Assembly (NCBI GenBank): GCA_018697675.1
Contig: JABINC010000002.1
Coordinates: 1 to 42,481, forward strand
Source of the DNA: Candidatus Peregrinibacteria bacterium
GTDB taxonomy: Bacteria > Patescibacteriota > Gracilibacteria > UBA1369 > JABINC01
DNA length: 42,481 bases
Direction of reading: 5' to 3'
The notes beneath the pieces are model-generated. The model saw nothing but the letters and a program-made list of their open reading frames with translations. It was not told where the DNA came from and did not search any database. Each line of letters opens with the position of its first letter. Position 1 is the first letter of the stretch. Positions 1 to 42,481 of the stretch are shown one piece after another. The translations under genes were made by a program, and so were the position numbers.

Positions 1-121
1 CAACATAAATATCAAAAAAATATTCAGAACAAGCCACTTCCACCTACATATAAATTTAAAGAAAAAATTCTTCAACAAAAGATATTTAAAAAATCTTAGG
101 ACAAAATATCAAATAATCCCC
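1..121. other. AT-rich left edge, no supported gene
   Basis: This stretch lies upstream of the S10 promoter. Frame 1 is open from the edge to a TAG at 97-99 and frame 2 is open much further, so the 3' end of a gene outside the window could lie here. Neither translation resembles a family I recognise, so I leave it uncalled. Confidence 0.3.
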
Positions 122-151
122 TTGACTACAAACTTTTCACTAAACTACAAT
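122..151 (+). promoter_or_regulatory. Sigma-70 type promoter for the S10 leader
   Basis: TTGACT at 122-127 and TACAAT at 146-151 are separated by 18 bases. The -10 box is followed by a GC-rich discriminator (GCGCCC). The same hexamers occur upstream of rplC with a 17-base spacer, which supports both calls. Expected transcript start is near 158. Confidence 0.7.
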
Positions 152-157
152 GCGCCC

Positions 158-262
158 ACAACAAAACGAGGTAACTGCAATGCTTTCAAAGTAATCAGCA
201 CACCTCCTCGCCTACTTCTTCGGAAATGGCGGGACATCCTCAAAACCTACCAAATAAGTTTA
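158..262 (+). promoter_or_regulatory. Structured mRNA leader of rpsJ with C(UUCG)G hairpin
   Basis: CTCGCC at 207-212 can pair with GGCGGG at 228-233 (one U-G pair), enclosing TTC/GAA closed by the very stable C(UUCG)G tetraloop (218-223). An alternative stem pairs CGAGG (167-171) with CCTCG (206-210) and would disrupt the first. ACATCCTC at 234-241 is exactly complementary to GAGGATGT at 266-273 and would open the downstream terminator. A GAGG followed by a 4-codon reading frame (ATG 180, TAA 192-194) could be a leader peptide. The arrangement suggests transcription attenuation; the ligand, perhaps a ribosomal protein, is inference. Confidence 0.5.
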
Positions 263-287
263 ACCGAGGATGTACTCGGTTTTTTTT
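263..287 (+). terminator. Intrinsic terminator or attenuator upstream of rpsJ
   Basis: ACCGAG (263-268) and CTCGGT (275-280) form a 6-bp stem with a 6-base loop, followed directly by seven T (281-287). It lies between the promoter at 122-151 and the rpsJ start at 323. It would therefore stop most transcripts before S10 unless the 234-241/266-273 pairing forms instead. The alternative is that it simply ends a short RNA of about 130 nt. Confidence 0.65.
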
Positions 288-322
288 AAAATTTCACACA
301 TAATAATTTAACCCTATATAAC

Positions 323-637
323 GTGTCACAAAAAATACGTATAAAAATCAGAGCATTCGATTACAAGATAATCGACTCTGCAACACAAACAATTATTGAA
401 AACGCTGAAAATACAGGTGCAATAATTGCAGGACCTATTCCACTACCAACTAAAATCGAGAAGTTCACAGTAAATAAATCTACATTCGTGAACAAAACTT
501 CTCGTGAACAGTTCGAACGCCGAACTCATCAACGTCTGATCGATATTACAGAAACTACTCCAAAAACAATAGATGCTCTGACAAATCTAGCACTCCCAGC
601 AGGTGTAAGTGTAGAAATTAAGATGATCGCTGAATAA
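323..637 (+). CDS. rpsJ: 30S ribosomal protein S10 (uS10)
   Basis: This is a full-length 104-residue S10, a head protein of the small subunit that also serves as NusE in antitermination complexes. The N-terminal [14 protein letters not shown] block and the [12 protein letters not shown] segment are typical of the family. It starts with GTG; no Shine-Dalgarno sequence is visible. In most bacteria S10 opens a long operon with L3. Here it is transcriptionally separated from L3 by an opposing gene that begins at the very next base after its stop codon, and it has its own promoter and leader. Confidence 0.97.
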
Positions 638-1645
638 TTAGTATCCTCTTTTAGAAGTCCAAAGATCCTCACCATATTGGAGAGGGTCTTTTTTTGAACC
701 ATCAAAGAGCGAGATTAATTCAAATTCAACCTCTGAATGCTTATCAATATTAACCTTAAACATAAGATCATCTCTACTATCATTTAGAGAATTTGCAAAA
801 TAAGTAATATTACTTTCTTTGTCGTAATGATAAAAAGCTGGATACAATTCCTTAATATCTCCTGATCCCCAGAAAACTTTCTTATTCTGAGCAAGAGATA
901 AAATATCTGGGAAAACTTCAGAAATATTATTTCCCTTCAAAATAATATTCTTATAATCAGATGTAGACCAATAAATCATCTTTTCCAGCTCCTCACTCTC
1001 AGAAACCCAAACAAGCTTATGCGTAAAAATAAAAACATTTTTCACTTCAGGATTTCTTTTAGCTTCAGATATTTCACTACGAATAAATTCCAGTTGATCC
1101 TCGGACATACTCGTTAATAAACTATCTCCTGTATCTAAGAAAATAAAATATTCTGAATCTTTTTTAAAAGAACTATAAAATTCGCCAAGGTATTTTTCAT
1201 GAAATGATCGTGCATTTTCTGGGTCAGAAGCCAAAACATCATGATTCCCTATGGAGGCAAAGATTGGCAACTCCAATTCATCTAATACAGTATTTTTAAG
1301 TGCAAAATAATTATCCTCTTCTCCATACATAACACTATCCCCAATAAAAACCATGAATTCAGCTCCCATCTTATTTATATCATCTACAAAAGATACAATT
1401 GAAGATGCAGGAAAAACATTCTTTCTAATTGACCTATCCACCAAAGGAGCCCAAAACCGCGGGGCTCCATATATATGCCCAACAGCCAAAAATGAATAAC
1501 TACCTTCAACAGATTTATGAACACTCTTAATGTTAGCGCCCAAATCTTCTTCAACATTGTCATTTGCACTATAAAGATATGAACAAACCGCTCCAAGCAA
1601 GAATATTCCCAATACAACAACTAAATTTAATATATATTTCTTCAT
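638..1645 (-). CDS. Membrane-anchored calcineurin-like metallophosphoesterase homolog, possibly degenerate
   Basis: The 335-residue product has a hydrophobic N-terminal segment (about residues 5-26) that should anchor it, with the remainder outside. A metallophosphoesterase-like core follows: GDSVMYG and GNHD match the central metal-binding blocks, and FTHK may be the next histidine block. The first block reads VGHIYG where families usually have D-x-H, and the usual GHxH near the end reads GSGD. Key metal ligands therefore seem missing, so activity is doubtful. It is convergent with rpsJ with zero spacing and splits S10 from the L3 operon. Substrate unknown. Confidence 0.6.
   Translation of the reverse strand: MKKYILNLVVVLGIFLLGAVCSYLYSANDNVEEDLGANIKSVHKSVEGSYSFLAVGHIYGAPRFWAPLVDRSIRKNVFPASSIVSFVDDINKMGAEFMVFIGDSVMYGEEDNYFALKNTVLDELELPIFASIGNHDVLASDPENARSFHEKYLGEFYSSFKKDSEYFIFLDTGDSLLTSMSEDQLEFIRSEISEAKRNPEVKNVFIFTHKLVWVSESEELEKMIYWSTSDYKNIILKGNNISEVFPDILSLAQNKKVFWGSGDIKELYPAFYHYDKESNITYFANSLNDSRDDLMFKVNIDKHSEVEFELISLFDGSKKDPLQYGEDLWTSKRGY
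664..695 (+). terminator. Intrinsic terminator for rpsJ inside the opposing gene
   Basis: GATCCTC (664-670) pairs with GAGGGTC (682-688, one G-U), and CCA/TGG (672-674/678-680) extends the stem. Seven T follow (689-695). It lies 27 bases past the rpsJ stop, within the last codons of the minus-strand metallophosphoesterase gene, so one stretch serves as terminator on one strand and coding sequence on the other. Confidence 0.75.
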
Positions 1646-1762
1646 TCAAATGTTTACGAATCCAGGAAGTATAACACAAAAACTATACTAATTCATCCTC
1701 AACAACTTGCCTTAATTCAAAAATAAATGCCTAATATGCTCCCACGGAACTTGAAAAAAGCC

Positions 1763-1791
1763 TTGACTCTACCATTTGCGATCCCTACAAT
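1763..1791 (+). promoter_or_regulatory. Main promoter of the rplC ribosomal operon
   Basis: TTGACT (1763-1768) and TACAAT (1786-1791) are separated by 17 bases, a near-consensus sigma-70 promoter. The discriminator is GC-rich (ACGCGGG), a feature that in other bacteria goes with growth-rate or ppGpp control of ribosomal promoters. Expected start is near 1798. Confidence 0.8.
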
Positions 1792-1796
1792 ACGCG

Positions 1797-1874
1797 GGCC
1801 CCTTAAAAAAGGGCCAAAAAACAATGTTAGTCCGCTAGTATAAGCGGATAAGGTGGAGGCTCCCAACACTGGGA
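1797..1874 (+). promoter_or_regulatory. Structured 5' leader of rplC with three hairpins
   Basis: Three stems lie in series: GGCCC/GGGCC (1797-1801/1811-1815), a perfect TCCGCT/AGCGGA (1831-1836/1843-1848), and a perfect TCCCA/TGGGA (1861-1865/1870-1874). The sequence between the last two, AAGGTGGAGGC, is purine-rich. There is no T tract, so it is not a terminator. A leader of about 120 nt with compact hairpins fits a ribosomal-protein autoregulatory site, but I do not recognise a known class. Confidence 0.5.
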
Positions 1875-1916
1875 ATAAATAACAAGACCAAAACCTACAG
1901 TTCTAACCTCTATACT

Positions 1917-2495
1917 ATGATAGGTATAATCGGGAAAAAATTAGGTATGACTCGTGTCATCCAGGACGATGGTCGTGTGATCCCAGTCACAGTTGTTCAG
2001 TGCCTACCAAATGTGGTAACGCAAGTGAAGACTGCTGATAAAGATGGATATCCGGCGCTAGTACTTGGGTTTAATGCGTTGAAAAAACCTACGAAAAACA
2101 AGAAATACCATGTAAAAAAGGAATTTCAAACAGAAGACGCCCTTGAAAAAGGTGCTGAAATAAAAGTAGATATCTTCGAAGAAGGAGATAAGGTGAGGAT
2201 AAGTGGAATTTCTAAAGGTAAAGGTTTCCAAGGTGTGATAAAGAGATATAACTTCTCGAGGGGTCCTGAAACTCATGGATCTCATCACCACAGAAGACCT
2301 GGTTCAATCGGAGCCTGTGCTAAACCTGGACGAGTCCACAAAGGTAAAAAATTACCTGGACGAATGGGTACTGACAAAACCACTTTAAGAGACTGTATGG
2401 TCGTACACATAGATTCAGAGGATAATTTGATTGCTATAAAGGGATCTCTCCCTGGGGCAAAAAACTCAATAATCACAATAACAAAACAAGGATAA
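1917..2495 (+). CDS. rplC: 50S ribosomal protein L3 (uL3)
   Basis: The product is 192 residues, slightly shorter than the usual 205-210. It opens with the typical IGIIGKKLGMTRV block and contains the central GKGFQGVIKR and GPETHGSHHHRRPGSIG segments that reach the peptidyl-transferase centre. It is the first gene of the long plus-strand operon after the leader. The start is preceded by CTCTATACT with no Shine-Dalgarno sequence. Confidence 0.98.
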   Translation: MIGIIGKKLGMTRVIQDDGRVIPVTVVQCLPNVVTQVKTADKDGYPALVLGFNALKKPTKNKKYHVKKEFQTEDALEKGAEIKVDIFEEGDKVRISGISKGKGFQGVIKRYNFSRGPETHGSHHHRRPGSIGACAKPGRVHKGKKLPGRMGTDKTTLRDCMVVHIDSEDNLIAIKGSLPGAKNSIITITKQG

Positions 2496-2498
2496 TAA

Positions 2499-3131
2499 AT
2501 GGCAAAAGCTACTCTTTACAATCAGAAAGGAGAGAAAAAAGGAGACGTCACTCTAAATAAAGAGATGTTCGAAGTCCCTATGAACGAAGCTCTTATAAAA
2601 AGAATGCTTCAATACCAAATGAACAATGCTCGTCAATCAACCGCTCATACAAAGACTCGTGGAGAAGTAAGGGGTGGTGGGCGAAAACCATTCAGACAAA
2701 AAGGTACGGGATCTGCTCGTCAGGGTACGATTCGTGCCCCACACATGCGTGGAGGTGGAGTAATATTTGGCCCTAGAAATACTAGAAATTTCTCAGAAAT
2801 GATGCCGCGCAAACAAAGAAGAAAGGCGCTATTCATAGCTCTATCTCAAGCGGCTGCAGACGGAAAAATACTAGCTATCGATAAATACGAAGGGGAAGTA
2901 AAAACAAAGGGTTTCGCAGCAATGCTAAAAGCTCTACCAGTCGAAAGAAACTACCTAGTAGTAATCCCGGGGAAATCTGAAGCAGTGCAGAAATCAAGTG
3001 CAAACATTTCAAATGCAAAGACTATACTTGCAAATTATCTAAACGTATTCGATGTCATGAAATACAAAAATATAATTTTCATCGGAGACGCATTAAAAAA
3101 GACCGAAGAAGTATTTTTATCTAAAAAGTAA
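2499..3131 (+). CDS. rplD: 50S ribosomal protein L4 (uL4)
   Basis: This 210-residue L4 has the family's extended loop (about residues 50-90) that lines the exit tunnel, with the TRGEVRGGGRKPFRQKGTG signature. In Gammaproteobacteria L4 represses its own operon through the S10 leader; whether that holds here is unknown, and S10 is on a separate transcript. It follows rplC by 3 bases, and its stop overlaps the ATG of rplW by one base. Confidence 0.97.
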   Translation: MAKATLYNQKGEKKGDVTLNKEMFEVPMNEALIKRMLQYQMNNARQSTAHTKTRGEVRGGGRKPFRQKGTGSARQGTIRAPHMRGGGVIFGPRNTRNFSEMMPRKQRRKALFIALSQAAADGKILAIDKYEGEVKTKGFAAMLKALPVERNYLVVIPGKSEAVQKSSANISNAKTILANYLNVFDVMKYKNIIFIGDALKKTEEVFLSKK

Positions 3132-3427
3132 TGGATTTAACAACCTACACAACATTATTGGCTCCAGTAGTAAGTGAAAAAAGCTCTAAAATGGCTGAAG
3201 AAGGAAAATATTCTTTCTACATCAGCCCAAGGGCTACAAAGATCAATGTGAAAAATGCTGTCAAAAGAATTTACGGAGCAGAAGTAGAGAAGGTGAACAT
3301 TGTAAAGTCACCCTCTAAAAGCAGATGGGGTAAAGGTAGGAAGTTAGTAACGAAAAGAGATGCGAGGGTGAAAGCTATCGTAACTATAAAAGACAAAAAA
3401 ACTATCGATATAAATAATATCAAATAA
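3131..3427 (+). CDS. rplW: 50S ribosomal protein L23 (uL23)
   Basis: A 98-residue L23, the exit-site protein that docks trigger factor and SRP. The N-terminal LLAPVVSEKSSKMAEEGKY and central NVKNAVKRIYGAEVEKVN are typical. Start and stop each overlap the neighbouring genes by one base (TAATG), indicating translational coupling with rplD and rplB. Confidence 0.97.
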   Translation: MDLTTYTTLLAPVVSEKSSKMAEEGKYSFYISPRATKINVKNAVKRIYGAEVEKVNIVKSPSKSRWGKGRKLVTKRDARVKAIVTIKDKKTIDINNIK

Positions 3428-4260
3428 TGGTAAGAGTATTAAAACCAACAACACCGGGAAGAAGAAAAATGAGTTTTCCAGACTTTTCATCTCTTACGAA
3501 AGGTGCAAAGCCTCTAAAAAGATTACTTGCTCCAAAAACGAGAACTTCTGGTCGAAATAACAAAGGTACGATAACTATACGACACAGAGGTGGGGGACAC
3601 GCTAGGCACTACCGAATGATTGATTTCAATAGAGTGGAGAAAAATGGTGTTCCAGGAAAGATAACATCTGTGGAATACGATCCAAATAGAACTGCATTTA
3701 TAATGCTTGTTACATATAAAGATGGAGATAAGAGATATCACATATTGCCAGAGGGCAAAAAAGAAGGAGATGAGATAATTACAGCGGAAAAAGCAAAGGT
3801 CAAGCCAGGAAACAGAATGATGCTCAAAAATATTCCGGTTGGATACTCAATTTACAATATTGAGATGAAGATAGGAAAAGGTGGTCAGATCGTAAGATCG
3901 GCCGGAGCATCGGCAAAATTGACTTCATTGGAAGGTCAATACGCTCAAGTACAACTTCCATCGTCAGAAATTCGACTAGTTCCAAAGGAGGCTTACGCGA
4001 CTATCGGAGTAGTGAGCAATGCGGATCATTCAAATGTAAGAATTGGTCAAGCTGGAAGAAAGCGACGAATGGGTAAAAGACCTCAGGTAAGAGGTAAGGC
4101 GATGAATCCATGCGATCACCCACATGGTGGTGGAGAGGGAGGATGTCCAATTGGAATGAAATATCCTAAAACTCCTTGGGGAGCTCCAGCTCTTGGAAAA
4201 AAGACTAGAAGGAACAAAAGTACTAATAAGTGGATATTAAAACGCCGAACAAAGAAATAA
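3427..4260 (+). CDS. rplB: 50S ribosomal protein L2 (uL2)
   Basis: A full-length 277-residue L2. It has the RNA-binding core with TIRHRGGGHARHYR and the C-terminal NPCDHPHGGGEGG segment whose histidine lies near the peptidyl-transferase centre. The following residues read CPIG, where many bacteria have RNPIG or RAPIG; this is a small variation. It is coupled to rplW by TAATG. Confidence 0.98.
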   Translation: MVRVLKPTTPGRRKMSFPDFSSLTKGAKPLKRLLAPKTRTSGRNNKGTITIRHRGGGHARHYRMIDFNRVEKNGVPGKITSVEYDPNRTAFIMLVTYKDGDKRYHILPEGKKEGDEIITAEKAKVKPGNRMMLKNIPVGYSIYNIEMKIGKGGQIVRSAGASAKLTSLEGQYAQVQLPSSEIRLVPKEAYATIGVVSNADHSNVRIGQAGRKRRMGKRPQVRGKAMNPCDHPHGGGEGGCPIGMKYPKTPWGAPALGKKTRRNKSTNKWILKRRTKK

Positions 4261-4284
4261 TATCAATTATTAACTCATAAAAGC

Positions 4285-4557
4285 ATGTCACGAAGTTCGA
4301 AAAAAGGACCTTATGTAGACCCACGACTCATGAAAAAAGTCATGGAAATGAATGCACGAGGAGAAAAAAAAGTAATAAAGACATGGTCTAGAAAATGCGA
4401 TATTGCTCCAGAATTCATTAATCACACATTTGCAGTACACAACGGTAAAAAACACATTCCAGTATTTGTATCTGATCAAATGGTAGGCCACAAACTAGGT
4501 GAATTCGCACCTACTCGTATATGGAAAGGACATGCCGGACAAAGAAGGGGTAAATAA
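4285..4557 (+). CDS. rpsS: 30S ribosomal protein S19 (uS19)
   Basis: A 90-residue S19 beginning [18 protein letters not shown], with the typical [18 protein letters not shown] and [11 protein letters not shown] segments. It forms the S13-S19 pair in the head of the small subunit. It follows rplB by 24 bases in the usual order. Confidence 0.98.
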
Positions 4558-4590
4558 GCAACAAATTAATAATCTATTCAAATCCAAAGG

Positions 4591-4920
4591 ATGAAAGCAC
4601 ATCTAAAACAAGTTAGAATCAGTCCAAAGAAAATGAACTTGGTAGCAAGTATTGTCAGGGGCAAAAGCGTAGACAAGGCATTAGAAACATTGAAGTTCAT
4701 GCCAAAAAAAGGTGCTGATATACTTTATAAAGTAATTGCATCCGCTGCAGCAAATGCAGAGCATAACTTCAAACAAGACGCTTCAAAACTAATGATAGAA
4801 GAAATAATTGTAAATGAGGGGACGACTTACAAACGAAGACAGCCGGTATCAAGAGGTCGTTCGCATCCAATCCTGAAGCGGACAAGTCATGTGACAGTCC
4901 GAGTAAATGTGTCTGAATAG
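4591..4920 (+). CDS. rplV: 50S ribosomal protein L22 (uL22)
   Basis: A 109-residue L22 that contributes the beta-hairpin lining the exit tunnel. VRISPKKMNLVASIVRGKSVDKA is the N-terminal signature and the RGRSHPILKRTSHVTV hairpin is near the end. AAAGG abuts the ATG, too close to act as a normal Shine-Dalgarno sequence. Confidence 0.97.
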   Translation: MKAHLKQVRISPKKMNLVASIVRGKSVDKALETLKFMPKKGADILYKVIASAAANAEHNFKQDASKLMIEEIIVNEGTTYKRRQPVSRGRSHPILKRTSHVTVRVNVSE

Positions 4921-4937
4921 ACACTTTACTCTCAAAA

Positions 4938-4950
4938 CGACCGAAGGTCG
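4938..4950 (+). promoter_or_regulatory. Small perfect hairpin between rplV and rpsC
   Basis: CGACC (4938-4942) and GGTCG (4946-4950) enclose GAA. No T tract follows, so it may mark an mRNA processing or stability site rather than a terminator. Confidence 0.35.
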
Positions 4951-4990
4951 AAATGAAAAAATACATAATTTCAATTAATAAGAATAAAGA

Positions 4991-5635
4991 ATGGGTCAAA
5001 AAGTAAATCCAAAAAGTTTTAGAATCGGTATAAATTGCACATGGGACTCTATGTGGTATGCCGACAAAAAGAACTACAAGAAGTTCCTTCATGAGGACTT
5101 CGCGATAAGAAAGTTCTTGGGGAAATTGCTTAAAGATTCTTCTGTATCAAAGATCGGTATCCTCCGAAGTGCAAATCAAGCAACGATTAATATTCACACT
5201 GGAAAACCAGGATTGATTATCGGAAGGCAGGGGCAAGGAATCGAAAAAGTTAAAGATAAGCTATTCAAAGAATTTGATCAAAATTTCATTATCAATATTA
5301 AAGAAGTCCGAAAACCTGAGTTAGATGCAACATTAATAGCTGACTCAATAGCGAGGCAAGTTGAAAGGCGTATCCCATATCGAAGGGCCGCCAAGGGAGC
5401 GCTTCAAAAAGCTATGGAGATGGGCGCAAAAGGAGTGAAAATATTTGTAGCAGGACGTTTGAATGGAGTGGAAATTGCAAGAAGTGAATTCTTCAAAGAT
5501 GGTAATATTCCTCTTCATACACTGAGATCAGACATCGATTACGCGATATCAAGAGCTGGAACGACTTACGGAGTCATCGGAATCAAGGTATGGATATATA
5601 AAGGAGAATTGTTTGACAAGAAGAAGGTCGCCTAA
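4991..5635 (+). CDS. rpsC: 30S ribosomal protein S3 (uS3)
   Basis: A 214-residue S3 of the mRNA entry site and helicase region. It starts MGQKVNPKSFRIGI, contains the type II KH domain with GKPGLIIGRQGQGIEKV, and has the C-terminal RIPYRRAAKGALQKAMEMGAKG block. The stop codon sits in the loop of a CGCC-TAAA-GGCG hairpin (5629-5640). Confidence 0.98.
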   Translation: MGQKVNPKSFRIGINCTWDSMWYADKKNYKKFLHEDFAIRKFLGKLLKDSSVSKIGILRSANQATINIHTGKPGLIIGRQGQGIEKVKDKLFKEFDQNFIINIKEVRKPELDATLIADSIARQVERRIPYRRAAKGALQKAMEMGAKGVKIFVAGRLNGVEIARSEFFKDGNIPLHTLRSDIDYAISRAGTTYGVIGIKVWIYKGELFDKKKVA

Positions 5636-5640
5636 AGGCG
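5629..5640 (+). promoter_or_regulatory. Hairpin with the rpsC stop codon in its loop
   Basis: CGCC (5629-5632) pairs with GGCG (5637-5640) and the loop TAAA contains the rpsC TAA. TTTAAG follows, not a proper U tract. It is likely an mRNA end-protection or processing element rather than a full terminator, since rplP follows 95 bases later in the same operon. Confidence 0.3.
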
Positions 5641-5729
5641 TTTAAGTCTTCAACTGAAATAATAATAAATAAATATATATATAACATTAATATCCTCTAG
5701 CTAGGACATTAAAACTAACTATTAGACTC

Positions 5730-6143
5730 ATGCTAGTACCACGAAGATATAAACATCGAAAGCAGCACAGACTTAGAGGAAGCTTTAAAGGGAAAGCTAT
5801 GCGAGGAAGTTTAATTTCATTCGGGAAATATGGTCTAAAAGCTATGGAAATCGCAGAAATTAATTCAAGACAGATAGAGGCAGGGCGACGAGCAATTACT
5901 AGATACATCAAACGTGGAGGTAAGGTATGGATTAGAATATTCCCAGACAAGCCAGTCACTCAAAAAGCAGCAGAGGTACCAATGGGATCTGGAAAAGGAT
6001 CTGTTGAATACTACGCAGCGCTAGTAAAGCCTGGAACTATGATATACGAACTGGATGGAGTGGATGAAGATGTTGCAAGAAGCGCTCTAAAAAGAGCTGC
6101 TCAAAAACTACCAATCAAATGTAAAATAGTCGTAGCTCAATAA
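5730..6143 (+). CDS. rplP: 50S ribosomal protein L16 (uL16)
   Basis: A 137-residue L16 beginning [17 protein letters not shown], with the usual [27 protein letters not shown] core and the MGSGKG loop near the A-site tRNA. The start is preceded by ATTAGACTC, one member of the pre-start motif family seen through this operon. Confidence 0.98.
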
Positions 6144-6165
6144 ATTCCTTACAAACAAACTAATT

Positions 6166-6390
6166 ATGAAAACTATAGCTGAACTAAAAAAATTAAGTGA
6201 AAAAGATTTCTACAAAGAACTCGAAAAGGCTCAAAGAACAGTAATGAAACTTACATTTGAAGCAAGAACTGGCCAATTATCAGGTGCTCATAAACTGCGT
6301 AATGCAGGAAACTATATAGCACAAATCAATATGGTAGCAGGAATGCGAAAAAACCAAGTGATGGAAGCTACAGAATCTAAGAAGAAATAA
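6166..6390 (+). CDS. rpmC: 50S ribosomal protein L29 (uL29)
   Basis: A 74-residue helical L29 at the exit site. It begins MKTIAELKKLSEKDFYKELEK and carries the LRNAGNYIAQI segment in place of the common R.VRR.IARI. It sits between L16 and S17 as in most bacteria. Confidence 0.93.
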   Translation: MKTIAELKKLSEKDFYKELEKAQRTVMKLTFEARTGQLSGAHKLRNAGNYIAQINMVAGMRKNQVMEATESKKK

Positions 6391-6418
6391 TTAAAAAAAC
6401 TTATAATAATAAAAGGCA

Positions 6419-6667
6419 ATGAGAAGTAAAAAAGGAACAATCATAAAAAAGACGGAGAAAACTTTAAATGTAGAAGTACATGCTTACAAGGTACATCCAA
6501 AATACAAGAAAAAGTACCGAACGACTAATAAGTTTCTGGTTCACAATCCTGAGAATAAATATGAAGTAGGAGACACTATTACATTCTACGAAACAAAGCC
6601 AATCAGTAAAAGAAAATGTTGGCATGTAGAATTGCCCACTAGCGAGCCAAAGGCGAGCGCTAAATAA
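6419..6667 (+). CDS. rpsQ: 30S ribosomal protein S17 (uS17)
   Basis: An 82-residue OB-fold protein that binds 16S rRNA early in assembly. The segment HPKYKKKYRTTNKFLVHNPENKYEVGD matches S17 (usually HP.YGK..R...K...HDE.N...GD), followed by ETKPISKRKCWHV. The common N-terminal extension is missing, giving a compact form. Confidence 0.93.
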   Translation: MRSKKGTIIKKTEKTLNVEVHAYKVHPKYKKKYRTTNKFLVHNPENKYEVGDTITFYETKPISKRKCWHVELPTSEPKASAK

Positions 6668-6698
6668 AAATATCAATCAATAACTATCATACGAAGTA

Positions 6699-7076
6699 AT
6701 GATACAAGCAGAAAGTTACATAAAGGTTGCAGATAACACCGGAGCAAAATATGCAAAGGTGATCAAAGTACTTGGAGGTTCGAAAAGACGCTACGCAAGT
6801 ATAGGTGATCTAGTTGTCGTAAGTGTGAAAGAAGCTTCTCCAAAAGGAGTAGTAAAAAAGAAAAGCGTCCAGAAAGGAGTGGTAGTTAGAACTAGAAAGG
6901 AAATTGGAAGAAAGGATGGTTCTTATATAAGGTTTGATGATAACGCAATTGTAATTGTCTCAATAGCAAAAGGAGAAGTTCAACCAAAAGGAACTCGTGT
7001 ATTTGGCCCAATTGCAAGAGAAATAAGAGATCGCGGTTATCAAAAAATAGTATCTCAGGCACCGGACGTGCTGTAA
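6699..7076 (+). CDS. rplN: 50S ribosomal protein L14 (uL14)
   Basis: A 125-residue L14 with the [17 protein letters not shown] start, the [23 protein letters not shown] loop and the [24 protein letters not shown] end. It binds near the factor site and contacts L19. It is in canonical order between S17 and L24. Confidence 0.98.
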
Positions 7077-7088
7077 TCAATTATTGTT

Positions 7089-7451
7089 ATGAAAATTAAA
7101 AAAGACGACACAATTAGAGTAGTTGCCGGAAAGGACAAGGGTAAGGATGGAAAAGTCCTAAGCACTATAAGTAAGAAGCAAAAGGTAGTCATAGAAGGAG
7201 TTAATATAAGAACTCGACATATCAAGAAAACTTCTCAACAAGCAGGGCAAATAGTTAAATATCCTGCTCCAATACATGTTTCAAACGTTATGATCTTAGA
7301 TCCAAAAGATAGTAAACCAACAAAAATTGGATATTCTATAGGAAAAGATCGTAAGAAACTCCGAATATCAAAACGCTCAGGAGAGGTGTTGGATAGCAAG
7401 TCAGCTAAGGCAAAAACTGCTAAGAAAGCTGCCCCTAAGAAAACGAAATAA
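7089..7451 (+). CDS. rplX: 50S ribosomal protein L24 (uL24)
   Basis: A 120-residue L24 with the KOW motif KIKKDDTIRVVAGKDKGKDGKV that initiates large-subunit assembly, and a GVNIRTRHIK segment. A lysine/alanine-rich tail (about residues 98-120, KSAKAKTAKKAAPKKTK) is added beyond the globular part. Confidence 0.96.
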   Translation: MKIKKDDTIRVVAGKDKGKDGKVLSTISKKQKVVIEGVNIRTRHIKKTSQQAGQIVKYPAPIHVSNVMILDPKDSKPTKIGYSIGKDRKKLRISKRSGEVLDSKSAKAKTAKKAAPKKTK

Positions 7452-7481
7452 AATTCATATATCTAACTAAATATTAAAACT

Positions 7482-7494
7482 AAGTACTCGACTA
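7482..7494 (+). promoter_or_regulatory. Pre-start motif of rplE
   Basis: AAGTACTCGACT (7482-7493) ends one base before the ATG at 7495. The identical 12-mer precedes rpsN, and 11 of its 12 bases precede adk. It does not resemble a Shine-Dalgarno sequence. Confidence 0.45.
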
Positions 7495-8055
7495 ATGAAA
7501 CTCTCAGAAAAATACAAGAAGGAAGTAGTAAAAGAACTGATGAAGGAGCTCGGCATCAAGAATATAAATGCCGTACCACGCATCAAGAAAGCAGCGATAA
7601 ACGTTGGGATTGGGTCGTACCTTGCCGGAAGCAAAGATTACTCACAAGTAATGGAAAATATTACTCAGATTGCAGGTCAAAAAGCTGTTGTGAGAAAAGC
7701 AAAGATAGCGGTATCGAACTTTAAATTAAGAAAAGGAATGCCAGTTGGAATCTCTGCTACGATAAGAGGAGCAAAAATGGATGATTTCCTGACAAGGCTA
7801 GTAAACGTTGTATTCCCTAGAGTAAGAGATTTCCGCGGAATAAGTGTAAAAAGTTTCGATAAAAATGGTAATTACACAGTAGGAATCAAAGAATATACCG
7901 TTTTCCCTGAAGTGAATCCTGATGATGTAATCAAAATTCATGGACTTCAGATAAACATAGAAACTTCTGCAAAAACTCCTTACGAAGGATATCTACTATT
8001 GAAAAAACTTGGATTTCCATTCAAAGATGAAGTGAAGAAACCCGAAATAAAGTAA
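7495..8055 (+). CDS. rplE: 50S ribosomal protein L5 (uL5)
   Basis: A 186-residue L5, the 5S rRNA-binding protein of the central protuberance. NINAVPRIKKAAINVGIG, KLRKGMPVGISATIRG and RDFRGISVKSFDKNGNYTVGIKEYTVFPEV match the family across its length. Confidence 0.98.
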   Translation: MKLSEKYKKEVVKELMKELGIKNINAVPRIKKAAINVGIGSYLAGSKDYSQVMENITQIAGQKAVVRKAKIAVSNFKLRKGMPVGISATIRGAKMDDFLTRLVNVVFPRVRDFRGISVKSFDKNGNYTVGIKEYTVFPEVNPDDVIKIHGLQINIETSAKTPYEGYLLLKKLGFPFKDEVKKPEIK

Positions 8056-8085
8056 TACACACCCTCTAAAAAAATAATAATAATT

Positions 8086-8098
8086 AAGTACTCGACTC
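8086..8098 (+). promoter_or_regulatory. Pre-start motif of rpsN
   Basis: AAGTACTCGACT (8086-8097) ends one base before the ATG at 8099 and is preceded by AATAATAATT. It is identical to the motif before rplE. Confidence 0.45.
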
Positions 8099-8323
8099 AT
8101 GGCACGTAAATCAGAAATAGCTAAAGCGAAGAAAAACAACGGCATTCACGCAAAGATGATTGCAAAAGGAAAACGTGGAGTAGGAGCTACTCGCAGCGAA
8201 AACAGATGCCGTCTATGCGGACGTCCTCGCGGATTCATGAGAAAGTTCGATATGTGCAGAATCTGTTTCAGACAATCTGCCGGAAAAGGCCTTATAATGG
8301 GAATCAAGAAAAGCTCTTGGTAG
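8099..8323 (+). CDS. rpsN: 30S ribosomal protein S14, zinc-binding type (uS14)
   Basis: A 74-residue S14 of the C+ class. Four cysteines in C-x2-C-x12-C-x2-C spacing (CRLCG...CRICF) form the zinc site, followed by the conserved IKKSSW end. The N-terminus is about 13 residues longer than the usual 61-residue zinc form. Confidence 0.97.
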
Positions 8324-8344
8324 TGCGAACGATAGTGAGCACCA

Positions 8345-8363
8345 GTCCTGCCCTAAGCAGGAC
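8345..8363 (+). promoter_or_regulatory. Perfect 7-bp hairpin between rpsN and rpsH
   Basis: GTCCTGC (8345-8351) and GCAGGAC (8357-8363) enclose CCTAA. A GTGC/GCAC pair (8323-8326/8339-8342) forms a second possible stem immediately before it. No T tract follows, so read-through into rpsH is expected. It may be a processing site or a protein-binding site. Confidence 0.45.
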
Positions 8364-8392
8364 ACAATAAAAAAATAATATTAAGCAAAATC

Positions 8393-8779
8393 ATGACAAC
8401 TACAGACCCAATAGCGGATCTCCTTACACGGATAAGAAATGCCCAATTAGCAGGCAGGAGTGATACATCTGCGCCTCATTCAAAACTAAAAGAAGCAATC
8501 TGTAAGGTATTAAAAGACAGAAAATTCATAGAAGATTATTCTGTAGATAAAAGTGGAACATTCCCTGAGCTAAACGTGGAATTCTCAGCTTTGAAAGCAA
8601 ATCTAGAACTGAAGAGAGTATCTAAGCCTGGGCAAAGAATCTACATAAATAAAGGGGAAATGCCTAGAGTGAAAAATGGATTAGGAATAGCGATCATATC
8701 AACTCCAAAAGGAGTTATGACTGGAATGAGCGCTAAAAAAGCCGGAATAGGAGGGGAACTATTGTGTACTGTTAGTTAA
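8393..8779 (+). CDS. rpsH: 30S ribosomal protein S8 (uS8)
   Basis: A 128-residue S8 with the TTDPIADLLTRIRNAQ start, the KRVSKPGQRIYI segment and the closing GLGIAIISTPKGVMTGMSAKKAGIGGELLCTV. In E. coli S8 represses the spc operon. No comparable site was identified here, although hairpins flank the gene on both sides. Confidence 0.98.
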   Translation: MTTTDPIADLLTRIRNAQLAGRSDTSAPHSKLKEAICKVLKDRKFIEDYSVDKSGTFPELNVEFSALKANLELKRVSKPGQRIYINKGEMPRVKNGLGIAIISTPKGVMTGMSAKKAGIGGELLCTVS

Positions 8780-8803
8780 GAATTAACGCACCACAGTCTA
8801 CAG

Positions 8804-8817
8804 GTGGAATTGTCCAC
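8804..8817 (+). promoter_or_regulatory. Hairpin between rpsH and rplF
   Basis: GTGGA (8804-8808) and TCCAC (8813-8817) enclose ATTG, 64 bases before rplF. An 11-mer just upstream, CACAGTCTACA (8792-8802), recurs in the secY-adk gap (12508-12518). Function unknown. Confidence 0.35.
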
Positions 8818-8880
8818 ATAATTTAGAAACAAGTAATACATATCCTCAAAACAATACATTAAAAATTAAGCATTAGACCT

Positions 8881-9429
8881 ATGTCACGAATCGGAAAGCT
8901 ACAAATCGAAATCCCAAGTGGAGTTGAAGTACGGCAAGATGGACCTACTGTATACGTCAAAGGTCCCAAAGGGGAACTATCTATGGAGATTAACCCTGAT
9001 ATGAAAATCATCCTTGAAGAAGGAATTATACGAGTAGAGCGTCCATCTGATGAAAAAGAGCACAGAAGCCTACACGGATTAACAAGAAGTCTTCTAAGCA
9101 ATATGGTAGAAGGGGTAACTAAAGGATTTGAGAAAAAACTCGAGATATTAGGAGTTGGATACAGAGCTCAATTACAAGGGACTAAGCTTATTTTAAGCCT
9201 CGGTCATTCACACCCAATCGAATACCCTAGCCCAGAAGGAATTAAAATAGAAATGGATCCAGAAAAGAAAAATATTATAATTATAAGCGGTATTGATAAA
9301 CAAAAAGTTGGTCAGACTGCCGCTGAGATCAGAGAATTTAGAAAACCTGAACCATACAAGGGAAAAGGTGTTAGATACTTAGGTGAATACGTAAGAAGAA
9401 AAGCAGGTAAATCAGCCGCTAGCGCTTAA
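8881..9429 (+). CDS. rplF: 50S ribosomal protein L6 (uL6)
   Basis: A 182-residue L6 beginning [17 protein letters not shown], with LGVGYRAQ and the C-terminal [26 protein letters not shown] block that contacts the sarcin-ricin region. The start is preceded by CATTAGACCT, a variant of the pre-start motif. Confidence 0.98.
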
Positions 9430-9457
9430 AATAACAAACTAAATTAAATTAATTACA

Positions 9458-9793
9458 ATGCAACAAGATAAAAGAAAAAAGAGACAACGAAAGATTAGAA
9501 AGACTGTTCAAGGAACGGCTTCTAGACCAAGACTTGCTGTTTTCAGAAGTTTGAAATCTACATCTGCACAACTTATTGACGATAATAAGGGAGTAACATT
9601 GGCATCAGCTTCAGATATAAAGATAAAGAAAGGAACCGGAGTTGAAAGAGCAAAGGCGGTTGGACTAGAAATAGCAAAACTAGCCAAAGAGAAGAAAGTT
9701 GCAGAATGTGTATTTGATCGCGGAGGATACCTATATCACGGAAGAGTAAAAGCACTTGCCGAGGGAGCTCGTGAAGGTGGGCTAAACTTCTAA
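9458..9793 (+). CDS. rplR: 50S ribosomal protein L18 (uL18)
   Basis: A 111-residue L18 that binds 5S rRNA with L5. [21 protein letters not shown] and [27 protein letters not shown] are diagnostic. It is in canonical order between L6 and S5. Confidence 0.97.
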
Positions 9794-9827
9794 ACTTAGA
9801 TTTAAATAATAATTAACCATTACAACT

Positions 9828-10544
9828 GTGTCAGCACGTAAATCAAAAAGACGGACTCTACCAAAAGAAAATAAGGAATTCGAAGAAGAAGTGATCGCAA
9901 TTGATCGCGTAACTCGTGTTGTAAAAGGTGGACGACGCCTCAGATTTCGTGCAACGGTAGTAATTGGAGACAAAAAAGGACGTGTAGGAATAGGAATTGG
10001 TAAATCAAATGAAGTAACAGGAGCAATCTCAAAGGCAATAACAAAAGCTAAGAAATCGCTTATTACAATTCCTTTGATAAATGATACGATCCCACATGAG
10101 ATCAAGCACAAATTCAAGGCTGCTAAAATTCTACTCATGCCAGCTGCCCCAGGTACAGGTATTATTGCAGGTGGTGCAATCCGTAAGGTTGTAGGACTAG
10201 CAGGGATAAAAAACATTCTTGGAAAATCAATCGGATCAAATAATAAACTTTCTACTACTCGTGCAACATTCGAAGCATTGGGACTACTAGTAGAGAACCC
10301 TTACATCAAGAAAATTGAAAAAGAAATTCCAAAGGTTCCTGAAAAAGAAGAGGTGAAAAAAGACGAACCAAAGAAAGAGGCTAAAAAGGAAACTAAGGTC
10401 GAAAAAAAGAAAACATCACCTAAAAATCCTACTCCTAAAAAAGAAACTACGCCAAAAGCAGAGCCAAAGGCAAAAAAAGAAGAGGTGAAAAAAGACGAAC
10501 CAAAGAAAGAGGCTAAAAAGGAAACTAAGGTCGAAAAAAAATAA
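9828..10544 (+). CDS. rpsE: 30S ribosomal protein S5 (uS5) with a long charged tail
   Basis: The first 165 residues or so are a normal S5: the RNA-binding domain with RVTRVVKGGRRLRFRATVVIGD and GRVGIGIGKSNEV, then the PAAPGTGIIAGGAIRKV region involved in fidelity. A Lys/Glu-rich tail follows to residue 238, containing a perfect 67-bp tandem duplication at the DNA level. It starts with GTG preceded by CCATTACAACT. The next gene is rplO; rpmD (L30), which normally lies between them, is absent. Confidence 0.97.
   Translation: MSARKSKRRTLPKENKEFEEEVIAIDRVTRVVKGGRRLRFRATVVIGDKKGRVGIGIGKSNEVTGAISKAITKAKKSLITIPLINDTIPHEIKHKFKAAKILLMPAAPGTGIIAGGAIRKVVGLAGIKNILGKSIGSNNKLSTTRATFEALGLLVENPYIKKIEKEIPKVPEKEEVKKDEPKKEAKKETKVEKKKTSPKNPTPKKETTPKAEPKAKKEEVKKDEPKKEAKKETKVEKK
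10342..10540 (+). repeat. 67-bp perfect direct repeat within rpsE
   Basis: Positions 10342-10408 recur base for base at 10474-10540, an offset of 132 bases (44 codons), so the reading frame is kept. It encodes the KKDEPKKEAKKETKVEKK tail unit twice. Exact identity, including third positions, indicates a recent duplication or ongoing conversion. Confidence 0.9.
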
Positions 10545-10572
10545 TTAATATTTCAAAATTAAGCAAAAGAGA

Positions 10573-11088
10573 ATGGAATTAAATACGCTAAAACCAATCA
10601 ACAAGACTAAGAAACAACGCGTCGGACGAGGTGACGGCTCTGGACGTGGAACTTATTCTGGACGTGGAATGAAAGGACAAACTGCAAGAGCTGGAGGTCG
10701 AAGACGACCAGGTTTTGAGGGAGGACAAACTCCACTTATCAGAAGAATGCCAAAACTTAGAGGATTCAAATCTCCAAACAAAATCACTTACCAAGTGGTC
10801 AACGTTGGTGATCTAGAAAAAACTTTTGACGCTGGAACTAAAATCACAAAAGAACTACTTGCAAAAGAAAAATTGATTTTCAATAGCAAAAAGCCAGTTA
10901 AATTATTAGGAAATGGCGAGCTGAAAAAAGCTTTAGAAATAACTGTAGAATTAGTATCAGCATCAGCATTAAGCAAAATTGAAAAAGCTAAAGGGAAAGT
11001 AACTCTATTCCCTCAGAAAAAAGTAGTTAAGAAGGCTGTGAAGAAAGAATCTGTAGAGAAGAAAGAGGAAAAAGAATCTAAAGAATAA
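10573..11088 (+). CDS. rplO: 50S ribosomal protein L15 (uL15)
   Basis: A 171-residue L15 with the glycine-rich N-terminus KKQRVGRGDGSGRGTYSGRG and RRRPGFEGGQTPLIRRMPKLRGF. The C-terminus adds a Lys/Glu-rich tail (about residues 150-171) similar in style to those of S5 and L17. It follows rpsE by 28 bases with no L30 gene between, and secY begins 5 bases after its stop. Confidence 0.97.
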   Translation: MELNTLKPINKTKKQRVGRGDGSGRGTYSGRGMKGQTARAGGRRRPGFEGGQTPLIRRMPKLRGFKSPNKITYQVVNVGDLEKTFDAGTKITKELLAKEKLIFNSKKPVKLLGNGELKKALEITVELVSASALSKIEKAKGKVTLFPQKKVVKKAVKKESVEKKEEKESKE

Positions 11089-11093
11089 GGAAC

Positions 11094-12392
11094 ATGCTCA
11101 AATATCTACAACAGATTTGGAAAACTAAAGACCTAAGAAATAAGATCCTATATACAATTGGGATTTTGGTCTTATATCGAGCATTCGTACAAATTTCAAT
11201 TCCAGGCATCAACCTAGCAAATCTAGCAGCGTTATTTGATACTGCAGCTGGTGGAGCTCTTGGAGCGTTCTCATTACTTACAGGTGGATCGGCAGAAAAC
11301 TTCTCGATCGTGCTTATGGGACTATCTCCATACATCAATGCTTCCATCATTATGCAACTTCTTACCGTTGTAATTCCAAGCTTAGAAGCTTTGAAAAAAG
11401 AAGGGCAACAAGGGCAAGTTAAAATCAGTAAATACACCAACTGGCTGACTGTACCTCTAGCTTTTGTGCAAAGTTACGGAATGCTGGTTTTGATCAATTC
11501 AAGTGCAGGTAGTCTACCTGTTATAGAAAATATTCGTGATCCACTTTTAGTATTACCTATCATGGTAACTATTACAGCAGGTACGATGCTTCTTGTTTGG
11601 TTAGGTAATTTAATCACAGAAAAAGGTATTGGAAACGGTATATCACTAATAATTATGGTAAGTATCCTTGGAGGATTAGCTCCAATGATTTCATCATCAA
11701 TGCAGGTAGTAGGCCAAGATTCTTCGAAATTATTGCCAATAGCTGCAATAGCTATATTTGGGATATTGCTCACAATTCTCATTGTAATTGTAAATGAAAG
11801 TTACAAAAACATACCAATTTCATATGGTGGTCGTGGCCAAAAACTCAGACAACACTTCCTTCCTCTAAGGCTAAACCAGGCAGGAATGATTCCTATCATC
11901 TTCGCTGTTTCACTTATTGCATTTCCTAGTGTACTTGCACAATTCTTGCAAAATTCTGATTCAACTATCATGCAAGGAGTCGCTACTTTTATTGCAACTC
12001 ATTTTGGCCAAACGGGACCTCTATACATGGCAATCTACTTTTTATTAATTTTAGGATTCACATTCTTTTACGTTAGTATCACTTTCAATCCAGAGCAAAT
12101 GGCAGAAAGTATTCAAAAAAGAGGTGGATTCGTACCAGGATTACGCCCAGGAAAAGCTACCAGTGATTATCTAGAAAGACTTTCAAATAGATTAACTATG
12201 TTCGGCGGAATTTTCCTTGCTTTCGTAGCCGTAGCTCCAATGATCGCACAAAGCTTAACATCTCAAGGCGGTGGAGCAGTCCCAGTTTTAGTTAGTGGTG
12301 CAGGACTTATAATCGTTGTTGGAGTAACTCTTGATTTGATGAGACAGATAAGTGCACAGCTTGCTATGCATAATTATGATAAATTTTATTGA
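11094..12392 (+). CDS. secY: Protein translocase subunit SecY
   Basis: A 432-residue SecY, the channel subunit of the Sec translocon, with ten predicted membrane segments. GLSPYINASIIMQLL, the GIGNGISLIIM loop and RLNQAGMIPIIFAVSL are characteristic, as is the late cytoplasmic GFVPGLRPGKATSDYL. AAGGA lies 3 bases before the ATG, one of the few Shine-Dalgarno-like sequences in this operon. It ends in TGA, showing that UGA is a stop codon here. Confidence 0.98.
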   Translation: MLKYLQQIWKTKDLRNKILYTIGILVLYRAFVQISIPGINLANLAALFDTAAGGALGAFSLLTGGSAENFSIVLMGLSPYINASIIMQLLTVVIPSLEALKKEGQQGQVKISKYTNWLTVPLAFVQSYGMLVLINSSAGSLPVIENIRDPLLVLPIMVTITAGTMLLVWLGNLITEKGIGNGISLIIMVSILGGLAPMISSSMQVVGQDSSKLLPIAAIAIFGILLTILIVIVNESYKNIPISYGGRGQKLRQHFLPLRLNQAGMIPIIFAVSLIAFPSVLAQFLQNSDSTIMQGVATFIATHFGQTGPLYMAIYFLLILGFTFFYVSITFNPEQMAESIQKRGGFVPGLRPGKATSDYLERLSNRLTMFGGIFLAFVAVAPMIAQSLTSQGGGAVPVLVSGAGLIIVVGVTLDLMRQISAQLAMHNYDKFY

Positions 12393-12399
12393 GTTAAAG

Positions 12400-12480
12400 G
12401 TTGACGAATTACGAGCCCTAATTTCTAAGCGACCGATAGACGAGGAGCTTAGAAGAAATTAGAGGCAAGTAAGAGTCAAC
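12400..12480 (+). promoter_or_regulatory. Large stem-loop between secY and adk
   Basis: An outer stem GTTGAC/GTCAAC (12400-12405/12475-12480) encloses a long inner hairpin. There CTAATTT (12418-12424) pairs with AAATTAG (12456-12462), and CTAAGC (12425-12430) pairs with GCTTAG (12447-12452), with a 16-base loop and a 3-base bulge. No T tract follows. The gap to adk is 201 bases, the longest in the operon. It could be an mRNA processing site, a control element or a small RNA. Confidence 0.5.
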
Positions 12481-12582
12481 TGTAATAAAAAAGAAGAACA
12501 TTACTTTCACAGTCTACAAATAAGATAGGTAGGTTATATAGAAAAAAGTAGTCTAAATCCTCTAAGCAAAATATTAATAATT

Positions 12583-12593
12583 AAGTACTCGAC
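12583..12593 (+). promoter_or_regulatory. Pre-start motif of adk
   Basis: AAGTACTCGAC directly abuts the ATG at 12594. It matches the motif before rplE and rpsN, including the preceding AATAATT. Confidence 0.45.
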
Positions 12594-13232
12594 ATGGACC
12601 TCGCACTATTCGGCATACAAGGATCTGGTAAAGGAACCCAAGGTAAGATTATCGCAGAAAAGTATAATCTAAAACTTTTTGAAACTGGAGCCGAACTCCG
12701 GAAACTCGCAAAAGAATCTTCTCCACTTGGACTAAAAATCAAAGCAATTATAAATGCAGGCTACCTAGTCCCAACCGAAGTAGTAATGGAAATAATCGAA
12801 AACTTTTTGCAAGACATCCCTACAAATGAAAGAGTCCTGTTTGATGGAATTCCACGTTCAAAAGAACAAATGGAACATTTCAATAACATAATGTCAAAAC
12901 ATGGCCGTACATTCAAAGGAGTGCAAATCAACATAACAAAGGAAGAAGCGATGGATAGATTACTAGCTAGAAAAATCTGTTCGGGATGTAAAGCTGTTTA
13001 TCCTGCTTGGATCACCGAAGAAGAATGTAAAAAATGTGGTGGGGAACTTACTCGCCGTGCTGATGACAATGAGGAAAGTATCAGAACTAGACTTTCGGCT
13101 TATGAAAATGAGACACTTCCGGTGATAGAATCTTACAAATCAAATGATCAAATGATAATTGTAGATGGGATGGGCACTATTGAAGAAATAACTGCCCTAC
13201 TCGCTTTAGAACTAGATAAGATATTCGAGTAA
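12594..13232 (+). CDS. adk: Adenylate kinase, zinc-lid type
   Basis: This 212-residue enzyme converts ATP + AMP to 2 ADP. The P-loop is residues 7-15, GIQGSGKGT, with Gln where most adenylate kinases have Pro (GxPGxGKGT). The LID carries four cysteines, C129-x2-C132 and C145-x2-C148, for a structural zinc. RADDNEESIRTRL provides the LID arginines. It lies in the common secY-adk-map order, 11 bases before map. Confidence 0.96.
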   Translation: MDLALFGIQGSGKGTQGKIIAEKYNLKLFETGAELRKLAKESSPLGLKIKAIINAGYLVPTEVVMEIIENFLQDIPTNERVLFDGIPRSKEQMEHFNNIMSKHGRTFKGVQINITKEEAMDRLLARKICSGCKAVYPAWITEEECKKCGGELTRRADDNEESIRTRLSAYENETLPVIESYKSNDQMIIVDGMGTIEEITALLALELDKIFE

Positions 13233-13243
13233 ATTTTAAAAAC

Positions 13244-14011
13244 ATGCAAACTAGAATAAAGACGGCTGAAGAAATTGAAGCAATGAGAAAAGGTGGAAAG
13301 GTATTAGCCGGAGCACTAAAGGCCTTAGAGGCTTTTGTCAAACCAGGAATTACAGGCAAACAAATTGATGAATTTACTGAGAACTACATAAAAGATCATG
13401 GGATGACTCCAGGATTCAAAGGGTATCGCGGATTCCCAGGAACTGTCTGCCTTTGTATAAATGATGTTGTAGTTCACGGAATCCCAAATTCAAATCAAAT
13501 AATTAGAGATGGTGATATTGTAACTATTGATTGTGGCGTAATCTATCAAGGTCTATATACAGATTCAGCGGTCACATATATCATCGGTAACGCTCTAGAA
13601 GAAACGGTAAAATTTGTAAAAAAGGTGCAAAAAGCACTTTATGAAGGAATTAAACAAATAAAACCTGGACGAAGATTAGGAGATATCGGTCATACCATTG
13701 AAAAAGCGGTAAAAAAAGAAGGCTACCACATAGTTAGAGAATTAGTTGGACATGGAATAGGTGAGCATCTCCATGAAGATCCTCATGTACCAAATTTTGG
13801 TAAAAAAAATACTGGAATGGCCTTGAAGCCGGGTATGACATTTGCAATAGAACCAATTGTAGGATTAGAAACTGGTGAAATCAAAACTCTCAAAGATGGC
13901 TGGACTATAGTAACCCCAGATCGCTCTTTATCTTGTCAATGGGAACACACGGTGCTGATCACTCATAATGGATATGAGATCCTAACTCTTCGAGAGGGCG
14001 AAAAACTATAA
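13244..14011 (+). CDS. map: Methionine aminopeptidase, type I
   Basis: A 255-residue enzyme that removes the initiator methionine. The five metal ligands are visible as D96, D107, H170, E203 and E234, and H78 is the substrate-binding histidine. There is no N-terminal zinc or SH3 extension. It lies next to adk and upstream of infA, as in many bacteria. Confidence 0.97.
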   Translation: MQTRIKTAEEIEAMRKGGKVLAGALKALEAFVKPGITGKQIDEFTENYIKDHGMTPGFKGYRGFPGTVCLCINDVVVHGIPNSNQIIRDGDIVTIDCGVIYQGLYTDSAVTYIIGNALEETVKFVKKVQKALYEGIKQIKPGRRLGDIGHTIEKAVKKEGYHIVRELVGHGIGEHLHEDPHVPNFGKKNTGMALKPGMTFAIEPIVGLETGEIKTLKDGWTIVTPDRSLSCQWEHTVLITHNGYEILTLREGEKL

Positions 14012-14017
14012 AAGTAC

Positions 14018-14036
14018 CCTAGAAAGGCATGCTAGG
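14018..14036 (+). promoter_or_regulatory. Hairpin after map
   Basis: CCTAG (14018-14022) and CTAGG (14032-14036) enclose 9 bases; AGTA/TACT (14013-14016/14040-14043) extends it with mismatches. It begins 6 bases past the map stop. There is no T tract, so it may be an mRNA 3' end protector or processing site. Confidence 0.35.
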
Positions 14037-14087
14037 CCATACTTTCTCTGAAACGCAAGGCTTTTGTAAGGCTGCTCTGTTTTGCGC

Positions 14088-14116
14088 TTGCATAAGCTAT
14101 GTGATTTAAGTAAAAT
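14088..14116 (+). promoter_or_regulatory. Possible internal promoter upstream of infA
   Basis: TTGCAT (14088-14093) and TAAAAT (14111-14116) with a 17-base spacer lie in the 148-base gap before infA. This would give the infA-rpmJ-rpsM-rpsK-rpsD-rpoA part its own transcript. The hexamers are only moderately close to consensus. Confidence 0.45.
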
Positions 14117-14159
14117 CCAGTAGCTATTTTCTCAAGCATCCGTTTTAAGAACCTCATTT

Positions 14160-14471
14160 ATGAGCGACAGTAAGAGCAAAATCGAAGTTTTAGGGAGGAT
14201 TGTAGAATGCCTTCCTGGCACACACTTCAAAGTAGAAATAGCTGACGATGCTTACCCAGAAGGATTCATCGTAGAGGGGCACCTCTCAGGTAAAATGCGG
14301 GTAAACTACATAAAGATTATCCCTGGAGATTACGTGAACATTGAGTTATCTCCATATGATATGGGCAAGGGAAGAATTACTTATAGACATAAAAAAGATC
14401 CAAGGGGCCAAATAACAGAGGAAGAAGGAATCGCAGAAATCCCCGAAGAAACGACCGAAAAAACAGAATAA
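14160..14471 (+). CDS. infA: Translation initiation factor IF-1
   Basis: The OB-fold of about 72 residues is intact, from KIEVLGRIVECLPGTHFKVE through GHLSGKMRVNYIKIIPGDYV to KGRITYRHK. An acidic tail of roughly 25 residues (EEEGIAEIPEETTEKTE) makes the product 103 residues, longer than typical IF-1. It occludes the A site in initiation. Confidence 0.96.
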   Translation: MSDSKSKIEVLGRIVECLPGTHFKVEIADDAYPEGFIVEGHLSGKMRVNYIKIIPGDYVNIELSPYDMGKGRITYRHKKDPRGQITEEEGIAEIPEETTEKTE

Positions 14472-14517
14472 AAACAAAACCTACTCTAACTAAAGTAAAA
14501 TCAATATTTAATTAGCT

Positions 14518-14631
14518 ATGAAAGTACGAGCTTCAGTAAAAAGGATATGTGACAAATGCCGAATCATCAGAAGAAAAGGTGTGATTAGAGTCATTTGTGA
14601 TAATCCGAAACATAAGCAAAGGCAAGGCTAA
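14518..14631 (+). CDS. rpmJ: 50S ribosomal protein L36 (bL36)
   Basis: A 37-residue protein read directly: [14 protein letters not shown] followed by [20 protein letters not shown], then RQG and TAA at 14629-14631. Cys11, Cys14 and Cys27 plus a late His form the zinc ribbon of the C+ form. It occupies the usual place between infA and rpsM. Confidence 0.97.
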
Positions 14632-14658
14632 TAATATTAATAATTAATTATTCGACTG

Positions 14659-15039
14659 ATGGCAAGAATCGCTGGTGTAAACATTCCAAAGGACAAAAGG
14701 GTTGAGATATCTCTAACTTATATAACTGGTATTGGGAAATCTCTCAGCAACGCAATTTTGGAAAAACTAAAGATTAACCCGGATACAAGAGTAAAAGACC
14801 TAACGGAAAATGAAATCAATCTACTTCGTGATGAAATAGCAAAATTCCCAACCGAAGGAGATCTTCGAAGGAAAGTATCACTAGACATCAAACGTCTTCA
14901 AGACATTGGATCGTACAGAGGTTACAGGCACAAAAGAGGGCTGCCAGTAAGAGGTCAAGCTACTAGAAGAAATTCTCGAACAAAACGTGGGAAGAAGATA
15001 ACCGTAGGATCGGGACGAAAGAAAGATGTTAAGAAATAA
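14659..15039 (+). CDS. rpsM: 30S ribosomal protein S13 (uS13)
   Basis: A 126-residue S13 starting [22 protein letters not shown], with the helix-turn-helix [14 protein letters not shown] and the C-terminal [22 protein letters not shown] that contacts P-site tRNA. ATTATTCGACTG precedes the ATG, a version of the pre-start motif. Confidence 0.98.
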
Positions 15040-15063
15040 AAATAATCAATCATAATTAATTAA

Positions 15064-15444
15064 ATGGCAACAGCAAAGAAAAAAGTAAAAAGAAGGATAG
15101 TTACAGAGGGGCGCGTTTATATAAATGCGACTTACAATAACACTCTCGTGACTATAACTGATGCTGAAGGGGACACCCTATCTTGGGGATCATCTGGATC
15201 AAGTGGATTCAAAGGAACTCGTAAGTCCACTCCTTATGCCGCTCAAGTAGCTGCTGAAGCTGCTGTAGAAAGAGCTAAACCATATGGCCTTCAAAAAGTA
15301 AGAGTATTTGTAAAAGGTGTTGGAACTGGGCGCGATCAAGGTATCCGCGGACTAATCGCCGGAGGCCTTGAATTAATTTCAATCGAGGACCTAACTTCAC
15401 TTCCGCATAACGGATGTAGAAGGAAAGGTGCTAGACGTGTCTAG
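15064..15444 (+). CDS. rpsK: 30S ribosomal protein S11 (uS11)
   Basis: A 126-residue platform protein. Diagnostic segments are INATYNNTLVTITDAEGDTLSWGSSGSSGFKGTRKSTPYAAQ and the end SLPHNGCRRKGARRV, where most bacteria have HNGCRPPKRRRV. Canonical order with S13 and S4. Confidence 0.97.
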   Translation: MATAKKKVKRRIVTEGRVYINATYNNTLVTITDAEGDTLSWGSSGSSGFKGTRKSTPYAAQVAAEAAVERAKPYGLQKVRVFVKGVGTGRDQGIRGLIAGGLELISIEDLTSLPHNGCRRKGARRV

Positions 15445-15493
15445 CTGTAGCGAAGCGAAAGGCTTGGAGTAAATAAGATAATAAATAATTCAT

Positions 15494-16111
15494 ATGTCAA
15501 CATACAGAGGTGCGAAAGCAAAATTATGTAGAAGAATTGGAATCAACCTATTCGGTAGTCCAAAATACGACAAGATCTTAACCAAGAAAGGTTATCCACC
15601 TGGGGTACATGGGAGATCTAAGTTTTCAAAAAAATCTGAATATGGGAAACAATTGGAGGAGAAGCAAAAGGCTCGTTTTATGTTTAACACTTCGGAAAAA
15701 CAATTTAAAAAATACTACGAGAAGGCCGACAAAATGCCAGGGGTTACAGGTGAAGAGCTGCTACGATTACTAGAACGTCGAGCTGATAACGTGATTTTCC
15801 GCGCTGGATTCGCTATTACTAGATTTCAATCTCGCCAAATGGTAAGTCATGGGCTTTTCAATCTAAATGGACGACGTATCGATGTTCCTTCTATAAACAT
15901 ACGAGAAGGAGATGTGCTAGAAATCAGAGAAAGAAGTAAAAAAAGTAAGCTTTTCGAAGACACTCTAACCGCTAACGAAAAATACAAAGTGCCAGGTTGG
16001 CTCGAAGTTGACCCAAAAAAGATGACTATTACTATTAAACGTCTACCAGAAAAAGATGAATTAGAACAATCTATAAATAGTCAGTTAATCGTTGAGTTCT
16101 ACTCTAGATAA
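15494..16111 (+). CDS. rpsD: 30S ribosomal protein S4 (uS4)
   Basis: A 205-residue S4 without the N-terminal four-cysteine zinc site: YRGAKAKLCRRIGINLFG keeps one cysteine only. PPGVHGR and the S4 RNA-binding domain (LERRADNVIFRAGFAITRFQSRQMVSHG) are clear. In E. coli S4 represses its operon; no site is evident here. Confidence 0.97.
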   Translation: MSTYRGAKAKLCRRIGINLFGSPKYDKILTKKGYPPGVHGRSKFSKKSEYGKQLEEKQKARFMFNTSEKQFKKYYEKADKMPGVTGEELLRLLERRADNVIFRAGFAITRFQSRQMVSHGLFNLNGRRIDVPSINIREGDVLEIRERSKKSKLFEDTLTANEKYKVPGWLEVDPKKMTITIKRLPEKDELEQSINSQLIVEFYSR

Positions 16112-16162
16112 AACTCAAAAACCTAAAGAATTTAATCAAATTTAATTTCAACCCTACTCTCT

Positions 16163-17137
16163 ATGCATCAAATTCAAGAAGAAATAGGTGTCCCAAAAAT
16201 CACTCCAATAAAAAGTGATGGCAATCGCGCTACGTTCGAGATTGGCCCACTTCCAACAGGATACGGAATGACACTTGGTAACGCCCTACGAAGAGTACTT
16301 ATCTCTTCACTTCCTGGAGCGGCGGTAGCAGCAGTCAAGGTAAATGGCGTAGCTCACGAATACTCAACCTTATCTGGAGTAAAAGACAGTGTTTTAGACA
16401 TGATTCTAAATATAAAACTTCTCCATGTTAAAAAAGAGAGTTCTGAACCATCTATCCTAACCCTAAATGTAAACAAAAAAGGAGTAGTAAAGGCAAAAGA
16501 CATAAAAACTCCTTCTGATGTAGAAGTTATGAATCCAGATCTATACATAACTACCCTAGATGACAAAGCTAAATTGGAAATGGAAATCACAATAGAAAAA
16601 GGGGTTGGATATATACCAGTGAGCGAACGAAACAAAAAAGAAGACCCATTTTTGATTTGGGTTGATACAATTTTCTCACCAGTAAAGAAGGTTAAATATG
16701 ATGTGGAAGCAGCCAGAGTTGGTCAAATGACGAATCTAGATAAATTGATAATCGAAGTTGAAACAAGCGGCAGCATGAGTCCAGAAGATTCACTTAAGTT
16801 TGCTGCAAATATCTTAAAATCATACTTTGATTTATTCGATAATTCAGAAGTGCCAGTAGAGGCAGAATTCATGAGTGACCTTCAAAGTATTGCAAATAAA
16901 CAAAAAGAGGCTGAAGCTCAAAAGCCAGCTCAAGAGAAATATACTCCAATCGAGATTTTAGGACTTTCACCAAGAACTCTAAATTCACTTATCAATGGAG
17001 GAATCGGATCTATCGAGCAATTGACAAAATGTACAGAAGCGAAGCTTACAAACCTAAGAGGGTTTGGTAAAAAAGCTCTTACAGAGGTCGCAGCAGCTCT
17101 AGAGTCTAGAGACCTGAAATTAGATGATGAAAGTTAA
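16163..17137 (+). CDS. rpoA: RNA polymerase subunit alpha
   Basis: A 324-residue subunit. The N-terminal assembly domain includes GYGMTLGNALRRVLISSLPGA, which binds beta and beta'. The C-terminal domain (about residues 255-324, PIEILGLSPRTLNSLINGGI to GKKALTEVAAAL) has the helix-hairpin-helix fold that binds UP elements and activators. Both domains are complete. It lies in the usual rpsD-rpoA-rplQ order. Confidence 0.98.
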   Translation: MHQIQEEIGVPKITPIKSDGNRATFEIGPLPTGYGMTLGNALRRVLISSLPGAAVAAVKVNGVAHEYSTLSGVKDSVLDMILNIKLLHVKKESSEPSILTLNVNKKGVVKAKDIKTPSDVEVMNPDLYITTLDDKAKLEMEITIEKGVGYIPVSERNKKEDPFLIWVDTIFSPVKKVKYDVEAARVGQMTNLDKLIIEVETSGSMSPEDSLKFAANILKSYFDLFDNSEVPVEAEFMSDLQSIANKQKEAEAQKPAQEKYTPIEILGLSPRTLNSLINGGIGSIEQLTKCTEAKLTNLRGFGKKALTEVAAALESRDLKLDDES

Positions 17138-17203
17138 CGCAGTTTGAAAAAACAAGTCAACTGAAAATAAAATAATTTAAATTAATAACTAAAGTAGAAT
17201 ACA

Positions 17204-17662
17204 GTGAGACACAAAGTCAGTAAAAATAGATTAAATGTATCAAGCTCTCACCAAAAGGCGATTGTGAGAAACATGGCAACGTCAATCATTCTCCACGAAA
17301 GAGTGAAAACAACTGCTAAAAAAGCAAGCATAGTAGTCCCAATGGTTGAAAAACTCATTACGATAGCAAAGAAGAAAGATACTATGGGTGCAATTAGAAA
17401 GATAAACGAAATTGTATTCGACAAAAATGCATCGAAAAAACTGATGGAAGTTCTAAAAGAGAGATACGCTGACAAAAATTCGGGATTTACAAGAATAACA
17501 AAGTATAAGAGTCGAGACGGAGACAACGCTCCATTGGTAATCATCGAACTATTAGAAGGCAAGCCAACTGTAAAAGAAGAGAAAGCCGAGGCTCCAAAAG
17601 CCGCTAAAGAGGATAAAAAAACCACCACCAAAAAAACTACATCCACTAAAAAGACTAAATAA
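17204..17662 (+). CDS. rplQ: 50S ribosomal protein L17 (bL17) with charged tail
   Basis: The conserved part begins MRHKVSKNRLNVSSSHQKAIVRNMATSII and includes FTRITKYKSRDGDNAPLVIIELL. It starts with GTG. After residue 120 or so a Lys/Ala/Thr-rich tail runs to residue 152, unlike the compact 115-130-residue forms of most bacteria. Confidence 0.97.
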   Translation: MRHKVSKNRLNVSSSHQKAIVRNMATSIILHERVKTTAKKASIVVPMVEKLITIAKKKDTMGAIRKINEIVFDKNASKKLMEVLKERYADKNSGFTRITKYKSRDGDNAPLVIIELLEGKPTVKEEKAEAPKAAKEDKKTTTKKTTSTKKTK

Positions 17663-17664
17663 AG

Positions 17665-18093
17665 ATGAAAACTTACGTAGCAAAACAAGCGGATATTGAA
17701 CATAATTGGTACATCGTTGATGCCAAAGACCAAGTTCTAGGCCGACTTTCAGTAGAAATTGCAAAAATTCTCCGAGGTAAAAATAAACCAACTTTCACAC
17801 CTCATTTGGACTGTGGAGACAATGTTATTGTTATAAATGCTGAAAAAATTCGATTAACAGGAAACAAAGAAGAGGGCAAGAAATACTATTCACACAGTGG
17901 ATATATGGGAAGCCTAAAATCAAAGACAGCTGCAAAACTGAGAGAAGAGAAACCGACTGCGCTATTATACAGATCTGTTAAAGGAATGATTCCTAGAAAC
18001 AAACTAAGAGACAAAATTATGGACAAGTTAAAACTTTACGTAGGAGAGAAACACCCACACATAGCACAACAACCAAAAGAATTAAAATTCTAA
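17665..18093 (+). CDS. rplM: 50S ribosomal protein L13 (uL13)
   Basis: A 142-residue L13 with WYIVDAKDQVLGRLSVEIAKILRGKNKPTF, then YYSHSGYMGSLKS and AVKGMIPRNKLRDKIMDKLK-like segments (here SVKGMIPRNKLRDKIM). It begins 2 bases after rplQ and precedes rpsI, the usual L13-S9 pair. Confidence 0.97.
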   Translation: MKTYVAKQADIEHNWYIVDAKDQVLGRLSVEIAKILRGKNKPTFTPHLDCGDNVIVINAEKIRLTGNKEEGKKYYSHSGYMGSLKSKTAAKLREEKPTALLYRSVKGMIPRNKLRDKIMDKLKLYVGEKHPHIAQQPKELKF

Positions 18094-18117
18094 TAATATA
18101 ATTAACTACTCAAACTA

Positions 18118-18576
18118 GTGCCAGAAAGTAAAGCAAAATCAGCCAAAAAAGATATCAAAGACAGTTCAGTTCCTACTGGACGTGTAGGAAAATATCATTA
18201 TGCAGTTGGAAAAAGAAAAACATCTGTTGCAACTGTACGTTTATATGAAAAAGGGAAAGGAAATTTCCATGTAAATGGAAAAACTCTTGAGGATTTTGCA
18301 AATTCAAAAGATCTAGTAGAGGTAGCAAATGCTTCACTTAGACTTGTTAAAATGCTCAAAGACTATGACATCACTATACAAGTAAAAGGCGGTGGATTTC
18401 GAGGACAAATTGACGCAATCAAGCACGGAATCTCTCGCGCATTAATAGTTGCAAATCCTGAACTTAGAACAAGTATTAAAAAAGCTGGCTACCTGACACG
18501 TGATTCTCGTATTAAAGAACGAAAGAAATTCGGTCTAAAGAAAGCGAGGAAGTCACCACAGTGGTCAAAACGTTAG
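18118..18576 (+). CDS. rpsI: 30S ribosomal protein S9 (uS9)
   Basis: The S9 core starts near residue 24 (YHYAVGKRKTSVATVRLYEKGKG) and ends in the tRNA-contacting KKARKSPQWSKR tail. About 23 extra residues precede the core. It starts with GTG, preceded by ACTACTCAAACTA. trmD begins 3 bases after its stop. Confidence 0.97.
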   Translation: MPESKAKSAKKDIKDSSVPTGRVGKYHYAVGKRKTSVATVRLYEKGKGNFHVNGKTLEDFANSKDLVEVANASLRLVKMLKDYDITIQVKGGGFRGQIDAIKHGISRALIVANPELRTSIKKAGYLTRDSRIKERKKFGLKKARKSPQWSKR

Positions 18577-18579
18577 GCT

Positions 18580-19227
18580 ATGCATTTCACAGTTTTAACA
18601 CTCTTTCCAAATCTCTTCGAGTCGTATTTGAGCGATTCTATTTTGGCACGGGCAATTGAGAAAAATCTAATAACGATAGATTTTTTAAATATCCGTGATT
18701 TCACAACCGATAAACATGGGAAAGTGGACGACACACCTTATGGAGGAGGGGCTGGAATGCTCATGACATGCCAACCACTTTTTGATTGCATCAAAGTCGC
18801 AAAGGAGAAAAATAAAGGGCCTGTAGTCTTTTTGACGCCACAGGGGGATACATTTACACAAAATACTGCAGAAGCCCTCGGAGCACAACACAATGAGCTA
18901 ATTTTACTCTGTGGACGATACGAGGGAATAGACCAACGCATAAGAGATGAACTTGTGGATATAGAGATCTCTGTCGGAGATTTCGTACTGACCGGAGGCG
19001 AGCTCCCCGCAATGATAATGATAGATGCCATCACACGCCTGATCCCAGGCGCGCTCGGCGACGAAGATTCACACAAGCTCGATTCATTTTCAGATGCTTT
19101 TGAAGGTAAAAAAGAACATCCACACTATACCAAGCCAGCCGAGTTCGAGGGGCTTTGCGTCCCCGAAGTCCTGCTGTCTGGAAATCACGCGGAAATTGAA
19201 CGCTGGAGAAAAGAGCATCTAAAATAG
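18580..19227 (+). CDS. trmD: tRNA (guanine-N1-)-methyltransferase
   Basis: A 215-residue TrmD, which makes m1G37 with S-adenosylmethionine and prevents frameshifting. HFTVLTLFPNLFESYLSDSILARA, VDDTPYGGGAGMLM, LLCGRYEGIDQRI and SVGDFVLTGGELP form the trefoil-knot SAM site. It ends at IERWRKEHL, so the C-terminal helical domain is shorter than in E. coli (255 residues). It is the last gene of the ribosomal block. Confidence 0.97.
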   Translation: MHFTVLTLFPNLFESYLSDSILARAIEKNLITIDFLNIRDFTTDKHGKVDDTPYGGGAGMLMTCQPLFDCIKVAKEKNKGPVVFLTPQGDTFTQNTAEALGAQHNELILLCGRYEGIDQRIRDELVDIEISVGDFVLTGGELPAMIMIDAITRLIPGALGDEDSHKLDSFSDAFEGKKEHPHYTKPAEFEGLCVPEVLLSGNHAEIERWRKEHLK

Positions 19228-19266
19228 TGAAAAACGCTTGCAATCAGAGGAAATCGGCATAAACTC

Positions 19267-20553
19267 ATGGCCCAAATAACTTATAAGGCAATGTTTTCAT
19301 TAACTCTAAAAAGATTTCGCGACCTCCCAAAAGAAACCAAGGCGATGGTCTGGCTTTATCTTGTATACAATTTCGCTGAAGTCTTGGTCGGAGTTTTTCT
19401 CAACATCTTCGTATTCCTCCAAACCGACTCCATCCTAAAACTCGGAATATTCAACTTATGTGGATTCGGAGGAATCATCCTAGGTTTCTCAGTTTGGGGA
19501 ATATTAATTTCACATTTCAGACTTTCAATGAGACTAAATTACTTGAAGTCTTTCGCCGTATGCATAACTTCATTTTTAATCTTAATCTTCCTACCACACA
19601 CAGAATTTTACTTATACTTATTCGGCCTAATAAATGGTATGGGACTAGGTATTTTTTGGATCGGAGTACACTCATACGAAATGCTTTTTACAAATGAAAA
19701 AAATCGTGATTTTTATTCTTCAATGGTAACGGCAATATCTCAAGCACTCAGAATAATAGGACCAGCCATAGCCACTTTGACATTCATAATTTCCGAAAGG
19801 CTCCTACACGTCGAAACATTCAAACTACTCTTTATTATAATTCCATTCGTCTACCTACTCTCCCTGCCTTTCATCTTCGCCCTCCCGGATTATTTCCCAG
19901 AAAAAATTCAACTCAAAGAATGGAAACGTTTAATTTTCGACAAAAAAATCCGCCATGCACGAAGATATTACATGACCCAAGGATTCGGCTGGGGACTCTA
20001 CGCTCCAACTCTCGCAATTATCGCAATATATTCGATGAAAACGATTATAAATTTCGGAATTCTCCAAACAGTTATAGGAATAATTTCAGTCCTAATGATA
20101 ATTTTCCTCTCGCACAAGCGCCACGAAAACAATCGCCTCAACATAATGTTTTGGGCACTCCTCATCGAATCAATCGCCTATGCAGGCCTTGTCTTCTGGC
20201 AAGTCAGCCCTTATATATACATAATTCACATCTTGATAGTTACCCTCGCTTATCCTACTTTTAGAGTTTCTGAACATGTCATAGATCTAAAATCTATTGA
20301 ATTGATAAAAGAAAAAGAGCACTCAAGCTTCTACAGCGGCATGCTCTATCGCGATTTCATCCTCGGATTCTCAAGAATAGGTGCAGTAGTATTTATAATA
20401 ATCCTAAGCCTGATTTCCTCAGAAAATTTCACATTGGGAACTGCCGTCATCTTAATCGCCATCAACAACATGTGCATCTGGTGGGCAGCAAAATGCCTCC
20501 TTAATAAAACTTCCGTAAAAAACAATAGCCCCAAAGACGCTCCTGTGCTATAA
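19267..20553 (+). CDS. MFS-type membrane transporter, substrate unknown
   Basis: A 428-residue protein with about 12 hydrophobic segments in two halves split by a charged cytoplasmic stretch (about residues 205-235, PDYFPEKIQLKEWKRLIFDKK). The layout fits the major facilitator fold, but the loop 2-3 motif reads GILISHFRLSMRLNYLK rather than the canonical GxxxDRxGRR, so the family is divergent and a drug or sugar substrate cannot be inferred. It stands alone on the plus strand between trmD and an acidic hypothetical. Confidence 0.6.
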   Translation: MAQITYKAMFSLTLKRFRDLPKETKAMVWLYLVYNFAEVLVGVFLNIFVFLQTDSILKLGIFNLCGFGGIILGFSVWGILISHFRLSMRLNYLKSFAVCITSFLILIFLPHTEFYLYLFGLINGMGLGIFWIGVHSYEMLFTNEKNRDFYSSMVTAISQALRIIGPAIATLTFIISERLLHVETFKLLFIIIPFVYLLSLPFIFALPDYFPEKIQLKEWKRLIFDKKIRHARRYYMTQGFGWGLYAPTLAIIAIYSMKTIINFGILQTVIGIISVLMIIFLSHKRHENNRLNIMFWALLIESIAYAGLVFWQVSPYIYIIHILIVTLAYPTFRVSEHVIDLKSIELIKEKEHSSFYSGMLYRDFILGFSRIGAVVFIIILSLISSENFTLGTAVILIAINNMCIWWAAKCLLNKTSVKNNSPKDAPVL

Positions 20554-20554
20554 T
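20546..20554 (+). promoter_or_regulatory. Extended -10 promoter upstream of the acidic hypothetical
   Basis: TGCTATAAT is a perfect extended -10 (TGnTATAAT) overlapping the stop of the transporter gene. There is no good -35. A start near 20561 would leave a 20-base leader before the ATG at 20581. Confidence 0.5.
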
Positions 20555-20580
20555 TATAGGAAATATTAACTATAATTATT

Positions 20581-21114
20581 ATGGCTTTAGAAGACTCTGT
20601 AGACACTTTAGAAGTAAATTTCGCAAGAGAGGCGATATTGGCAGTGTCACCACATATTGATGTTGATGAAGAATTTGATAAAGCCGAGAAGGCTCAAGAA
20701 GAGGTGGAAACAATCACTGAAAGCCTAATGACGATAACAGAAGGAATGAATCAAGCTGATATTGAAGATATTCTTGAGGCATTAGGAGACAATGCAAGTA
20801 ATCCTGTATACATGCGAAATTTGGCCAGATTAAAAACAGAGCTAGGAATCGATATTACACTTGATTTAATAGATTGGTTTCCAGCTGAAATAGGGGGAAA
20901 TAATAACCATATCGATGGAATGATATACATAATTGAAGAGGCGTTAGCATCTGGGGCTACTCTAAGAAAGCCACATAAAACAATTCCCGCCTTCAGTCGT
21001 AAAAAGATTAGAGATCTAGTCCAGACGAATCCAAATGCATTAATAAAACTTTTCGAAGAAAAAGGAGTAATTTCTGCAGAGATAATGGAGAGACATGCTG
21101 ATTCATTTTTGTAA
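20581..21114 (+). CDS. Acidic hypothetical protein
   Basis: A 177-residue soluble, acidic, mostly helical-looking protein with no signal or membrane segment. I do not recognise it. The second half (about residues 80-177) has the compact hydrophobic pattern of a folded domain (YMRNLARLKTELGIDITLDL). It has its own extended -10 promoter, and the cation ATPase downstream also has its own promoter, so the two need not be co-regulated. Confidence 0.6.
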   Translation: MALEDSVDTLEVNFAREAILAVSPHIDVDEEFDKAEKAQEEVETITESLMTITEGMNQADIEDILEALGDNASNPVYMRNLARLKTELGIDITLDLIDWFPAEIGGNNNHIDGMIYIIEEALASGATLRKPHKTIPAFSRKKIRDLVQTNPNALIKLFEEKGVISAEIMERHADSFL

Positions 21115-21117
21115 GAT

Positions 21118-21145
21118 TTGAATTTCCCGAAAAATTAGCTACAAT
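21118..21145 (+). promoter_or_regulatory. Promoter of the cation ATPase operon
   Basis: TTGAAT (21118-21123) and TACAAT (21140-21145) with a 16-base spacer lie just after the preceding stop codon. The discriminator GTGCCGG is GC-rich, as in the two ribosomal promoters. Confidence 0.65.
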
Positions 21146-21170
21146 GTGCCGGACTTAAGCAAAAATAAAA

Positions 21171-23954
21171 ATGGCACATGCTTTAAAATTGGGAGAAGTT
21201 TTTAAGACATTTAAAACTTCCGGGAAAGGACTGTCGGATGCTGAAGTGAAGCAAAGACTTGAGGTACACGGCAAAAATGAGCTTACAGCTCATAACAAGA
21301 CTCCGCTTATTATTAAGTTTTTGGAAGAATTCAAAGATTTGATGGTGATTATTTTGATAATTGCAGCCCTCATCGCAGGAGTGGCTGGAGAAATGATAGA
21401 TGCAAGCGTGATTTTATTTATCGTGATTTTAAATGCATGTATTGGGTTTGCGCAAAAATTCAAAGCGGAAAAAGCACTAGAAGCTCTGCAAAAGATGGTA
21501 TCTCCAAATGCGAGAGTTGTGAGAAATGGGAAAGAAATGATGATTAATGCAGAAAATCTGGTCCCCGGCGACATCGTGATTTTAAGCGAAGGCGACAAGA
21601 TCACAGCGGACATGCGGCTTATAGAGGCCGCGGAGCTCCGAGTTTCTGAATCAGCCCTCACAGGAGAGTCCAGACCAGTCTCAAAGATAGCAGACATAAT
21701 TTATGACAAAGATGAGCACATCGCAGAGATGCAAAATATGGTATTTATGGGAACTTCAATAGTTCGAGGAACCGGACGAGCGGTAGTCGTAGGTACGGGA
21801 ATGAATACTGAATTTGGAAAGATCGCGAAATTAACAACTGGAACTGTAAAAGACGCAAGTCCTCTCCAAAAAGAAATCCTCAAAATTGGAGTTTTTGTAG
21901 GGAAAATAACACTCGTACTTTCAGCTATTTTATTTCTAGTCGGATACTTTATCCAAGATGATGGATTATTAGAATCATTCTTATTCTCAGTATCAGTTGC
22001 AGTAGCAGCGGTCCCAGAAGGTCTCCCTGCAACCATCACAATTGCTCTAGCGATAGGGGTGCAACGCCTGGCCAAACGTAATGCAATTATAAAACAGCTC
22101 GCTTCCGTAGAAACTCTCGGCTCCACAACAGTGATTTGCAGCGACAAAACCGGAACTCTCACAAAAAACGAGATGACTGTTCAAGAAATTCACTTCGGAG
22201 ATTACAATGCAAAAGTAACCGGAGTTGGGTATTCACCTGAAGGAGATATTCATTTCAAAGCGGATAAAGAAGTTGTCTCAATTTTAAACCATCGCGGACA
22301 CAAAGTAAGTATGGATGATTTGAAAAATCGCCATAAAACTTTATATAAAATGTCAGAGCTAATTTTCAAAAATGCAGCACTCTGTAATGACGCTAAATTG
22401 ATAACAGAAAAAGGGAGCTCAAGCATACTTGGAGACCCTACTGAGGGAGCCTTGCTGACAATGGCAGCAAAGGGGGGGTATTTAAAATCAAAGCTCGAAA
22501 AGTCACATAAACGTATATTTGAACTACCATTTGAATCAGGCAGAAAACGTATGAGCGTAATCATAAAGGAAAGTGGAAAATTCTTCGCCTACACAAAAGG
22601 TGCGCCAGAAATGATTATCCCAAAATGCACCCATATAATAAAAAATGGCGAAATTAAAAAACTAACTCCAAACGACAAAAAACGATTAGAAAAATTAAAT
22701 AAAGACATGGCCACTCGCGCGCTTCGCGTAATTGCTTTTGCATACAAAGAAGTCAAAGAACAAAAAATATACAAAGAGTCAGAAGTTGAATCAAAACTGG
22801 TTTTCACGGGGCTCTGCGGAATGATCGATCCACCTAGAACAGAGGTGAAAGAAGCCGTAGCACTAACCCACCGCGCCGGAATCAAAATATACATAGTGAC
22901 AGGAGACCAAGGGCTGACTGCCAATGCGATCGCACAAAAATTAAACATAGTACAAGGTAAGAATGTCCGCATAATTACAGGGAAAATTCTCAACCGGCTA
23001 TCCACCGCAAAGCTCAAAAAAGAATTTAAAAAACACGATCAAATCATATTTGCAAGAGTTAGCCCCGAACATAAACTCAAAGTCGTAGACACTTTAAAAC
23101 AAATGGGGGAGGTCGTAGCAGTCACGGGAGACGGCGTAAATGACGCCCCAGCTCTGAAGCGTGCAGATATTGGAGTCGCTATGGGAATTGTTGGGACAGA
23201 TGTTTCCAAAGAAGCAGCCAACATGGTTCTCGCAGATGACAAATTCAACACGATCGTAACCGCGATAGAAGAAGGCCGAACCATTTATAATAATTTGAAG
23301 AAATTTATTTTTTATATTTTCTCCTGCAATATCGGCGAACTGTTTACCATCTTCGCAGCCATAATTCTCGCCTTACCCGCCCCACTCACCGCCGTACTCA
23401 TCCTCGCTGTTGACCTCGGAACAGACGTCCTCCCAGCTCTTGCCCTAGGGGTAGAGCCCCCTGAAGCAAACGTGATGAACGCTCCTCCCAGAAATCCAAA
23501 AACAAGAATAATGACCAAACAATTTATCATTCGTTATGTTTATGTCGGATGCTTTATAGGACTTATTGTAACCGGCCTATTCTTATTCCAACTTTACAGT
23601 TACGGCTGGGAATGGGGAGAAACTCTCAGTCGTGATTCAATTGCCTACATGAAAAGTTCCACAACTGCATTCGCAGTACTCGTGCTAATACAAATGGTCA
23701 ACGCATATAATGCCAGAAGTGAAAATCAATCAGTTTTCACACTAGGTCTACTCAAAAACCTCTGGCTTATAGGAGCAATCTCAATTTCAATTTTAACCCT
23801 TCTCGTATTCGTTGAAGTCCCATTTATTCAAACTCTTCTTCACACAACCAGCCTCACAGTCAATGAATGGATATTGATAATCGTTGCTTCATTTGGAATA
23901 CTTATCGTAGAAGAATCTCGCAAATTTCTCCTTAAAACCAAAAATGTTAATTAA
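21171..23954 (+). CDS. P2-type cation-transporting ATPase (Ca2+-ATPase-like)
   Basis: A 927-residue pump with all P-type signatures: TGES (164-167, actuator), PEGLP (282-286, M4), phosphorylated Asp325 in DKTGTLT, and GDGVNDAP near 653-660. Of the SERCA Ca2+-site residues, the M4 Glu, the M5 Asn/Glu (CNIGE) and the M6 Thr/Asp are kept. M6 reads [10 protein letters not shown], with Asp in place of Asn as in Na,K-ATPases, and the M8 Glu reads Gln ([14 protein letters not shown]). It is most likely a Ca2+ exporter, but ion specificity is open. It overlaps the next gene by 11 bases. Confidence 0.9.
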
Positions 23955-24825
23955 CCTTTTTCGAAAAAACAGAGAAATTAAAATTCCAATTTTCACTATA
24001 GGAGGATGGTTAACTTGGGAAGATATATATATCAGAGATGATTGGCGAATTCAAAAAAATATAGTAATCAATGGCCTCTACAGACTTATAGATAACAAAT
24101 ATAAACTAAAGGCCTCTGGAAGCTTACAATATTGCAAAAAACTTTTATCACAATCCAAAAAAGAGAAAAAATACAACAAAGTAGTTATTCTAATTCACGG
24201 TGTTCTTTGCCATAAACTATATATGACAAAAATCGAGAAAAAATTAAAAAAACAAGGCTATACCACTTTCAACTTCGGCTATGCAAGCAATGCTTACGAA
24301 ATTTCACATCATTCAAAAATAATTGAAACCTTCGCAAAAAACATCCAATATAAAGAAATGAATTTTGTTACATTTTCAATGGGAGGACTCGTAGCAAGAC
24401 AATTCATAAATCGAATTCCAAGGATGAAACGGCTTGTGATGATAGCTCCACCAAACAAAGGCTCTGACATGGCAGATATTTTTGGGAGGTCAAAATTGAT
24501 AAATGCAATTTTCGGCCCTGGACTAAAGCAAATGGAAAGTAGCATTAAAAGTTTCGCAAATCGTAGCCCCTTACCAAAATGTGAATTTGGAATAATTGCT
24601 GGAAAAATAAAGAACCACAAAGGCTGGTGGCATCCAACAAGAATCCTTTATACCTTATGGCACAAAAAAAAGAATGATGGGCTTGTCTCAGTAGAACAAA
24701 CAAAGCTCAAACAAATGAAAGATTTCATAGTACTTCCCTACGACCATGCAGTAATTCCATTTAAGAAGAAAACTATAAAACAAGTTATAAACTTTATCAA
24801 AAAAGGTAAATTCAAACATGATTGA
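23944..24825 (+). CDS. Alpha/beta hydrolase, lipase-like
   Basis: The 293-residue product has the oxyanion HG (H86-G87 in LIHG), a nucleophile elbow FSMGG with Ser145, Asp245 in NDGLVS and His268 in YDHAV, giving a full Ser-Asp-His triad. No signal peptide is evident. The fold resembles lipases and esterases acting on acyl esters; the substrate is unknown. It overlaps the ATPase gene by 11 bases and the next gene by 8, and it ends in TGA, a second example of UGA used as stop. Confidence 0.75.
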   Translation: MLINLFRKNREIKIPIFTIGGWLTWEDIYIRDDWRIQKNIVINGLYRLIDNKYKLKASGSLQYCKKLLSQSKKEKKYNKVVILIHGVLCHKLYMTKIEKKLKKQGYTTFNFGYASNAYEISHHSKIIETFAKNIQYKEMNFVTFSMGGLVARQFINRIPRMKRLVMIAPPNKGSDMADIFGRSKLINAIFGPGLKQMESSIKSFANRSPLPKCEFGIIAGKIKNHKGWWHPTRILYTLWHKKKNDGLVSVEQTKLKQMKDFIVLPYDHAVIPFKKKTIKQVINFIKKGKFKHD

Positions 24826-25078
24826 TCAAATAAAAGCAATACTCACGGAAAAACCTTCATACCTCAGAATAAAAGTTCTTCCCAAATCGCAAAAGAACGA
24901 AATCACAGAGATCCTAGAAGACGGCACAATTAAAATCCGCATCAAAGCAGTCCCCGAAAAAGGCAAAGCTAATCAAGAACTTATAAAATTCCTATCCAAG
25001 GAACTAGAAGTTGCAAAAGACTCCATTTCAATAATTAGTGGCAAAACCGACCAACTTAAACTAATCAAAATTGACTAA
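24818..25078 (+). CDS. DUF167 (YggU-family) protein
   Basis: An 86-residue protein with the family pattern LRIKVLPKSQKNEI, then IRIKAVPEKGKANQELIKFLSKEL and a closing ISGKTDQLKLIKI. This is a small universal fold of unknown biochemical role. It overlaps the hydrolase (ATGATTGA) and rsmA by 8 bases each, so the cluster appears translationally coupled. Confidence 0.9.
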   Translation: MIDQIKAILTEKPSYLRIKVLPKSQKNEITEILEDGTIKIRIKAVPEKGKANQELIKFLSKELEVAKDSISIISGKTDQLKLIKID

Positions 25079-25931
25079 CATCGACCTCACAAATATAGAG
25101 CACATACGAGCTATTCTCAAAACCCATGGAGCATACGCCAAGAAAGCTCTTGGGCAGAATTTTCTAGTAGATCGCGAAGCTCTCGACAAAATAATAGGAG
25201 CTGGAAACATTCAGATCAATGATCAAATTTTAGAAATCGGACCTGGGCTGGGAGTTTTAACTCACGAAATTCTCAAAAAAACACCAAATCTCACAAGTCT
25301 TGAAATGGATCCGCAAATGATAAAAGTCGTAGGAGCAAACATGGCGAATCTTCATACTCCAGAAGAACTATCAAACTGGCAACTCATACACACCGATGCA
25401 CTAAAATACGACATAGATGCCTCTCATTTAAAGCCCAATTACAAAATCCTCGCCAACATCCCATATTTCATCACCTCTCCTCTCCTACGGCATTTTTTAA
25501 AAGACCAGTATCTAAAAAACTCTAAAACAATTCCTTCGATAATAGTTTTCCTAATTCAAAAAGAAGTCGCAGAAAAGATAACGGATAAACGCAAAGAATC
25601 AGTAATAGGATTAAATATAAAAGTTTTCGGCGAACCAGAGATCATAAGTATGGTCCCGGCTAACTCTTTCCACCCCGCTCCAAAAGTTGACTCAGCCATC
25701 TTACGCATCACAGTTCACGACACCCCAAAAGTTGACCTCACAAAAATAGACATAAACCGCTTCTTCGAACTTATAGAACGCGGCTTCAAATCCCCCCGCA
25801 AAAAACTCCGAAACAACCTCCCAGAAGCTCTCCTGAACTCAGCCGGCATCGATCCAGACCTAAGAGCCGAAAAACTTACTATTGAGGATTGGGAGCGTCT
25901 AGCCCAAACCAAATCCGATCAAACAAAATAG
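25071..25931 (+). CDS. rsmA: 16S rRNA dimethyladenosine transferase
   Basis: A 286-residue KsgA/RsmA that dimethylates the two adenosines of the helix 45 loop late in 30S assembly. KKALGQNFLVD (about 24-34), SAM motif I EIGPGLGVLT (55-64) and the catalytic NIPY (about 130-133) are present. The chosen start is TTG at 25071, 8 bases inside the previous gene. No ATG lies before the conserved start region, so TTG is the best choice. The 3' end overlaps the opposing regulator by 53 bases. Confidence 0.94.
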   Translation: MTNIDLTNIEHIRAILKTHGAYAKKALGQNFLVDREALDKIIGAGNIQINDQILEIGPGLGVLTHEILKKTPNLTSLEMDPQMIKVVGANMANLHTPEELSNWQLIHTDALKYDIDASHLKPNYKILANIPYFITSPLLRHFLKDQYLKNSKTIPSIIVFLIQKEVAEKITDKRKESVIGLNIKVFGEPEIISMVPANSFHPAPKVDSAILRITVHDTPKVDLTKIDINRFFELIERGFKSPRKKLRNNLPEALLNSAGIDPDLRAEKLTIEDWERLAQTKSDQTK

Positions 25932-26670
25932 TTCGAACAAAATAGGCTATATCAGGATTTTCTATGAAAGTCGTAGTTAATCGTCCTTCGGTATAAGAAA
26001 GAAAAGCTACTGTGTTATTCCAAAGGAAAAATGCGGAACTCCATTTAACTGATCCCGACAAAAGACGAATCTCAATCTTATATTTCTTAGAATTCTCATT
26101 AACTTTCTTGGCAAATTTACAATCGGGGAAAATCAATCTCGTATTGATACCCTTGCCAGCACGTCTACCAAAATAATTTTCTAAATAATCCGAATCAACC
26201 AATTCCGCCAACATTTCAACATTAGAAAAAACTAGCATCTCACCCTTTGAACTCAAAGATTCTTCAAGCATTTTTTTGAATCCTTCCACTCCTTCATAAA
26301 ATTTCACCGAAGGCTTACCGACTTCTTCACTACGCATAGATTGCAGAAGCTTCACAGCATAATCAACATTACTTTCAATAAGAGAAATTTCGTTTTTCTT
26401 CCTCTGAATAAGCTGATAAAGCACATCTGGCTCTTCCGCTACAATTAAACGTTTTTTACCCTTTCTAGTCCCGGTTAAGAACCCTTTTTCAATCAAACTT
26501 TCAATAGCGCTATGGACCGTTACACGATTTTGTTTCAGTTTTTTAGCTATATCCTGGACTGAACAAGCTCCCATTTTGAGAGCTTGAATATAGATCTGGG
26601 TTTCACGATCCGCACATCCAAACATCTTGAACTGAACACCAATTCTATTTAAATCTGCAGAAGAAATCAT
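25879..26670 (-). CDS. TrmB-family transcriptional regulator (copy 1)
   Basis: The 263 residues comprise a winged helix (about 15-80, with VQDIAKKLKQNRVTVHSAIESLIEKGFL as the recognition region), a short coiled coil, and an effector domain beginning KPSVKFYEGVEGFKKMLEESL. The same P-x-V-x-F-[YF]-E-G core recurs in both other regulators here. A Cys follows IFPD (FPDC). It is divergent from the Cys-rich gene at 26842. A perfect inverted repeat lies just downstream of its -10 box, suggesting self-repression. Confidence 0.85.
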   Translation of the reverse strand: MISSADLNRIGVQFKMFGCADRETQIYIQALKMGACSVQDIAKKLKQNRVTVHSAIESLIEKGFLTGTRKGKKRLIVAEEPDVLYQLIQRKKNEISLIESNVDYAVKLLQSMRSEEVGKPSVKFYEGVEGFKKMLEESLSSKGEMLVFSNVEMLAELVDSDYLENYFGRRAGKGINTRLIFPDCKFAKKVNENSKKYKIEIRLLSGSVKWSSAFFLWNNTVAFLSYTEGRLTTTFIENPDIAYFVRTILFDRIWFGLDAPNPQ

Positions 26671-26685
26671 AATAAATCCATAAAA

Positions 26686-26704
26686 TGTAGACCAAATTTC
26701 TACA
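26686..26704. promoter_or_regulatory. Candidate operator for TrmB regulator copy 1
   Basis: TGTAGA-N7-TCTACA is a perfect 6+6 inverted repeat. It lies 3 bases beyond the regulator's -10 box, over the predicted transcript start, the classic place for an autorepressor site. Confidence 0.55.
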
Positions 26705-26707
26705 AAA

Positions 26708-26736
26708 ATTATAACACATAGATTTAGCTAAAACAA
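26708..26736 (-). promoter_or_regulatory. Promoter of TrmB regulator copy 1
   Basis: On the minus strand TTGTTT (26731-26736) and TATAAT (26708-26713) are spaced by 17 bases, and the -10 is extended (TGTTATAAT). The start should fall near 26701, inside the inverted repeat. Confidence 0.7.
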
Positions 26737-26776
26737 GCCATCCCTCACCCTTTAAGGAAAAATTCAAACAAAAATC

Positions 26777-26819
26777 GTACATTTTTCATAACAAAATCCA
26801 GAAAACATATACAATGTAC
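26777..26819. promoter_or_regulatory. Promoter region of the split Cys-rich gene with flanking inverted repeat
   Basis: A TACAAT -10 box (26810-26815) lies 26 bases before the ATG at 26842. No good -35 is found at 16-18 bases, which fits a regulated promoter. GTACAT (26777-26782) and ATGTAC (26814-26819) form an inverted repeat bracketing it. Confidence 0.4.
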
Positions 26820-26841
26820 TCGTAACAATTAATTCATCCAC

Positions 26842-27834
26842 ATGAACTTCACACAAGACTTTCAAAAACTGCTTCTAAAGAAACCCCGCTACAACGTAAA
26901 ACAGGTTCAAGCGGAAAATTCTGAATTTGCAGACACAGCGATCAAATCCAAAAATTGCTATTACTCATTCTGCGTGTTCTACTGCGAGGACGTGTACTAC
27001 GGAAGATATTCCAGGAAATGCACAAATTGCTCTGGAATAACATTCTGCACCGAATGCCAATGGTGCATAGAATCCACAGACTGTATTAATGGATATATGC
27101 TTTCATACTGTCATCATTGCTCTAACTGTTCCGAGTGTTCATATTGCGCCGACTGCTTCGGATGCACAAACTGTTTCGGATGCATCGGACTTCACCAAAA
27201 ACAATATTATCTTTTCAATGAAAAACTTTCTAAGGAAGAATATGAGAGAAAAATCTCAGAACTCGACCTTTCCAATCCAGCGGTAATGAATATGGTCGCT
27301 CAAAAATTACAAGAAGTACAAAGCACAACGGTAAATCTCGGAATTCATCAAACAATGACAGAAAATTGCATAGGAAATAACCTCTCTGAAGCAAAAAACT
27401 GCTACCAATGTTACGACGCATTCAACTTAGAAGACTGCCTCTACAACATCGAGTGCAACGGAAACAAAGACTGCTGTGACATGACCGTATGTTTCGAAGC
27501 GGAGAACTGCTACTCATGTGTCCAAGCGCCAATCAACTACAACTGTAACTTCCTAATGCACACAGACCAATGCTCAGACAGCGAACTTTGCGCATATTCC
27601 AAAAATCTAAAAAATTGTTTCGGCTGTGTATACCTCGAAAATAAAGAATATCACATTTTAAATCAGCCATACCCCGAAGACCAATACCATGCAAAAGTTG
27701 CAGAAATCAAAAAAGAACTCCAATCAAATGGACTCTACAATATGATGATCTACTTCATATCAGATTATGAAATGCAGAGATATATGCACGAAGAAGATCA
27801 CGCAATTCAGCCGCTACTCCCAACATTAAATTAA
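26842..27834 (+). CDS. Cysteine-rich two-module protein (CPR family, misnamed CaiB/BaiF in some annotations)
   Basis: A 330-residue protein with 33 cysteines, many as C-x2-C, and no signal or membrane segment. It has two modules, each a run of short Cys/Asn/Asp repeats closing in a shared signature: FGCIGLHQKQYYLFNEKLSKEEY, then FGCVYLENKEYHILNQPYPEDQY. The same closing signature appears in the protein at 33989-35506. Multiple zinc sites or a Cys-lined beta-solenoid are possible; function is unknown. It is divergent from TrmB copy 1 and 19 bases before a matching zinc-ribbon gene. Confidence 0.75.
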   Translation: MNFTQDFQKLLLKKPRYNVKQVQAENSEFADTAIKSKNCYYSFCVFYCEDVYYGRYSRKCTNCSGITFCTECQWCIESTDCINGYMLSYCHHCSNCSECSYCADCFGCTNCFGCIGLHQKQYYLFNEKLSKEEYERKISELDLSNPAVMNMVAQKLQEVQSTTVNLGIHQTMTENCIGNNLSEAKNCYQCYDAFNLEDCLYNIECNGNKDCCDMTVCFEAENCYSCVQAPINYNCNFLMHTDQCSDSELCAYSKNLKNCFGCVYLENKEYHILNQPYPEDQYHAKVAEIKKELQSNGLYNMMIYFISDYEMQRYMHEEDHAIQPLLPTLN

Positions 27835-27853
27835 ATTTATAATCACTATTAAA

Positions 27854-28132
27854 ATGACTACTGAAAAAACAATTCTAAAGTGTAAAAATCCACATTGTGA
27901 AAAAGATTTTCACGTAATCCCACAAGAAGCAGATCTCTATAAGAGAAAAAATCTTCCAAGCCCAGACTTCTGCCCAGAATGCCGACACCGACAAAGAATG
28001 GCACTTCGAAACGAAAGAAAATTATACGGTCGCCCATGCGGCAAATGTCAAAAACAGATGCTTTCAACCTATCCGGAAACGGCACCCTACACAGTTTACT
28101 GCCAAGAATGTTTCTGGGCAAATATAGGCTAG
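27854..28132 (+). CDS. Small zinc-ribbon protein, stand-alone version of the Cys-rich family's N-terminal domain
   Basis: A 92-residue protein with four cysteine pairs: CKNPHC, CPEC, CGKC and CQEC, enough for two zinc ribbons. The segment KRKNLPSPDFCPECRHRQRMALRNERKLYGR aligns with KRNVPLPTLCPKDRLKRRLSFRNERKLHKR of the fused protein at 33989-35506, and YPETAPYTVYCQECFW with RPDVPYPVYHVDEW. It lies 19 bases after the two-module gene, likely in one operon. It abuts the opposing membrane-protein gene with no gap. Confidence 0.75.
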   Translation: MTTEKTILKCKNPHCEKDFHVIPQEADLYKRKNLPSPDFCPECRHRQRMALRNERKLYGRPCGKCQKQMLSTYPETAPYTVYCQECFWANIG

Positions 28133-28984
28133 TTACTTCTTCCCATAATTAAAAAATGCTGACAAAAAAATCAGCATAAAACCCCCATAAAAACACAGAA
28201 GAATTACTCCTAAAATCAACTCAAATAAAGTAAGGTCAAAGCCGGTATCAAACAAGTACATCGGAAGTATGAATAATGCAGAAAGAAAGAACCAGGCTAT
28301 AGTAAAAAATAATGGATTCGAAATATAATACCCATTTTTGTCCTTACCTTTATAAATATCGTGTTCCTTCAGAGCTACAGAGAAGTCCGCAAAGATTTTT
28401 ACAATCACAACAGGAATTAAAACCGCAAGGCCATGCCCTACAACATGAAAAAGCGTTATCAAAACGAGTAACAGATAAACATGTATCAAAGATGAATAAA
28501 AAAGTGCATTCGTACATTTAGCTGTATCCAACTTTTCAGAAGATTTAGAAAGCTTTTTAACAAAATCCACAAGGAAATTAACTGTAAGAAGAATCATACT
28601 TGGCAGAAGAGCTGGAAGCACAACCCACATATAAAGAAACATCCGAACAGCAAAACCAAACAAATTATCAGCATCTAAATTTGGAATAGCAAACATTTCA
28701 CTATGTAATTCATAAAAAACCGCCAAAACAACGATAAGCTGCCACGCAAAAATCAAAGTGTAAGCAATTACATTCCCTCTCTCCTTCTTATTTAAAACAA
28801 GCAATTCCAACCAAATAAAGATCAAGAGAATTATGGCTTCAAACCAAAATAAAAATATAGTCTCTGTGACTCCCCAACCCCAGAAAACATACCCAGCTAT
28901 AAAAAGCAGGTTATAAAAGAGAAGTCCAAAAGCAAACAAGAAGTTCTTTTTGAAAAGTGCTGGTATGAGTCTAAGAAGTGCCAT
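28133..28984 (-). CDS. Multi-pass membrane protein, DUF6498-like
   Basis: A 283-residue protein with about seven hydrophobic segments. The N-terminal GVTETIFLFWFEAIILLIFIWLELL and the late VIVKIFADFSVALKEH recall the DUF6498 family as I remember it; no function is known. Its start overlaps the upstream U32-family gene by 14 bases. The last 15 codons contain a terminator-like hairpin read in its own direction. Confidence 0.6.
   Translation of the reverse strand: MALLRLIPALFKKNFLFAFGLLFYNLLFIAGYVFWGWGVTETIFLFWFEAIILLIFIWLELLVLNKKERGNVIAYTLIFAWQLIVVLAVFYELHSEMFAIPNLDADNLFGFAVRMFLYMWVVLPALLPSMILLTVNFLVDFVKKLSKSSEKLDTAKCTNALFYSSLIHVYLLLVLITLFHVVGHGLAVLIPVVIVKIFADFSVALKEHDIYKGKDKNGYYISNPLFFTIAWFFLSALFILPMYLFDTGFDLTLFELILGVILLCFYGGFMLIFLSAFFNYGKK
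28150..28176 (-). terminator. Terminator-like hairpin inside the end of the membrane-protein gene
   Basis: Read on the minus strand, ATGCTGA (28176-28170) and TCAGCAT (28161-28155) form a perfect 7-bp stem with a T-rich loop, followed by five T (28154-28150). It lies before the gene's own stop codon (28133-28135), so efficient termination there would give a stopless mRNA. It may be coincidental or only partly used. Confidence 0.4.
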
Positions 28985-30365
28985 GATTTGTTAATTCTTT
29001 TCTTTGCCGCAGCATAGCATGAACCGGCAAGCTAGGTACATTCAATTTGAAAAATGCCAGACCATCACCACCATGCACCGATTCTACTTTTTCATTTTTT
29101 TTCGATTTATTATGAGAGCCTGGAATCTTCCAAAGACCTTCAATATTAGCGGTAAATTCATCAATCGGAGTCATAATTTCAATTTCACTACCATCCAAAA
29201 CTTTGTTTCGAACTTCAACTATGTAAACATATTCACCCTCCTTCAAGCACTCTTTGGCATACTCATCGCCAAACTTTTCCTCAAACGCCTCCCTGCTTTC
29301 ATCAGCTTCCGCCCGTACAACTCCTGAGAAAATATGCGTTTGATACGGCACATTTTTCTCGTAATACTGAGCTGCCTCTGCGGGATTATCAACCAAGAAC
29401 CCAGGGATAAATCCACGGTTTGCAACCTTCGCAAGATCATCAATCAATTTAGGATCAAACTCCTTCCCAGCCTTGATATTATCAAGAGCTTTTCGATAAA
29501 TTTTCGCGACCGAAGCCACATAATAAATGCTTTTTGACCTTCCCTCAACTTTGAAACTTACAACTCCAGCATCGACCAAATCTTTCAGATATTCAACGGC
29601 ACAAAGGTCGCGTGAATTCATAATATAAGTGCCGAATTCATCTTCATCCACCGATAAAAATTCTCCAGGCCGCTTGAGCTCTTCGAGAAAATAATTCCCC
29701 TCAATCTCTTCATAATGTTCAGGATCATACACTCCTGAAGCAGGGCTAGCTTTATGAACTTTGTATTTCCAACGACAGCTATGCGCACAAGTTCCTTGAT
29801 TCGCATCTCTATATGAAAAATAATTGGAAAGAAGACACCTCCCACTATATGCCATGCAAATAGCTCCGTGCACAAAGGCCTCAATTTCAAGCCCAGGATT
29901 CTTATCATGGATTTCCTTGATCTCTTTTATAGAAAGTTCCCGAGAAAGAATAATTCGCTCAATCCCAGCCGACTCTCGCCAAAATTTAGCGGACGCCCAG
30001 TTCACATTATTCGCCTGAACCGACAAATGAATCGGAATCTCCGGCGCATATTCCCGAGCAAAAGCAATAACCCCAGGATCCGCCATAATCCATGCATCCG
30101 GTTTCAACTTCGCCATTTTTTTAATCAAATTCTCAAGTAAATCAACCTTCACATTATGCGGAAAAATATTCACCGTAAAATAAATCTTCTTTCCAATGCT
30201 ATGCGCAAACTCAGTCGCCTCACGCACACCATCAAGATCAAACTGATTCTCCCTCGCTCGAAGTGAAAGCATAGGCACTCCCACATACACCGCATCAGCC
30301 CCGTACTCAAACGCAATCTTTGTCTTTTCCAGATTCCCACCCGGAAGCAATAATTCTAATTCCAT
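28971..30365 (-). CDS. U32 peptidase-family protein, TrhP/YegQ-like tRNA hydroxylation factor
   Basis: A 464-residue protein with the U32 signature EAFVHGAICMAYSGRCLLSNY followed by RDANQGTCAHSCRW, whose cysteines may hold a metal or Fe-S centre. It opens with LELLLPGGNLEKTKIAFEYGADAVYVG, a TIM-barrel start. In E. coli and B. subtilis this family (TrhP) is needed for 5-hydroxyuridine at tRNA U34 using prephenate. That assignment here is by family. It overlaps the next gene by 14 bases. Confidence 0.85.
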   Translation of the reverse strand: MELELLLPGGNLEKTKIAFEYGADAVYVGVPMLSLRARENQFDLDGVREATEFAHSIGKKIYFTVNIFPHNVKVDLLENLIKKMAKLKPDAWIMADPGVIAFAREYAPEIPIHLSVQANNVNWASAKFWRESAGIERIILSRELSIKEIKEIHDKNPGLEIEAFVHGAICMAYSGRCLLSNYFSYRDANQGTCAHSCRWKYKVHKASPASGVYDPEHYEEIEGNYFLEELKRPGEFLSVDEDEFGTYIMNSRDLCAVEYLKDLVDAGVVSFKVEGRSKSIYYVASVAKIYRKALDNIKAGKEFDPKLIDDLAKVANRGFIPGFLVDNPAEAAQYYEKNVPYQTHIFSGVVRAEADESREAFEEKFGDEYAKECLKEGEYVYIVEVRNKVLDGSEIEIMTPIDEFTANIEGLWKIPGSHNKSKKNEKVESVHGGDGLAFFKLNVPSLPVHAMLRQRKELTNHGTS

Positions 30366-30434
30366 AAAATAAGCTTAAAAATAACTCCTAAAGCCCGGGA
30401 ATTCTATCGATTAGAGGGTGAAAAAGCAAATCAA

Positions 30435-30899
30435 TCACTCCAATTCCTCACATGCAAGTAGCCATTTTGCCTGATCAGGAAATCCTTTATTAAACCTTAA
30501 ATATTGCTCTTTAGAAGAGATCAAAAATTCTATACTAAACTCATCACCTTTTACACAACTGAATTTATACCAGTCCGAAAGTTCATCTTGATTAAAAATG
30601 ATCTCAATGTGATATCCATCTTCATCAAACTCAAGATTCTGAGATCGCCAAGTGTAATTGAACTCTGGAGGCCTAAAATCATAATCGATCCCATCTTCTT
30701 CACAAAGCCTCTTATTTTCAGAAATTCCACCATCTTCAGAATCAAAAGTTTCAGGCAGAGTTTTAAATCCATAAAACTTCATAAGATATTTACGAAACCA
30801 TTGCCAACGAACAAGACAGGCTTCATAGGTAATCTCATATGAAACTGGAAGTTCGTATTTTACATAATAAGTTTTATCTAACACGACTAGATTTTTCAT
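30435..30899 (-). CDS. Hypothetical protein, acidic and aromatic-rich
   Basis: A 154-residue soluble protein rich in Asp, Glu, Phe, Trp and Tyr. I do not recognise it. The mix of short strands and the end FPDQAKWLLACEELE suggest a compact alpha/beta fold. It is upstream of, and on the same strand as, the U32 gene with a 69-base gap that shows nothing else. Immunity-type proteins often look like this, but no toxin partner is evident. Confidence 0.55.
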   Translation of the reverse strand: MKNLVVLDKTYYVKYELPVSYEITYEACLVRWQWFRKYLMKFYGFKTLPETFDSEDGGISENKRLCEEDGIDYDFRPPEFNYTWRSQNLEFDEDGYHIEIIFNQDELSDWYKFSCVKGDEFSIEFLISSKEQYLRFNKGFPDQAKWLLACEELE

Positions 30900-30979
30900 T
30901 AGTAGGACGCTTATAAACTTACATTTTTAAATACACAAAAACTAGTCTATAGTTCGAGCAGCCAAGTAATAACCCAACT

Positions 30980-31063
30980 ATGAACAAAGAATCACTTAAA
31001 CAGAAACCCAGAAGACATAGACTACGTATAGTTTCATCTAGTCGACGATATATATTTTCATGA
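30980..31063 (+). CDS. Possible 27-residue basic peptide
   Basis: In the 202-base divergent gap, ATG 30980 to TGA 31061-31063 encodes MNKESLKQKPRRHRLRIVSS followed by SRRYIFS, strongly basic (9 Arg/Lys). There is no Shine-Dalgarno sequence and no clear promoter. It could be chance; otherwise this gap shows no gene. Confidence 0.2.
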   Translation: MNKESLKQKPRRHRLRIVSSSRRYIFS

Positions 31064-31101
31064 GAAAATACATCCAGCAATAAATTAACATTAAAAAGCA
31101 T

Positions 31102-31785
31102 ATGAAATTATTTGACACTATATTCCATCTACTACTCGATGAAGAGAAAATCCTTTCTCTCAATTCCACAACGAAAATACACGCTATTAAAGATGATAAT
31201 GGAAACGATCATAATTACTATATCACCACAAAACAAAACGATTACATTGAAGATTCTGAATTTCCAAATCGAGAAATGATAGAAGAATTCCTGACCTACA
31301 TCATACTCAAAAAAGATCCACGAATAAAAAAAATAGAAAACTTTGTATCAAAACAAAGGAATAAAACCACACGAACCGACCTGGCAAAAGCTCTCCGCAC
31401 CGACCATCCCAAACTTACGAAAAGAGTTGAAAAATATTTAGGAGAAGAAGGCAAACTCATTGATGCGGCTGTCAAAATCAGAGTAGAGGGACTTGTAGAA
31501 AAATCTGGGTCTTCAATTATTTTCACGTCAAACCGAGACTATATTTCAGAATTATCATATAAAGATCATGTATTTACATATACAGAAAGTGAACGAGGTG
31601 GCCCTGCAACACCTATACAAACTTTTTCTTCGAATGAAGAAGCTAGAAAGTTCATCATAGATAAAGGCCATATAACTTTTCAAGATGGAAGACTTACAGG
31701 AAAAATAATATTTGCTGTTAAACTAAGACTCGAAGACAAATACAATTTACACACAGTTAGAGAATATCTTGATTCAATCTCATAA
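31102..31785 (+). CDS. Hypothetical protein paired with the ankyrin gene
   Basis: A 227-residue soluble protein I do not recognise. The middle (about residues 85-145, TRTDLAKALRTDHPKLTKRVEKYLG) looks helical and basic, and the C-terminus more mixed. It ends 18 bases before the ankyrin-repeat gene on the same strand, so the two are probably co-transcribed and may act together. Confidence 0.6.
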   Translation: MKLFDTIFHLLLDEEKILSLNSTTKIHAIKDDNGNDHNYYITTKQNDYIEDSEFPNREMIEEFLTYIILKKDPRIKKIENFVSKQRNKTTRTDLAKALRTDHPKLTKRVEKYLGEEGKLIDAAVKIRVEGLVEKSGSSIIFTSNRDYISELSYKDHVFTYTESERGGPATPIQTFSSNEEARKFIIDKGHITFQDGRLTGKIIFAVKLRLEDKYNLHTVREYLDSIS

Positions 31786-31803
31786 AAATACCAAAAAAAC
31801 ACT

Positions 31804-33999
31804 ATGAATAAATCAAATAATAAACGGGCTCCACTTAACGACGCTATTAAAAAAGATGATCTGGAACTCGTTGAAAAGCTCCTCAAAACAAAAATCAACC
31901 TAAATCGGATTCCCGCAGGACAAAATAGCACTCCACTTACATTAGCATGTTATTATAAAAACAATGAAATTGCCAAGGCTCTCATCAAAGCAGGAGCAGA
32001 CGTTAATAAAAAAGATAAAAAAGGCGACACTCCAATAAAATTAGCCTGTGACGCCTATGAAGACGATTCGAAAAAAATCGCAGAACTCACAAAACTCCTT
32101 TTAGAAAATGGAGCAGATCCAAATATATTCAAAAGGGATACCGATGGACCGATAAACTCCGCGGCAATGTATGGGCACCTAGAAGCTGTTAAGCTATTGA
32201 TAAAACACAAAGCGAACATAGATAAAAAAGGGAACTATGGGCGGACAGCCTTAATGTACGCTGCTTCTTGTTCACGTTCAATTAAAATAGTGAAAGCCCT
32301 ACTCAAATCTGGTGCCGACGTAAATATAGAAAATGAGGGCGAAGAAAATGCTCTTTTTGAAGTAATAACAAATGAAAAATCTAATGTGGAAATCGCAAAA
32401 TTACTCATCTCAGCCGGAACAAAAATTAACAGAGGAAATCATTATCATGGGAGCGCTCTACATTGGGCGGCTTTTTGCGGCAGAACAAATATCGTAAAAC
32501 TTTTATTAGAGAATGGTGCTGATATAAACAAAAATCACAAAAATAGCGGCCTCCCTATCAGTGAAGCTATGAGCCAAGGATGTACAAAAATTGTAAAAAT
32601 ACTTTTTGATCACTGGATAAATAGCAATTCAAAACAAGATCTTCTCGATAGTGGCATTTTAGAATATGCAGTCGAGAAAAAAGACATGGTATTCACAAAA
32701 AAAATAATTGCAGAAGCAAAAAAACGTAAAAAGAAACTTCCTGGAGATGCTCTCGTAGAAGCGGCCAGAACCGGAGACCTGGAACTGACAAAACTTCTCA
32801 TCGCAGCAGGTTTAAGCCCCGAAGAAGGACAATACTCAGAAACCCCACTGATGAAAGCGGCCTACTATGGGAGACTCAGCATAGTAAAATATCTTTTAGA
32901 TAACGGTGCCAACCTTGCAGCTAAAGATTGTCGAGGCAATACCGCCCTACTTCATGCGGCATGGTCTGGACGCACCAACGTTGTCCGCGAACTTCTAAAA
33001 CAAGGTGCGAAAATCAACGAAAAAAATAATTTAAACTGGAATGCGCTGATGCAAGCATGTATTGAAAAACATATCAAAACAGCAGAATTTCTTCTCAAAA
33101 AAGGCTCACCAACCGATGAAATAGACAAAGAAAAAGGTGTAACAGCTCTTACTCTTGCTAAACATTCAGGTTCTAAAGAACTTATCGACTTACTCATTTC
33201 CCATGGAGCCACTGAGCGCAAAATAAAACAAAGAAAAAAGGGAGAGGAATATTTTTCAATTTTTGATTGTGAAATATGCTCATATCTACCTCACAAAAAA
33301 GATCTCTGGAGAACTCTGCAAGTCGAAGAATTCAAAGGGCTAGAAAGCATATATACAGAACACTTGCAACCAGACAGACACACGGAAGTTTCGAATATGA
33401 TAAAAAAATGTACAAATTGTGGTACATATTATCATCAATATTATTCAGTAGATGATGAAGACGCATTCATAGCAGGACCTTCAATAAGTCATAATTTTCG
33501 AAGATTAAACTTAGAAGAGTTGAAAGTCACATTAAGAAAAATTAAAAAAACAGAAGAATTAAATGAATTCAAAAAAAGATATCCATCAATAATTAAAGAT
33601 CTTGAATCAAAACTTAAGAAAGGAGAAACTATCTCAAAAAACTTACTACTTCACGTTATAGAGTCCCTCACGGATTATTATATTACGAAAGAAAACTGGG
33701 AAGATTTAGAAAAATATTTACTTCAAAATTCTAACCCAGAAATAGCATTACAAACAGCGAGAGATCTCTGCCTCATATATGGCGTACAATATTATGACCA
33801 TAGAATGCCCTATTATACAGAGTACCGAGATTGCACAACGGGAATGCAGAAAAAAGCCAAACCTTTTATAAAAAAACACAATAAAAATATTTTACAAAGC
33901 ATTAACAAATTCAAAGACGATAAGAATCCACAAGTTAAGTTAAAATACGACGATGCAATAAACTCAATGAAGTATTATAAATTGAAACCTAGTAAATAA
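31804..33999 (+). CDS. Large ankyrin-repeat protein with Cys-pair knuckle and helical C-terminus
   Basis: A 731-residue protein. Residues 7-475 hold about 14 ankyrin repeats (units such as TALMYAASCSRSIKIVKALLKSGADVN), with two degenerate units in the middle (about 245-310). Then CEIC and CTNC pairs (near 490 and 536) could bind one zinc, followed by GTYYHQYYSVDDEDAFIAGP and a helical domain to the end. There is no signal peptide. Ankyrin arrays bind proteins, and the target is unknown. It overlaps the opposing Cys-rich gene by 11 bases. Confidence 0.8.
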   Translation: MNKSNNKRAPLNDAIKKDDLELVEKLLKTKINLNRIPAGQNSTPLTLACYYKNNEIAKALIKAGADVNKKDKKGDTPIKLACDAYEDDSKKIAELTKLLLENGADPNIFKRDTDGPINSAAMYGHLEAVKLLIKHKANIDKKGNYGRTALMYAASCSRSIKIVKALLKSGADVNIENEGEENALFEVITNEKSNVEIAKLLISAGTKINRGNHYHGSALHWAAFCGRTNIVKLLLENGADINKNHKNSGLPISEAMSQGCTKIVKILFDHWINSNSKQDLLDSGILEYAVEKKDMVFTKKIIAEAKKRKKKLPGDALVEAARTGDLELTKLLIAAGLSPEEGQYSETPLMKAAYYGRLSIVKYLLDNGANLAAKDCRGNTALLHAAWSGRTNVVRELLKQGAKINEKNNLNWNALMQACIEKHIKTAEFLLKKGSPTDEIDKEKGVTALTLAKHSGSKELIDLLISHGATERKIKQRKKGEEYFSIFDCEICSYLPHKKDLWRTLQVEEFKGLESIYTEHLQPDRHTEVSNMIKKCTNCGTYYHQYYSVDDEDAFIAGPSISHNFRRLNLEELKVTLRKIKKTEELNEFKKRYPSIIKDLESKLKKGETISKNLLLHVIESLTDYYITKENWEDLEKYLLQNSNPEIALQTARDLCLIYGVQYYDHRMPYYTEYRDCTTGMQKKAKPFIKKHNKNILQSINKFKDDKNPQVKLKYDDAINSMKYYKLKPSK

Positions 34000-35506
34000 A
34001 AGGAACAAGCTCATTTCTTTTCAAATATCGAGCTTCAAAACTCATGCGTGGTACTGCAACACCAATCTTTTTGTAAAAATCCAGTTCGCGTTTTTGAAAT
34101 CTAAAAGGCCTACCTTGAACCGGACACATATACACCTTACTTTCTAAATCCGCCCCTACTTCTGAAATCAAATCAGGAATAATTTCAACAGATTCACCAA
34201 CCCCAATTTCATCCGCCAAAACCGAAGAAGACGCCAAAGGAAAATAATCATTCGCCAAAGTGTCTTCGTATGGAAACATTGAAAATTTCTGAGGGAAGAA
34301 TTCTCCATATTCACCATTTTCTCTCATACATTCAACTATTCGATCAACAAGCTCAAAATACTCCTGTTCGGAGTATGGTTTATTAAAAATACAAAACTTT
34401 CCATCTTTCAAACCTATACATCCAAAACAATTTTCACAGCCCCAACAGTTATCACAATACTGTAAAAAGCTCGAACGCATACAATAATTACAATATTTCA
34501 AATCATAACAATGCGCGATAGTCACACAGTCAACACAGAGCTCCGTCTCCATTCCATAAGCATAGAAATCATACGAATCTTTCACGTCCCTAGAATTCAA
34601 AATATAACGACAATCCTGCAATTCAGTTACATTGCACGCATCAAATGCATTCCGGCTATTATAAATAGAATCCCCCGTGCAATTTTCAGAATTCAAAATA
34701 ATATGACGGATCCGCGGCCACTCTTTGCTCCACTCATCCCAACTTTTTTTCAAATGCTCAAGCACACCATTCGAATCAACTCGGTACTCCTTCAACTTCT
34801 GCTCATACTCCTCACGAGTTAATTGTTGGTTAAAAAAACAATATTCCTTCCGCTCAAGCCCATAACAAAACATCGAATTTTTTACTCCACGACAATTCCG
34901 AAGAAAAATCGAATCTGTACAGTTATCACAGTCATCCGAAAACTTCACATTGTAACAATTTTTAACATTCACGCATTCATAGCAAAGTTCCGAATGCAGA
35001 ATATTTGTACAGTCCACACAATCCGTGCACTTATCCGCAAATCGACAATACATACAATCCTCATCATCCTCAGAATTGAAAATAAAATAACAATTTCGAC
35101 AAAACCCACAATGATTTGAATATTCGGAATTCTCTTCATTCCCAGCACTAGCTTTATGCATTCGCGGAGCAATTTTCCATAAATCATAAAGTTGATCAAA
35201 AAACGACCTATCAAAATCATAGCTCTCGAGATATGGGGTCTCGAAATCTTGGCTGTGCCATTCATCCACATGATAAACCGGATACGGAACATCCGGCCGA
35301 ACATTCGAAATTATAGTTTCACCACTTAAATCAGATATGCGTTTATGAAGTTTTCTCTCGTTGCGAAAACTAAGCCTCCGCTTAAGTCTATCTTTCGGGC
35401 AAAGAGTCGGAAGAGGTACATTCCTTTTTTCGTAGTATGCCTGATCCTGATCATCGATTTGAAAATCTCCCGAACAGACTCTGCATTTTTTTGTGATAGT
35501 GGTCAT
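33989..35506 (-). CDS. Fused zinc-ribbon plus two-module cysteine-rich protein (CPR family)
   Basis: A 505-residue protein with 35 cysteines. The N-terminal ribbon (1-90) has C8-x2-C11 and the FRNERKLHKR block, but CPEC has become CPKD and the second ribbon's CGKC and CQEC are lost. Two Cys-repeat modules follow, ending in FCYGLERKEYCFFNQQLTREEY and NCFGCIGLKDGKFCIFNKPY. A degenerate second ribbon-like segment (from about 455) closes the protein. It corresponds to the two genes at 26842-28132 joined in reverse order, and is divergent from TrmB copy 2. Function unknown. Confidence 0.75.
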   Translation of the reverse strand: MTTITKKCRVCSGDFQIDDQDQAYYEKRNVPLPTLCPKDRLKRRLSFRNERKLHKRISDLSGETIISNVRPDVPYPVYHVDEWHSQDFETPYLESYDFDRSFFDQLYDLWKIAPRMHKASAGNEENSEYSNHCGFCRNCYFIFNSEDDEDCMYCRFADKCTDCVDCTNILHSELCYECVNVKNCYNVKFSDDCDNCTDSIFLRNCRGVKNSMFCYGLERKEYCFFNQQLTREEYEQKLKEYRVDSNGVLEHLKKSWDEWSKEWPRIRHIILNSENCTGDSIYNSRNAFDACNVTELQDCRYILNSRDVKDSYDFYAYGMETELCVDCVTIAHCYDLKYCNYCMRSSFLQYCDNCWGCENCFGCIGLKDGKFCIFNKPYSEQEYFELVDRIVECMRENGEYGEFFPQKFSMFPYEDTLANDYFPLASSSVLADEIGVGESVEIIPDLISEVGADLESKVYMCPVQGRPFRFQKRELDFYKKIGVAVPRMSFEARYLKRNELVPFIY

Positions 35507-35509
35507 AAG

Positions 35510-35527
35510 AATATTTTATAAAATATT
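35510..35527. promoter_or_regulatory. 18-bp perfect palindrome just upstream of the fused Cys-rich gene
   Basis: AATATTTTATAAAATATT reads the same on both strands. It begins 4 bases before the minus-strand ATG (35504-35506), in the leader. A protein-binding site that blocks transcription or initiation is plausible, though AT-only palindromes can occur by chance in AT-rich DNA. Confidence 0.4.
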
Positions 35528-35548
35528 TAAGACTACATAATACAAGGC

Positions 35549-35579
35549 TATATTAAACCTCAGCAGACGATCCTCGTCA
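35549..35579 (-). promoter_or_regulatory. Possible promoter of the fused Cys-rich gene
   Basis: On the minus strand TTGACG is followed, 17 bases later, by TTTAAT. The -35 is strong and the -10 weak. This would give a leader of about 40 bases containing the 18-bp palindrome. Confidence 0.4.
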
Positions 35580-35596
35580 ACCCCCATGTCGGCAAA

Positions 35597-35614
35597 CCCC
35601 GTCCAACCACCCCC
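35597..35614 (-). other. G-rich tract, possible two-tier G-quadruplex
   Basis: The minus strand carries four closely spaced G runs (GGGG or more, GG, GG, GGGG) with loops of 1-2 bases, set between the divergent promoters. This is unusual for such AT-rich DNA. A two-layer quadruplex is conceivable; no proof from sequence alone. Confidence 0.3.
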
Positions 35615-35620
35615 TGAAAT

Positions 35621-35649
35621 TTGACTTTCTTAAGCCACTAAGATAGAAT
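35621..35649 (+). promoter_or_regulatory. Promoter of TrmB regulator copy 2
   Basis: TTGACT (35621-35626) and TAGAAT (35644-35649) are spaced by 17 bases. Expected start is near 35656, just before a 12-bp palindrome. Confidence 0.75.
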
Positions 35650-35660
35650 AAGTACGAAAC

Positions 35661-35678
35661 TGACGAAAATTTTCGACA
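35661..35678. promoter_or_regulatory. Candidate operator for TrmB regulator copy 2
   Basis: CGAAAATTTTCG (35664-35675) is a perfect palindrome, flanked by TG and CA that extend the symmetry to 18 bases with one mismatch pair. It lies 12 bases downstream of the -10 box, a position analogous to the operator of copy 1. Confidence 0.5.
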
Positions 35679-35700
35679 ACCCAAAAAGCAGCCAAAAACC

Positions 35701-36504
35701 ATGATAGACAAACTTCAAAAATTAGGATTTACAGAAAAAGAAGCGGCCATATATTTGACAACTTTGGAGCTCGGATCAGGCTCTGCAGTATCCACGATTT
35801 CCAAAAAATCTGGAATCACCAGAACCACCACATATGACATTTTAGAATCCCTTCTCAAAAAAGGAATCATCACCAAGCATGAAAAAAAAGAACAGCTCTA
35901 TTTCGAAGCCAGACCTCCAGAACAACTCATGACATACCTCGAAGAGGAAAAGAAAAAGATCGAAGACAAAATGACAGAAGTAGAAGGCCTGCTTCCAGAA
36001 TTAAAAATCCATCACAGAGCTCTGGAAGGTCGCCCAAGAGTATATTTTTACGAAGGATTTGAAGGACTTATCCGAGTGTACGAAGAAACCCTAACCTCCT
36101 CTGAAGAGATCCTTGCATATGCATCCGACCAAGCAAATCAAGATGCCGTCCCAGCTTATTTTCCGAAATATTATAAGCGCAGAGCCGCAAAAAAGATCCC
36201 AATTCGAGCGATATTCCCAGATACCCCCTGCGACCGAGAGAGACATTCCCTAGATAAGCAAGAACTTCGCCGGAGCCGTATTGTACCGCAGGAAAATCTC
36301 GACTTCACACCAGAAATTAATTTTTTCGACAACAAAATGATGATCGCAGATTGGAAAGAAAAACTCGGAATCATCATCGAGTCACAGGAAATCGTAAATG
36401 TATTCAAACAAACATTCGAACTAGCTTGGGAAGCAGCCGAAAAATATCACAAGAAACTTGGGCTAAAAGATACCGCGCCGCAAACAAGAAAACAAAAGCG
36501 CTAG
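35701..36504 (+). CDS. TrmB-family transcriptional regulator (copy 2)
   Basis: A 267-residue regulator with a winged helix (MIDKLQKLGFTEKEAAIYLTTLELG, then ISKKSGITRTTTYDILESLLKKGII), a coiled coil (about 75-105), and an effector domain starting RPRVYFYEGFEGLIRVYEETL. After IFPD there is TPCDRERH, with Cys and His close together. It is divergent from the fused Cys-rich gene. The 3' end overlaps convergent pyrF by 4 bases. Confidence 0.88.
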   Translation: MIDKLQKLGFTEKEAAIYLTTLELGSGSAVSTISKKSGITRTTTYDILESLLKKGIITKHEKKEQLYFEARPPEQLMTYLEEEKKKIEDKMTEVEGLLPELKIHHRALEGRPRVYFYEGFEGLIRVYEETLTSSEEILAYASDQANQDAVPAYFPKYYKRRAAKKIPIRAIFPDTPCDRERHSLDKQELRRSRIVPQENLDFTPEINFFDNKMMIADWKEKLGIIIESQEIVNVFKQTFELAWEAAEKYHKKLGLKDTAPQTRKQKR

Positions 36505-37538
36505 AAAATCGAATCCAAATCTTTCTTCATTGCAAGCACCGCATTGTGTGCAGCTTGTTCGTAGTGCGACCCATCCACAGGGCCATCAACTTTTTCATAA
36601 GCGAATGTGATTCCACGAGAAGAATTCACGATCGCTCCTTTGCCGTCAGAATTGAAGCAAGGCTTAACATCAGCCGCTCCACCCCCTTGAGCACCATAAC
36701 CCGGCACCAAGAAAATACTTTGCGGCATCATCTCACGAAGGATTTTAGCCTGAGCTGGATAAGTCGCCCCAACTACGGCCCCAATACTCGAATATCCAGA
36801 TTCTCCAATTACATCTGCACCCCAACTCTCAACCAATTGAGCAACCATTTCAAATACCGCATGACCACCTTCTACTCCACGATCCTGAATATCAGCCCCA
36901 GACGGATTCGAAGTCTTCACAAGAATAAATGCCCCCTTCCCACGCTTCATACAAAGGTCAGCAAAAGGCTTGATCGAATCATATCCCATGTAAGGATTAA
37001 GCGTCACCGCATCAATATCTATAAATTCTTTTTCCTCTCCAAACACATCAACTTCTCCAAGAAAATAGTTCGCATAAGCCTTCGCAGTCGATCCAATATC
37101 AGACCTCTTAATATCAGCCAACACAAGAAGTCCTTTCTCCTTCGCATATCGACAAGTTTCCTCAAAAGCCAAATACCCGAAAAATCCAAACTGCTCATAA
37201 AATGCAATCTGAGGCTTCACAATTGGCACAAGATCACATACCGCATCTATAATTCCACGATTAAATTCAAGCAGCGCTTTCGACGCAGCCTCCGGAGTAT
37301 AACCATATTTTGCAGTTATAGGATCAATAATTGACGATGGAATTTGATTCAGCCGAGGATCCAAACCTACGCAAATACACGAACCTTTTTTATCAATCGC
37401 TCGATTCAACTTATCTGCAAAATTCTCTAACTTAGTATTCTCAAAAGTCACCTCTTCCACATCAGTCTCACCCACAATTTGAACCTCCACCTCCGGCCCT
37501 TCCTCCGGAACATTTTTCATGGCACCTTCATCATTCAT
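36501..37538 (-). CDS. pyrF: Orotidine 5'-phosphate decarboxylase, type 2
   Basis: A 345-residue enzyme that decarboxylates OMP to UMP, the last step of de novo pyrimidine synthesis. CVGLDPRLNQIP opens the barrel, and ADIKRSDIGSTAKAYANYF holds the catalytic Lys-Asp network in the DxKxxD pattern of the type 2 subfamily. About 40 acidic residues precede the conserved start; a second Met (residue 7) is an alternative start. It is not in the pyrDKE set further right. It overlaps the opposing regulator by 4 bases. Confidence 0.93.
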   Translation of the reverse strand: MNDEGAMKNVPEEGPEVEVQIVGETDVEEVTFENTKLENFADKLNRAIDKKGSCICVGLDPRLNQIPSSIIDPITAKYGYTPEAASKALLEFNRGIIDAVCDLVPIVKPQIAFYEQFGFFGYLAFEETCRYAKEKGLLVLADIKRSDIGSTAKAYANYFLGEVDVFGEEKEFIDIDAVTLNPYMGYDSIKPFADLCMKRGKGAFILVKTSNPSGADIQDRGVEGGHAVFEMVAQLVESWGADVIGESGYSSIGAVVGATYPAQAKILREMMPQSIFLVPGYGAQGGGAADVKPCFNSDGKGAIVNSSRGITFAYEKVDGPVDGSHYEQAAHNAVLAMKKDLDSIF

Positions 37539-37623
37539 AAAAATTTACATTAAAAATTAAAATCACAAAAAAACTACCTTTTGAAAGCCAGTAAATCAAG
37601 AAAAAACACTATTAAACACGACC

Positions 37624-38670
37624 CTACGGCAAATAGAATTCCGAAATCACTTCATTTACAGGTATAACTCCATACACAGTAGTCATCAAATCCCAATAAG
37701 CTTGAGCCGCATCACCATTCCCATCTTCCAAAAACAATGGAACCTGCCCACCTTCAACAAAAAATAATCCAAAATCATGAAGAGAATCAGTATCCCCCCA
37801 AAGCTCATCAGGAAGAGACTCACCTCCACCCATTCCCCAACTTGAATAAATACTAGTTCCCAACTTAAAAGCTATAGAGGGAACAACTATAGGCCTACAA
37901 CCAACTTCATCACACTCAGGACGAAAAGTCTGCCCAATATTAACCTTAGAAACATAATTTCGATCACCCTCCCCTACAAGAGAATTCTCATTTCTACATC
38001 CAATTAATAAATTCACTTCCGATGGACGCCACACTGGAGCATCAACCGCATCCTCTATCGAGTCAAATTCAAAAAACGGCCCACCCTCAACTGAAAAATC
38101 AACATCACATTCTTTAACACTAGCATCGGGATCGCAAATGACAGTATACTTCCTACCATCCCCTACCCAAGGATATTCCTCAATCCATTGCTGCTCATAT
38201 TCGTACTCTTGTCTTAAATCTTCGGCCCAATCCCCCCCCCACCACTCATCCAACGCCTCAATCTCCTCAATACACTCTAAAGTCAAAAACCTTTCCGGAA
38301 CATAGTTATCATCAACTACTTCAAAATCACCATCTATACAATCTGAAAAGCCCTCATGTACAGCCTCAATAGCCTCCGTCCTTACTTCATCTTTGATCAC
38401 AGGATCGTCAGAAAGAGACCTATGCACTCTCTCCCTTACACCATCTATCACTCCCGAACACCCATGCAAATCAATTTCACTTCTATCTGAAGATCGTCCA
38501 TGCCGAAAAGGCCCAACGTCTAGCGGAATAAAATCTTCTAATTCATCAACGGGATCATCTTCTTTAGAGCATAATCCTACAAGGGTCACAACAGCCAAAC
38601 CTATCGCCACCAAAACAGGCAACACCCACCTTCTTTCCCCACCATGATTTACCTTGCCTTCACATCCCAT
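37624..38670 (-). CDS. Membrane-anchored acidic hypothetical protein
   Basis: A 348-residue protein: a short basic N-terminus, one hydrophobic segment (about residues 15-34, ending GLCS), then an acidic external domain rich in Asp, Glu and Trp. VGLC lacks the small residue before Cys needed for a lipobox, so it is more likely a signal anchor. I do not recognise it. It contains a run of nine G in the coding strand (38232-38240), a possible slippage site. It is followed by pyrF on the same strand. Confidence 0.6.
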   Translation of the reverse strand: MGCEGKVNHGGERRWVLPVLVAIGLAVVTLVGLCSKEDDPVDELEDFIPLDVGPFRHGRSSDRSEIDLHGCSGVIDGVRERVHRSLSDDPVIKDEVRTEAIEAVHEGFSDCIDGDFEVVDDNYVPERFLTLECIEEIEALDEWWGGDWAEDLRQEYEYEQQWIEEYPWVGDGRKYTVICDPDASVKECDVDFSVEGGPFFEFDSIEDAVDAPVWRPSEVNLLIGCRNENSLVGEGDRNYVSKVNIGQTFRPECDEVGCRPIVVPSIAFKLGTSIYSSWGMGGGESLPDELWGDTDSLHDFGLFFVEGGQVPLFLEDGNGDAAQAYWDLMTTVYGVIPVNEVISEFYLP

Positions 38671-38698
38671 AATAATTTATCAAAAATACAAAGACCTA

Positions 38699-38726
38699 AT
38701 AATATTACTCTTCCGAGATAAGTCAA
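38699..38726 (-). promoter_or_regulatory. Promoter of the acidic membrane-anchored gene
   Basis: On the minus strand TTGACT (38726-38721) and TATTAT (38704-38699) with a 16-base spacer precede the ATG (38670) by about 28 bases. Confidence 0.6.
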
Positions 38727-38751
38727 GCTCACCCTATTAATAACAAGGCAT

Positions 38752-39516
38752 CTACTTCATATTATCTGGATTTTCCCAGGCTAAACGGTAAATAGTTTTC
38801 ATCGTATCTGCAAACTCCTTATTTTGAATCAGAATTGCAAATGCATCCTGATATAGATTCAAAAGGAGTACTTTGTCATCAAATACATCGATAGAGGAAA
38901 AAAACTCCCCTTTCTTCTTTGGGAACATGCAAGTGCGACGACAATGCTTTTTATTTTTTTTCTTATACTTTTTATGAGTTTCATTCTCCGGGCAAATCGC
39001 ATCTAAATGCAATTTTCTCTTTGAGCGTTCATCAATAAAATCATTCATAAATTTTTCCCCCATTTTCGTTAAATCATCATGAGCCGCAAATTCCAACACA
39101 TCTGTTTTTGAATCAAGAACGGTTAGGTAGGCTTTTTTACAACCATCAACGCCTTCAAAAAAAGTTACCTTAGGAGGAGAAGTATACGGATTTTTACATT
39201 CTTTTAAGAGTGGAATTATTTTTTCCAGAGCCTCTTGCCCAGATTTGAGCTCTTTTTCCTTAGCTTGCTCAAGATCTCCTGGTTCCGCATAAAAATACTG
39301 TGTGCGTCCTTTTTGAGATCTACGCAAATAGCCTTTTTTCACAAGATTATCACAAAGAAAATGTATCGTCGCCTTCGGAAATCCAGTTTTTTTGGCCAAC
39401 ACCGAAGCTGGCTGCATACCAATTTCAAGCAACACCAAATACAACTTTGCCTCCTTTTCTGTAAAACCCAATTCTAATAAATATTCCTCCATAAGATCGT
39501 CAGTAATTGTTGACAC
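38752..39516 (-). CDS. TrmB-family transcriptional regulator (copy 3)
   Basis: A 254-residue regulator: winged helix (about 10-75, LLELGFTEKEAKLYLVLLEIG, then KKTGFPKATIHFLCDNLVKKGYL), linker, and effector domain from PPKVTFFEGVDGCKKAYLTVL. The loop after ICPE carries a C-x4-H-x10-H-C-x3-C cluster that could bind a metal. It starts at GTG; ATG at residue 9 is an alternative. It is divergent from the tRNA-editing gene at 39623. Confidence 0.85.
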   Translation of the reverse strand: MSTITDDLMEEYLLELGFTEKEAKLYLVLLEIGMQPASVLAKKTGFPKATIHFLCDNLVKKGYLRRSQKGRTQYFYAEPGDLEQAKEKELKSGQEALEKIIPLLKECKNPYTSPPKVTFFEGVDGCKKAYLTVLDSKTDVLEFAAHDDLTKMGEKFMNDFIDERSKRKLHLDAICPENETHKKYKKKNKKHCRRTCMFPKKKGEFFSSIDVFDDKVLLLNLYQDAFAILIQNKEFADTMKTIYRLAWENPDNMK

Positions 39517-39622
39517 TACCCACTTTACAACAAGTTAAATAAGTAGTAAAGATATAATTGTCATTATCAATATTTACTGACATTTACTCAAAACCTATCA
39601 CCATTTTTTAATAACTACAACA
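39517..39622. promoter_or_regulatory. Divergent control region of TrmB copy 3 and the editing gene
   Basis: TATAAT at 39553-39558 on the plus strand is a probable -10 for the editing gene, without a good -35. AGTAAA (39545-39550) and TTTACT (39573-39578) form a spaced inverted repeat around it, and TTTACT recurs at 39583-39588. A regulator site is plausible but weaker than in the other two regions. Confidence 0.35.
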
Positions 39623-40366
39623 ATGGAAACAACAAAGCTCACATACCTTGAAAACCAAAACTTATACAAATCAGAAGCGAAAATCACCGATACTCAAAGC
39701 ACTGAAGATAATCGAATTGCAATCATTCTAGATCAAACTATTTTTTACCCTCAAGGTGGTGGCCAACCATACGATCAAGGAACAATTTCTCTAGATTCAA
39801 CCCTATTTGAAGTACAAGAAGTGCGATTCAAAGACGGAATTGTTTATCACATCGGAGAATATTTAGAAGGACAATTTAATATTGGGAACACAGTTCAATG
39901 CGAAGTTAACAAAGAACGTAGAGCGTTAAATTCACGCCTGCACTCAGCTGGACATCTTATCGGTCATATAATGCAAAAACTCGCACCACAATTCAACCCA
40001 ACCAAAGGACACCATTTTCCTGGAGAGTGCTATGTCGCATACGAAGGTAAAATCCCCGAGGAAGAGCGCGAACCATTCAAACAAAAAATCGAAAACGCCG
40101 TTAATGAAGCCATCTCACAAGATGTACCTATAGAAATACGCTCTGCCGATTACAATGAATTGAGAGAGTTATGCGATATGATTCCACTTTATGTACCAAA
40201 AGATAAGCCATGTAGAATTATGTCAATTTTGTTTTCCGACGGAGCGAAAACTATGCCATGTGGCGGCACCCATGTAGCTAGCATGGGAGAATTAAAAAAT
40301 ATTCATATTAAAAAATGTAGTTCGAAAAAAGGCGTAATTAAGCTAAGCTATGAATGCGAAATCTAA
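39623..40366 (+). CDS. AlaX-type alanyl-tRNA editing protein
   Basis: A 247-residue free-standing editing domain related to the second half of AlaRS. IILDQTIFYPQGGGQPYDQG is the family start, and the zinc site is H107-x3-H111 (HSAGH) with C213-x3-H217 (CGGTH). AlaX proteins hydrolyse Ser- or Gly-tRNA(Ala). It is divergent from TrmB copy 3, so it may be regulated. It abuts convergent pyrE with no spacer. Confidence 0.88.
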   Translation: METTKLTYLENQNLYKSEAKITDTQSTEDNRIAIILDQTIFYPQGGGQPYDQGTISLDSTLFEVQEVRFKDGIVYHIGEYLEGQFNIGNTVQCEVNKERRALNSRLHSAGHLIGHIMQKLAPQFNPTKGHHFPGECYVAYEGKIPEEEREPFKQKIENAVNEAISQDVPIEIRSADYNELRELCDMIPLYVPKDKPCRIMSILFSDGAKTMPCGGTHVASMGELKNIHIKKCSSKKGVIKLSYECEI

Positions 40367-41035
40367 CTAAGCCCACTGCTTTTGCCAAGCCTGCGGATCT
40401 CGGGTGAATGCAAGCACCATCTCTTGTTCTTCAGCAGTAATCTTGCCCATTTCTACAGCTACATCAGTAAGAATCTGAACATTTGTGATAGGCCATGAAT
40501 TTACATTTACTTCTGCAAATCTAGTTGTCGCTTTTTCAAAATTATAAGTAAAAATCGCGAGCACATCGGTCACCGTGCCTTCCCCCTCTTCGCGAAGAGC
40601 TTCAACTGTCGCAACAGAACTTCCACCTGTTGAAATCAAATCTTCCACAACAAGCACATGACTTCCCTCTGGAAGGTCTCCCTCGATCATTTTACCGGCA
40701 CCATGCCCTTTTGGTTTTGAACGAACATAAACCATTGGAGACTCGATATCATATGCGAGGAATGACGCCCAAGGAATCCCAGCCGTCGAAGTCCCAGCAA
40801 GAAAATTAAACTCAAGCCCCTCTCCACCACCATTTTCAATAATATCCACAAAAGCATCAACAACTAATTCATAAGCTTTTGGATGTGAAATAAGCATACG
40901 GTTATCACAATACATCGGCGAACGCAGTCCAGAAGTCCAAGTAAAAGGATCCTTTGGCTGTAATTTCACCGCACCTATTTCGAGCAAAGCTTTCGCAACT
41001 TCGCGAGCATAATCAATCTTAACTTCATTCTCCAT
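40367..41035 (-). CDS. pyrE: Orotate phosphoribosyltransferase
   Basis: A 222-residue enzyme forming OMP from orotate and PRPP. TWTSGLRSPMYCDNR binds orotate, and HVLVVEDLISTGGSS is the PRPP loop. It is the last gene of the minus-strand pyrD-pyrK-pyrE set, 102 bases after pyrK. It shares a zero-gap convergent end with the editing gene. Confidence 0.96.
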   Translation of the reverse strand: MENEVKIDYAREVAKALLEIGAVKLQPKDPFTWTSGLRSPMYCDNRMLISHPKAYELVVDAFVDIIENGGGEGLEFNFLAGTSTAGIPWASFLAYDIESPMVYVRSKPKGHGAGKMIEGDLPEGSHVLVVEDLISTGGSSVATVEALREEGEGTVTDVLAIFTYNFEKATTRFAEVNVNSWPITNVQILTDVAVEMGKITAEEQEMVLAFTRDPQAWQKQWA

Positions 41036-41137
41036 ATTTTTGTAAATTAGAATTTATTTTCTTATCCTTTTTTAACCACTCACTATTCGAATCAATCACA
41101 TCTATTTATCATCAAACTCGCTCAAAACAGAATCCAT

Positions 41138-41941
41138 CTACCAATGGATTTTGTTCCCAACACTGTCCCGATGATATTTTGCAAAACCAGTTAGTTTACG
41201 AACATGCTCCAAAGACATCACAGGTCCTTTTACACAGCTCGGCTCTCCAGTTCCATCCACAGAACAATTTCCACAAACTCCCATTCCACATTTCATGTAT
41301 CGCTCTACTGAAATATCAGCATCAATTCCACGAGGCTCTGCAATATTTGCAACGGCATTCATCATCATTTCTGGTCCGCAAGTTGCTATAAATTTCACAT
41401 CCTTTTCTTCAACAATTTTTTCTAAAATTTGAGTGCAATATCCTTTGTGTCCTTTTGATCCATCATCGGTTGCGATATGAACTTCAATGCCATCCACTGC
41501 CGCAGCTTTTTCAAGATAAAGTAAAAGCCCTTCGTTTCTAGCACCGACTATGAAATCAACTTTGCAGCCATTTTTCACACATGCCTCTGCAAAAAAGAAA
41601 AGTGGCGCAGCCCCATAACCTCCGGCTACAGTTGCCACATTACAATTTTCAGGAATTCTATTTTTCGTACCATAAGCTCCACGAATTCCAACCTTATCAC
41701 CAATATTTACATTTTCAGCTAAATGATTTGAAAAAGGACCAACGGCAGCTATCGCCAAAGTCAATTTTTCACCATCATCATAAGCCACAGAAAAAGGTTT
41801 TTCATCCATACCCGGAATCCACAAATTTATAAATTGCCCAGGCTCCGCTCCTACCGAAATATCAAGTACATACTGATACACCTGATCATTCAGCTTTTCT
41901 TTAGATACTATCTTTGCAGCCCGCGGCATTCCCTGTAACAT
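41138..41941 (-). CDS. pyrK: Dihydroorotate dehydrogenase electron-transfer subunit
   Basis: A 267-residue PyrK of the class 1B enzyme. It has an FAD-binding barrel (AEPGQFINLWIPG), an NAD domain (TVAGGYGAAPLFFFAEA) and the C-terminal [2Fe-2S] cysteines in MKCGMGVCGNC followed by a later Cys. It passes electrons from PyrD to NAD+. It is directly downstream of pyrD, with a 14-bp palindrome between them. Confidence 0.96.
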   Translation of the reverse strand: MLQGMPRAAKIVSKEKLNDQVYQYVLDISVGAEPGQFINLWIPGMDEKPFSVAYDDGEKLTLAIAAVGPFSNHLAENVNIGDKVGIRGAYGTKNRIPENCNVATVAGGYGAAPLFFFAEACVKNGCKVDFIVGARNEGLLLYLEKAAAVDGIEVHIATDDGSKGHKGYCTQILEKIVEEKDVKFIATCGPEMMMNAVANIAEPRGIDADISVERYMKCGMGVCGNCSVDGTGEPSCVKGPVMSLEHVRKLTGFAKYHRDSVGNKIHW

Positions 41942-41960
41942 ATTTTTTCAATTTAAAATC

Positions 41961-41974
41961 TGTGCACGTGCACA
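41961..41974. promoter_or_regulatory. 14-bp perfect palindrome between pyrD and pyrK
   Basis: TGTGCACGTGCACA lies one base downstream of the pyrD stop (on the minus strand) and 19 bases before the pyrK start. Its GC content stands out from the AT-rich surroundings. It could be an operator or an mRNA stem; there is no T tract. Confidence 0.45.
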
Positions 41975-41975
41975 T

Positions 41976-42481
41976 TTAGTAATTTTTAGGCACACACCCA
42001 ATAATTTCTGTTAAATCTTTAACCCCATTTTCATCACACCATTCACTCATTTCTTTCGCAATCTTTCCAAACACTTCAGAGCCCCGGTAGTAAACAGCCG
42101 ACCCAACTCCAACGAGAGTTCCACCAGCCATCATCATCGCAATCGCATCACGCCCAGTAATAACTCCACCAGTTGCAATAATCGGAATCGAAACTGCCTT
42201 ATAAATATCATTCACACATTTCAAAGCTATCGGCTGGATCGCAGGACCGCTCAGCCCCCCAACTTTGTTAGCCAAAATCGGAGCACGCATATCAATATCA
42301 ATCGCCATTCCCGGCCCAACTGTATTAATTGCCGTAATTCCATCAGCCCCAGCGTCGGCGCACGCCTTAGCAATTTCCCCAATATTTGGAACATTCGGAG
42401 AAAGTTTCACAGCCACAGGAATCGAAGGAAAAAACTTCTTCACTTCACGAGTCAAATCCGCCGCATCCAAAACAGAACAAG
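41976..42481 (-). CDS. pyrD: Dihydroorotate dehydrogenase catalytic subunit, class 1B (partial)
   Basis: The C-terminal 168 residues or so of the FMN enzyme that oxidises dihydroorotate. The frame stays open to the right edge, where it reads CSVLDAADLTREV, so the 5' part is outside the window. AVKLSPNVPNIGEIAKA, INTVGPGMAIDID, GGLSGPAIQPIAL and PIIATGGVITGRDAIAMMMAGG are typical of PyrDB and bind FMN. It pairs with pyrK. Confidence 0.95.
   Translation of the reverse strand, partial: CSVLDAADLTREVKKFFPSIPVAVKLSPNVPNIGEIAKACADAGADGITAINTVGPGMAIDIDMRAPILANKVGGLSGPAIQPIALKCVNDIYKAVSIPIIATGGVITGRDAIAMMMAGGTLVGVGSAVYYRGSEVFGKIAKEMSEWCDENGVKDLTEIIGCVPKNY

Follow-up and report, generated by a model that had tools for sequence, protein, structure and literature searches.

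A covarying leader RNA with alternative antiterminator and terminator helices precedes rpsJ in an order of Peregrinibacteria

The S10 gene (rpsJ, uS10) of a tiny uncultured bacterium (Peregrinibacteria) is preceded by a structured RNA leader, and it is probably controlled by this element as a ribosomal-protein (r-protein) leader through transcription attenuation, with S10 as the ligand. The DNA analysed (42,481 nt, hereafter the window) is part of a 1.46-Mb genome, and the nearest named relatives of its S10 come from Candidatus Peregrinibacteria and Gracilibacteria MAGs. The leader has a conserved structure and two covarying alternative helices, is linked exclusively to S10, and is coupled to S10's own promoter. 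We infer that S10 is the ligand, that it would switch its gene off, and where on the leader it would bind.

The leader lies behind a sigma-70-type promoter (Table 1), which is near consensus, as the first-pass annotation had claimed, and from whose position the transcript is expected to start near 157–159. The apical GCUUUC of hairpin P1 (182–187) is similar to the conserved G[C/U]UUUU loop of the leader family. Hairpin P2 abuts P1 directly, and its second pair is conserved as U-G or C-G. Its 6-bp stem, already recognised in the annotation, encloses UUC-UUCG-GAA (216–225, UUCG at 219–222). The weight placed there on a C(UUCG)G hairpin was not borne out: the loop is variable in the family, the sister species L025 has UACUCUAUCAAGAAU instead, and we rejected the UUCG tetraloop as a functional element. 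The complementarity that had been noted between ACAUCCUC and GAGGAUGU is perfect; the two strands form an 8-bp antiterminator that overlaps the terminator. The latter, first described with six pairs and seven T, has a stem of 6–7 bp and eight T (280–287). Hairpin P1, the invariant ACAAA, and the non-conservation of the UUCG loop had been missed.

Table 1. Features of the rpsJ leader and its surroundings (positions in the window).
Feature	Positions	Strand	Remarks
Sigma-70-type promoter: TTGACT (122–127), 18-nt spacer, TACAAT (146–151)	122–151	+	10/12 matches
ACAAAA element, immediately 5' of P1	161–166	+	ACAAA (161–165) invariant in the 28-sequence core alignment
Hairpin P1, GAGGU...ACCUC	168–206	+	z −14.1 (covariation permutation)
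Hairpin P2, CUCGCC/GGCGGG (207–212/228–233), 6 bp	207–233	+	97% of cells paired; z −11.7
ACAUCCUC, conserved ACA and antiterminator 5' strand (P3a)	234–241	+	
GAGGAUGU, antiterminator 3' strand (P3b)	266–273	+	overlaps terminator 5' arm and loop
Intrinsic terminator AACCGAG-GAUGUA-CUCGGUU (262–281; stem 262–268/275–281) and T-run	262–287	+	−9.9 kcal/mol
rpsJ (uS10)	323–637	+	GTG start; PF00338, E 1e-33
Convergent gene, weak metallophosphoesterase-like match	638–1645	−	abuts S10, separates S10 from rplC
Own promoter of the rplC-rplD-rplW-rplB operon	1763–1791	+	L3 start at 1917

We inspected the DNA upstream of S10 in 59 whole genomes from the order of the window, 54 of which contain S10, and in named public relatives. 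About half of the relatives have a promoter, ACAAAA, P1 with the G[C/U]UUUU loop, CUCGC..GCGGG (P2), and ACA, followed by a short segment complementary to the terminator 5' arm, a T-run, and the start codon. Their promoters are of a like kind and stand at an equal distance ahead of the leader. The architecture recurs before rpsJ across an order of Peregrinibacteria.

The sensor hairpins are supported by compensatory changes. In the core alignment (A1, 28 sequences), 93.3% of the P1 and P2 cells pair, and 13 of the 15 pairs show changes on both sides. The covariation score is 0.665, compared with 0.196 after shuffling and at most 0.171 with the partners slid; the shuffles leave the relatedness among the sequences in place. 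RNAalifold, unprompted, returned the same two helices. The predicted fold of the window sequence consists of P1, P2, and the antiterminator and is more stable than shuffled versions (z −2.7 for 152–291 and −3.7 for 159–274); the comparative evidence for the structure is far stronger than these single-sequence values. We considered a pseudoknot in which ACAAAA pairs with the U-rich P1 loop and rejected it, since by our reasoning the linker seems too short to span a 9–10 bp stem and no covariation was apparent by eye.

Both helices of the switch covary as well. For 34 leaders, segmented by hand with a resulting bias in favour of structure, each antiterminator strand was paired with the terminator of its own genome (−9.84 kcal/mol) or with those of others in 20,000 permutations across genomes (−6.29 kcal/mol; z −8.7; 0/20,000 as strong), which likewise leave relatedness in place. 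The terminator stem covaries in the same leaders (z −6.7), and two control pairings show no covariation in this permutation test. Comparison among related genomes, which the first-pass annotation had proposed as a check, finds covariation in P1, P2, antiterminator, and terminator, and its reading of the locus as attenuation by mutually exclusive helices is supported across species.

With each state forced, the median energy difference between antiterminator and terminator is 0.4 kcal/mol in the 34 leaders, small enough that a modest ligand energy could tip the switch. Only 13 of them favour the antiterminator state, and the thermodynamic default is not uniform. When the growing window transcript has reached 274, the antiterminator is already present in the predicted fold and the terminator is still incomplete, which suggests read-through as the default state; because so few leaders favour the antiterminator energetically, this default would rest on folding order. 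The leader is a covarying 5' element before an r-protein gene, as in r-protein leaders generally, and its expression platform is a terminator that alternates with a covarying antiterminator in nearly isoenergetic states.

In the relatives, the median distance from the end of the T-run to the S10 start codon is 18 nt (11–62), and in the window it is 35 nt, so the S10 mRNA must cross the terminator; the dependence of S10 expression on this terminator, which had been proposed earlier, agrees with this spacing. It is very improbable that the terminator instead closes an unrelated small RNA and that S10 is transcribed from a promoter behind it. The AT-rich stretch 288–322 could conceal a weak promoter, but a scan of the + strand between terminator and gene found no promoter-like match, making an S10 start downstream of 288 unlikely, the gap is short, and the leader stands immediately before S10 in all but three lineages. 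In these three (L054, L163, and L177), one small ORF with no assigned function lies between attenuator and S10. Five relatives (L035, L039, L040, L053, and L144) keep all or part of the sensor and no longer have the terminator segment, as though the DNA between antiterminator strand and terminator 3' arm had been deleted. The switch is dispensable or replaced in such relatives (L035, L039, L040, and L144).

We searched whole genomes with a covariance model of the leader (R1), using strict filters that miss weak members. There is exactly one match in the genome of the window and one in each other matching genome. At the level of the order, 38 of 89 genomes matched at E ≤ 0.01. At the level of the class, 36 of 353 matched at E ≤ 0.001, every one of them from the order of the window; the remaining 264 genomes, from elsewhere in the class, gave none. 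A sample of 380 genomes from the phylum gave 11 matches, again all from this order. S10 lies downstream of each of the 36 matches at E ≤ 0.001 and of 37 of the 38 at E ≤ 0.01; the exception (G060, E 0.005) is a false positive inside an lgt-like coding region.

The presence of the leader follows gene order. Among 53 genomes compared, with S10 counted as linked when within 110 nt of tuf, the leader is absent from 24 of 24 tuf-linked S10 genes, and R1 detects it in 24 of the 29 that are not linked (four of the 24 lie at contig edges, where linkage was judged from the remaining upstream DNA alone). The five unlinked genomes missed by R1 have, by eye, divergent or shortened versions. Part of this pattern may reflect shared ancestry; the resolution of the S10 tree is too low to tell a single origin of the leader from multiple origins.

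Downstream of the leader, S10 is the sole r-protein consistently within the regulated unit. In the window, rpsJ is the only gene between attenuator and convergent gene, and an opposite-strand gene also follows S10 in L005, L009, L010, L019, L028, L039, and L051; some genomes have non-ribosomal genes downstream on the same strand. In family f7 (L005, L010, L019, and L028), the opposite-strand gene is a DUF218 gene in four of four loci scanned. The rplC gene has its own conserved upstream sequence, even in genomes where S10 follows tuf. In these genomes, the convergent gene and the separate rplC-rplD promoter exclude L4 from the regulated unit and make S10, not L4, the likeliest ligand.

The region before rplC (L3) is a second conserved upstream region (1763–1916 in the window), also found in L021, L033, L038, L044, L050, L054, L003, L008, L012, and L036. 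It contains a near-invariant UAACCUCUA a few nucleotides ahead of the start codon and, in many genomes, blocks like CAAGUUAA and GAAAAUCUU. It is possibly a separate L3/L4 leader; MAFFT and RNAalifold returned no consensus fold for it. In L007, L024, L025, and L017, the rplC promoter has its −10 box within a GCCCGC..GCGGGC-like inverted repeat, as if this were an operator or a GC-rich start region.

In known r-leaders, the ligand is the product of a regulated gene (PMC7247131), which makes S10 the best guess for the ligand, and gene context likewise points to direct binding of S10 to the leader as a best guess. We regard it as unlikely that the same attenuator responds in trans to another r-protein, such as L4 or the head proteins S7 or S9: such a ligand would run against the rule just cited, and L4 in particular is not encoded in the S10 transcription unit of the window or of the relatives with a convergent gene and has the separate promoter and conserved upstream sequence of rplC-rplD, and the E. 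coli S10 region gives no match to R1. In favour of such a ligand, passages of a 2023 review of extraribosomal functions describe control of the E. coli S10 operon by uL4 through attenuation and a requirement for S7 and S9 in the entry of S10 into the ribosome (PMC10931766). According to the same passages, S10 enters the assembling 30S subunit as a tertiary binder (PMC10931766). This counts against S10, as the property is unusual in an autogenous repressor that binds RNA. Where they treat uS10, they name antitermination and coupling as its roles, with no autoregulation there (PMC10931766). The narrower proposal that the ligand is uS10, either on its own or as NusB-NusE, so that an antitermination factor acts as an autogenous regulator and represses its own gene via leader termination, is evenly balanced in our judgement.

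A signal other than an r-protein, either a metabolite or the translation of a short upstream ORF (AUGCUUUCAAAGUAA, 180–194), is an improbable input. The ORF has GAGG 8–9 nt upstream, and riboswitches too have compact stacked hairpins with conserved unpaired bases; against this, the motif is linked to a single ribosomal gene, and the ORF is missing from L025 and overlaps the conserved P1 loop, so we take it as incidental and rejected its product MLSK as a leader peptide.

Candidates for rRNA or boxA mimicry were also rejected. CUCGC..GCGGGACAnCUC, which we take to resemble E. coli 16S h41, is absent from Peregrinibacterial 16S, and a search for h39/h41 mimicry found no GCGGGACA in the organism's own 16S. 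As an h39 mimic, the P1 loop fares no better, since its 12-position profile ranks the h39 region 6–50, no better than other U-rich windows. For boxA, the same profile places the boxA-like sites of rrn at ranks 20–98 of about 1,850 windows, again no better than other U-rich windows.

With S10 as the preferred ligand, the leader could work as follows. RNA polymerase would start near 157 and transcribe a two-hairpin sensor, ACAAAA-P1-P2-ACA (about 161–236). In the absence of ligand, the nascent antiterminator strand (234–241) would capture the emerging terminator segment (266–273), the pairing would block the terminator (262–281), and S10 would be transcribed. Excess S10, by itself or together with a partner (NusB, for example), would bind P1/P2 and the adjoining ACA and keep 234–241 unpaired; the terminator would then fold, and transcription would stop at about 287, about 35 nt upstream of the S10 start codon.

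The leader resembles several known systems in part. The E. coli S10-operon leader, which responds to uL4, also stands before rpsJ and acts by conditional intrinsic termination; unlike there, rplD lies outside the regulated unit here and the sensor is the short P1-P2. An S10 r-leader has been predicted in Firmicutes (Yao et al. 2007, as cited in PMC7247131) and is likewise a predicted structured leader ahead of rpsJ; it belongs to another phylum and has no ligand established in the literature found. The Bacillus L20 and L10(L12)4 leaders work in a similar way, in that binding of the r-protein favours the terminator over the antiterminator, although gene and ligand differ and the likeness drawn here is one of mode of action. 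Their ligands are early rRNA binders with known mimicry; L20 is covered in the review (PMC10931766). Control of suhB by boxA and NusB-NusE (uS10) shares with our proposal the use of uS10 as an RNA-binding regulator; that boxA is described there as single-stranded and as working by translation block and Rho-dependent termination (PMC10931766). The leader has no match to boxA, which in the rrn of these genomes is about nnUCUUUnACA. Boxes resembling boxA (GCUCUUUAACA / GAUCUUUUACA) lie about 90–200 nt upstream of 16S in the rrn leaders L112–L123, which suggests that these bacteria use antitermination at rrn.

No Rfam 15 family matches at its gathering score (best sub-threshold match E 1.1), in agreement with the earlier remark that no known S10-leader class fits, and our literature search found no report of this element. 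With no match in Rfam or in the E. coli S10 region and no published report found, we file it as an r-protein leader with transcription attenuation, whose ligand is probably new.

The leader is therefore a strongly supported regulatory RNA family absent from Rfam 15, in the Patescibacteria, a branch with few known regulatory RNA families. It accompanies S10 where S10 leaves the tuf operon, so that regulation appears to be tied to gene order. With so short a two-hairpin sensor, the idea of S10 as its ligand is directly testable. Should S10 be the ligand, an antitermination factor that is also a tertiary 30S protein would autoregulate by terminating the transcription of its own gene, and this limiting of its own production would be a new regulatory role for S10.
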